Shown here one piece after another: positions 1 to 64,000 of a DNA stretch of 64,000 nt. The position numbers and the translations under genes are program-made. Position 1 is the first letter of the stretch. Each line of letters begins with the position of its first letter. The DNA is from Bolinopsis microptera. Lineage: Eukaryota; Ctenophora; Tentaculata; Lobata; Bolinopsidae. The stretch lies in the NCBI RefSeq assembly GCF_026151205.1, contig NC_087073.1, positions 3,555,001-3,619,000 on the forward strand. Direction: 5' to 3'. Below the pieces are notes generated by a model that saw nothing but the letters and a program-made list of their open reading frames with translations, did not search any database and was not told where the DNA came from.

Positions 1-253
1 GATGTATCGCTCTCTCCGCCTCTGCGGAGATTTAAATTTGGCCTTCTTAAATTGTGCAAGTTCCCTTATATTGGCTATACTATACTTGGTTACAGTTACA
101 GCTTCCACAATTGCCTCAGCTGGCAAAACTTTGAGAACCCATCCAGCTATTCAGGCTCACAAAAGTGTCTATCCAGCTCTCTCAATATTTGCTTTTGGCA
201 TTTACATTTTTGATATTCTTATTGACAAATTTGTGCCCCCATCACCCATGTGA
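1..253 (+). CDS. 3' terminal exon of a multi-pass membrane protein, possibly MARVEL/MAL-like (5' partial)
   Basis: An open frame runs from the left edge of the window to a TGA at 251-253, so the gene begins outside. The visible residues are strongly hydrophobic: one segment around SLILAILYLVTVTASTIA and a second around ALSIFAFGIYIFDILIDKF, separated by a short polar loop rich in Lys, His and Ala, and a short tail PPSPM. The spacing and the pattern of an Ala/Ser-rich loop followed by a final Phe-Ala-Phe helix resemble the last two helices of MARVEL/MAL-type tetraspan proteins, which act in membrane subdomain and vesicle organisation. The real start of this exon may be an acceptor near position 30. 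The gene is convergent with the GATE-16 gene at 1404-4132. The family call is inference; that it is a membrane protein is the surer part. Confidence 0.4.
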   Translation, partial: MYRSLRLCGDLNLAFLNCASSLILAILYLVTVTASTIASAGKTLRTHPAIQAHKSVYPALSIFAFGIYIFDILIDKFVPPSPM

Positions 254-1403
254 CAAATCGATATCTCAGAACATCGAAGCCGAGAATTCTCCTTGTCTTA
301 AATTCGAACTTAAAGCTTCGACACTAGAGCGTCCTCACTCCCGAGAGCAGAGAGAAGCTTAAGAGGAATATCATTATTTACGTTGTCAGCGTAATGTGTG
401 GATCTGGGATCATCGACGTTCCTTAATACTTTATACCCCGGGAAACAAAAAGGTCCCCTGAAGTTTCCCTGAAACCGGAAGCTAGAAATCTAAATACAGT
501 CTAATGCATGAACAAGTTTCGATCGCGCGCGACCTGAATTTTAACGAATTGCAACAGCGTTTTCTCATCTGCTATTTTTATTCGCGCCTTCCATCAATTG
601 GCTCAATTTAACCCACAGTGTCCCAACTTAGCTATAAATAGATGACATTACGAAAGAGTTAATAAAGTAGTGCATGTAACCACTGGCGAAATCCATTACA
701 TGGTGGCAAAATGGTGAGGCCCAAACTTTAACATGCAATGTGCTTGACGATGTTCTATTATAATAAGTCTTGAACCTAATTAGTAACATATCTACGACAG
801 ACACAGTGAACACAACTCATGAATTGTCAAATGTGGATAAAATCATCAGGGATTTAACACTACTAATTGTAATTATAATTAACGGCAAATCATATATACA
901 TTACAGTGTAATCTTTCACCAAAACCCTTGAAACTAAATTTAACCAAACTGTAAACATCACGACTGGTTGAAGTCGTTAAAGAAAGCAAATATTAAAATC
1001 AAACGTGGCGACATTTTCGCGTTTCGAATGAGAATAGTGTTCTTCGATCGTGCTGAAAATCCTTTAATCATCTTTTAAATACATAAGTTTGCTAAGTTAA
1101 TTAAATGTTGGGGTTACATGGAATTGTCAGTAAAATCATTATTTGATGGAGCTGAATGTTACGTTTGATAGACGTGTGCTAAGATCGTATATTTTAGTTT
1201 TAAATGAAATTTTATCACCATCCTTTCATAAACAAATAATTTGAGGTCATGATAATACAAATATCATCCCTTGAAATTCACATCTATCATAGAATTATAA
1301 TTTAGCTCACGTTCAAACACACAATATGTTCAAAATATAACAATCAATAAACTCGAATACTGGCAATAAACAGTTTTCCGTCTCTCTCCGTTTTTACATC
1401 AAT
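254..1403. other. Intergenic spacer
   Basis: AT-rich sequence between the membrane-protein exon and the last exon of the GATE-16 gene, which converge here. No open frame, repeat or RNA gene that I can support. Confidence 0.5.
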
Positions 1404-4132
<2,729 letters not shown>

Positions 4133-4982
4133 ATTTGTTACCTATAAAGAGCGAATATTTGAATAATAAAGCCTTTGCCACAGTTATAATTATTATATAT
4201 AGAACAGTTACATTATGTATAAAGTGATGTAACATTTCCTTTCTTTTCTGAAAAACAATTTAAACAAACAATTTTAAAAACAATAGCTATGTGTGTGTAT
4301 AGTGGTTTAAGGATGGGGTTTATAAAATAGCACAGATATGGCTAGCAGAATGTGTGAACGATATTTAAATGTCTTATATACAAATAGAGCAATAAAAAGT
4401 ACTATAAAAAGTTTTCCCATGTCCTCTAAAATAGAATTCAAATTGTGCACCAGTGGCCCCACTGTGCCAACGGCAACACGCAACTTTACACCACTGTTGT
4501 TGGATGGTGGGTCCTTATATGGTCAAAAATTTTAAATGTTGTTTTCTGAAAAAAAAGAGAGTTAGAACTACCAGTTACTTCTGATCTCATCAAAAATATT
4601 AATTTTGGCTAAAGTTACTATACAGGTCATTAAAGATAAGAGGGTATGTATAATTCTTTTGAGCACAAACATGCAACGTTAAGCCACTGAAAAAGGGCTT
4701 ATCTGAAGTTAAGCTGTATCAACGAATTTCTGAATTAGTGAACACCCTCATTTGACCCTCCCCCAACCGCTCGCGCTAGCTCACCTGAGGAATTGCTGGT
4801 ATCCGACACTCCGTATATTTTTCCAGACTCACATAAAGAAAATATCAGTCAGCATTTAATATCAAGGGCTCAACTCAAATTGAGGATTTTGAAAAATTGG
4901 TTCTTCAATTCAACAACAGCTAAGGTGTTTTGAAATTTTGCCACTTTTCAAGCAATTTCTTAGATATTCCAAACATGAGCAT
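4133..4982. other. Upstream region of the GATE-16 gene
   Basis: AT-rich. It should hold the promoter and perhaps a 5' non-coding exon of the minus-strand GATE-16 gene. A short GC-richer patch lies near 4750-4800. The open frame at 4338-4535 has no recognisable similarity and is probably chance. Confidence 0.4.
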
Positions 4983-6570
4983 AAAGGAAAACAAAATTTA
5001 AGGAAAACAAAATTTAAAATTGATTGCCATTACAATAAGTATTAATATCATAATAAATTTAAGTAAACATCCGATAATAAACTTGTTAGAACCAGTATAG
5101 CCCAAGATTCTCGACTAACAAATAAAAAGAACTAGCGGGTTCATGGTCCTTCAAACGCGCATACATAGGCCATATGCATTACCGATCTAGCTATAATTCT
5201 ACGTCGTATTAAAAACTCTACAATAAATTTGATTAATTAAATAATATCAACAATCAATATGACCAAAAATATTCTGATTGGAAATATATTAAGAAATTGA
5301 TTTTTAATTCTTCTGCTGGTGGTTGCGACTTAAGCGCGGCACCGTGTCAAAAAACTCGCAGTGCCGAGCCTAAACTCTAAATATTGTTATGGAAAACTAA
5401 ATTATTTGCGAAATAATTTAGCATGCTGACCTCGTGAAATATTAAAATTATACCCGTTCTGGTTCCAGACGTAGGTTTAAACCAAAAGCAGTTGGAAAAA
5501 GGAGCCAGTTGCCTGTAAGAGCTTTACTAGCACCCGATTTACCACCTTTGGGGCACAAACCCAGGCCGAAAACCAGCCGAACACAAAAATGTATTATTAT
5601 CACTTCGAGAAGTGATAATGATAATAATTAAATGTTTCGCAGATTGGCAATTGATCGGTGTAGTTGGTGTTGTACACACTGCACTGATAATGATATCACG
5701 TTGAACGTGTAATGTAAATATAGTGTGGATACATGCGAATATATATTCTAAATTATATTATTATCAAACATGTCAATCTTACAAATGTCAACAATCCTAA
5801 AATAATTTAGACCCGAAACGTGATCCTTTGTAAGATTTTATGTCCCAAAAGTCAAATAACTGACAAAAATGTATTATCACCACAAGTGCGTGGATTGATT
5901 TCCAGGAAATTTATCAGCACGCAGCACTAATGTGAAGTTTATTATCGAATTTAAATTTGGCATTTGGAACGTAACACACATATAAGTTGGTCGTTGAAAA
6001 AATTTAATGTTCAGTAATCGATATCAGTTAATAATTTAAAATAATCCATTAATGTATTTGGTATTTGTACCACTATATAGAAGCAATAAGTTGAACTCAA
6101 CATGACATCAGTTGATTTAATAAAGTTGATAATAATAAAGTCAAGTATAAAATTGCTTAAAGTATGAACCAAGTTTGACAGAATGCAGCGACAAGAAGAC
6201 GGGGACATGGGAGGACAATGTACCATACGGACAGAATACTGCAGTAGATTATATATGAATAAGATATACACAGCAACTAAAGCAAGTAGATCATTTCATA
6301 ATTTAAGAAGGCTTCAATGACACTTCAATCAACTCTGCCAACTGTTAACAGAAGTTGATAAGATGGAGCAGATTTAACTGGTAATAAACTGAATCTCAAA
6401 AGCCATCGAATATGATCACACATCACATGACAATCGACAATGGATACTGCCAATATTCGGGATTGCACTGCTGCAGTTAAAACGTGCAAAAGGTAGTGAT
6501 GAAAAAGGGATTTCTTTAATAGTGCATTTATTTTTTTATATATAAATTTTTCAAACAGTATACACATAGT

Positions 6571-6859
6571 CAGTGGCGTAACGAAAGGCCCTGCTGACCC
6601 CGCTGTGCAGGGGGGCGCCGTCTTAGGGGGGCGCCAAATCGTCGTTTGAATGTGGGACAATTTCGAAAACTTAACTAAAGTACTAGCAAAACTGCGCGTT
6701 TTGCTCTAGATACACACTTTTTTAGAGATTTTACCGGCGTATTCTTTAAAATCACCTAATTTGTTCAATTTTAGGGAGGGGCACCAAAAGGGGAGGGGGC
6801 GCCAACAGGGGGGCGCCTTTTTCGGCAGGGGGGCGCCAACAGGCAACGTTACGCCACTG
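6571..6859. mobile_element. hAT-type MITE with 8-bp target duplication
   Basis: Terminal inverted repeats CAGTGGCGTAACG and CGTTACGCCACTG bound a 289-bp element with no coding capacity. The 8-bp sequence CACATAGT stands immediately on both sides (6563-6570 and 6860-6867), the target-site size of hAT transposons. The inside is unusual in carrying several GGGGGCGCC blocks, very GC-rich against AT-rich surroundings. A minus-strand open frame that runs over its left end is a by-product. Confidence 0.92.
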
Positions 6860-6966
6860 CACATAGTGTCACAATGACCCTATATGTAAAAATAACCCTT
6901 CAAAAACTCAATATTTTGAAAATCACCCTTGGCCTTGTGGCTCCAAGTTCAAATCGAAACTGTCTA

Positions 6967-7022
6967 GAATTAGAATTAGAATTAGAATTAGAATTAGAAA
7001 TTAGAAATTAGAATTAGAAATA
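6967..7022. repeat. (AATTAG)n microsatellite
   Basis: About nine units of a hexamer AATTAG, decaying to AAATTAG at the right end. Confidence 0.85.
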
Positions 7023-7389
7023 AGAAAGATCATTACAAAATTACATGTGTCAGATCCCAATCAGTTAAATGAAAGTTACACAACCAAACAACAAAAAAAC
7101 ATAATATCTTAAATAATAAATAATAATAATAAATAAAATTTGGTAGCTTAAACACAAACTCTAAGCCCTAATAAATAATTAAAAGGTTTCAAAGTGTGCA
7201 CGAAATAAGGATACTAATGACTAAGCCATAGCTTACTTTTAGGAAATCTTTCACGAAATAGATTATAAACAAAATTTCTGGTCTCCCAAATTTTTTAATT
7301 TGACAAAGTTTTTTCTTGTCCCTCTGTCTCCCCGGAGAGAAATCAACGTTGTTCATAAGATTTTGAAACGAAGGCGATTCCTTATATAT

Positions 7390-7951
7390 CCCACAGCATC
7401 TGGGATATGGGATCTCAGTGTGGGGAGGCATATCGAACAATAGGCTTGAACCAATATTTAAAATTCAAAAAAAGTGCACTCGTATTCTATTTGGTGATCA
7501 AGAGGCATACAGTAATAAGTTCAAAACATGTGCTAGAACCCGCCCAATTGGATCCCAAAAACTTGGAGCCGACTTCTATAAACGAGAATCAAGTAAACCC
7601 CTTCTCAGCAGAAACAAAATACTCTGCGTGCATAATTTGCATAAGTACCACTGTCTACTTGAAATGTTTAAAATAATCAAACTTCACACTCCAATACCGA
7701 TGTACAATTTATTTCAAAAGTCACCCCGACATGATAACTACTTTATTAACCCCGCTGCAACCAATTTGTTTGTATATAAAACCTCGAATATGTGGAATAA
7801 ATTCCTTAAACCTTCTAGTAAGATTGACTTCTCGTCCCCAATTGCACTTGTTAAAGGTCGCATTAAATCTATGCTACTCAATGCTCAAAAAGCTGGAAAC
7901 ACTGATGAATGGTCAGAACTCAACTTTGATGGAAATGACATGTGCCTATAA
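7390..7951 (+). pseudogene. 3' end of a non-LTR retrotransposon (LINE) reverse transcriptase ORF
   Basis: The frame from 7418 to 7951 reads a typical C-terminus of a Jockey/CR1-like ORF2: YGISVWGG followed by LEPIFKIQKKCTRILFG, then a region with LCVHNLHKYHCLLEMFKI and TSNMWNKFLK. In intact elements this follows the reverse transcriptase thumb. The catalytic part is absent, so this is a 5'-truncated copy. It lies in the spacer of the large inverted repeat. Sequence after the stop (to about 8100) is CACA-rich and may be its 3' UTR. Confidence 0.7.
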
Positions 7952-8683
7952 TTAAGAACACACAAACTAGTCCATATAGATTTCATACTACACACACAAA
8001 ATAACACACACAATACACACCACAGTCAAACATAGAAACTATATATTCACACATATAACACAGAACACTGATCATCCGCTTTACACTGGTGTCTGGACTT
8101 GTCTGGAGTGTTCGTCTGGAACGTGGGACGGACTCACAAATATATTGCGTAAACGTAGCGCGCGAAACTTAAATATTGTATAACTCTATCATTTCATTAC
8201 CCAGCGTGATTTACCGCGCCAGAATAATGAAATGAAGCCGCGCTATATCCGTGAACCTACAGTGACTTATATTTTATATTTTGTATCTCTTATATTATTA
8301 CTACGTAACGCGAAATTAAGTTGTATCACACTCCCGGTTTTGGACCCCAATGTTAACCTTGCAGCAACTGTGTCAGCCCAATATACTCTAGAAGTATGAT
8401 CACACTTATTTTAATGAACAAAAGACCCATAATTAATATAATCAGATACTCGTCAACAGCAGCAGTTTCCTTACGTGTGATGTGTTGTCCTTCTCCTTTC
8501 TGTGTCCCCGTCGTTTTGTTTTGTGAAATGTATTGTAGTAGTGTTTTAATATTTAAATCGAACGCAACTCAATAGTTAATAATAACAAACACAAATACTA
8601 TTTTAAATAATTGATTAATATCGATTTATATACGAACCAAACATAAATTATTCTTTAATAACCTTTCATATATGTGTTAAACG
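7952..8683. other. Non-coding spacer between LINE tail and right inverted-repeat arm
   Basis: CACACA-rich then GC-variable sequence; nothing coding seen. Confidence 0.4.
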
Positions 8684-10093
8684 ATCCAGGGCATATCTAA
8701 AATTCGATAATGAACTTCATATACTATTAGTGCCGCGTGCTGATAAATACTCTGGGAATCAATCCACCCAATCGTGGCGATAACATATTTTTGTGCTTGG
8801 CCGGTTTTAGGTTTGAGTTTGTGCTCCAAAAGTGGTAAATCGGGTGCTAGTAAAGCTCTTGCAGGCAACTGGCTCCTTTTGCCAACTGCTTTTGGTTTAA
8901 GCGCTGACTCACATTTGGAACTGGCACTGGTATAATTGTAATATCCTACGAAGTCAGCATGCTATATTATTTTGCAAAACTCGTTTAATTTATCTTGACA
9001 ATATTTAAAGTTTATGGTTTTAGGTTTAGGCGCGGCGCACGCACCGCTTATATGTTATAGCTCATTCAGCTTCTGTTTTCAGCGCTGTGTTGCTACACAC
9101 TGTATAGCATGTGGGTCAAGCGCGGTGCCGCGCCTAAACAGCAAAAGAGTTATTTATTTTAAAATTTATATTTGTATCTCAAAAATGATGTAAAGTTTTT
9201 AATATGACGTAGAATTAAAGCTATTTCCGTAGTACAGCCTAAGTGCTAAGCATGCTCGTTAGAAAAACTATGAACAATGAACATAACATGCTAGCTTTCT
9301 TTATTTTTGTAAGTCGCGTCGGCTGACATCTTGGGTTGTACTGGATGTAACAAGTTTATTATCGGATGTCTACTTATATTTATTATGATATCATTATTCA
9401 TTGTAATGGCAATAAAATTTAAATTTTGTTTTACTTAAATTTTGTTTTACTTATCTAGTATATTAATAATGCATTTATTGTATTTACGTATGTTACAAGA
9501 TTTTCATCATGATCACTGATAAAGAACTTAACTTTTGCAAAATGAAATTTAGACTTGTATATTAGAATTGAGTGACAATGTCTATCCTTTCAATTATTTC
9601 ATAGCTTCACAGTTTAAGTTCGCTACGATCTCGTCAAGTGTGGTAGGTAGCGAAAAGCATTATTTCGTGCGCGGCGTGGTCCAGTAGGGCATTCTGCTAC
9701 ACCATTAAAATTAATTTAATGTTTTTATGTATTAATGCAAATTACAGTAGTTTTCAAATCATGAATTAAATCGCATTATGTTTTTTTGATGTATTTATAT
9801 TTGTAATAATTGATAATATTCATTTGTCATTTGCATTTCTAAATTCAGCTAAAATCCAATTTATTTTGGTATCATGTCGTGACCTCCATTGCCATTTCAT
9901 TTATAATTTAGTGGGGGTGTATTGACCATTGTTAATGGTCTGCCCACGGCGCGCGCTACTTCGAAGAAATTTAGACGAGTAACATCTGTCAAGGGCAGGG
10001 CATAGTGTACAGTATCAGGGTGAATAAGTCACGATACAAACGCGCACTCGTGTAATGTGATGATATGCGGCCCGACCTCTTATCAACGGGTGA

Positions 10094-10186
10094 TTGCTCT
10101 AACCAGAGCCCTCTCGCTTGCAGTAGCGCGCGACCGCCTATCCTACTTGTGAAACAAGCGCGTCACGCAGTACGCGTAGGCACATG
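10094..10186. repeat. GC-rich repeat, half of the palindromic family seen at 19345
   Basis: From GCTCTAACCAGAGCCC through CTTGCAGTAGCGCGCG and CTTGTGAAACAAGCGCG this matches 19484-19579 closely. It is cut at 10186 by the LINE; the last few bases of the repeat (GCTATGTGAA) resume on the far side at 13932. Its upstream part, about 9900-10093, is also GC-richer than the surroundings. Confidence 0.75.
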
Positions 10187-13100
10187 ACTTGACTTACTTG
10201 ACTTAAGGCGGGTAGTATTCCCGAGATCCATTGACAACAGTTCTCCACAGCTTTCTGTCCTCCATCAGTCTAGCTATCTCATCTACTGATTTCAGCCCAG
10301 TATCTGCTTTTAGGTTATCTAGTAGTATTAGGTAAGGTCGCCCCCTGTTAGTATGCCCATGACTCGGCTTCCAGAGGATCAGTTTGTTCAGTGTCAGCTC
10401 CGGATGTCGGTGAGCATGACCTGCAAGTCTGAGTCTTCGTTGGGTTATCTTGGAGCTGACTTTAGGAAGATCACCGTACAGACTGTGGTTGCTGACATGG
10501 TCTCGATATTGATTGATTTTAAGGGCCATTCTTAACATTCGTGTATAGCAACGATCAACCATCTTCTCCAGCCTTTTCGTCATAGTCCAAGTCTCAGAAC
10601 CGTATAGAAGCACCGACTCGACTAGTGCTGTGAACACTCTGGTCTTGATAGACTTTCTAAGGTTAGATTTCCAAAGTTTTTTGAGAGTGTGGCATGCTCC
10701 CCATGCTCTTCCTTTCCTAACCCTGATATCACTCTCACTGTCTCTGATTCTAGAACCAAGATAGGTAAAGTCTTCCACGTGCTCTATTGTGTTGTTACCC
10801 AGGGACTTGATGGTATCAGGGTTCTCGATGTTCTGAGTAATGAATTTGGTTTTCCCTTCATTCATTCTAAGTCCCACTGTAGCAGCAACTCTTTCTACCT
10901 CTAGCATCAGCATCTCTGCCTCCTTTACAGTATCTGCTATCAGAGCAATGTCATCTGCAAAACCAGTGTCTGTTATCTTCTCCGCCTTGACTCTCCTACT
11001 CCGATAAGGCTTAACCCATTGGGGACGATAGGGTCGTTTATATACCCACCTTTTATAGAGGACAAATCAAATTACTAAACGTTATAACGAATCTATAGCA
11101 TATATTATGCTCAAAATTTATTGGGCTACATATAATGTAGCCCAATAAATTTTGAGCATATATGCTATAGATTCGTTATAGCGTTTAGTAATTTGGTTTG
11201 TCCTCTAGAAAAGGTGGATCATAAAAACGACCCTATCGTCCCTAATGGGTTAATGGTAAATCCTATTTCAGGATGCTTGCTTAAGGCTTGTCTCATGCAA
11301 TAGTCAAGGGCTATAATGAACAAGTATGGTGCTAATGTATCCCCTTGAAGAACTCCTGCCAGGATATCAAATAGCTCGGTATCCCCATCTGGTGTTATAA
11401 CTTTGCCCTTCGTGTTGACATAGAGAAGATTAATGATATCTACAATACTGTCCGGTATTCCATAGGCCTTTAGTATTTGCATCAAAATTCCCCGGTGAAG
11501 TGAATCAAAGGCCTTCTTAAAATCAACAAACACCATAGCTACCGGTAAATTTCTCTATCTAGCCCCCTCTAGAATCCTTCTGAGTGCCAAGATGTGACTA
11601 GTAGTAGACCGTCCTTCCCGAAAACCATTCTGAGTGTCCCTAAGTACCCCCTCTATAGCCGGCTGGATCCTATTAAGCACCATTCTATTAAGAGTCTTAG
11701 CTACGAGAGAAGTCAAAGATATCCCCCTCCAGTTTCCAGGGTTGGTCAAGTCTCCCTTTTTGGGAACCGGGATGATGTTACTTATCCTCCACTGATCTGG
11801 CGCAATACCATCTGTCAGGGCTTTGTTGCAGAAGGACAGCACGATTTCATCCAGGTCGCATCTTTTGAGGACTTCAGGTGGTATGCCGTCATCACCTGGT
11901 GCTTTACCTTCTTTTATCCTGTGTTTAGCAGCTTTAAGCTCATCCACAGTAAAAGGTTCTGTACTGATGTTGAGTCCTTCAAATTGAGTCTCGATCCTAG
12001 GATGCTCGTTTTCCACATCCGGTATACTCCCTAACAGATTCGTGAAATGCCCAAGCCAATTTTTCTTCCTTTCTTCGGCTCCGTTGCCCCTTATTTGAGT
12101 TGCCCCCTTGGCCTTCCTGCCAGTTATCTCATTTATGACATTCCAACTTTCTTTGTTTTTGCATCTGTCTGCAGCCATTTCGACCCTTCTAACCTTGGCA
12201 ACTAGATCTTCTTCAAAGATGTCCTGGTACACCTGATCCAGTTCAGTTTTTAGTAGCTTAACAGACAGTCGACTGTCTTCACTAGGCTCCCGGTGATAGA
12301 CAGTCTCTGCTTGCTGCAAGGCTGTACGCACGCTTTGAACTCGCTGATCACCCGTGAAATCGTCACGTCTCTTCTTTAATCTTTTCTCTCTTAGGCAGTA
12401 TGGCTTTGTTGGTATCAGCAATCGCATCAACAAAATGCCCATACAGTTCCGTAACCTCACTTTCATCGGTTTGCTCGCATAAAGCAGAGTACCGATTCTT
12501 GACTTCTACTGCATATCTCTTCTGTAGGTCTTCATCCGATTTAAGTGCTCCCCAATTATACCAGGTTTTCTTGGGTTGCTTTTTTGCTCGTCGAAGAGAT
12601 AGCTTGATCTTAGACAAAACAAGTCTATGATCAGTACCCAGTGTACTAAAAAAGCTGTAGACTTCAGTATTTTTGACACTGTTCCTCCACTTCTTCCTCA
12701 CTAGAATAAAGTCTAACTGAGACTTATTCAGGGTTCCATCCGATAGATGAGTCCACATCTTACCCCGCTTCTTCCTGAACCTGGTGTTTGTAATCTCCAG
12801 ATTACATTCCAGGGCAGTATCCCGAAGCAGCTCCCCATTTCTGTTGGTTCTCTCATGGAAATACCAACCGAAGTCATTCTCGTCCCTCTTTGATAGGTGA
12901 GCGTTAAAATCCCCAATCACCTCCAAGAAGTTGTGAGCAGGGATCTGTGAGACTGCACACCTTAGATCGGTATGAAACTTCTCTGCTGCTTCTACACTAT
13001 CTGCCTCCGTAGGTCCGTAGACACAGACGAAGGTTGGTTTAGGATTACCATTTAGAGATATCTTAAGGATTCTCTCCGTTACTGGTGTTATCTCCGTAGT

Positions 13101-13923
13101 TGCGTCAAATGCCTTGCTAGTTAGGATGAATCCCACTCCGCCCACTGCTGCCTGGGCCCGATTCCTAGTAGCTGATGAAGTAATTAGATAGCTGCTCTTG
13201 CCAACTCTCTCTACTTTGACAGGCTCTTCATGGACTATCCTGTGCTCTTGGATACCTACAATCTCTGCTCCACTCTTCTCGAAAAGATGTACCATCTCCA
13301 GTTTCCTCTGAGCAGTTCTTATCGTTCTAGTGTTAAGAGTGCCTACCCAGGTAATGTCGGTACATGAAAATAAACTTTTTTTGTTGTTTTCGTTTATGTT
13401 GGGTGTTTCAGGTTGATTAGGCTCATCATTCACCAACCTTCCATTCGGATTTAAGTTGGTGAAATCATTACCACCTTCACGTCCAGAAACAAAAGTAGGG
13501 GCTGATACCCTAGTGCTGTAAGAACTATTCATCATGTTTCTTTTCTGTTGGCTATGTGACACGTGAGCCACCTGCGCCACTGGAATGGCTCTCTTGATAG
13601 CTACTTCATCAGTAGATGTTCCCACATACAGTAAATAAAACGGAAAGATGACAGATGGTGCTCCCATAGTTCCGGAATCTGTTACATCTTCATTAACCCA
13701 AATCACCATCATCACGAGCTTGTTCTGAGGATGCCCGGCTTTTTTTAGGGGGTGCACCCCTAGATCCGCTGTGTTCAGTTACAACTCCATCACTGAAGTT
13801 GCATGCAGCCCCACCTCGAGCAGGATGTGGCTCTTCACCACGCACAGACGGTCTGAATGTACAGAGTTGAATCTGCAGCATCCTAGGTTTACCCGTAATA
13901 GAGCAAAACCTTTGGGGCCAAAA
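10187..13923 (-). mobile_element. RTE-type LINE with endonuclease and reverse transcriptase
   Basis: Bounded by an 8-bp duplication GGCACATG (10179-10186 and 13924-13931). On the minus strand an APE-type endonuclease ORF spans 13757-12363 (motifs VGTLNTRTIR near the start, GIQEHRIVH, GDFNAHL, GTDHRLV). Reverse transcriptase follows: WRGISLTSLVAKTLNRMV, QNGFREGRSTTSHILALRR, FVDFKKAFDSLHRG, LAGVLQGDTLAPYLF, then FADDIALIAD, and a C-terminal part VLLYGSETWTMTK ... YTRMLRMALKI, ending at 10203. The 3' tail is a short AAGTC-like repeat, as in RTE elements. Damage: a frame change near 12370, a single in-frame TAG just before the MVFVDFKKAF block, and a hairpin MITE at 11015-11249 between GFTI and FADD. 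The copy is otherwise close to full length. Confidence 0.88.
11015..11249. mobile_element. piggyBac-type (TTAA) foldback MITE inside the LINE
   Basis: A 235-bp near-perfect hairpin whose arms start CCCATTGGGGACGATAGGGT and end in its complement, with the centre at the doubled TGTAGCCC block near 11137. TTAA stands on both sides (11011-11014 and 11250-11253), the target duplication of piggyBac-type elements, and the tips begin CCC as that superfamily does. No coding capacity. If one TTAA copy and the hairpin are taken away, the LINE frame reads straight through from GFTIKPYRSRR to the FADD catalytic box. Confidence 0.9.
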
Positions 13924-13931
13924 GGCACATG

Positions 13932-14168
13932 GCTATGTGAAAACGGGTGATACTCTTAAAATATTTGTTCCAAGACCGTCGTTGTAGCGTTACTGGGCCG
14001 CGCCGCGCGCATCCAATAATGTTTCTCGCAGATCGGCGAGATGCGCTAATGGGCCTCGCCTTGTATCACGTTGCGACACCCACGGTCGTTTCACTATCGT
14101 CCTGACGATACAGGGGGGAGCCGCGCACTTGATCGTGCGCGGCGGGTGATCATTCAACGTATGACAAG
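13932..14168. repeat. GC-rich repeat remnant between the LINE and the gypsy element
   Basis: Continues the GC-rich repeat interrupted at 10186 (starts GCTATGTGAA). It contains CCGCGCCGCGCGC and a small palindrome GATCGTGCGCGGCGGGTGATC-like patch. It joins directly to 19151 once the LTR element is discounted. Confidence 0.6.
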
Positions 14169-14305
14169 TGTTATGTTATGTGCTTGCGTTATTGTTGGAC
14201 AAGTCATACACTAGTTTCCCATCAAAACCTGAACAATATATAATTAACCATTTATTCAAATACAATATATATCAGCAATATATATCAAATATACAATACA
14301 TAACA
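14169..14305 (-). repeat. 3' LTR of the gypsy element
   Basis: 137 bp, TG..CA ends, matches 19009-19145. Confidence 0.95.
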
Positions 14306-17300
14306 TCTCCCTCTTTGGGAACTAACGAAATAAAGACACGTCACACGCTATGCGCGTGCGCGCGCTATCTCTGCGCAAGTGCCTACGTCCTTCAACAATT
14401 TCACAGGAATAGTGCGTTAGGCGCTCGCGCCTTCCATCTCCTTTCCAAAATCTCTTTGTTCTCACATCTATTCGCACACACAATGTTGTGGAATCAAAAT
14501 AATTTAAAATAAATTAAAAATCTGGAAAAACTAAAAACTGAATTTACTTAAAATTGTCTCGTTTAATGGTAATAAATATAAAAACATCCGTATACTAGAT
14601 TCTTTAACCGTATCTAACTCTACACTTATAAAAAGAAACTATTTGGCAGCCTTCCCCGCTAATCTCTCAGACCGTCTCAACGTTACCGGCTGAGTATTAT
14701 GCCTCTCGGCATATAACCTAAGTTTGTACTCCTTAGCTATCGCGGGTGGCATATTAGATTTTGTAACAGGGACAGTAATGGTCTTCTTTAATTTGGCTGG
14801 GGTGCTGCAGGGGTTTGGTTTGGGAGTTTCTGTTTGTGCCTTTGGCGCTAGTATGGGTTTTGGAATCAGTCGGGGGTCACAACTTTTTGGTACTTCCAGT
14901 GGGCTGGGGGTCTGAAGAGTATCGAAGAACTTATCATGAGAAGCCGAGAATCCTCTACCAGTTTTATCCTGGATTACCATGGATCTGTTTCTCGTGATAA
15001 CATTTCCAACACTGTTCAGAAGGGTGTATGAGCGAAATTTGCGGTCAACAGACACAACTTTGGCTTGGCGCCAAGTCTTGTCAGATTTCCCGTCTTTGTA
15101 AATCACTATATCACCCGGGTTACACATATCAAAAGATTTAGTAGCATTTCTATTATAATATTGAGCACTTGCTGCTTGTCTATCGAGTAATAATTTACGG
15201 TTTTTGCAGTCTCTCTCAGTTACCAATGAGCTTTGTAAATATGGCAAATTTGTCTTAACATCTCTTCCCATTAATAGATTATGGGGGCTTCCCAATTGAG
15301 GGCTCAATGGAGTCGCTCTATAGTCTAGTAAACACATATTAACATTATCTAAATTACCTTTACATCGTGTAATAATGTTCTTAACGTGCCCAATAGCTCG
15401 TTCAATCTGCCCATTAGATTGACTGTATCGTGCGGAACTAAAACACTTATCGATATCATATTTCTCACAAAACTTCCTCATTACCACCGACGCGTATATT
15501 GGTTCTCTGTCTGAAAAAGCTATATCAGGAATACCAAAACGGGCAAATATAGACTTAAAATGTGAAATAAGTTGGTCAGACGTCGGATTTCTAGATAACT
15601 CGCTAACTTCTATCCATTTGGTAAAGTAATCTATGACAACTTGATATTTCCGACCCATAACAGTAACAATATCTGCTCCTACTTTCTCAAATGGTCTCAA
15701 TGGAACACTATGCGATTTGAGTTCAACTTTCATCGGAAGCTTCCGTGTACTTAGACACTCAGTACATTTGTCGACCATATTGTCGATATCTGAATTAATA
15801 TTTCTCCAATATACTCCCTTTCTAGCTAAAGCTTTACATCTAACACGACCCTGGTGTGTGTCATGCAACTTTCTCAGAATATCATTTTGCAAAACCTTTG
15901 GAATTACAATTCTATCATCAAACAGAACTAAGTCGTCAAAAACTGACAGTTGGTCTTTCATTGACCAATACGGAGTAACATTTGGATCACATTGCCGTGT
16001 GTCATCTGGCCACCCATTGGTGATATATTCAGTGATTTTAGCTAAACAAGGATCCCTAGCCGTTTCTATTTTAAGTTTATGTTTCATTTGCATCGAACTC
16101 TTTACAGTCTCTACAATCATGTGTACATTAAGATCACATTCTCGCTCTAAAACAGTGTCGTGAGTGGAAATTGGAACTGTGGCACGACTAAGGGTGTCTG
16201 GTATGACGTGATCTTTACCTGGTTTGTAGGATAGCTTGTAGTCATACTTCTGTAGTCTGAGCAGGAGGCGCTGGCATCTGGCTGGGTTTGCATGAATTGG
16301 TTTCATGGATATCGGAGTCAGAGGCTTGTGGTCTGTATATACCTGCACGTGTTTCCCATACACGTATTGGTTGAACCTCTCTAAGCCAAATACAACTGAT
16401 AGTAGCTCCTTTTCAATATTTGCATACCGCTTCTCTGTTTCAGTCAGTGATCTTGAAGCATATGCTACTGGTTTTCCTTGCTGTAAGAGACAGGCTCCCA
16501 AACCAGCTTGGCATGCATCTGTGTGTATCTCAACGGGTTTGGTGACATCATAATGTGCCAGAGCTGTATCATCTGTAAGGTCCTTCTTGAGATCGTCAAA
16601 TGCCTTCTGTTGCTCGAAATTCCAGCAGAATACTTTGTCTTTGTGGAGCATGGTCCTCAAGTGGTGTGTCTTTTCACTGAGGTTTGGAATATATCGGGCC
16701 AGATACGTTACCATGCCCAGGAATCTCTGGATTCCTTTTTTGTCTGCTGGTGCAGGCATCTGAGTTATCGCGACAATCTTCTCTGGGTCGGGTTTGAGTC
16801 CTTCCGGTGTGATAATGTGTCCGATATACTTCACCTCGTCACACAGGAATTTGCACTTCTTTTTGTTCAACCTTATTCCTACTTGGCTGCATCGTTCTAA
16901 CACAGCTCCAAGCCTGGCCGTGTGCTCTTCGAAGGTGTTAGAGAATACGAGGATATCATCAAATATTATCAACACGCCTGGGAAACCTTCGAATTTTTCT
17001 GTCATTCTCTTCTGGAATATTTCATTTGCGCTGTTCAGTCCGAAAGGAAGACGAAGGTATCGGTACCTTCCAAATGGAGTGTTGAACGTGGTCAGCTTGC
17101 TGGATTTCTCTTCGAGGGGGAGCTGCCAATATCCACTTTTGAGGTCTAGTTTGCTGAAACATCTTGCATTTGTTATCTTTGATAACGTTTCTTCTGGGGT
17201 AGGCAAATGGTGGTGTTCTCTCATGACCCATCTGTTCAGATCCGTGGGGTCAAGACATATTCTTAGCTTCTCTGGTTGTTTTACAACCACCATCGAGTTC

Positions 17301-19008
17301 ACCCAATCTGTGGGTTCGTCAACTTTCGTTATCACTCCAAGCTTCAGCATCCTCTCCAGTTCCTCTTGGACTTCGGTGTGGATCGAGAAGGCTAGCTTTC
17401 TTGCCGCATGTTGAACTGGTTGTGCACCGTCTTTCAACTTGATCTTCGATTTTACGTTTGACAGGCAGCCAATCGTGTCTTCTTTGAAAACATCTTCGTG
17501 ATCTTTCATCAGGTCTCGTATCTTATCTTCGTGTTGGGACTTTGTCTTGGGTGTTGCTTCTTTCTTCTCCCTTAGACTTTGTCTACCAGAGAGAATATCA
17601 ACCTGAAATTGATGTGAAGGTCTGTGATGAGGTGTTGTGGGGTTAGTGTGAACTGGATTAGACGAGCTGGTTGTGGTCGGTGGTACACTCGCAAACGGGT
17701 TAATGAGATTGAGTCTGATCAATGATTCTAAACCTAGAATAGATCTGGCTAGAAATGGTACAACATGAAATTCAGCTCTGTGCTTATTACCGTTTATCTC
17801 ACAATTAAGCAATATAGTACCTAAAGAGGTTATTCCAGTTCCTCCATAAGCTTTTAATCTAATACTAGTATCTCTAATTTTGGGGTTTGATACAATCGAT
17901 TTTAACACTACACTAGAGATAACATTGCATTCAGCACCAGTATCAATTTTGCAAAGAGTTTTTCTACCATTTAAAAGAATTTGCTCAGTCCATTCCCTAC
18001 ATTTGATTTCTTCAACTGCTCGTTGACTTACCGAGATAGCACCAATGTTGAGTTCCGAGGTGTAGATGCTGTCATCTTTGTCGTCTTCGTTCATCACTGC
18101 ATCTAGATCTTCTTCGGAAGGGTCGCAAAAATCTTGGTGGATCATGTCGATCTTTCTTTTAGATCTGCAAACCTTGGCGAAATGGTTCTTCATTCCACAT
18201 TTTGAACATGTCCGTCGATACGCTGGGCAGTGCTCAGGGTTTCCAAACTGGTGTTGGTTCCCACAATAACCACATTTTCCTTGTGAGTTTTGCGGTTTGT
18301 ATCTCTTGTTAACTTGAGGTTTTGATGGTTCGTTTTGAGGTCTGGGTCTTTTCCTCCCGATGGCATTTATGCTGGCGTTAGTTGTAGCTAGCAGTGTTTG
18401 AATCCTCTTGTCTGCCATCTCCTGGGTTTTAACAATTTTGACTGCAGTTTCCAGTGTGAGGTTGTGTTCTCTAAGAAGCCTTGTTTTCGTGGCTCGGTTA
18501 GACACTCCTACTACGATCCTGTCTCTGATGAGGCTCTCTGATATGTCCTCTGCTTCAAGTTTGATCTTTTTCTTCTCTCCACCTTCTAGATCGATTTCTA
18601 TTTCTCTTGGCGGGATCGTGTAGTTGCATTTCTTAGCCTGCATTCGAAGCCTCATTTGAAATGCTTCAATGGTTTCCTCTTCTTCCTGGTCCATTGTGTT
18701 AAAAATGTGTCTTTCTACCGTCTCGTTTGCAGTATGTCTAAATTTATTGATGATCTCGACCTTGATCAACTTGTATGAAGCTTTCGCTTCATTGCTTAGG
18801 CTTGATACAAATTTTTTCACGGCTCCCCCACACAGCTGCATCAAAATGGCTTTCTTTCGCCTGTCGTCTATTTCCCCAAAATTTGCAAGCATTGAGTCTT
18901 CAAATTCTTCTACCCACTGGTCGAAAGGCTGGTCATTTTCATACTGGGTACATTCGAAAAATCCTCTAACGAATGTGGGCGTGGGTTCAGATCCCACTTC
19001 TGACACCA

Positions 19009-19145
19009 TGTTATGTTATGTGCTTGCGTTATTGTTGGACAAGTCATACACTAGTTTCCCATCAAAACCTGAACAATATATAATTAACCATTTATTCAAA
19101 TACAATATATATCAGCAATATATATCAAATATACAATACATAACA
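19009..19145 (-). repeat. 5' LTR of the gypsy element
   Basis: 137 bp, TG..CA ends; the gag-pol start codon overlaps the last base of this LTR and the primer-binding site. Confidence 0.95.
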
Positions 19146-19344
19146 ACAAGCCTCGCTGAGCTGCGAAGAATTGATATTGTCAATTAAGACTGTCGACTAG
19201 TTCAACTCGGCACGCGTCTAAATAGCTATAGGTTACAAACCGCTTACAACGTGTTACCTGGGGACCTCAGGCTATCCGCTATCATGTTCATAAACAATAG
19301 AGATTAGGCGGAATGACAGGCTGAGCGTGGCCCAGTATTCACCT

Positions 19345-19579
19345 AACCATGTGCTTTCGCGCCACTTCGGGCTCGCTTGTTTCACAAGTCAAGGCCTGAG
19401 GCGGGCGCGCTACTGCAAGCGCAAGGGCTCTGGATAGAGCAAGCCCAGTAATGAGTAAACAACGTCGCGTGAGGAGAATTTTGCTCTATCAGAGCTCTTG
19501 CGCTTGCAGTGGCGCGCGCCCGCCTCCCGGCGCTTATTGTGAAACAAGTGCGCCCTCAGTGGTGCGAAAGCACATGGTT
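19345..19579. repeat. GC-rich palindromic (foldback) element
   Basis: The left arm starts AACCATGTGCTTTCGCGCCAC and the right arm ends GTGGTGCGAAAGCACATGGTT. Arms of about 100 bp pair imperfectly around a loop near 19445-19483 and share CTTGCAGTGGCGCGCGCCCGCC-type cores and TTGTGAAACAAG. No coding capacity; MITE-like. A half copy lies at 10094-10186. Confidence 0.75.
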
Positions 19580-20625
19580 ATGTGAAAGGCAAATTCATTT
19601 TACATCATTTAAGTTAAGTGTTGGGTTTATTTGTTATTAATGCAAATTCAAAGCTTGCCTTTCCTCCGCATGCATTTGTTTCATGTTTATAATTTATAAT
19701 TTATTCTTTACGTGGGCGCGAGACGTGGGAAAGTGCAAATCGTAAAAATTACATTCAGACTCAATGCAAGTAGTTTTGAAGTACTAGCTCTTGAGTCTTG
19801 ATTAGATAAGTCATTCACAATAAAAGTCTATAGTCCACCTCCTGATACACCAAAATTAAGTTGTAACCTTCAGATCTATTTTCATCTAAAATCTACATAC
19901 AAATTATCAAATAATACATTATAAAATTCAATTTATTGTATTCATGGTTAATTCATTTTCGAGGGTGTCTAACCTCATAGCTAGACAATTACCCTTGTTG
20001 TAGTTATCTATGTATATTGTTTGAACAATTTATTTAAAAATAGTATAGTAAATATTGCCGATGCTGGATTGACAAAATTTTGCATACAAAAAAAACTTTT
20101 ATTTTCACCTTCTCGATCGCAATATTTCACCAAAGATTCAGATTATGAATTATTTGGAACATAATAAGCTCAAACATACAAAGCCTTTTAAAATGTTAAA
20201 ATGTCATATGCCCTAATGAAAGCGCTGGTTAAAGTTATTTAAATTATTCATTGACTTATATGTAAAATACAGAATTTCTATTTGCTATAAAAATTTTAAC
20301 TTCATTTGTATGCATCACACAATATGACTTGATAATAACTTTTAGTATACAGATGATAAATGACTTCTTATTTAAATAATAATAATAATAATTTAAACTT
20401 TTATATTATAGTGGCACAACAACTTAAAATGCACAGGTGTGCCACGAAAACAGTTCAAGACACAATAAAACTTGAAAAAGCAACCCACATTTATATTCTA
20501 AACCAGATAAGGGTAATTAGACTTGATACACTAAATAATCGATAATGTGTATGTATTTTCCAGTAGAACCAATTAGGGAAAACTAGGATTGAAAAATATT
20601 AAAGATTAAATATATTAAGATTAGA
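19580..20625. other. AT-rich spacer
   Basis: No gene recognised. A short (AAT)n run lies at 20378-20393. The open frame at 20360-20545 has no recognisable domain. Confidence 0.4.
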
Positions 20626-20840
20626 ATTAAAGCTATTTCCGTACAGCCTAAGTATGCTCGTTAGAAAAACTATAAACATGCTAGCTTTCTTTATTTTTGT
20701 TAGTCGGCTGACATCTTGGATTGTAATGGATGTAACAAATTTATTATCGGATGTCTACTTATATTTATTATGATATCATTATTCATTGTAATGGCAATAA
20801 AATTTAAATTTTGTTTTACTTAAATTTTGTTTTACTTACA
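20626..20840 (+). repeat. Third copy of the outer part of the 4983-9452 inverted repeat
   Basis: Matches 9210-9452 with a few small deletions; shared blocks include GAATTAAAGCTATTTCCGTA, GGATGTCTACTTATATTTAT and the doubled AAATTTTGTTTTACTT at the tip. Confidence 0.85.
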
Positions 20841-21180
20841 ATATTATGAGCACGTTTGAAAAGAAATGTTTTCAGATACACTTTAAAAGAGTCCAATGTT
20901 GTACAATTCTCAATCTCAAATGGTAGTTCATTCCATAATTTAGGGCCGAATTTCTGAAAAGATCTTTCTCGATATTGTGTATGCACTCTAGGTTCAGTCA
21001 AATAGATAAGATGATTATAGTTTGCAAATTTAAATATCTCCTAGTATGTTGAAAAAAACCCATCGCATAATATGGCTGTCACACATGTGTTATTCTACTG
21101 TGCAAAAAAAATTGACAGGGTAATCTTTCATCAAGATTGAAAAGGCTTAATAATTTCCTTACTTCCCCTTTTACACTGAT
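20838..21180 (-). pseudogene. LINE ORF2 3'-end fragment (CR1/L2-like)
   Basis: The minus strand reads RERSFQKFGPKLWNELP then FKVYLKTFLFKRAHNIV, the standard C-terminal tail of CR1/L2-type reverse transcriptase ORFs. Only this tail remains; the rest is 5' truncated. Confidence 0.7.
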
Positions 21181-21216
21181 TATACAATTAAGGATGGCCA
21201 CTAATTAAATACTATC

Positions 21217-22671
21217 ATGAGTGACAGAGGCTACCTTTCTTATCTGGTTACTGGTGCCTCATATGCCTTGGCTGGTACTGTTGTTCTATGTGCAGTGGGA
21301 GCTTTAGCAGCAAGAAGAAAATTGAAACCAAAGAACTGTTGGAACAATCAGAAGACACTTGATGGTTTACTTCATCACAATTTTCCTAGATTAGCTTTTC
21401 TGACTATAAGTATAGACTTTGATTAAACTTTAGTATAAGACGTATCTATAAGCAAGCTTTAAAAAATGAAGTAATCTTGATTGGAATCTCATAAATTGAT
21501 TGTGAAAAATTATATTTATAGCAACTATCTCTCAGGTTTAACTGTGTTGATAACAGGAGGTAACAGTGGTCTTGGAGCTGCTGCAGCAAGAGAGCTTGCT
21601 CGCAGGAATGCCAATGTTATAATAGCATGCCGTACACTTGATAAATCTATGGCTGTTATAAAAGAAGTAAGGGCAGAATTTCCTGAAAGCCCAGAGGTAA
21701 GTTCATATTCACTCTACCCACTTAAAATATTAATATAGATTACAGAATGCTAACTGTAAGTAGTCAAATTAATGGTACAGTACAACCGTGATTTACCGCT
21801 TAGTTTGGGGAAAAGAAAAAACTGTAATAAATCAGGGTTCGCTGTAAATCACGGTTTCGATTGATCGCATTTAATTGTACAATTGGGAGAAATGGCTGTG
21901 GTAAATAGGGGTTTTCGGTAGATACACTAAATGCATATAATTTACTTTACTTTTTCATGTTAAATAACAGGACAATTGACATTTCAGATTAAATATGGGC
22001 ACCTTGATCTCTCTTCCCTTGCTAAAACTAAAGAGTTTGTTGATGAGTTGACAGTGGACAAAGTGGACATTCTTATCAACAATGCTGCTCTCTGGGGAAG
22101 TCCTGTTCCTGAAAGTGTAGATGGTTTGGAGCAAACATTTGCTACCAATTACTTGGCTCACTTTTATCTCACCAATCTTATGATTCAGAAATATTCACTG
22201 CAAAAAGTTATCAATGTTAGCTCTGGTCTGTACACTCGAGGAAAAATAGATCCGTACGATTTGGAAAAGCTTATTAAAGTACCAGAAGTTTTAGATAAAG
22301 ATATGTACCGAAGCCTTTATTCGACTAGTAAGCTTGCTCAAATATATCACAGCAAGGAACTAGCTATAAAGCATCCTGAAATACAATCATTATCCCTTCA
22401 TCCTGGTCTTTGTTATACCAGTCTTGCTCGTTATGTCAAACCACAGAGCTTTATTTTGTCTATTCTGGGTCGAGTACTACCCTTGATAATCAGGACTCCA
22501 GCAGAAGGGGCTCAGACTCATGTGTATTGCTCTGTTGAGGATGGGTTAGAGAGTGGCCAGTATTATGGGGATTGTAAGAAGAATGCCCTTGAGGATGTTG
22601 CATGTAATTCTAACATTCAGAAAAAGCTCTGGGAATTCTCCGAGGACTTGATTCTGCAGAAAACTTCCTGA
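21217..22671 (+). CDS. Membrane-anchored short-chain dehydrogenase, retinol dehydrogenase 11-14-like (3 exons, 330 aa)
   Basis: Exons 21217-21364, 21536-21696 and 21988-22671 join in phase to 330 residues. An N-terminal hydrophobic anchor (about residues 8-32, ASYALAGTVVLCAVGALAA) is followed by the Rossmann nucleotide loop TGGNSGLG (56-63), the NNAA structural motif (134-137), and the catalytic Ser (VSSG, near 182), Tyr214 and Lys218 in YSTSK. LHPGLCYTSLAR and the closing WEFSEDLI match the RDH11-14 family, which uses NADP(H) to interconvert retinol or other lipid alcohols and aldehydes on the endoplasmic reticulum or mitochondrial membrane. The usual NNAG is NNAA here. The first donor is weak (GTTTAC), but the join LDG-LTVLITGG is just what the family has. 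A polyadenylation-type AATAAA lies at 22993. Substrate is not predictable. Confidence 0.88.
21784..21860. repeat. Small inverted repeat in SDR intron 2
   Basis: AACCGTGATTTACCGC and GCTGTAAATCACGGTTT face each other across about 40 bp; probably a small MITE remnant. Confidence 0.5.
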
Positions 22672-23055
22672 GCTTGTTATATTGACTCCATGTGATCCCG
22701 AAGATAAAATACTGAGAAGTCTGCATATTTATTTACTCGGATAAGCAGATTTAAATACAAATGGTGTGACCCTCAAACGAGAAAACAATGAGTTTAAAAT
22801 GATCAACAGATTGCTTTGCTAAATTTTGTGTGTATCTTAAATCTTATTTATTATGTTTTAAATGAAATTTTTTATATTTGATAAACCAATATATATGTAA
22901 CTGCAATGTGCTGAAGATGAATGTTCATTCATTAATCAAATAGCTGTTAGCTGAACTTGGTAGATTATAACCTTCGCCTGTTATTTTATAAAAATAAATA
23001 CATTTTCGAATTTTGTAGGGTATCTCATTAACATATTTTTATATGATAGGTAGTC
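22672..23055. other. Spacer between the SDR gene and ALIX
   Basis: Holds the SDR 3' UTR and the ALIX promoter or 5' UTR; the genes are in the same direction about 385 bp apart. Confidence 0.5.
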
Positions 23056-26000
23056 ATGTCGGTTGGGGCTATGACTGGGATGATAGCAATTGACCCTAAG
23101 AAAGGGGACCGCGCTAACCTCCATCGTCCGCTCATGACATTTATCATGGGAGCTTTCCCGGAACAACAAGAGGTAGGTTGTGATACGCTATGTTACTATA
23201 CAATATACATTGTACATATCTATATTATCTATTATGTACAATATACATTGCACATTGTACTCGAACTTAGATTTCGTATGAGTTAGATATCTTATGAGTT
23301 CATTCCTTTAGATTCTCTTGTCAGTTGTCCAGGAAATGTAAGACACTTTTGTTTTGTCATATTACATAATTTATGTTTAAAACAAATAAAAATTCTAGAA
23401 AACATCTGATTAATGAGCACAATCTAAAATATTCCTGTTCTTCGAGCTGAAGAAATGTTATGTAATATCATCAACAATCCTATTATTTTCAGGAGATGTC
23501 ACTAGGAGTTGACGATGTAAGTAAGATGAGAGAGAAGATTCTCGCGGTGGAGAAGTCGGAAAAGGGTGCCGAGCAACTCCTTAGATATTACCTTCAAATG
23601 TCTGCCATGGACTGCAAACTCCCAATAAACGAGAATCAGGTTTTTATTGTGCGAATTTTTAGTTAGCATCCAACATGTCTGCATATTTTAACAGTTTACA
23701 TTACATTCTTGTCAATGTAGTACTAGTCAATCGCTCGACCTAGTTTTTCACATAGTATAGCGTAGTCCGTGTTTAAAGTTTAGATATTGAACACTGGCCA
23801 AAAAGTTGAATTCATTGATCGAATGTCAGATATTCTAGATTCTAGTAAAAATAAATTATTTTCAGATACACGTGACCTTCACGTGGTACGATTCTTTCTA
23901 CAAGGATTCTGTGTTTAGCGGCAAACGTGGAAGTAAGTACTGATTATTTATTCTTTAGATATTTTCTAGATGTCACAATTTTGTCTTGACACGTGACAAA
24001 TTTCAGTAGAGACCAATCAGTAAAGACCAATCGATCGCGAAAATCAAATGTCAATCATATCAACATCAGTTTTCAAATAATAACTAGCCCAAACCTTGCA
24101 ATCTTGTTACCCAACTCGTTATGCGTTAATAAAAATAATATACAATATAAATTATGTATATATACATGCATGTTATTTTACTGTACCAACTTTAAACTTA
24201 TTCCTCATTTAAAAGACAATACATCCAGTGTTTTCACTTGTCATTGTTTACTTTTTAACTTACTCACCGAGATTATTACTATAAACTAATTTAAATACAG
24301 CTACACTATATTCAGTATTGTTGACAAGATTTGAAATTAGGCAGATGTGTATGACACGTGGTGTGTATGACACGTGGTGTGTATGACACGTGGTGTGTAT
24401 GACACGTGGTGTGTAATGTGTATGACACGTGGTGTGTATGACACGTGGTGTGTATGACACGTGGTGTGTATGACACGTGGTGTGTATGACACGTGGTGTG
24501 TATGACACGTGGTGTGTATGGCACGTGGTGTGTATGGAACGTGGTGTGTATGGCACGTGGTGTGTACTGTGTATGACACGTGGTGTATATGACACGTGGT
24601 GTGTATGACACGTGATATGGATGGTATTAAGATATTGAATAACAGTTGAATAAAGAATGAGCTGTGAGTGCGGACAGTAATAAGTTATCAGTGACAAGTA
24701 AATTACGGTAGTGTATCTACCACACAGTATCCCCCGATATCATTACTTCATCGTACACTGTCAAACCATAATTAACCTGGACTCTTGGGAGGTCCCACTT
24801 TCTCGGTAAAGTATGTAAGCTGATATTATAAGAAGGGATGAGATATTTTCACTGCTAAATCCCTCTGCAAATATGCACTTGAAGTTTTTGGCTGTTTACC
24901 TGTAACATTGTATCCGTGCAGGCGCAGCTAACAGTTTGTATGAGCGTTCCTGTGTTCTGTTCAACTACGCCGCTGTAAGTTCACAGATAGCAGCTTCTCA
25001 GAACCTTGACACTGACGACGGACTCAAAATCGCTGCCAAATACTTCCAGGTACATTACAATTAAATGCATTTATTACATAATTATATACATTATAATTAC
25101 ATTGTGCTGTTAATCTTACGACTGCTGGTAAAGTGTTAGACTACTGATTTGGCCTTATTCAACATTCCAAAGTATCAAATTAGCACATTCTTGATAAATA
25201 TCACTGTTATCAGGTAGCGTCAGGAGCGTTTGCACAGCTACGGGACAAGTTGGTCCCCACCATGCAGAAAGTACCGACACCTGATCTGAGTCCTGAAGTA
25301 CTCGCTAGTCTTACAACCCTGATGCAGGCTCAAGCTCAGGAATGTATCTACATCAAAGCAGTTGCGGATAAGATGAAGGAGAAGGTTGGTGGGATACTTG
25401 ATTTTCAGTTTTTACCATTTTCATTTTTCATCAGACTCAACTCCTCAATAAGAACAGGAATCCTTATTTTCCTTATTCGATTTTCCCGCAAAATATTATT
25501 CTAGTGGATATATGTATATCTACTAGAATATATATAGATAACGCACTTTAAATAGCAAACATGATTCCATAAGAAAGCATCTTGTACTCCGCCCTAGCTG
25601 AGAAATAACGAGTAAATCCAACTTCAGGTGACTTGCAGACTTGCTGGTTCAGCTGCTGACTTCTACGGAGATGCGTACAAAGCCATGTCAAATGTAAACT
25701 TGAAAGGAACTAACTGGGACAAGTGGACGGCTATCTGCCTTGCTAAACAGAACTACATGTCAGGACTATCTGAGTACTACCAGGTTTGCAACTTCTTCGT
25801 TTCTTCAATAAATCATATAATAAATAATATGTAAAATCAAGTTTTAAATCTAGAAGAATAATAAAGTATCGTGTTTATATGATAAAATGAGACTTCCATG
25901 TGGAGCGAAAGACAAGACTTTTCTCTCAGTAGCGGAAAAGTATAATACTCACTCTTGCTGCTGTCTGAGCATCTCTTTAAATCTTCTTCTAGGAGTTTCC

Positions 26001-29000
26001 GTGATATTATAACAGAATATGTACGTTAAATAATAAGACGTGTGCAATGTATCGCAGAGTCTGAACGCTAAAGCAAGTAAAGCTATCGGGGAGGAACTAG
26101 CCAGGTTAACAGAGGCGCACAAGCTGCTGGGAGACGCTGTGAAACAGAGTGCTGGAAGCTTCGAATGCAAGGTGAGATTAACATAAGCTCTGGGGTTATT
26201 GATTATTTACTAACTACGTTCTAACTATCTCAGATCTGAAGTTTTCACGTTTCAGATTTTGAATTTGCTATTTACCTCTCGAAAACATCAGTAGCGACAA
26301 AATATTATACTGAAAAAAAATGATACACTCATTCAAGGTACGATTAAACAAATATTTTAACAAAAATGGGCATTTTAGCATAATATAACAATACTCCCTT
26401 ATCCAGGTCGTGTATGAATAATCGACCTTTAAACTTAAGGAGGGCCTTGCATTCGTTATTATTACTGAATAACTATATTATTATTATGGTTACGATATTT
26501 GATAAGTATGTGAATTTCTTTCTTTAAAAGAACTGACTCTCAACTAAATTTTTATCGAACAATCTTATCTAATCAATATAATTTAATATGCACTTTGTCC
26601 ATGATAGCATTGGTTGAAACTTAAGAAAACCTCAAGAGTTTTGAAGGCTTAGAGTTCATCAGACCTCGCTTGTAACTGCTCTTGGTGTGCCTGCTTCACT
26701 GAGATCTTCCGTACAATCTTTGTTTTCAAGTCCATTTCTATATTCAACTTCAACGATTGGTCCAGTCTAAGTTTTCTGCTTGTAGAATCACCGGCCGGCT
26801 TGGTCGTCGAAAATACTGGGTCCACTAGTATCAATGGTTCCTCCTCCATTTGCAAGTACATTGAGCTTTTTTGTTCAACGCTAGGATCCAGGTCCAGACT
26901 GTACGGGGACCCGTATACTTCCACCTCTCTCATTACCACCGCATACTGATCACCAAATTTGTTTGTAATAGACACTTTCTTAACAGGTATCTTATTATCG
27001 CATGTGAATTCGTACTTTTCCAATCTGAGAACGTATGGTTCGATTGAGCAATACACATCCGGTATGTTCTCCGGGTCAGTGTTCCGTAACGAAACATCCA
27101 ACCCGTTTTGATAGTACATACTGTGCCATATCCTGTCTTGAAATGCAGAGTGAGTGTAAACAATAACTTTGTGCACGAAGAAATCATGATCCATATCAAG
27201 TGAGAGCGATGCCTCAAATGAGCTGAAAACCTCATCAGAGTGGGCAAAAGTATCGAAGTTGCCATCAATAGCGTCCTCTGCACCGTGGTAGCCTAATGTG
27301 TACACTGAGGTGAGATAAGGATGGAACAACCGCAGAGCTCTTTCTCCCTCATCTTCCTTTTCTTCCTCATCTTCCTTTTCTTCCTCATCTTCCTTTTCTT
27401 CCTCATCTTCCTTTTCTTCCTCATCTTCCTTTTCTTCCTCATCTTCCTTTTCTTTCTCTCCCTCTGTTCCTTTCTCTTCTTGTCCCTCCGATTCAATCAT
27501 TATTATTATTACATCTTCTGTAGGTTCTGCAGTGGTACGAGGAGCATCACTGGCAGTAACGGAACCAAAATCACAATAAGGCACATAGCAAATTTCTTTT
27601 TGCAGTTGGCTCGAACTCTTGTCCCTTACAAAACACCATGGTCCTTTGTTATCTTGATCGGGGTTTCTGCAGTTGTTGGAATTCAGTCCCATTTCCTGGT
27701 CAAAGGGATCACCCTGACTGACTGAAGTTTCCCTCCACTCAACACACTCGCCATCTTTATTCCAATCTCCTCTAAACTTCACACCATATGGGTCGTACTT
27801 GCGGTCTCTACAGTCGCGGATTTCCTGTGTTTCCAAACGGTCTTGATAAACGTAGTCCATGCAGGGTGACTCCTTACATTGAATAAAGTTACCCTCTCCA
27901 CAGCACGACTTAGGGTTGTGATACTGTAACTGTCCGTATTCGCAAGCTGGCAATCCCACTTCACGCATTTTAGCCTTACTTGTTATCCCAGTCTGATCAG
28001 ATTGTTTCTGATCTAGAGCAGTAGTTGTTTCTGAGTTACAACAGTAGTCACCTGAACTAAACACAAACTGATGGGTCGGAGGGCACATGGAATCTCTCAG
28101 AGATCTGTATCTTCTTGTTACTGTGTCCCTATCCCCTATTTTAAGCCATTTCAAGGTCTTGCCAGCCGGCCACCATTTGTCCCGACACTCCTGACTCGCT
28201 GTATACTTAGACACTGTTACGACAGCTTTGCCCTCGCAGTATATCTGTAGTTTGTCGTAGGTTTTAACTATTGCCCATTTCTTAGGGAATTCCGTGTAAG
28301 CAGTATAGGCATTTTCGAGTTCACAGCTTCCTATTACGAACCTGAAAAGGAGCTTTTGAATAAGTCGAATTATATATTAAAGCTTTAAAGTGACCTGTTA
28401 TGACAGGTTTTGTAGATATCCCACATATAGCTGTAAAATAACGTGTAAAATAGCTGTAAAATAACATGTAAAATAACATGTATATATATATATATATATT
28501 ATATATACAGGATGGGCCAAAAGTCAGTGGGCATACGTTGGCCTTAATAGCTCAGTCACTGAGTGACCGATTGAAATAATTCTTTCTGGTACGACTTACT
28601 ACCACCACTGGTTCGAGGAATTTGTCAAATCAAAAATATTCGAGTTAATTGTTTTCAAATGAAGGTTCATTTTTGCATTTATTTGATAATTTGGATAGTC
28701 GGATCGAGCTAAATTTTATTTAATTCTGTTTGGCCATTCGAATTACGTTTGTCCTGAAAAAAATTAGAGTACTAGAGCTTCTCAGATGACCGAGATACGA
28801 AGCATATTGCATAACGAGTTTATTCATTACATGTGATCAGGTGATTGGCTTACCTGATCACGTGATAAGATCACCCCGTTTACCACCCCATTAAACATTA
28901 TGGGAATCGTTAAGGCTGCCCAATTAAGGTGTCGTGTCACGGTGTCACATAATCACCCAGTCAATTTTGTTAACGAGATACACAAAATGCTTGATAACGT

Positions 29001-32000
29001 CGTCATTTCTAATCCGTTTCACGTCATTTTTTCGGATCAGATGCAAAATTAAATAATCTACCGTCTCTGAAAAAATCAGGCGTCCAGCATGTTCAGAGAG
29101 AACAATATAGGTGTTTTAATTTTGAATGGGCGTATTCTAAAATATTTGAATTTTCAAATTTTGACGACAGAATCCTCGAACCAGAAGGTACAGTATGTAT
29201 TATTATATATTACGAAGGGATTGATTGTAGCAAAAACTGTATCTCACAATCTAATATCATATTTTTAAACATCAGGAAACAATAAAATATTCCAAATGGG
29301 GCTACTTGTTGTAAAGAATGTGTATCACTGCGCCTTCACTATCACGGTTATTGTCGTCACTAAAGTGTAGATTCACGTGACCATCTTTACTGGGCGGTAC
29401 TGAAGTTTCCAGTTCAAGTGGTTTATTGTCGATATTAAAGTGAACATATTTCCCCTTGTGTGCGCGTTCCCAAAAACGTTCCCCTAAAACGGGGCGGTTT
29501 AGGAATGTTATCAGAAGAATGATAGCAGTTATCATATTCTTTTGTCAAATTTGTAGACTGTAACGAATAACGAAACGACTTGTTGTCAAATGACGAACTC
29601 AGATAACATTCTCCACTTTACGTGCATTTAACCTTCAGATCGAAGGTTTTCTGCATGTTGAAATTGTAACATTTAGCTCAGTGATACTGTTGAAATTGTT
29701 AATTTGTTTTATTTAAAGTTTGATTTTGAAGTCCATTAACAGGGTGTTAAGTAAAATGTATTTTCTGGTAAGGAATAGGTGTGACTTTGTTGGAATCACC
29801 CTTTTAGTATCCAAAATTTACGTGACGTAGTTTGATGAATCATGCGAGTTCAGTAACAAAGTTGGTTATAGGTTGGAATAAGGCCTAAGGTCACAGGAAA
29901 GGTATGTGAAAAATGTTCACACTGTTTTCAGATTACACTCAGCAAGTTTACTTGAAAATTCTTTGATCTTTTTTTAAGAGAAAACTATCTGTGCAGTGTT
30001 AACGATAAATCAATCAATTTAATCATGATTTAATTGCATTTGTTTGTATACAGATTAACGTAATGTGTGCTGAACTGTTCATGATGTTTACACATGACGC
30101 AGTATCATGTAAGCTTGTACATACAATGTACATCCACAACAGACATCACACACTTTTATTTTTATCATTATGCAATTGAATTTTCAAATTTTAAACTACA
30201 GTGAAGGAGCAAGGGTGCCTGATTTAGTTCCGCTATATCAATACAGACGACATTGATTGATAAAACCACATCTGCAAAATTGGTATTTTTCTATTCAATC
30301 AGCAATAAAAGAAGATTGAACTTTTATTTTTCCTTCAGGATATCCTATCCAAAGTGGACCGAGCTCAAGCAGCAGCAAAGAAAGATAACGAATTTATTTA
30401 TCACGAGCGAGTGCCCAACATATCCGACCTGCCGGCTGTAGGACGAGCTCCTGTCGCTAAACCTACCCCTGTAGCAACCGAACGTAGGCATTAAATATTT
30501 TCCGTTTATTTTTACAAGTTGTGCAGAGGTTGGGATGATGTGGTATTCAACACAAAAATTAAGATGTTATGAAAAATGTGGCGTGTTTGAATTTAATTTA
30601 ATCTTGTTTCGCAAATTTATTTCTGACCATTTAAAAAACATGTTAATTAACGAACTAATGTTTTCTCAGTTGAGGGGTGGTCGGACGTGTTCAACAAGCT
30701 GGTGCCTCTGAACGTACAACAAGCCGCCACAATGTACGCCAGCAGAAAAGATCACCTCATACACTTGGAGATTACTAAGCTGAGGGAGGCAACTAATCAG
30801 CTCAACAAGTAAGATGATTTTTGTGCTCATTCTGTCTAGATATGAGTGTTGTTATTTCTTGTAGGGGGATGTTTGGAGCCCCCGAGTTGCCAAATAACCG
30901 TTCAACCTGTCATACTAGGGATTGTAAGCGACTTTATTCCAAAGAAGGTTTGCTAGGTGAACTTACTTACGAAACTTTCAGTGCAATGAATCAAATGAAT
31001 CTGCCAGCTGCAATAGAGGATCTCGGTGGTAAAGAAATTCCTGTTTCTCTTATCGAAAAGTCCGGTGACGTAAGAACTAAAGGTGGCCTCATGTCTCTAC
31101 GACAATCATTTGATGAACTGCCTCAGCTTTTGCAGCGAAACGAGGAAATTATTAGTAAGTTACTTTGTTTGTGAACAACTAATTGGAACACTCCTGTAAT
31201 CGTGAACAATTTAAAAAGTTTTCAAAATACGTTATAAATGCTCTATTTTCTATACTTGTCATTCATAGCCGAGACACTGAAAGAGTTGAATGCCGAAGAA
31301 GCTTCCGACAAACATCTTCGTGGGACGTTTGGTGCAAAATGGAACCGAACTAAAAGTGAAGACTTGACCAAGAGTTTTAAAGACCAGGGAGATAAATATC
31401 AGGTATTTTGTTTGGTCAACTTTTCCTCAATTTTTCCTCTCTGGAGTTTTCAGGAAATTATTCATTTGCTTGTTAAGATCGATAAACAGTTATACGTTTA
31501 GGTTGAGTTTGATCATGCTTCATAAGCGTTACGTAACTTCTTTTGATATGCGTATAATTGTCCCCAAGTTACGTCATTTAGCTATGAGATCACCGTAACC
31601 CGATTCCTTACTTCAGAGTATATTAACGAATGCCCGTAATGCTGATAAGATTGTTCGAGAAAAGTTCGAGACAAACATCAGAGCTATTGACATTCTGTCG
31701 AAGGACGAGGTAATCTATTATCTAACCTGAAAATAATTTAATTATCTTTAGTTCATCACGTACAAACCGTGACATCACAATCAATATAAGCAACGACTGG
31801 TATTGAAAACAAAAACGAAATTGAAAAGCTCGAGCATTGACGGCGCGCGCGAACGACGAATGGGAACTTAGTATTGTGAAATTATCTTCTTGCAGCCGCT
31901 CCGTAGACCTTGTTGTTTGTGATTCGATCGTTTTCCATACTTCTTGCCTTCGTTCATGAGATCGACACAACGATGGCCGCTCTTATTTTAATTATATCAG

Positions 32001-35000
32001 CACTGAGAACTCAATCGAAAAGGTGGGCTCATTTATAAAGATGGGATTGCCAGATTACGTAGCCGCTGATTCCATACAAGTAGAACATGTACCACGTGCT
32101 CGTTGGCATTTGTACTTAGTTTCACTAGTAAACGTTACAAAACTTCTAAACTCACTTCCAACATGAGTCTATCGACTCTTTGGATAGGAGATATCGTATC
32201 AAAAAGATAACTGATGTGGAGCATATCAGGATCGAAAGTAAAGTAAAGTAAAGTAAAATTTATGACATCACATCATCACACATGTCTACAAAATATCATC
32301 GCACTGTGTGCAAAAATATATAATAAATATTTCCCCACCAAATCTCTTGGTTCCTGATTCATCCACAGAAGGTGGTAGTAACTTTGCTCTTCCAATAAAT
32401 TACAATTTTGGCTGTAGAGTTCCATTCGGTGTCAGTAATTAATCCTTCTTCAGAGCACACTGATTGACAGTATACCAGTAGGAGGAGCTCAATCCTTATC
32501 CGGACAGGGGCAGAAGGTAAGTTTATTCTGGAATCAGAGATTTTCATCACTTCTGATTTCGTTACGTGGCAATGTAAATGCAGGCTTCTTCTGTATAACT
32601 GTTAGTGATTACAGTCAAATCTTTCAGGCAGTAGCGTCCCTCAAATCGTTTATGGATCAGATCAAGCTTTTGAAAGGAGAGCGGGACGCACTTGAACAGA
32701 AGTTTAAAGCTGGTGGTGACACTGAAGAAATAAGTAAGACTGCTATTTTATGACCGTCTTTTTGTAGAGTATCGATATCGGCAGCCTTCGTGAGAGTTTA
32801 TTGTCTTGCAATCTGCATTGATATTTGATATTTGTAGGGAATCTTCATCAATTATTTAGTAGTAATTTTGTTACTACGTAAACTATTTTCAGTCGAGAAG
32901 TTTTCACAGCTGAATACGGAGTCGAATCTGTTCAATGATGAAGGACTGAGCACGGAACACTTAGAAAAAACATACGGACCTCAACAGGCAGCAGTGGTGG
33001 ACAGTGTCAGGCAGCAGGACGAACTCATCGCAAAGATTACGGTTAGTTTCCTCTCACATCGTTCCACTGTCTGAACGATCTCAAAGTACATTTCCTATTC
33101 AAATCTATCTTTTTAGACAAATCAAATCTTCCACTTCCCTGAAATAACCCTCCATTTCTAGTGTGCTAACGACGAGTTCGTACAATCGAAGACCGGCGCT
33201 ACTTCAGACCCTAGATCTGAAATGATGAGCGAACTGGCCCAGGGTTATGATGCTTTCATCGAGTTGATGAGCAATTTAGCTGAGGGTACCAAATTCTACA
33301 ACAACTTGACCAAGATTCTCACTACTTATCAGAGTAATGTCAACGACTTCATTTTGGCTAGAAACACCGAAAAAGAGGATCTTATGAAGTAAGCCTTCTT
33401 GGTCAAATTTATGATACTCAGTTGTAAAATAAACTTTTGATGATTGATTTCATAATTTAACTCGATGTTAAAGCTTGAACCAGGGGGGGGGGTCCACGTT
33501 AAAAAAGTTAAATTCTAAGATCGAGATCTTGGAATTTAACATTAATTACTTTAACTTTTTTAACTTTTTTAACATAAATTAAAAATCAGATTTTGGCTGA
33601 CTAATCGGTTCAAATTTTAACATAATTACCCAAATTAAACTCAATTATGAGTGTTGACCTTTAGTACTAGTAGTACCTCGCTCTTGCAATTGTTTTCTGT
33701 AGTTGTAACTGATTTGATAACTCATACAAAAAAAACACCTTGTATCTATATATACACATAATTGTATAATTTACTAATATAATCATTCATATAATAGGAA
33801 AGAGCAATTGTCGGCCAACCACAAGTACACAGTTGCAGTAGTGGTCAATGGGTTGGAATTGCGGGACAGATTACAGGTAGTAGCGAATGCTATTGATGCC
33901 AAGTATAACGGGACTTCAGAAACTGGGAAGGAGTGGGCAGAGTATTTGGGGGATGAACATTACAGTCAGACTTCAGTCGGGACCCAAGGAAATGGCTCGC
34001 AGCCCGACCAATACTCATTAGAAGGGTGGCTGTCACGATATGGTCTGGAATGTTACACGGAACAGTTGGAAGAGGCGGGATTTGGATCACCCAGTCCAGT
34101 AATCTCCAGTGTGTTCAGGAAAGTGACCTGAACAAGTTGGAAATATTTGACAAATGTCATCGGCTGACTATCCTGCATGCAGCCAAACGGATCCTTATTA
34201 GAGGAGTAGCTAATATCGTGAAGGGAGAATGTTAGAATCCACGAAAATAACATCCCCTGGCCCTCCTCGTCAGGAAACACAAATTGTATTGATACTTTTA
34301 TAATAATAATAAATAATAGGAATTTATACATCGCTTTATAGCCATAAAGAACTCAAAACCCAAAGATTCAGTTCAAACCATCTAAAGCGACTCATGAGTA
34401 ACATGTACATAAGAACTTATTTTTATGAAGTATGGATTTTATGAGAAAGGTAGTTTACATGATACTTATACAAATACGTTTTCAAAGAGATGAGTTTTTA
34501 GTTTCTTTTTAAATAAGACGATATCGGTTAGTGTTCTCAATTGATAAGGAAGCTGATTCCAAACAGAGGGTCCGCAGTAGCTGAATCTTCTCTCGGTTTT
34601 ACCATAGTTTGAAATAGGGGGAACATTTAGGAGGAAATAGTCTTCTTCAGTTCTTAGTACACGTACAGGTTGACTCTTGATGTCAATACATTTGGTGATA
34701 TACTCCGGCGCTATGTTGTTGACCCAATTGAACACGGTTAGAGCAATCTTATACTCTATTCGTTGTCGTATTGGAAGAAAATGGGCTTTTTTCAGGAATG
34801 GAGTGACACAGTCCCATTTTTTGATAGCTTTCCAACCAAACAAGAATCGAACACAGGAATTTTGTACCTTCTGGAGTTTCTTTATGAGAAGATCGGGTAA
34901 ACTGTATAATCTAGTCCATTGCAGTAGTCTAGTTTTGAAAAGATCAAGCAGTGAATGAGCTGTCTTTTTAGATCATAGTTAAGCTTTGAGCCTATAACTC

Positions 35001-38000
35001 GAAGGTTCCTCAGATGGATGTTGCAGTAACTGATAATTGAATTTATTTGATCTTCAAATGTTAGGAATTGATCAAATAGGACACCTAAACTTTTCACTGT
35101 GCGGGATGCATCCACAGGGTCAGCTGCATTGTCAAACTGTATTGAATCGACTGGACATGAAGAGTAACTGTTCTTGGTCTGTACTACAAGAGCTTCTGTT
35201 TTGTTTTGGTTCAGTTTGAGTTTATTTTGGGTCATCCAGGTCTTAATATCTTCAAAACAATTTGTTATTCTCTCTTCGATTGTTGACAGATCTCGAAATA
35301 GTGGGTTAAACTCAATGTACAGTTGAGTGTCATCTGCGTACATGTGGATGTTAAATCCATGTCTCTTTGCGATCTGGTTGAGCTCCTTTGTGTAAAGTAT
35401 AAACAGAATTGGACCTAGGATTGAACCTTGCGGGACTCCAATTCTAAGGAAGCATCTCTTTGATCTTCATTTATCAATAGTTACTGTGAAGGATCTGTTA
35501 TTAAGGTATGATGTAAACCATTCGAGAACAGTACCTTCAAAACCAAAATCCTTTTTTAGTTTTTTTAGGAGCAAGTGATGATTTACAGTATCAAAAGCAG
35601 CACTGAGGTCCAAAAGGAGGAGGATAACCTTGCTTTTCATGTCACTGATACAAAGAAGATCATTGTAGATGGTAAGGGTTGCAGTTTCGCAGCTATGATT
35701 TGACCTATAACCACTTTGATGCTCAGCATGAAGATTGTGATAGTCAAGATGTTTGGTCATCTGTTTCTGGACACTCTTTTCAATGAGTTTCGAGAGGAAA
35801 GGTAAGTTACTAATCGGTCTATAGTTGTTGAAGCTATTGACATCTCCTTTATCATCTTTGATGGCTGGTCTGACAAGAGCACTCTTTAGGACTGACGGAA
35901 ATTTTCCAGTGACAAGTGAGTCATTGATAATAAATGACTCAATTGGTTTAACTTCATTAAAACACTGCATTAGAAGTTTTAGAGGGATGGGGTCCTCTTC
36001 ACATTCTTTTTTGTTAAGGTCAGAAAGAATCTTTTTGAGATCATTGTCGCTTATGGTTTTAAATTGGCTCCAGGCTTCACCTTGAAATGGTTCTGAGTGG
36101 TCAAGTAGAATGTCAGCTGCAGTATCATTGTTAATGGCAGAGTAAATCTTTTCCACTTTATCATTGAAAAACTCTTTCATCTCCTCACATAGAGTTTAAA
36201 AGCAGGTTTGTTATTAGGCTTTAAGTTTTTAGATATGTCCCGATCCATCAGCTGATTAACCATTTTGTAGGTATCTTTTTTATTGTCCTCACAGCTTTGC
36301 AGACGATGTTCATAGTATAGCTGTCTAGTGGTGTTTATAACTGCCTCAGCATGCTTAACAGCTTTTTTATAGTCCAATTTTGAATCTGCAGTTTGTAGTC
36401 TCCGGTTGTCAAATTCAGCTTTTCTTCGTTTCCTTCTGGCAGTTTGACATTTTGTGTCCACCCACTTGCTTTGATCAGGATTAATGCTAAAACAGATAAG
36501 GGGAGCATGTTTATCAAGAATTCTGCGAAGTTCTTTGTTATAGAGTTCTGTGGCAGAGTTGCAGTCAATAAGATTCCACCCCCAATGTGTGTTGAACTGG
36601 AAATATGCTGGATGAGGCCATAGTTTGATATGAGATGGATAAAATTTATCGTATCAGGATCAGTGAGGTCTTCGACATGGATATTGAAGTCTCCAGCAAT
36701 GATCAGTCTACCTGGAAGGTGAGTTAGACTGTCAAGATATTCATCAAATTCCCGTAAAAAGTCTGTCATTTTGGACATTTTAGCCGTACAAGATCGATAG
36801 ACACAGCAGAAACGAAGAAGGTCATTGGAACTTGACTTCAGCACACACTCAACATGTTCGAAGGATTTATGGGTCTTTGTAGGACGTTTATTGAAGCTAA
36901 GATCTTTCTTAAAGGCAATAGCGACACCACCTCCTCTACCAGCTCTAGATTGGTGAACAATATTATAACCTAGGTCTTTAATTTCCGCTATTTTTGACGT
37001 ATCTCCCTTACGTAGCCAAGTTTCTGTCAGGAAACAGGCATTGATATTGGAGTCAGACAGTTGCTCAAATACTTGTGCAGTTTTATTACATAGTGCAAGT
37101 GACCTCGCGTTAAACAGTCCGACATTTAGGTTGAGAAGCGTAGTCTTTACATGTTTTTTGAGTACTCTGTTCTTTGTCGAAGACTCTCTTTCTCCAGCAT
37201 TATTATGGGACAGTTTTCAGCACCAGAGTGATGGGTGTTACAAGATTCTCTGTATGATTCATAAGTGGAGTGTGAGCAGTTGGTGCATCTGTGACTTCTT
37301 CTGACCTCTTTGTAGGGACAAGCCCGGGTTATGTGTGATGCACTACAATACATACAAATAACATCAGTTTCCTTGCATGAAATGTGTCCCAGTTTCTGAC
37401 ATCGGAAGCACTGCTTAAGATCAAATCTATCAACTACTTTACATCTGGAATTTCCTATGTAAATGGACTGATTGTTTAACAGGAAATGCCTTATCTCAGG
37501 AGACACTTTAATCCCAACAGTAGTGTAGTCTCTTCCATAATTGACATACACAACTTTAAATGTTCTATCATGCTTGGTCACCAAATCTTTAACATATTGA
37601 TTCTTTTCCAGAAGTTTCACTTCCATAAAGGTTTTAACCTTCTCTCGAAATTCAGGAACTGATAGATTTTCCTACATGTAATGACTAATGAACAAAAATA
37701 CCAACGCATGACCTAAAAGTAAACTAGTCTAGAATATTCACTCCATTGCAATTTCAACCCAAATTTGAATTTATGTTAAAAAAGTTAAACTTTCTAAGCC
37801 TGAATTTTGAAATTTAACATTAATTAATTTAACTTTTTAAACTTTTTTTAACGTGGACCCCCCCCTGAACCAGCAACCAAAACACTTAATATATTCTCAT
37901 AACTGTTTTAATCTGCGTAGGAGCTTACAAGGAAGTCTGGCTAACAAAGCTCCACCGACCAGACCAGATCCTCCTCAATTCCACCAACAAGCTGCCCAAT

Positions 38001-41000
38001 CTTGTAAGTGACAGCTTTAAATATCTGTGTGCTGTGGTGATTGCATTTCTTGATGATATTTACTATTTAAGGACGAATTCGCTTTATCTTAGATTCAATA
38101 TACCCCAGTTTTTACTGCCAGTATTTCTCGAATGAAGACCCCATTTTACTGGAAATAAATGAAATAGTAAGAACCAAGAATAATATTGTAACCTCGTGTA
38201 ACAACTTTACTGATCTGTAACGTGGCTGATTTGAAGCAAGAAGTCACTTTGGTAAATTATAGGTCTCTGGAATTCCGACTAACAATCCATATTATTTTAG
38301 ATTTCACTTCTACACTAATTTCACACTAAGACTTTCTATTAATATCCAATAACATACGACAAGCATCTTCACAAATTGAACAATGATTTACAGCGGCGGC
38401 AGCAGCCCCTCCTGCAGCTGCAGCTCCCTCATCTCCAGTGTACTCCACACCCGCTCCTAGGCCAACTCCTGGTATGATTATCAACCCTCATCTGCCTTAC
38501 TTTCGTCATCTTTAATCGCTTGCATCAATCTTAAAATTTGCACCTAAAAATCCTTTTGAGTTGCCAGCGTCGATTCTATTTTGATCTCTATAAATCAAAC
38601 GTAGCTTGAGCAATCAGTATCTAGATATTATTTTTCTATAAGCTACTATGATAATTTTATAATCAGCATTCAGCATGATGGAATGATATCGATATAATTT
38701 CTTGATATGATTGATTGTGTTGTAAAATCAAGTGAACCTTTTGATCATTCATAACTCATTCATAACTCATGATCATGCTGTTCCTCATTGTAGATATTTT
38801 GTCTTGTATAAATTGTAATTGTAATACATGTGTAGGTTACCAGCCGTCCTACAGCATGCCGTACGGTATGCCAGCATACAGTGGTTACTACACTTACCCT
38901 CAACCTGCTGAATACGGAAACTATCCTCCCACTGCACCGAACCCACCAGGACAACACCCACCAGGACAATACCCACCAGGGCAACACCCACCAGGACAAT
39001 ACCCACCAGGGCAACACCCACCAGGACATAACACCCGGCCTTGATACATGATTGTTTGTGTTGTAAAATCGATTGAACCTTTTAATCATCCATAAATCAT
39101 TCATAACTCATACTGTTGCCTCATTGTAGATATTTTGGTCTTTTGTAAATGTAATTGTAATACATTGATGTTAATTCATTCATTTCATTTCATTTCAAAA
39201 TATTGTTCTGAAAAATATGGTCAAGTGATGTTTGATAAGTAACGTACCTAGCTATGCACTGATGGCGGTTATAACTTACAATTGGCCCCGCATTCCTTAT
39301 GACTGTCGGGGGGGGGGGGGGGGGGGGTGTAACCCAAAAAAACCCAACTCCTACCCAAGAAAAGGTAATACTGGGATTGGGTTTTTTTGGGTTTTTTGGG
39401 TTTTTTAAACAAAATTTTAACAAAATTCTAGCCATTTCATTTGTTGTATTAAATGTGAATTATTCCCACTGGGTCTTACCTACCTGTTGTTCTCATGTCT
39501 TAACTTAATAGATAGTTTATATAAGTGTCTTTATATTAACAGTATGTTATCACGATAGCAAACAGGATGTCTAGTTCATCAAAATATAATCCATATGAAT
39601 GCAGAAAGTGGAAATGTGCCAAATGTGGCAAATGTGTTCTCCTGTCCATGTCATTGAAAGAGGCTATGACGAAGGTCAAAGCACATGACTTAAATTACTT
39701 GACTCAAGGCAGCTTCAGAGTCCGAGTCTCAATGATGTGTCTCCAAAGCTTTCTGTCCGCCATAAGCTCCTTAATCTCCCCAGTGTTCTTGAGTACGGTG
39801 TCACTTATTAGGTTATCGACGAAGGTGAGCGGTGGTCTGCCCCTCCCTCTGGTCCCATGGCTAGGTTCCCGAAGGAGAAGTTGGTGTACTGCCAGGTCAT
39901 CATATCGCTGGATCTCTGGATGTGCCCAGCAAACCTCATTCTTTTGGCCTGTATCTTCGAACTAACTCTTGGGAGTGATCCAAAGACCTCTTTGTTGGTG
40001 CGATGTTCTCTCCAGTCCACGTTTAGGGCCATCCAAAGCATTCTACTGTAACATCCGTCTATTCTTTTCAAAGATTCTGTCATTGTCCACGTTTCCGTTC
40101 CATACAGGAAGATTGATTCAACTGTAGCCTTGAAACAGACGGATCTTTAAATCTCTGCGCAAATTGGACCTCCATATAGCCTTCATTTTGTGGTAGGCAG
40201 CCCATGCCTTGGCCTTGCGTACCCTAAAGGCGTGCTCTGTTGTACTTGTCCAGGCTCCTAGGTAGAAAAAATCCTCAACTTCCTCTAAGGCATGTCCGTC
40301 CTTAGAAGTTATTGTGTGTGGCTCCTCTTCTACTAAATTAACAGTAAGATGCTTGGTTTTAGACAAAAGAGATTTTCTGCAGCTCCTCATCAGATGAGGC
40401 TTCTGTATGACTGTATCATGTGATGACAGTGAGCCTGCGCTTTCCATTGAAAGACATGGTGAGGATCCTTGCGCTGTAAGATTTTATAAGACTTAAATAG
40501 CCTCATATGCTGTCCTCGTCAAGATGATTCCTACTCTCCCATTAGAAGCGCCAGCTGCGTTTCTCCACGCAGATGAGGTCACTAGATGATTCCCTTTGTT
40601 CATCTTTTCTATCCTGGTAGGCTCAGAATGCACTACATGATGTTCTTGCAGGCCAAGGATGTGCAGCTTGCTTCGAGAAAATAGTTCTGCAAGTTCGATG
40701 CATTTGTGCTGTTCTCTGGCTGTTCTTATGTTAAATGTGCTAACCTTAGCAGTCCTTTTACATGATACAATACAATTGATGTTCATATTTTTTTGTTTGT
40801 TTTCTTGTTTGACTTTCTGTAGAAATAGGCTGTCGTGTTGTGGAGACCGAGTCATCAGCTTCTGTAATAGCAGCGTTATTACCCCGGCAACCACTTCCAC
40901 TAGTAAAATAAGAGGCTTTAACCCTTAAGCTGTTGATATACTTCATCTTGACTTTTCAGTTGGCTCACAATCCTGTGCAGTCCCCTGCACATTGGCAGTG

Positions 41001-43615
41001 GATTGTGTTCTTAACTCTTGCGCCACTAAAAGGTTAAGGGCATCCGCTTGAACAATAGCCATCTTTAACTCTCACCATAATATCTTGGATATCTTGAGCA
41101 TGTAATTGCACGAACATATGCTATACAAGACAAATGTGACACTTCCTTTTTCTACCCAACAGCATCAGTTGTAATCCTTACCCAATCGTCACCTGCTCAA
41201 GTGTGGGACTGTCCGATTTTATCCCAAAGCATAAGGAGGTTAGAGTGAGAACAGAGCCACACTTTAGCGGGGACTAACCCTTCCCCTGACTACCTCGTTA
41301 CCCGGTACCCCGGGCATAGGGAGCCGTATCCTGACTACCAGAGTGTGGTCCAGTCTAGCTGGGTCATAGTAGACTAGGTTGAACAGGGTAACAGCCAACA
41401 CCTCTTTAGCTACTGTGCAATCCACAGTAACGATTTACGAGTCTCAAAGCCTCTTGTAGACCAAAAGTTAAGGAGTCGATAGATCAAATTATTGAACTTC
41501 CGGGGCTCCCGTCGACCGTCCTGCCTTTAGCCTGGACCCCCTGTCCAGTATCCAGTCTTCACCACGCGGAGGTAGTGGCTTTCATCATGCTGTCCGATGA
41601 GTGTCTGGAAGAGGGCACCAGCAGGATACCCCTTTTCAAAGTTCTGGGAGCTTCACATCAGACCAGTCACCAGGGCTTCCACCCAGCTTCTATCCAGCGG
41701 TGACGCCTTGGGCCACCTAAGCTTCACACAACCATTGAAAGACCACCTGCCTACTTGTAAAAATTTTGATGATGCGATTATTACAGTCGAGGGTCTGATG
41801 CTGTACATTCTCAGTGTAACAGCTGACAACAGTTATCAACACTTTATGCCCTGGCTGTTTACATCCGATGCCTGCGAGCAAACTTTATGCTTTCCTGCGC
41901 ATAGGCCTCCATGCAGGCATTATAACTAATCTGTGTTCTAAGGATATGTTGGTTGGCATGGGCAAATCAAACCGTTCCCTCGAGCTTGATGCACTCGGCA
42001 AAAGTTTGATCCCTGTAACAGTTGCCCACTCTCGCAACAAGCTTGTTATACCGCATCCGAAAGCAGAGAAACTATTTAGAGGTAAAGATACTTCAATCCC
42101 AAGATTGTTACAAGCTATGAATAAGGGAGTCTCAAGGGGTAGAGAACTCCTTCAAGAACACTGTAACTTTGAAGGAGAGGCTTTCCAACCATCTTCTGAC
42201 GGAGCAGAGAGTGACGAAGCGGAAACAGATGATGAAGAAGAGGAAGTGGAGGATATTGACTCATCAGAGGAATGGGCGAAAATAGTAACTGTGTATGGTG
42301 ATGCTCTGCATCATGATACGGCTGTTGAGGTTTGCCTCAATGGAGGGCGAGATCGAATGCCATCCCAGTCAAGATTTTAGCGGCTCCAGGGCCATAAACA
42401 AGCGAAGATATCACTTAATATCACATGTGATCATGCAGCTGATGGTAACTGCAAGATTCTTTCAGTTGGAGATAGAGCATGGTTTCTGTAATGTAATCAT
42501 ATCTGGATGGCCAACTTCTTCTGAGCACATCAGTGAATAAAATACTGCTTTTGGGTGATATTTAAGCGATTATATCTATTGTAATGTTGTAGTGATGAAC
42601 CACAACAGTGATATTGTACTGATAATTGTTTTGCTAGGTGCCTACATGATTTTATTTCCTTCAAATGAAAAATTTGTAAAAAAACCCAAAAAAACCCAAC
42701 TCCTACCCTGAAAAAGGTAATACTGGGATTGGGTTTTTTTGGGTTTTTTTGGGTTACACCCCCCCCCCCCCCCCCCCCCACTGTCAGTAAAGACGCGTAT
42801 AATTTGATTGTGCCAACAGTGCATGTGGCATGTAAAATAATATACAGCCCTAGACAAATATTTTAAAAAGAATTTATTTACCTTTTCAAATTTTAAGCTG
42901 ATTTATCAGAGTCAACATATTAAAGCGTGGCGGGTGCGGAATCGCACTTTTCGCATAAGTTTTCCGCACTTTAATGTTGCTTCTGGACTGAATCATTGCA
43001 CTGTAAAGTGTAAGTGTTATTATGTATTTATTGTTTCAGCTGCACCAGCCCCGCTCCCCCAAGCCACTGCCTCCCCAATGGGGCAAGCACCCGCCCCCCA
43101 AGCACCACCCCTCGCTGCTCAGGGCGCACCCCAACAGTACAACTACGGTGGTACACTGCCAAGCGGAGGTAACGAATACTATCCAGCACTGTCATTCATC
43201 AGCTGTTTAACTAATCACAATTTGGGATACACCCAAGCACATTATCTTTAACTAAAGCTGGTTTCATCATGAAATTACTTACTAAATATCTCACAAGATA
43301 CCCCAAATCCCACACTATATAATTATAATAGTAAACAGATAATATCTCCCAGGTGTAGGTTACCAGCCGTCGTACAACATGCCGTACGGTATGCCAGCAT
43401 ACGGTGGTTACTACACTTACCCTGGACCTGCTGCTGCTGCTTACGGAAACTACCCTCCCGCTGCTCAGTACCCACCTGGGCAATACCCACCAGGGCAAAA
43501 CACCCGGCCACAATACCCACCAGGTCAAAACGCCGGAGCCCAGTACCCACCCGGGCAATACCCGCCCAGCCAATACCCTCCCGGGCAGTATCCGCCTTAC
43601 ACTGGCCCCAAATAG
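23056..43615 (+). CDS. PDCD6IP: ALIX / PDCD6IP, BRO1-V domain ESCRT adaptor (about 20 exons; 832- or about 891-aa forms)
   Basis: Exons: 23056-23172, 23493-23639, 23866-23932, 24922-25049, 25214-25384, 25628-25783, 26058-26171, 30339-30483, 30670-30808, 30982-31154, 31269-31402, 31617-31709, 32454-32516, 32628-32733, 32893-33041, 33162-33388, 37921-38003, 38394-38471, then either 38836-39044, or 43040-43168 plus 43359-43615. All joins keep frame. BRO1 domain (about 1-360): [56 protein letters not shown] domain (about 361-710): [40 protein letters not shown]. Then a Pro-rich tail. Known role of the family: recruits CHMP4/ESCRT-III through BRO1, binds YPXL cargo through V, and TSG101, ALG-2 and endophilin/CIN85 through the tail, in multivesicular bodies, exosomes, cytokinesis and membrane repair. 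The start may be the first or one of two nearby in-frame Met codons. Long introns are filled by a nested gene, a minisatellite and transposons. Confidence 0.95.
24344..24620 (+). repeat. 16-bp minisatellite in ALIX intron 3, CACGTG in nearly every unit
   Basis: About 16 units of TGTATGACACGTGGTG with a few slipped units. Fifteen carry the palindromic E-box CACGTG and one has AACGTG. The unit is not a multiple of three, so all frames stay open and give long, meaningless Tyr/His/Thr-rich ORFs on the minus strand. Confidence 0.95.
26649..29535 (-). CDS. Secreted kringle + fucolectin-like protein, nested antisense in ALIX intron 7 (2 exons, 640 aa)
   Basis: Exon 1, 29535-29306, encodes a signal peptide ([17 protein letters not shown]) and the start of an ectodomain; exon 2, 28341-26649, joins in phase 2 ([15 protein letters not shown]). 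The whole is 641 codons with stop. Residues about 25-135 form an unnamed beta-rich domain ([20 protein letters not shown]). A Cys-rich linker follows (about 160-245). A kringle spans about 254-333: [31 protein letters not shown], with the six-Cys spacing of the family. Next is a Glu/Lys-rich stretch (about 362-415) made by an 18-bp tandem repeat, then a fucolectin/F5-8C-like domain (about 420-570: [28 protein letters not shown]). No later membrane segment is seen, so it should be secreted. Kringles bind lysine-type ligands and fucolectins bind sugars; the function here is unknown. Lies wholly inside 26172-30338. Confidence 0.85.
27344..27462 (-). repeat. 18-bp coding minisatellite (Glu/Lys/Asp-rich)
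   Basis: Six or so copies of TCTTCCTTTTCTTCCTCA (plus strand), read on the minus strand as EEKEDE units of the kringle protein. Length is likely variable between individuals. Confidence 0.9.
28500..29200. repeat. Probable decayed DNA-transposon sequence in the kringle gene intron
   Basis: Begins after a (TA)n run with ACAGGATGGGCCAAAAGTC, the look of a mariner-type terminal repeat. No partner end was found and no coding frame survives. The rest of the intron shows nothing else. Confidence 0.3.
33798..34235 (+). pseudogene. SAM-domain-like fragment, intronless
   Basis: The frame from 33808 to 34131 reads [20 protein letters not shown], the first helices of a SAM domain, preceded by about 75 residues ([17 protein letters not shown]) without a known family. 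The rest of the SAM domain ([20 protein letters not shown]) continues in another frame, so the domain is shifted once near 34085. A TAG acceptor just upstream would splice in phase to ALIX exon 16 (LMK then KEQLSANHK). SAM domains mediate protein or RNA contacts. It could be a captured piece of a host gene, a processed pseudogene, or an ALIX side exon; the parent gene is not identified. Confidence 0.5.
34450..37650 (-). mobile_element. CR1/L2-like LINE, near full length, decayed
   Basis: Minus strand, in order: an ORF1-like part with CCHC knuckles (37626-37147: [26 protein letters not shown]), an endonuclease part (36844-36335: [14 protein letters not shown]), reverse transcriptase (36180-34882: [35 protein letters not shown], then [11 protein letters not shown]), and the usual C-terminal tail (34843-34466: [19 protein letters not shown]). 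The pieces lie in several frames, so the element has at least four frame changes and cannot be active. It sits in ALIX intron 16 against the direction of the gene. Confidence 0.85.
38706..39165 (+). repeat. Tandem duplication of the intron sequence around ALIX exon A
   Basis: 38706-38835 (before the exon) recurs at about 39048-39165 (after it): GTTGTAAAATC, TTCATAACTCAT, TCATTGTAGATATTTTG and GTAATTGTAATACAT are shared. The second copy has lost the splice acceptor and no exon follows it. Confidence 0.8.
38836..39044 (+). CDS. PDCD6IP: ALIX alternative last exon A (PTAP-bearing Pro-rich tail)
   Basis: Follows an acceptor TGTAG and joins in phase to exon 18 ([16 protein letters not shown]). 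It encodes [20 protein letters not shown], then [12 protein letters not shown], then five [10 protein letters not shown] units and HNTRP before TGA at 39042-39044. Codons at 38928-38939 spell PTAP, the motif bound by the TSG101 UEV domain; vertebrate ALIX has PSAP in its tail. The first 20 codons repeat those of exon B at 43359 almost exactly, so the two exons are duplicates. Use of this exon gives an 832-residue protein. Confidence 0.8.
39682..41590 (-). mobile_element. RTE-type LINE, internally deleted
   Basis: Minus strand: endonuclease start (40900-40493: [42 protein letters not shown]), then directly the C-terminal part (40447-39808: [47 protein letters not shown]). The reverse transcriptase core between them is missing. 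The GC-rich stretch 41200-41590 looks like its 5' UTR. The 3' tail resembles that of the LINE at 10187 (AAGTCAAGT-type), but the endonuclease is diverged, so it is another family of the same clade. Confidence 0.75.
41597..42380 (+). pseudogene. Broken reading frame of unknown protein inside element B
   Basis: Two overlapping frames read [20 protein letters not shown] and then [28 protein letters not shown] and a strongly acidic tail ([16 protein letters not shown]). It looks like the 3' part of a transposon-borne gene cut by the LINE, perhaps beginning with the Cys-rich frame at 39567. I do not recognise the family and it is no longer intact. Confidence 0.4.
43040..43615 (+). CDS. PDCD6IP: ALIX exons 20-21, alternative tail B
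   Basis: Exon 43040-43168 ([15 protein letters not shown] ... GGTLPSGG) joins exon 18 in phase and splices to the last exon, which starts at 43353 or 43359 (two in-frame AG acceptors six bases apart, adding or omitting Gly-Val). The last exon gives [32 protein letters not shown], then seven YPPGQ-like units ending YPPYTGPK, stop 43613-43615. Where exon A has PTAP this exon has PPAAQ, and no P-S/T-A-P occurs elsewhere in this tail. Resulting protein about 891 or 893 residues, close to human ALIX (868). Confidence 0.85.
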
Positions 43616-46229
43616 GAACTCGTGCATGACTCTATTCGTTTAACCAGAATCCTTCGGGCGGACTTGTGTTGCCTCTTGATCACCATGTTGGTAGAGTAGT
43701 GACTAGTGAACTGCTGATTTTTATTTTGATACGCGTGCATACTGCATAATGCCTTTCTTTTCAATTTAGCATTCATTTGTTGGGAATTTAGAGAAACCTG
43801 GAACAATTGGGTTGCCGAATATAAATGTTTTTCAACCATTTAGGACAATTAATTAATTAATTAATTAAAGGATAACCCAGTCTTTAACTTGCATTCAATT
43901 TGCTCAGTTTTCATTGCTTTGACAAATTGTTATCTTAATGTACCTTCTATTCACAGATATCTCTTGATTTGTATGGTTGTGGATTCGTAGACATGAATTT
44001 CTTCTTTCAGCTTTGTGGATACGACACATAGTACAATTTTGTTTAGATTATGTTATAGTTAATATATACTCTTTAAGTAAAATGTATTGTACATTTCTTT
44101 TTTGATTTGATTTTTAAGATTAATTGTGGATTAGCCCCCTTACCATAATGAGCGTGTTTTATTTGTATTTTGTAGTAACAGAGACACAGTTAAACCCTGA
44201 AATACTGTTCGGTACAGTAGCCAGATGAATTATAAAGAAATTTATGTGGGGCCTCTGGAATCTTATTCTGACGATCTAAATTTCAAGACATTTATTATGG
44301 TGTAAGAATTTTCACGAGAGCAATACCGTTAGGCATTCCGGTGTTCTACTGTATTGATATAGTAGTAAATATTCAATTTTTAGTTATCATCAAATATCAG
44401 AATTGTTAATATAAATATCACAAATATTATTACCAATACCTCTAATATCCTCCAAAATCTAATTTTACATTTCACGATTGAAGTAAAATGGAGAGTCAAA
44501 GCTAGCTGTGAACTTATCGGTGCAAAATATTAGCATCGAGATCATTGTTCGATTGACCCCTAAAGCAATGATGGCTAAACCGCATAGGATGTCTGAATAA
44601 TGACTGGTTTATATTATTATTAATTGTCCGCTTATAATCTTATGTACTAAAGAAAGTACATGCATGCAATAATCGGAGATGTTATAGGCATGATCGATTT
44701 AGGAGAGTGAACTGAATTAGATTTAATCATAATTTGCTATGACATCATTTGGTGAATGTTTCCACAAATATAAATCACTTCAAACATTACTGAACACATT
44801 CTTTATCAATGTAAACAGTCAAGGTCACAACCTATACTTTTCTTTAATAGTGTGAATTTTTCAAAGTCCATCATGCCTGATCATATCTGGTCCTTGGTCA
44901 TTTAAGAAGGTACTTCGTTCATCTGATTGCTGCACTGCGAGCTGGATTTATCTGTATTAGAATATGTGATCTCTCAGTTTTTCACATTGCTTCTGTGGGT
45001 ATTTTAGGCATGTTCATCTGGTTCATGTTAGGTACCATCATGTTGAAATGATGCATCGTTCGTGTTGTCTGATTCATCCTGAAATTGTTGGTATTGGTTG
45101 GTATTGGTAGCTAAAGATGCGAAAGACTAGCTTGGGTTGTACCTACTCGATCTTATGTTCATAACGTGTTACATCAGATTTTACCCAATAAGTAATAACA
45201 ATTTGAATGGACAATATATCACTTAAACATCTGGCCTTACTCTTGAGTCAGCAACATTGAATTACTTTGTACTCTGATCTCCCTAATACTGCGTAACGAT
45301 ACTGTACGGAAAAACGTGAACATTTTCCCCATTTTTCTACTCAAGAGTGTAATGTTAATTGTGTTTTCGTTAATATTGATGTAGTGTCAATTTAAGAAGG
45401 TGCTTTGCAGCTCTTGTAGCCGACTTGGCCGCATGACACCTGGGCATGTGATCAATCAGGCTCCCTTTAATTGGCACCGGGCGACCCCTGGGGCGGCCAC
45501 GTTACCAGATTTTATATTCTCGGATCTTCACATGGATACTTGCTACAGAGTGGACACCCTAATTAAATCGGGCCCGATCCGCTCTTGATTTTACAAGAAT
45601 TTTGGGGGCCGGTAATTTTAGCACATGTGCTGTGTGGCATGTGCCTGTCAGGCCCATTAGAGAGGAAGTATCTTTTGTTAAAACGTGGGGCGGACTCTTG
45701 GTCACTTGTATATTAGCACCTTTCTCACAATGGCCGATTGTGACTTGATTTGTCAACAAATCCGCGGCGTGAGCAAGATCTAGAGTTTACACAGGTCTCT
45801 GGAAATTAATTAACTCTTCAGTGTTTTGTTTGGATGACTGTCAAGTACGATAATTGGAGATAAATTGATCTGGACAGACGGTGCACGAGTTAAACTCAAG
45901 AAGGGTGTTGCAAAATTCCAATATCAAAATTACTACTATTGATTGCACGATATCCCATCCCTGATTTATTGGCACGATCCCTGATTCACCGGGATTTCCT
46001 TTAACCGGGATTTTCTGAGATCCACAAAAGCTAGACCGTCCAAAAGTAAACATAACATAACTATGTTAATTATGTTAATGAGTAAATTAAAACCCTGGTT
46101 TACTGGGATCCTCGATTTCCGGGGAAATCTGCTCAAATTGACATCTTGCCCAGATTTGCCTTTGGGGTTCCGGCTACTATAATATTGTAATCATAACTTA
46201 AGTGAATAAGAAAGAAGAAAAGTTCATAC
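43616..46229. other. Spacer downstream of ALIX, with last bHLH exon(s) not located
   Basis: AT-rich with a tetranucleotide AATT run at 43849-43868. A GC-richer island lies at 45405-45790 (CACCGGGCGACCCCTGGGGCG); it may be an old repeat. The final exon(s) of the minus-strand bHLH gene should lie here but no convincing acceptor and frame could be chosen. Confidence 0.4.
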
Positions 46230-48156
46230 CTCAAATACTCGATCTTTCTCTGCCACATCTGGTGTTCCCTCAAAAGGTCCGCCTGTCTCTCTCGTTCCTT
46301 ACTCATCACCATCATAGTATCCTCTTGACACGTGAGATTCTTCATGATCTGGTCTATGTACTGCAGTGCTGTAGCACGAACAGATGTTAGTTCGGAAAAC
46401 TTTCAATTTATAAGAAATTGCGATAATTTAGAGATAAAGGGGCTGATTTTTGGTATGAACAAAATGTATAGAAATGAACGAGAGCGAATGGGAAATAGTA
46501 ATATAGTAAATCATGTCTGCCAAGAAAATCCTGGCTCAAAACATTTCATAAGTTTGGAAAGCAGCTTACCTTTACTGAGGATGGTTTGTTTGGTATGGGA
46601 ACTGTCTCTACATGCTGGCACTATTTCTCTCAAATCTTCAAATCTGCTGTTCAATATCTTCCTTCTTCTCTGCTCGGACAGCTTGTGGGTCGTTCTTCTG
46701 TGGCTTATCTGTTGGAACAAATATCAAAGTGGGAACTTCATGGGTAATTCTTATACTAGGTGACATAATCTTCAAAGTCAGTTGAAACTGATATTGTTTT
46801 ACAGCAGGTCTTATTACTTACTAAAAGTGCGAGTAACTTGTACGATCTACACAAAAGCTACCGGATTTAGCGATACATTCCCGCCCTATGGTCTATACTA
46901 CATGAGTATAAGTACCAGATAAACTTAAACGGCGAATCAAGTAAATTTAATTATTAAACCGGTATGACCTCACTTTACACCATAACCAAGCTCAAGTTAC
47001 GAAGGTTCTAAGAGATACATCTTAATGTTTGACTTTATGCTTGCTTCCATTGCCTAAGGGTATTCACTATTTATTGGCGTGTAAGTAACCTACTTATTAA
47101 TTTCTTTACATGCAAACTGCCTCTCTTGTCCCCAGTGGACAAAGCAGACGATGCCATTAAAATCCATTAGCAGCTCAATCTCAAAAAATCTTTATTCGGC
47201 CCGCTCATTCATTTCTAGTGGCACAAAATATCAATGCAAATATTTTCCGGGTGTAGATAAAACGGTGTAAGGATTTTGGGCAAAGTTCTAATTCTTACTG
47301 GTAAACTTTCCTTGACCACGACAATTTGTAACTTTAACCAGATGAAATTTTATACAAACTTCAGACCTGAGCCAAAGGTTTTAACTAAAAGTATCCATAA
47401 AAACATGCAGACTGGGGATCTAATGCTAAGTAGCACTGTATCAGTTATTAGCTAGAAGTTACTACAGCGCAGCCCTGTAGCTAGTTTGTAGCCAAGTAGC
47501 TGGTTGTATTGTTTTAACATGCCTTAGATCTGTAGGGCAGGTCCATTGTTGTGCAGCTGACGAGCTGTGGCCTGGACTACAATGTAGTCAGGGCACACAA
47601 TGGCACTGATACAGTCCTCCTCCCATTGTAAAGAGCATGTGGTAAACATGGATTGTCAAACTGCCAGATTGGTTGTTTTGGCAAGTTGTGAACAATGAGC
47701 ACTGCGTAATTGGGAACAATTAACATGTCTTTGTAGTTGTACGTGATTGGTACAAGATGACCCAGGTTAGTTGTTACAGTGGTTACTATCTTATAATTCG
47801 CCCAAAAGTTTCAGACCGGAATAACACCTTTGACCTTTGTTATTCAGATTTAGAAGAGCAAACGAAATGTGTAACTAAAGTGCTTTCAAATTCAGCTTGG
47901 GCCTTGGGGCCAACAAATATGTCAAACTATTCAATATAAAACAGATTATTCCAAACTTAAACACCAAACACTTAAATATGTAAACTGAGGTTAAAACATA
48001 AACACTGAACTGTGAAAGTACCTGTTTCTGGATAGCGGACTGGAGCTTGTCGTCGCCCATATCTAAGAGCATGTTTGCTGTAGCATTGTTCCGCTTGTAG
48101 TCCCCGGGACATCCTGCTCCTCGCACCGCACAACTCTTTGTTACTGGTATGTACAT
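46230..48156 (-). CDS. bHLH (probable bHLH-Zip) class B transcription factor, 3' end incomplete
   Basis: Exons 48156-48022, 46708-46570 and 46368-46230 join in phase to 137 residues: MYIPVTKSCAVRGAGCPGDY, then a basic region THKLSEQRRRKILNSRF, helix 1 DLREIVPAC, loop RDSSHTKQ, helix 2 TILSKALQYIDQIMKNL, and a continuing helix MSKERERQADLLREHQMWQR with heptad-like Leu/Met that could be a zipper. The basic region has His53, Glu57 and Arg61, the His-Glu-Arg set of class B factors (Max, MXD, USF, Myc, MITF), which read CACGTG. The last seen exon ends at a good donor (TTTGAG then GTATGA), so at least one more exon follows. Exact family not assigned. An acceptor just before the ATG (TTCAG then TAAG-ATG) points to a 5' non-coding exon. 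Confidence 0.75.
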
Positions 48157-51100
48157 CTTACTGAAGGAAAGATCTGTGAGTCAGTTTTAAAGGTTTTATA
48201 ATGATTGTTTCATGAAAGAACCCTGCTTCAGACTTAACGCAGGATGGTGAAAAAAAATCATAAAGCATACAATGAAGGGAACTTCAATAAATCAAATTCA
48301 TCAAATATTATGTCGATCCTAGCTATGCGATGTGGAATGAATTCAAAATGTTTATTTGATAAGCTTTTCTAAGAAGAAAGGATACATTGGAAATTTAATT
48401 CTATATTCGAAATATAAGTGGTTTCTGAAACAAATACAAGGCTCACAACTTATTTGAAGAAGTTTAAGAAATGCTGCTATTAGTATTAGGCCAAAGATAA
48501 ATCGATATGAAAATTGGACGGCCTTAAAAAGAGCTTAACAGATGAATTAGCTTTCGACTTTGCACGTTTGTCGTACAATATAAAAAAGGAGTCGAAGGGT
48601 GCTTTTGATCTTTCAAATAGTTAAGTTTAACCTACCAGACAATTTATTCATTTCATTATCAGGATGCTCCTAGGCTAAAAACGTCCATTTCACTCAATAG
48701 AACAGATTTTTCAAAACTAAGCACAGTACAAAGTAAAAATTATTTTAATAGGCAAAGTCAAAGTCGATCGCATAAAACTAAAGCTGATGATCGATTAGTG
48801 CAGACGTTGACGTCTATTTCGAGGACAGGGAAATAATGACAAAGAGACGTAAGGGAATATATTAGAAATAATAATATCCGTTCCGCAGAACCATAATTAA
48901 TGCAATTCGTCGAAATACTATGCTCCATGACTATGAGTTGTACTTATCAAAAAATTTAACTCTATCGACGAAACACTACACCTGCCTTTGAGATCTAGGA
49001 CACTAAAACTAATCAGCAGCAAGTATAGGATCTCCCCAATAAGGATGGACCGCAATATACCTGTCAACTCAAACCCATCTAGTGAGATGGCAAGTAACGC
49101 GTCACCAGCTCACTTTATGTTGAGGGAGGGAGAGAGAGCAGCGCGGTGGTGCCCTCGGGGGACCTTCTAATTAGTAATCCCTCGCAGCACCCCTTGTGAT
49201 TAAGAGCAGAACACATGCATCACCAAACCACATGCCGATGATCGGATGCAAAGTGTAAAATACTGATTAGAGGCGAACACCCAGATTTCAAGAGGTGGAA
49301 TCAGAGAAAAACAGATCAAACCGACTTCCCGCCCCCAGATTAGTAGGGTGGCGTGAAGGGGCCCCACAAGTAGTAGCACATGCAGAGCGGGAGAGTGAGA
49401 AGGGGTGACATATTAGTTTCCTGGTGAGGGGGACTACAATAGACCTGCCAACTAGGGTAACGTGTGAGATGGAATGCTTTGACAGGAAATTGACCCATCT
49501 ACACCTGATCTGTTCTCTGAGCAGTACCTACGTCTCCTTTTGAGGACTGAAAAGTAATGTATTATATTGTACAAATGGATCCAATCAGGATGTGCAACCA
49601 CAAAATTGTAGTCCGTGGCTTGCATATTTAATTAAACGTACTGAAGTAGCCAGTACTTATTATAAGTTTAACGCATTAATATGATCCAGTCAAAATAAGA
49701 TGAAGAACTGATGGCATTGAAATAATTCTTTTGGATTTCCTCGCATTTAATTTTAACCATTAAATTACTGTATGAGCTGTTTCTGGAGTCTACCAAATGA
49801 ATATTCCTGTTCAGCAATAAAAAGTTGAAGCTAAATGCAACATCAAAATTAACGTTATCCACAGTTACAATACAAGTGACATGGTTCTGAGGTTAAAACC
49901 TTCTTAACAGTAACACCTTGTTGAACTTCAGTCTTCACCCTAACAACCGGTTTGAAGGTTGCAAAGAACATAGATAGAATTCCATTTGAAATAAATGTAC
50001 GAAAAAACTCTGTCTGTGTAAACGAAACCTAACTTAAAACGTAACAAAGCTAAATGAAATTGTATTAAAATTATATCATGACATTTGTAAGGTCATGGAT
50101 GAGAATAGGGCAGAGTATATTTATATGAAAATATTTATAAATATTTTCATCCCAAGACCTTAGGCCTTTATTGGAACGTTCAGGCTATCATAATACGTTG
50201 TTGTTAGGAAATCTGTTTTTCGTCTTGCATTAAGCACTTCGTCGACATTTGATCTCGATTGTCATGTAAGTACCACTGCATATTATGACCACTTCTATCA
50301 TTGTAATCTTATTCATGGATACTGTCGCATTGCCATTATATCTCATTCTTGTGTTTTAAACATTGATTCAAAGATGAGAGGCATTCTAAGTCTAACTCAT
50401 CGTCATTCGTCATGCAGATTAGATAAAGGAATTAGCATGAAAGTTCACCAACATGTTGATTCGGCCATACTCAGCGCACAAAATCATTTCTTTTGAAACT
50501 TTTGAGTATTATCTGTACAGTTTCTGTGACTATGGTAACTTTTGTTTTCTGAAAATCGAAAATTTATCGTCGTATATTTAATATTTGTTTTATATCCGAT
50601 ATCGCCTTGGTTATACTTATAGGTATTGGATATTAAGTTCTCACTGGAATCGGTTTAAATCCGCATTCTCTAAAGCTTAGTTTAGCGCTGAGAAAAGGAA
50701 AACAGATTGTGCTTGAAAAAAAGCTTTACGAAAAAAAATGTGGGTAAATATATTATAGCAACCCATCTGATATATACAATTACATGGAGCAATAATTGAA
50801 CTGGTATCAAACTTGAGTATCATTTATATGTATCATTTTTGAAAATTAAAACATTGTGATCCCTTTAAACGAATCAATCATTTTTGATGAACTGCTAAAC
50901 ATTTCAAATACTTTAATAGTTTGAGGATTATGATCATCCAACGATTAAAGTATTTGAAAATTTTAGCAGTTTTATCAAAAATTACCATTCGCCTACAAAA
51001 CTTTCGAAAAATAAAAGATGGAAAATCGTTAGACATGAAACCCTTATAGTCTCGTAATCGATAATCTTGCATCTCGTATCTTCTTTGTTTCTTTTCTTTT

Positions 51101-51348
51101 CGCACTCCATTTCCAGTCCCTGTGACCGGTCTGTTCTATCGGCATTCCTGAAACGAGGAACATAATTAGAACAGTTAATCAGTATCACATAATTAATCTC
51201 AAATTAATCTGTTGGGGTAAATTAAATAATGATGAACATGCAACAGCGCATTTGCTCGATTTTGAAACTAACGTTATAAGTATCAGCTTACATATAGAAG
51301 GCTGAGGAACAACATTTAAGATTTCAGCATTTTAACTTACCTTCCCCT
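48157..51348. other. Intergenic spacer with small repeats
   Basis: No gene recognised. A CT/GA-rich, GC-richer block at 48980-49500 holds a loosely repeated unit (CAATATACCTGTCAACT at 49050 and CAATAGACCTGCCAACT at 49437). A hairpin lies at 50889-50973. It must include the promoter of the bHLH gene on the left and the 3' flank of the lectin-like gene on the right. Confidence 0.4.
50889..50973. repeat. Small hairpin
   Basis: AACTGCTAAACATTTCAAA and TTTGAAAATTTTAGCAGTT pair across a short loop; a foldback about 85 bp long with ACTTTAAT/ATTAAAGT extending the stem. Confidence 0.7.
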
Positions 51349-54207
51349 CTAACAGTTGATCTTGTAGACCTGGTTTCCCCAAGGTCCACCCTGGCCATCA
51401 TCAGCACATGAACTGCTTGGACCGTACTTTTTGTACGTGTCTCCTGCGTTAGCTGCCGTGGCACACCAACCTCCGTGTTGTAGGGCGAATACCTGTTGAA
51501 TTTGAAATAGTATGAAATCTGGCAGAGACATGTTCTGATTCCTTAATGAATGCCAATAATTAAATGGCCTTTTATTATCTCGCGATTGAAGACAATGAAA
51601 TGTTATTCATGATAACTGCGATTTTGACCCGAAAACTGACTTTAGAACAATTAGATGATCAATATTATAGTTATACCTTGTTTCCGAGGGCGAGGGTGGC
51701 TTTGAGGCACTTGTCGAAGGCGTTAGCTCTGCTAATGTACGAACCAGTAAGAGATGAGACTGAGCCCTCAATTGTAGCTATGGCTCTGACAGCCGTGTCC
51801 CTCCAGCACCCCAGACTCTCTACATTCACTGACACGATCGCTGAGGACGGTGTTAAGTTAAATTGTTTCTGCGATGATTAATGAACAGATTGTATCAAAG
51901 CTAAAAATTATATTAATTGGTTTTCCTTAGATAGGATACGACCGCGTGCAAGAGGAACACAACCTTCACACCTGACAGGTAATGGAAAGGTACCAGGCAG
52001 AGTTCATAGTTACCTGGTTTTTGGATTACTTTTCGGCAGTAAACATTGGTATCTGCGGCGCTAGCAGTCCAGATGATTTGTTTATTTGCTGACATTGCGG
52101 CGGCCCATGGTCCGTTATTGGTGATGTAGACGCGGTGGGGGTAGTAAGATGCTGCGTTCCAGTTGTCTCCCTCTACAAAGTCTGCCTTTTCCCAGCCATC
52201 ATCAGCAGCATTTGAGCAGCTCCAAGAGTTGTCAGTAACGGCAACATCGTTACCAGCCGCATCTTGGATGGATCCCATGATCCCATAAGGTCCTCCTGTG
52301 TTTAAACATTTGATACCGATCACCTGAGTGGTATCAGGAATTTTGAGAGAAGACATCTGGTTCCAGGCTCCCTGTCCGGCAACGTTTGTCTGAACACCAT
52401 CAACCCAGAGTAACATCTGATCATCACAGATCACATTCAACGATAGATCTGAAGCTGTTTCGGTGTGTAAATTTCAGAGTCACTCATTCATAGTTCTGAT
52501 GTTTTAAAATTTTAAAAATTTGAAATTCGTAGAAGTAATTAAAGAAACTAACCCGAAACAGCGGAGTTGACCTTGTAAACCTGGTTACCCCAGGGGCCAC
52601 CCTGTCCATCAGGTTTGCAAGCGTCACTAGCTCCGAACTTCTGGTAAGTGTCCTGAGCATCCCCGGTTGTAGCACACCATCCTCCGTTCTGAAGAGAGAA
52701 GACATTGTTTCCCAAACACATGGTGGCTGCGAGACACTTTCCCAGCGGTTCAGCTCGGGTCCAGTAATTGTCTTGGAGAGCAGGGAACTGTTTCTCTACT
52801 GGCATGATGGCTCTGGATGCGGTGTCCTTCCAACAACCCTTGTCTTGGACCAGCACTGCACTAGCAAAACCAGCAGCATCTGAGAAAGGGGGTAGATTAA
52901 TAATTCTTATATAGCTACACTGACATAGGTACACTCACAGAAGTGCGTTTATAGATGTTCATCTCCGGTAAATTGTACCGTAAATAGCAATTAAAAATAC
53001 ACTCTAAAATTCATACTCAGTACTCACAGGGATTAATTTTCCATGAAATTTCTTTGGATGGACTAGCTTTCAGCTCGGACCCCTTTCTTAGAGTGTACTT
53101 TCCAGAGTATGGCTCGTACGTTATACCTCCGCAATCTGGAAGCATTCTCTCATATTACACAGAATCATTAAATATCATGAAAACTTTGGATTTCTGGGAA
53201 GCCAAAACGTTAAGCAAAAGGGAAATGAAACTAACCAGGTCGTTTGGGGCACTCAGCCACTGCAGCAGAGACAGTATCGTACTTGGCCACTCCGGCACTG
53301 TAACCACTTAGGTATTTGCCATTATACTGTCCCCAGTTTGAGTTACCTGCAGTTTTCAAATAGTAGTATATGAAGTTTGTTATTATTTTTTATTATCAAT
53401 TTCAAGCAATCATAGAATCATGGTCGTAGTCATGTTCTGAAACTGAAATTTCTGAGAAATGATTTTTTAAATTGGCATACTTACTGCATCCTGAAATTAC
53501 TTTTCGGCAGTAAACAGTGGTATCTGCGGCGCTAGCAGTCCAGATGATTTGTTTGTTGGCTGACATTGCGGCGGCCCATGGTCCGTTATTGGTGATGTAG
53601 ACGCGGTGGGGGTAGTAAGATGCTGCGTTCCAGTTGTCTCCCTCTACAAAGCCTGCCTGTTCCCAGCCAGCATCAGCAGCATTTGAGCAGCTCCAAGAGT
53701 TGTCAGTAACGAGAACATTGTTCCCTGACTCATCTTCGACGGAGCCCATGATCCCGTATGGTCCTCCTGTGTTTAAACATTTGATCCCGATCACATTCGT
53801 AGCTCCAGCTGGTCCTAAACTGATAGTGGACATTTGGTTCCAGGCTCCCTGTCCGGCAACGTCTGTCTGGACTCCGTTAATCCAGAGTGTCATCTGATCA
53901 TCACAGATCACATTCAACTTGAGATCTGAAAGGTTAATTCAGTGATGAGTAATAAATTATATTAGCTACTTTAATTTATATTCGATTACAGGTGCATATT
54001 ATTTCTATGATTTGCAAGCAGTGGATCCCAATAATTCCATTGAAGAAAGAGTGGTAAGCTCCTTCAAATTGAGACCGAGGGGAACTGTTCTCCCTCATAT
54101 CAGGCCAGGCGATGAAAATCTTATGGTACAACAATGGATCGTAAGGGTTAAATATTACCTGCATTAGCAAGATGGAGAGCGAGACTCAAAGCTACGAAAA
54201 GTAACAT
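51349..54207 (-). CDS. Secreted multi-domain lectin-like protein, copy 1 (8 exons, 592 aa)
   Basis: Exons 54207-54159, 53925-53485, 53346-53236, 53135-53028, 52879-52553, 52448-52014, 51840-51677, 51492-51349; all joins keep frame and total 593 codons. Signal peptide MLLFVALSLALHLANA. Then: a galactose-binding-like beta-sandwich (17-163: CDDQMTLWINGVQ, IKCLNTGGPYGIMG, VTDNSWSCS), a short module GKYLSGYSAGVAKYD (164-200), a module DCGGITYEPYSGKYTLRKGS (201-236), a Cys module GCWKDTASRAI ... GGWCATTGDAQDTYQKFG ... GGPWGNQVYKV (237-345), a second sandwich (346-490), and a second Cys module ending at KINC (491-592). Sandwiches resemble the N-terminal sugar-binding domain of bacterial rhamnosidases; the Cys module is common in cnidarian and mollusc secreted proteins. 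Exons 2-6 are all phase 1-1, the pattern of exon shuffling. Probably an extracellular lectin or matrix protein; ligand unknown. Confidence 0.85.
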
Positions 54208-54400
54208 AATGTAATCGTTCGAAAATAAAATCAGAAATTGATAGATGCATTCTTTCTGTCAGTGTCCTATTTAAGAAGCGCAGATTGAGAAAGTGTCTGT
54301 TTATCAACATCATTAGTCTTGTATTAATGAGAGGATAATGATTATGATTGACCGAATTTCCCTCACGATCGTTTACCGCACTCACACTCATGATATGCGA
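54208..54400 (-). promoter_or_regulatory. Promoter of lectin-like copy 1, conserved in copies 2 and 3
   Basis: About 190 bp upstream of the ATG match the upstream regions of the copies at 62461 and 63257. Shared blocks in the direction of transcription: CATGAGTGTGAGTGCGGTAAA, TCGGTCAATCATAATCATTATC, a forkhead-like GTTGATAAACAGACA (complement at 54294-54308), and a TATA-like TTAAATAGGACACTGACAG about 50 bases before the start codon. Confidence 0.6.
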
Positions 54401-57400
54401 TGGGGGACTAAATTCACAACAATCATGAGAATTAGAAAACCGAGTAATGCATACAAACGTACAGGCAATTTGTCAAAAGCAATACGTCAAAGTGTCCTCA
54501 AAGTGGCACCTCCCCTCGACATCCCGAAAATAAGAGGTTCCCTTATATCTTTTGTATTTATTACTTTTAAAGTACTCTTACTTGAAGACTTTTCCTCAAG
54601 CCTTCACCGAGGACCTCCTATCCCGCTCTCTTCAGTACAATCTAGCCAACTGCCACTCGTTCACCCCATCAAGTATGACTATGATATCACTCTTATAGTT
54701 ATACCCAGTACCCACTCATATAATACCCCTTATTTTGGGATATCTTATAGAGAGGTCTTGATGTGAACTGTATTATTATACAGCACAGTTAGATATAATA
54801 ATTAATATTAATAATGACTTTGTCTCCAACATACTAGTAGAGCAGTATCTAAGAATGGGCGTTCACTCCAGCGCCGTCCATAAATACTGGAATAGAATTC
54901 GAATCCAATGGCGCATTTGAGCCGAGATTTCTGATATACATTTTGATAAGCATTTATTCACACTCAAATAAGGATTGAACGTGTAGTGTCCATGTTACAA
55001 GAAATAGACAGTTCAAAATCTTGCAGACTTTTGAAACATAAATATGTTGAAACTTGAAAAGCCTAGCTATCGCCTTTAGTCTTTTATCATTGTCATTGAT
55101 TCAAATGTTAATAATAAGATATAAGCTCCATGTATCAGTATTCAGTATGAATTTGCTACTTAACCTTTTGGCTATAATATGTTTTGTATATGTCTGTGCC
55201 GTAAAACCAACTCATTGTTTCACTTATTGATTGTATTGTCCATTCCTCAATAATAATTAAATAATACTGTCGGTAAAGCAGACGTCAGACGCCTGTAATT
55301 GCACGTTTCTAAGTCAAGTCTGTTGTGTTTTCATGAGAAATTAAAGCACTGCTCATTTGTATTTTGTGTCATTTTTGTAATCCCTGACCGATTGGAGTTA
55401 TGGTAGACTAGGACTAACAAGAAACTAGTCATGAGTTTGAGGCTTTCCTGAAATTAAGATTTCTGAACGTCAAAAAATTCATGTACTGTTGTTCGAAAAG
55501 TCCAAGTTAGTGCTCTACCTGGACTCTAGTTTAACACGTACTGAACTTCGACTGGAAGAACGGGATATTCTGGCCGTAGCATCATCTTCTGGTTTATCTT
55601 CAAGTGTATCGACTCTCAGGTATTGCTCCTTTTTGAGGACATGATCGGTGAAGCGCTAGATTGTAGGACACGTGTAGCCCATGAGAAGCTGAAACCCGTT
55701 GTGTCATCTTTCCGCGATGTTAGAGTATCTAGGGAGGCCAGCAAATGCTGATTCCACATCTAAATTCCAGGCCCCAGGGGATAAAACGGTAGAGTCTTTG
55801 CCGATTTCGGTCCTCTCCTAGTGCTCTACAAAGGACTCCATCTACACAGGAAGAGTGGGTTTCAGCTCGACAGCCACGTACCGCGGACGTTTCCATAACG
55901 TACGAAAGCGATGGCACCCATCATCTAACAGGGCTATAACCTTTCCACTATTACTTTGGGACAAGTTCGGGTCTTGGGACTGTTTGGTTTGTGAATGAAG
56001 AAACATCCTCTCCAGGTCGAAGAAGGGCCAGTACAGGTGAGTTCAGTCGGTAACACGACTCCTGTCCGACAGTGACTCCTGTCCCGCTGTCCGACCCTTC
56101 TTCTAGCGCTTCTTCTAATCAGATCTGTTGCGACCACTCGTACAGCAGTTCTGGAGATGTTGGGAGGCGTTGTTTAGGTTCATCATAACCTACAGTACCG
56201 CTAATATTAAAACATTGGAAACCATTATTATTATTATAGATTAAACAGCTGCTGGTGACAGACGTCAGACACATGACAGTAGAGCTGTAATAGTTATCGT
56301 TTTACTGTAATTTGCTCGATTAATCTGCAATTAACCTGTCTACGTTGCGGTTATTATAAATATAATTAAAACTTTTAAAGGTCGATACAGGTTCTGATAA
56401 GTAAGACATTTTCTATTGTATACAATTAATTAGGTGCTAACTATTTCTTTTTATCTTTATTTAGGCTTGTTGTTCGTTTAACCTAACAGTAACATTTTCA
56501 GCCATTGCTTTTGGCTGATCGAATATTAATATTATGAGCATTTAGCTTTCCAACCTAAGTAGTTATTACCATCAACTTTAAATACCTGGGGTGCACTATA
56601 ATACAGATGCACAAACATAGTGTTTCATTTTGAAGTGATATTGTATTAAATATTACAAACTTGTGACGTCATCGCTGGTTGATATGGTAACAGATAACGA
56701 CCTGCCGACCTGGATTAGAGTTTTAGGATAGTGACATTGCTCATCGCAAATTAAGCTGGCATAGGATATGTAAAAATAGAATTAAGCCATCGTAATAATG
56801 AATGCATGACTCAGATCTGGGGTAAAATATTTTGTATTGTGTGGCATAACCGACTTTTTCATGATTAAAATTTACTTAACGACTCTTTATGGCTCAGCCT
56901 TTCCTTTCTCTTTTCCAGTCCGTCCGACTATTTTACATGCTTCCCATCCACCTTTTTTAGTTTTTGTTACGTCCCCCTGAATGCTGTCGACATTGTTATT
57001 ACAATTATATATATACTTTTTGAGTAAACATTGGCTGGTACTACGGACCAGTCCCCAATCAATCATTCCCTGATTATATTTCTGCTACTGACCGGGCTCA
57101 GTATTCAAGTATTCAAGTATTATCATTACCAAATCCCCACCCTCTGTCCCTCACATTTTAAACGATGCGGTTCTTTAGTCCAATGACCGATCAATCCCAA
57201 CTCTTCATCATGATCAGTTCTCTTAACTCCGTAGGATCCCTCCCTATTATAACTTAAATAGTATCGTCTGTCTTAAATAGTATAGTCTGTCTTGATGACT
57301 CACATTCTTTCACCCCATTTCCACATATTCTCTGGCCCAAACAGTCATCCGGACGGTCCTCTTTATATAAGTTGGTCTGATCTCTCCCCATTGTACGATC

Positions 57401-58683
57401 CGTTCTCAGCACATGATTCGAATATTTCGGCTAGATCGATCACTACTGATCACTACTCTTCATGTTTGATAGCATGTTTATTGTTTTCTTTCATTTTTAG
57501 ACTGTAATCATCACGAATTTTTTCAAAACGCTATAACTGTGGATTATCAATGAAATAAATAATTACGATTTAAATGTGTGCCCGAGTAAACATCCTCCAC
57601 TATGATAGGGTATTTCTCGTGAATTTGTGCTTCTATCGATGAAAATGCTAAATCCTTCCAGTTATAATCCTTCCAGTTATAATCCTTCCAGTTATAATCG
57701 GCCAGTTTAGTTAACATTATCCCTGAATAGAGATTTAAATAATCTATAAGTGAAAAATGTTTCATTTATTGTCCCCATATTGACATAATATATATCAGGT
57801 CAGAAAATAAAATTGGAAAGCCAACCGCATAAGTATTTTGAAAGCTCCTGCTAATACAATCTTTCGTATCACTTATATGTTTTAAATATCCCCCTCCACG
57901 CATAACAATGTTTGCAATAAATAGTATTTTTTGATCTTTTACATTCGTAAAGTATTGTCGAATGCCGAAGACTATCTGTATACCATTCCACAATTACTGG
58001 CTAATATGTAGGACACTATTCATATCTTCTTCTGGGTGACCGACAACTACTTCTTCGTATGAGGTAACCGGTATGTGGGATTCACTGGCACCGACTGAAA
58101 AGCAACCGATTGGAGTCCAATACTGTCGAGTAATGAGCAATACTGTTGAGTAGACTGTAGGGGACTCTCCATAGCAATACTGTTGAGTAGACTGTAGGGG
58201 ACTCTCCATAGCCCAGCTAATTGAGAACTTGTTATCACCTTCCACATTATAAATTTTCGCCAAAAGTAAAATATTCTAAGCCAATGTTGAGTGTTGGAAA
58301 TTTACATTTACTCCCTAGTCTGATTTTCTCTTTTGCTAGTTTGTTGCGCAAGTGCAGCACATGGCTCCATTCAGGTACCATGCTAATTAAATACAAATTT
58401 ATCGTTGCAACGAAAATGAAACTATACCTCAATAATCTTATTAATGTACGTCAGCAAATTTAGCTGTTCCTTGCCATTAGGCGAGAGATCTCTCGTTAAA
58501 ACATTTATCATCCCCTCCCAACTTCATCACAGCCGCTAATCTTTAAATTTATTCGTTGAGATACCATGTGGACGATTACAGCAACGTACCGCTTCACTTG
58601 TAATGATACACGTGTTGTTCAGACCGCAAACGTGAGACTTGGTAAATGGTAACACTATTATGTTTTACTAGATCGTGTACGTG
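54401..58683. other. Intergenic spacer
   Basis: No gene recognised. Small tandem repeats: three units of CCTTCCAGTTATAAT at 57655-57700, and a 37-38-bp unit (GCAATACTGTTGAGTAGACT...) twice at 58128-58211. A motif around CTAGTTTAACACGTACTGAA at 55530 recurs at 62720. The CT-rich stretch 56880-57500 holds nothing coding. Confidence 0.4.
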
Positions 58684-59859
58684 ATGGCAATATTCGGGGA
58701 AGACATTTTGTGGAACGGCACAGAAATCTACAAAGCAACCTCCGTCGACAAAGTTCTCGACCGTGTTTTCGTGGTTTTGATCCTAGCTCTGTTTATTGTT
58801 TCCAGCGTTTGTAATCCCATCGTGTTTTGGTACCACCGAAGAATGAAACAGAATACTCCAGCCGTCCTGTTTCAGATCCTAACTGCGAATGATTTTCTAA
58901 CATGTGTTCTGGTGGCTCCAGTCATGGTGTACTACTTGGTAGCTGAGGTAAATTTTGTTCTAATTTACGTATTGCTCATGCATCTACACAACATTAAAAA
59001 GTATTACAAATTTTGCATCATCAAATATATCTAAGATGATCTTTTTATTATTTATCTATTTTCTATTTACACAAGTGTGTCAACCTTAAGGAACAATTCG
59101 TAACATTATTTTCTTCAGAAACCATATGACCTGGCAAAGCCGGAAGAACCCCATTCCTGGCAGATCTACTATTCGATGATCAAGGGAACAATGTTCTGCT
59201 GGTCTTTTTCTCTGACGGCTATTCTCGGAACTGTAAGATGCATCGTAATCCACTTCCCCTTCTTCCGGATCAAAAAAGTCCTGGTGTTGAGCATCGCTGT
59301 TGGTCTAGGCATGTTTTCAATGAGTATTTCTCTAGCTATGTACTTCAGTGACAGTGATCACGTTTGGAGCTCACACTCTCTTCAGATATACGGTAAGAGG
59401 TCTCTCAATGGATCCACGGTCTCAGCTGCCCGCATCGTTGGTTATGTTAAAGCTGGGGGAAACATGGTGGTATCTCTCAGTTCAGCTGCTTTGAGCGTCT
59501 GGGGACTGAAGGGAGCAGACAAGTTAAGAACTACAGGAGAAAATGGCAAGAAACGAGGAGGAAAAGAAGCTGCTTTGACGATAGCTTATCTCAACATTCT
59601 CATCGGTATGCAGTTCATTTTGATCATAACATCACTGGTTGTCCAACATAAGTTCCCTCATGAGCTTATCTTGATGAACTACCTATTTTTCCTGACCTTC
59701 CCATTTGCCAACACGCTAATCTCAGCTGTTAACCCGCTCATATACGTCCTGAGATCCAGCAAGATAAAGCAAGTGCTGTTGAGGAAGGTACCTTCCCAAA
59801 TTAGCAAGACTACTCTCTCCGGGAACACCATCCTCTCTGATATAAACGTAAAACAATAG
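58684..59859 (+). CDS. Atypical rhodopsin-family (class A) GPCR (2 exons, 334 aa)
   Basis: Exons 58684-58947 and 59119-59859 join at a phase-0 GT..AG intron to 334 residues. Start chosen at the first ATG; N11-G-T is a possible glycosylation site in the short outer tail. Seven hydrophobic segments are visible. Class A landmarks: Asn44 in helix 1 (SVCNPIV), Asp70 in helix 2 (LTANDFL), Arg128 at the end of helix 3, and NPLIY (293-297) in helix 7, then a basic helix 8. Oddities: the D/E-R-Y is V-R-C, there is no Cys at the top of helix 3 or in loop 2 for the usual disulfide, and helix 6 lacks the CWxP motif. Ligand not predictable; coupling could be altered. A single copy in this window, unrelated to its neighbours. 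Confidence 0.82.
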
Positions 59860-61503
59860 ATTATAGATGAAAAGCACTAAGCAGTGAAGTGAGCAGCCTT
59901 TAACGGAGGTTTATTACCCAGCTTTAGCTTAATATAAAGAGTCATGACAGAGAACCAATCCACGTGCACACATAGAGTTTGATTTTCAATTGCTGAGAAA
60001 CTGCAAATGTTTGTGCTAACAAACTCGTTTGAAAATCAAAGGTGTAGTATTAATAATTGTAATAATTGCTCGTATCGGAAAAACTATCACTTTTGACAGA
60101 ACAAGGACTGCAAAATAATAATTTTTCTATTGTAAATTGAAAATTGTAATACCAAGAATTTACAGTTAGTTGACATTCTAGCAAACTACAACCTATAGTT
60201 ATTAATTTTATGAATGTAAGAGTCCGAATCACCCCCATGCCATACGGATACAACGGCCAACGCTTTCCCGCGGAGGAGTTATATATATTAGCTGATTTTT
60301 TCCATCGCCTAAAAAGGCAATAGATGGTTAGAAGTGGTAGGATTTGAGAATGGGTATAGTGGGTATATGTTTTTCGTCGTGTCACAAAGCAAAACATGCA
60401 TTAACCTCCGCAAACACGTGCTCCTTTACAAATTATGATGTGATGGTCGCGCGCGCATTTTACAATGCTTTTATGTCAAGGTGTACTCTATACCAAGAAT
60501 CGAGCTAATAAATCGTGTACGTCGCGCATGTGTATCTCTCTTCGCTATTATACATTTTGATTAGGAGTCGTTTTTGGCGACATCTGTCCAACTTTCGGAT
60601 CACATTTGTAATTTCGGATCACTTTTGTATTTCACAAGCTCACGTGTAATCTTGTGACGTTGCTTCCACAGTCGACTAATATAATGCTGATTTGATGCAT
60701 AATTGAGATCTGATCCATCGATACGTGATTGACTATTTGAGGACAGGATCATGCTAGCCGTACACTAACAAGCTGTAACAAGCTGCCAATCACATCACAG
60801 CCTACATTACACACAGGAGAGCGGTATGGAGATCAGTTATTTATATAACATTTAAACTATTGTCCAATTTTTGACATCAAATGAAAATAAACTATGGTAG
60901 AGTTCGGCTCTGGTCATATCTCAGTTCAGATCATGTCTCTAATTGGAAAATGGAAATGTGTCGTATTGCAATTAGATCACAATTTCGGACAGATGTCTTT
61001 TTTTTCTGGTAACATATTGAGTCGGACAAGAGTCGCTGTCGGACAGATGTCCTTTTAACTGCATCATGCATATCACCGCACAGGCTGCGCTACGGTGCCC
61101 GGTCGTTTAACTTTCGATTCAAATAATTGACAACGGCAACCCCTCCATTTTGTTCTCTGTAACGCCCCAAAGAAATTTGGTAATTTAACCAATATGAAAC
61201 GATCGTTAATTGTAATTAATTACGGTCGATGGAAATCTAGCGTCCGCTAACCGGCGCAATTCTTGTTAAATTTTATTTATTTATTTCTATTCATGACATT
61301 AATTGCAACTTTTGAAGAAAACTATCAAACAGGTGTTAAAAAGAATAAAATGCAGACAATGAAAACTTGCAGTATTTACTATTTATAGTAATTCAATATA
61401 CTAATATATTCTGCAAAATAATAATTTGTGTATTGTAAATTGAAAATTTTAATTCCTTGAATTTACAGTTGTTGACATTTCAGCATACTACAATCTATAG
61501 TTA
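59860..61503. other. Spacer with a duplicated 140-bp block
   Basis: The block at 60105-60243 (AATTTACAGTTAGTTGACATT ... GAATGTAAGAGTCCGAATCA) recurs at 61411-61550 in the same direction; the second copy runs into the 3' end of lectin-like copy 2. No gene seen. Confidence 0.6.
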
Positions 61504-61531
61504 TTAATTTGTATGAATGTAAGAGTCCGAA

Positions 61532-62461
61532 TCACCCCCATGCCATAAGTTTACCCCCATGCTCACAGGGAGTCATTTTCCACGAAATTGCGTTGGCTGG
61601 ACTAGGTTTCAGCTCAGATCCCTTTCGTAGAGTGTACTTTCCGGAGTATGTCTCGTACGTTATACCTCCGCAATCTGGGAGCATTTTCTGATATTACACC
61701 GAATCATCTTATAAAAGCTTTAACTTTCTAAAAAAGGCTCTGGGAGGAAAGTGAAACGTTTAGTAAAAAGGAAAAATATAACTAACCGGATCGTTGGGGA
61801 CATTGAGCTACAGCATCAGAGAGAGTATCGAACTTGGCTTGTCCGTTACTGTAACCACTGAGATACTTGCCATTATACTGTATATAGGGATTCATTTTCC
61901 ATGAAATTTCGTTTGATGGACTAGCTTTCAGCTCGGACCCCTTTCGTAGAGTGTACTTATTGGAGTAAGTCTCGTACGTTATCCCTCCGCAATCTGGGAT
62001 ATTCTCATATTGCACGAAATTCTTAAATCTCATGAAATCTATGGGTTTCTGAGATTAGCTCTGGGAGGGAATTAAAACCTTCTGTAAAATAGAAAATAAA
62101 ACTAACCAGGTCGTCTGGGACACTCGGACTCTGCATCGTATAGAGTATCGAACCAGGCCGTTCCGATAGTGATATCACTGTAACCACTTAGGTATTTGTC
62201 ACGATACATACACCGTCCCCAGTAACCTGAAGTTTTCAAGTTGTAGTACATTAAGTTTGTTATCATCTTTATTTTTGGTCATACATTCGGATGCCTATGG
62301 CACTGTCGTGGCACTCTCTTGAACAGACTGAGGGGAACTGTTCTTCTTCAGACCAGGTGATCAATATCTTATGGTACAAAAATCAAAATGAATTGTATGG
62401 GTTGAATATTACCTGCATTAGCAAGGTGGAGAGCGAGACTCAAAGCTACGAAAAGTAACAT
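61532..62461 (-). CDS. Secreted lectin-like protein, copy 2 (short form, about 172 aa)
   Basis: Exons 62461-62413 (signal peptide MLLFVALSLALHLANA), 62226-62107 (GKYLSGY-type module, DKYLSGYSDITIG), 61993-61787 (DCGGITYETYSNKYTLRKGS then YNGKYLSGYSNGQAKFD, two modules fused without an intron) and 61674-61567 (DCGGITYETYSGKYTLRKGS). Reading on past the last donor gives a short tail and a TGA at 61532-61534, 173 codons in all; splicing to a further exon is possible but none was found. Compared with copy 1 it lacks the galactose-binding sandwiches and Cys modules and is made only of two pairs of the small modules. It shares the promoter of copy 1. Probably expressed; the 3' end is the uncertain part. 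Confidence 0.6.
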
Positions 62462-62670
62462 AATGTAAGGGATCGAAAATAAAATTAGAAATTAATAAAT
62501 GCACTTTCTGTCAGTGTCCTATTTAACCGTGGTGTCTGCACATGCTGCTGCTGTGCTGTTTGAGAAAATGTCTGTTTATCAACATTGCATCAGTCTTGTA
62601 TTAATGAAAGGATAATGATTATGATTGACCGAATTCAGAATTTTCGGCACGATCGTTTACCGCACTCACA
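62462..62670 (-). promoter_or_regulatory. Promoter of lectin-like copy 2
   Basis: Matches the copy 1 promoter, with the forkhead-like site complement at 62569-62583 and the CATGAGTGTGAGTGCGGTAAA block at about 62655-62678. A short extra stretch (TGCTGCTGCTGTGC) lies between the TATA-like box and the forkhead-like site. Confidence 0.55.
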
Positions 62671-63256
62671 CTCATGATATGTAGGGAAATTATTTGACTA
62701 ACTAGAGTGTGCAACCTGGACTCTAGTTCGACACGTACCGAAGTTCGACAGGGGTGATTTAATTTCTGGCGAACTTAAGTTGTCAAACTAGAGTGCGTGT
62801 CGAACTAGAGCACGTGAATCTAAATTAAACGCTATAAAAACACTTATATTATCAATTCTCTTTTATTGCGCCATTGATACTCATTAACATAGGCATTGGC
62901 ATAACATATTACACAATATATCGTCCACATTACTGACACAGTAGCTGGCTAATGTTCCGTTGAACCGTTCGAAATTAATTGAATGAAAATTACTCGGTTT
63001 TCTAACTTCGTCATGATTCTTTCGAGCTTACTCCTTTGTCACATTTCATGAGTGTGAGTGCGGTAAATTAACGTTATGAAAATTCGGTCAATCATCATCA
63101 TTATTATAGTCATTATTATACTCTCGTTAATTCAAAGCTCATTATAATGGTGATAAACAGACAGTTTCTCAAACCGTGCTTCCAGTTCTTAGGAAACCGA
63201 CAGAAATAAAAAGGTAAATCAATTAATTTCTAATTCTATTTTCGATCCATTACATT

Positions 63257-63780
63257 ATGTTACTTTTCGTAACTTTGAGTCTCGCTCTCCACCTTGCTGG
63301 TGCAGGTAATATTCAACCATTACAATCCATTTTGTACCATAAGATATTGATCACCTGGTCTGAGGAAGAACAGCTCCCCTCAGTCTCAATAATTTCAAGA
63401 GAGTACCGCGACAGTGTCCAGTGTCATCGGGATCCGGATGTATGATCAAAAATAAAGATGATAACAAACTTAATGTAAAAACTAAAACAACTTGAAAACT
63501 TCAGGTTACTGGGGACGGTGTATGTATCATGACAGATACCTTAGTGGTTAGTTTTCTTTTCTATTTTACAAAAGGTTTTAATTCCCTCTATTCTTATAAA
63601 CCCATAGATTTCATGAGATTCAAGGAATTTGTGTTATATCAGACAATGCTCCCAGATTGCAGAGGGATAACGAACAAACTACAAGCCATACTCCGGAAAG
63701 TACACTCTACGAAAGGGGTCCAAGCTGATCATTATATCCATTTTAAGCGATTACATTACATTAAGCATTTTTTACTATCA
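63257..63780 (+). pseudogene. Lectin-like copy 3, decayed, head to head with copy 2
   Basis: First exon 63257-63305 reads MLLFVTLSLALHLAGA and splices like the others. The second exon (63505-63546) starts GYWGRCMYHDRYLS as in copy 2 but jumps straight to the intron after AGTGGTTA: 78 bp between two GGTTA words are missing. The third (from 63656) starts DCRGIT and then carries a short insertion that shifts the frame, so the KYTLRKGS part is out of phase. Intron 1 still matches copy 2 well. A gene fossil with a largely intact promoter (63040-63256, forkhead-like site 63151-63163). Confidence 0.7.
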
Positions 63781-64000
63781 TGATTTTAAATTTTCAAGAA
63801 AACCAGTCCCGAGCATGAGGAACTGACTTTGCTTTTTAAAGCCCGTTAAATTAATAACAGCGAGGCTGTGAGTTATAAGTCGTCCTGATTCTTATGTTAC
63901 CCCCACGGATGAGGGCATTTGGCGTAAGGATTTACTAGGTGCTAAATTTGCACCAAGTGGTTATATTTTTCGATCGAATTTTATAATTACTACAAATTAA
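63781..64000. other. Right-edge sequence
   Basis: Nothing recognised. Confidence 0.3.

Follow-up and report, generated by a model that had tools for sequence, protein, structure and literature searches.

The predicted ALIX (PDCD6IP) gene of Bolinopsis microptera carries, within intron 18, a partial and shorter copy of its own last coding exon, bounded by two direct repeats and absent from a second, incomplete copy of the gene on chromosome C5. We put at roughly even odds (a probability of about 0.5) the reading that this exon, called A, is a copy of last exon B that was placed between repeats, was lost on C5, and is a candidate minor alternative last exon. Exon A encodes PTAP where exon B encodes PAAQ, and from the sequence a switch in TSG101 binding is possible; a conserved switch is not claimed.

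The gene is complete as predicted, with 20 coding exons at 23056-43615 of the window, the whole 64-kb stretch of DNA that was analysed. The model was built by hand, with all junctions GT-AG and all frames joining, and genome searches covered the 264.65-Mb assembly of 232 contigs. A family search also turned up a glutamate-receptor open frame, for which the best solved relative is ML032222a, a receptor of the comb jelly Mnemiopsis. The coding exons of ALIX are as follows:

23056-23172, 23493-23639, 23866-23932, 24922-25049, 25214-25384, 25628-25783, 26058-26171, 30339-30483, 30670-30808, 30982-31154, 31269-31402, 31617-31709, 32454-32516, 32628-32733, 32893-33041, 33162-33388, 37921-38003, 38394-38471, plus strand: ALIX exons 1-18 (hand-built model, joining frames, match to human ALIX)
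38836-39044, plus strand: exon A, candidate alternative last exon, 69 codons including one shared with exon 18, then a stop (gene model, alignment with B)
43040-43168, plus strand: exon 19, used only on the route to B (gene model, identical in the C5 copy)
43353-43615, plus strand: exon B, normal last coding exon, with PAAQ where A has PTAP (gene model, acceptor scores)

In a structure-chain comparison, predicted residues 6-701 aligned with human ALIX (2xs1_A, E 5.6e-155), and ALIX chains outscored HD-PTP (PTPN23), Bro1 and BROX by far. A Bro1 domain followed by a V domain was confirmed by BRO1 and ALIX_LYPXL_bnd exon matches in the window. The two predicted isoforms, of 832 aa (exons 1-18 plus A) and 893 aa (exons 1-20), both end in a proline-rich tail and a stop, the tails being 122 and 183 residues long, respectively; both C-termini are phosphatase-free, as in ALIX and not HD-PTP.

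Exons A and B lie where the sequence-only reading had placed them, with stop codons at 39042-39044 and 43613-43615, and the near-identity that it had reported for their beginnings is borne out: 93% over 84 nt counted from 38827 and 43350, with 6 differences, 1 of them upstream of the exon start. Across 222 columns, the identity is 79%. The match extends from GTGTAGGTTACC to the NTRP codons, after which A enters the downstream repeat. In the gene model, exon 18 joins A in frame, and exon 18 joins B in frame through exon 19, as had been claimed; the gene thus has two homologous terminal exons, each in frame with the upstream part and each ending in its own stop. This similarity is due to duplication, not chance, and exon A is, by alignment, the partial and shorter copy. 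B is the parent on four grounds: its greater length, the exon 19 that precedes it, its strong CAG acceptor, and its retention in the C5 copy.

Exon A sits in intron 18 between two direct repeats of 130 bp, R1 and R2:

38701-38829, plus strand: R1, upstream direct repeat, just before A's acceptor (the GTGTAG copied from B), identical with R2 in 113 of 133 columns
39040-39165, plus strand: R2, downstream direct repeat, holding A's stop codon (repeat alignment); its right half is a dispersed genome repeat

Where B has its CAG acceptor and the sequence upstream of it, A has R1, and only the TAG remains. R1 and R2 differ by 9 substitutions in 122 sites (five gaps), and exons A and B differ at 5 of the first 75 exon nucleotides; this roughly equal divergence suggests that the R1-A-R2 unit was made in one event. 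A single copying event, for example replication template switching from repeat to exon B and back to repeat, could have produced the whole unit at once. The right half of both R1 and R2 is matched by at least 13 of the fetched dispersed-repeat copies, and R1 and R2 could also stem from two separate insertions of such a repeat.

The second copy of the locus bears on the history of exon A. The region C5:5786255-5791056 is a 95-98% identical copy, with gaps, of window positions 31847-45094 and holds exons 13-20. Two of the stretches missing from it are in intron 18:

38502-39257, plus strand: 756-bp segment with no counterpart in the C5 copy, containing R1, exon A and R2 (C5 matches jump from 38501 to 39258)
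39306-42779, no strand assigned: mobile insertion that separates A from exon 19 and is missing on C5 (48-nt inverted arms 96% complementary; empty site on C5)

The C5 copy also lacks the intron 16 insertion at 33484-37865. It shows a 7-bp deletion in exon 15 and three substitutions in exon B, one of which destroys the stop codon (TAG to TGG), and these two losses mark it as a decaying partial copy; exon 19 and, over the 101 of its 103 query bases that aligned, exon 17 match the parent without a difference. An origin as a haplotype duplicate was ruled out: the copy lies inside another chromosome-scale contig, comprises only exons 13-20, and has the 7-bp deletion and the lost stop of B.

Non-coding DNA differs between chromosome C2, which carries the ALIX gene, and C5 by 65 substitutions in 3522 sites, with 14 gaps counted over exons and introns together. 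Both the R1/R2 pair (9/122; Fisher's test on substitutions, p = 0.0007) and the A/B pair (5/75; p = 0.015) are more diverged than this, so exon A looks older than the C5 copy. Most likely, on a timing drawn from few sites and no outgroup, R1-A-R2 was already present when C5 was copied and was then deleted there. The part of the segment left of R1 has no other match in the genome search, which fits deletion on C5 better than insertion on C2, and the C5 junction holds a brief stretch of filler, similar by eye to the right flank and of the kind left by a deletion. Where the 756-bp segment begins and ends, the C2/C5 comparison revealed no clear target-site duplication, and no second copy was found in the assembly; on these grounds, transport of exon A by a simple mobile element was ruled out. 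The preferred history would thus run from formation of R1-A-R2, through copying of the 3' half of ALIX to chromosome C5, to loss of A from C5 by deletion.

To score the splice sites, an acceptor matrix was built from the gene's 19 acceptors, and the real acceptors were also scored leave-one-out. The start of B at 43359 given by the sequence-only reading follows a TAG that is present and scores 2.6; the likelier acceptor is a CAG ending at 43352, which scores 12.3 (7.6 when left out of the matrix). Exon B therefore probably starts at 43353, judged by these scores, and gains two residues (GV). GTGTAG is present before both exons, and the bases of B's CAG read CATG before A. Since that CAG is missing upstream of A, where R1 adjoins GTGTAG, exon A must use the TAG at 38833-38835. 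This acceptor scores 3.9, above 9 of the 19 real acceptors (leave-one-out), that is, at the median; 9.3% of 946 intronic AGs score as high. Five AGs within A's PPGQ repeats score higher, at 5.9-7.8 (exon starts 38965, 38980, 38995, 39010 and 39025), and the distance of each from 38836 is divisible by three; their use would therefore keep the frame and drop PTAP. In B, the choice between the CAG and the TAG, which are six bases apart (43350-43361), could yield a tail with or without GV.

The 3' ends of the two exons differ in their signals. No AATAAA or ATTAAA occurs from A's stop to 39447 (39045-39447, about 400 nt); among 12 hexamers looked for in the stretch between that stop and the mobile insertion (39045-39305), only CATAAA (39091) and AATACA (39159) were found. 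Past A, ATTAAA first appears at 39448 and AATAAA at 42536, in both cases within the mobile insertion. Exon B is followed by a candidate signal:

43864-43869, plus strand: ATTAAA, candidate poly(A) signal of B, the sole AATAAA/ATTAAA in 43616-45500, 249 nt past B's stop

Of the two terminal exons, only B thus has a poly(A) signal of its own, the ATTAAA. The idea that R2 is a retroelement 3' end supplying A with such a signal was rejected: R2 carries neither AATAAA nor ATTAAA. Among 13 aligned copies of the repeat family, 6 have AATAAA and none ATTAAA within 70 nt past the core; these 13 come from 20 loci drawn from at least 58 matches, with 40 of 145 candidates scored.

On the preferred reading, A may serve as an alternative last exon of minor or tissue-limited use. 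Splicing of exon 18 to A, followed by downstream cleavage, would give a shorter ALIX tail that contains PTAP, lacks exon 19 and has fewer tyrosines; in the default case, the exon 19-B tail without P[ST]AP would be made. The two predicted tails were compared at the following positions:

38928-38939, plus strand: PTAP codons (CCC ACT GCA CCG) in exon A (sequence, gene model)
43457-43468, plus strand: PAAQ codons in exon B (sequence, gene model)

A regular-expression search of both predicted proteins agreed with the earlier description of PTAP in A and PAAQ at the matching place in B: P[ST]AP occurs once in the A protein (PTAP, residue 795) and not at all in the B protein, which has PAAP at residue 763, spanning the exon 18/19 junction. 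Shuffling yields a P[ST]AP in 2.4% of trials for the 69-aa A tail and in 15% for the complete proline-rich region of A, frequencies at which the motif by itself argues only weakly for function. B fits the repeating QYPP pattern better, and we lean towards PTAP as derived and PAAQ as ancestral. Of the 17 differences between A and B in the 46-codon comparison, 4 fall in the four codons after the first P of PTAP (T, A, P and the next N), or 4 of 12 nt against 13 of 126 elsewhere (Fisher p = 0.042, for a place chosen post hoc); selection for the motif, locally clustered mutations and chance are all compatible with this pattern. The predicted tails also differ in composition: A has 11 tyrosines and 4 histidines, B has 17 tyrosines and 0 histidines. 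Exon 17, at the start of the proline-rich region, reads APPTRP, presumably the place that matches the 717-PSAP of human ALIX. In the motif check, the reduced ALG-2 motifs PYP and PXYP (PMC5037681, in part) occurred once in B (PQYP) and not in A, and GPP in neither.

A partner that could read PTAP is encoded in the genome. The search found one TSG101 UEV domain, which together with its neighbours matches the human TSG101 UEV (5vkg_A) at E 1.2e-35. In the alignment, Y63, Y68, N69, M95, P139 and F142 are the same, with V141 changed to L and S143 to A; these eight human residues are those we take to form the PTAP pocket, so that 6 of 8 are identical here. A pocket conserved to this extent makes this UEV a plausible PTAP reader in Bolinopsis microptera.

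The sequence-only reading had gone further and proposed that choice of last exon switches TSG101 binding on or off, so that, if A were regularly used, the A/B choice would set direct ALIX recruitment of TSG101/ESCRT-I. Two in-frame endings, P[ST]AP in only one predicted protein, a genome-encoded UEV with a largely conserved pocket, an intact A reading frame, and the post hoc clustering of A/B differences at the PTAP codons all speak for this proposal. The vertebrate precedent cited for it also holds, in that human ALIX docks TSG101 through 717-PSAP (PMC5037681, in part). Against it stand the lack of AATAAA/ATTAAA near A, the higher-scoring in-frame acceptors within A whose use would remove PTAP, and the pN/pS comparison below, in which no added constraint on A is seen. 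Passages of the same source (PMC5037681) describe the mammalian PSAP as dispensable when ALG-2 bridges ALIX to ESCRT-I and as also taking part in the closed form, and the former suggests that "on or off" may be too strong, and both together that the effect may be one of tuning. The repeat flanks, the C5 copy without A, and the missing standard poly(A) signal nearby lower the idea further, and we regard a functional switch as doubtful. The same doubt applies to the fuller proposal that A is used, that direct ALIX-TSG101 coupling would be set by splicing and 3'-end choice, and that PTAP would have arisen in the duplicate from a parent without it.

Alternatively, exon A may be a neutral duplicate in the intron, never spliced, whose open frame is due to chance and whose PTAP is due to drift. 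The roughly equal divergence of exons and repeats, the missing AATAAA/ATTAAA, the 9.3% of intronic AGs that reach A's acceptor score, and the absence of A from C5 would all be expected of such a copy, and over 46 codon pairs with 17 nucleotide differences, pN is 0.098 and pS 0.207, values that a constrained B and a free A could also give. The counterweight is the reading frame, which is intact in A and kept against B. In neutral-decay simulations on the R1/R2 clock, the 69 codons stayed open in 18.5% of runs at an indel/substitution ratio of 0.2 and in 2.0% at 0.55, and the 39 codons before the PPGQ repeats in 37.9% and 10.4%, respectively. Faster clocks taken from A/B gave 0-3.3% for the 69 codons and 0.1-14.9% for the 39. 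Neutral survival of the 69-codon frame was thus below 20% in each of six settings, though as high as 38% for the non-repetitive part. The intact frame was not accepted as proof of selection, since the PPGQ repeats have the look of homogenised sequence and the remaining, non-repetitive part does not decide the matter by itself. Taken together, the simulations lean towards constraint on A, and we consider it unlikely that A is a dead copy.

Later entry of the 756-bp segment into the C2 gene, after C5 had been copied and from an older, now lost copy of exon B, would agree with a C5 state that also lacks the intron 16 and intron 18 insertions, and A may then be specific to this individual or population, but no other copy of the segment was found in the assembly, there is no clear target-site duplication, and the filler at the C5 junction looks, by eye, like that of a deletion, so that we hold this to be decidedly improbable.

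Duplicated terminal exons are an already known kind of arrangement, and the ALIX case is a variant of it. Human capping protein beta likewise has homologous 3'-terminal exons in one gene; according to the part of PMC3228551 consulted, its poly(A) sites are multiple and it is a known splicing case, whereas ALIX exon A is a candidate last exon and has no clear poly(A) signal. Drosophila pip and PGRP-LC (3' choice), cases of tandem duplication with mutually exclusive terminal exons, share with ALIX A/B the presence of tandemly duplicated terminal exons in a single gene (PMC9013439, in part); pip is described there under untranslated regions, whereas the ALIX exons differ in a four-residue docking motif and A copies only part of B. 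The Serpin-1 gene of Pteromalus puparum, which also has duplicated alternative C-terminal exons in one gene, has 21 alternative exons, 16 of them with clear counterparts in a related wasp gene (PMC10513286, in part), against one extra candidate copy in ALIX. Mammalian ALIX shares the Bro1, V and proline-rich layout and a TSG101 tetrapeptide in the proline-rich region, but its PSAP is controlled by intramolecular folding, ALG-2 and phosphorylation (PMC5037681, in part), whereas the comb-jelly PTAP lies in an optional predicted last exon.

In the literature searched, mostly open papers, we found no description of ALIX-TSG101 control by last-exon choice and no paper coupling short linear motifs with alternative last exons. 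In PMC8393842, "alternative last exon" stands only in the reference list, and no ALIX last-exon pair is mentioned in the 12 of its 27 ALIX/TSG101 places that were read. If A is used, an ESCRT docking motif would have been gained by duplication of a last exon, so that a single gene would produce ALIX both with a direct ESCRT-I site and lacking one; comb jellies are often regarded as the sister group of all other animals. If A is unused, the locus still shows stepwise copying of a terminal exon, repeats that provide acceptor context and a stop, and loss in a second copy.

Several repeats in the region were also recorded. The arms of the intron 18 insertion contain 20-base G/C runs and AACCCAAAAAAACCC motifs and are themselves partly palindromic. 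None of its three ORFs has a Pfam match; the one at 39808-40146 (minus strand) resembles, by eye, a reverse-transcriptase tail. The intron 16 mobile insertion (33484-37865) carries a duplication of 8 bp (TGAACCAG) and inverted ends that begin with a run of G, and it encodes LINE-type endonuclease and reverse-transcriptase ORFs on the minus strand. The unit recurs at one place on C4 at a rounded 100%, and most of the other matches listed fall within about 34300-37671, a pattern suggesting that a LINE sits inside an inverted-repeat element and that the two moved as one unit. Finally, a long array at C13:3056089-3057442 resembles the PPGQ-coding repeats of exon A (75-83% similarity) and is perhaps part of another gene with a proline-rich tail.
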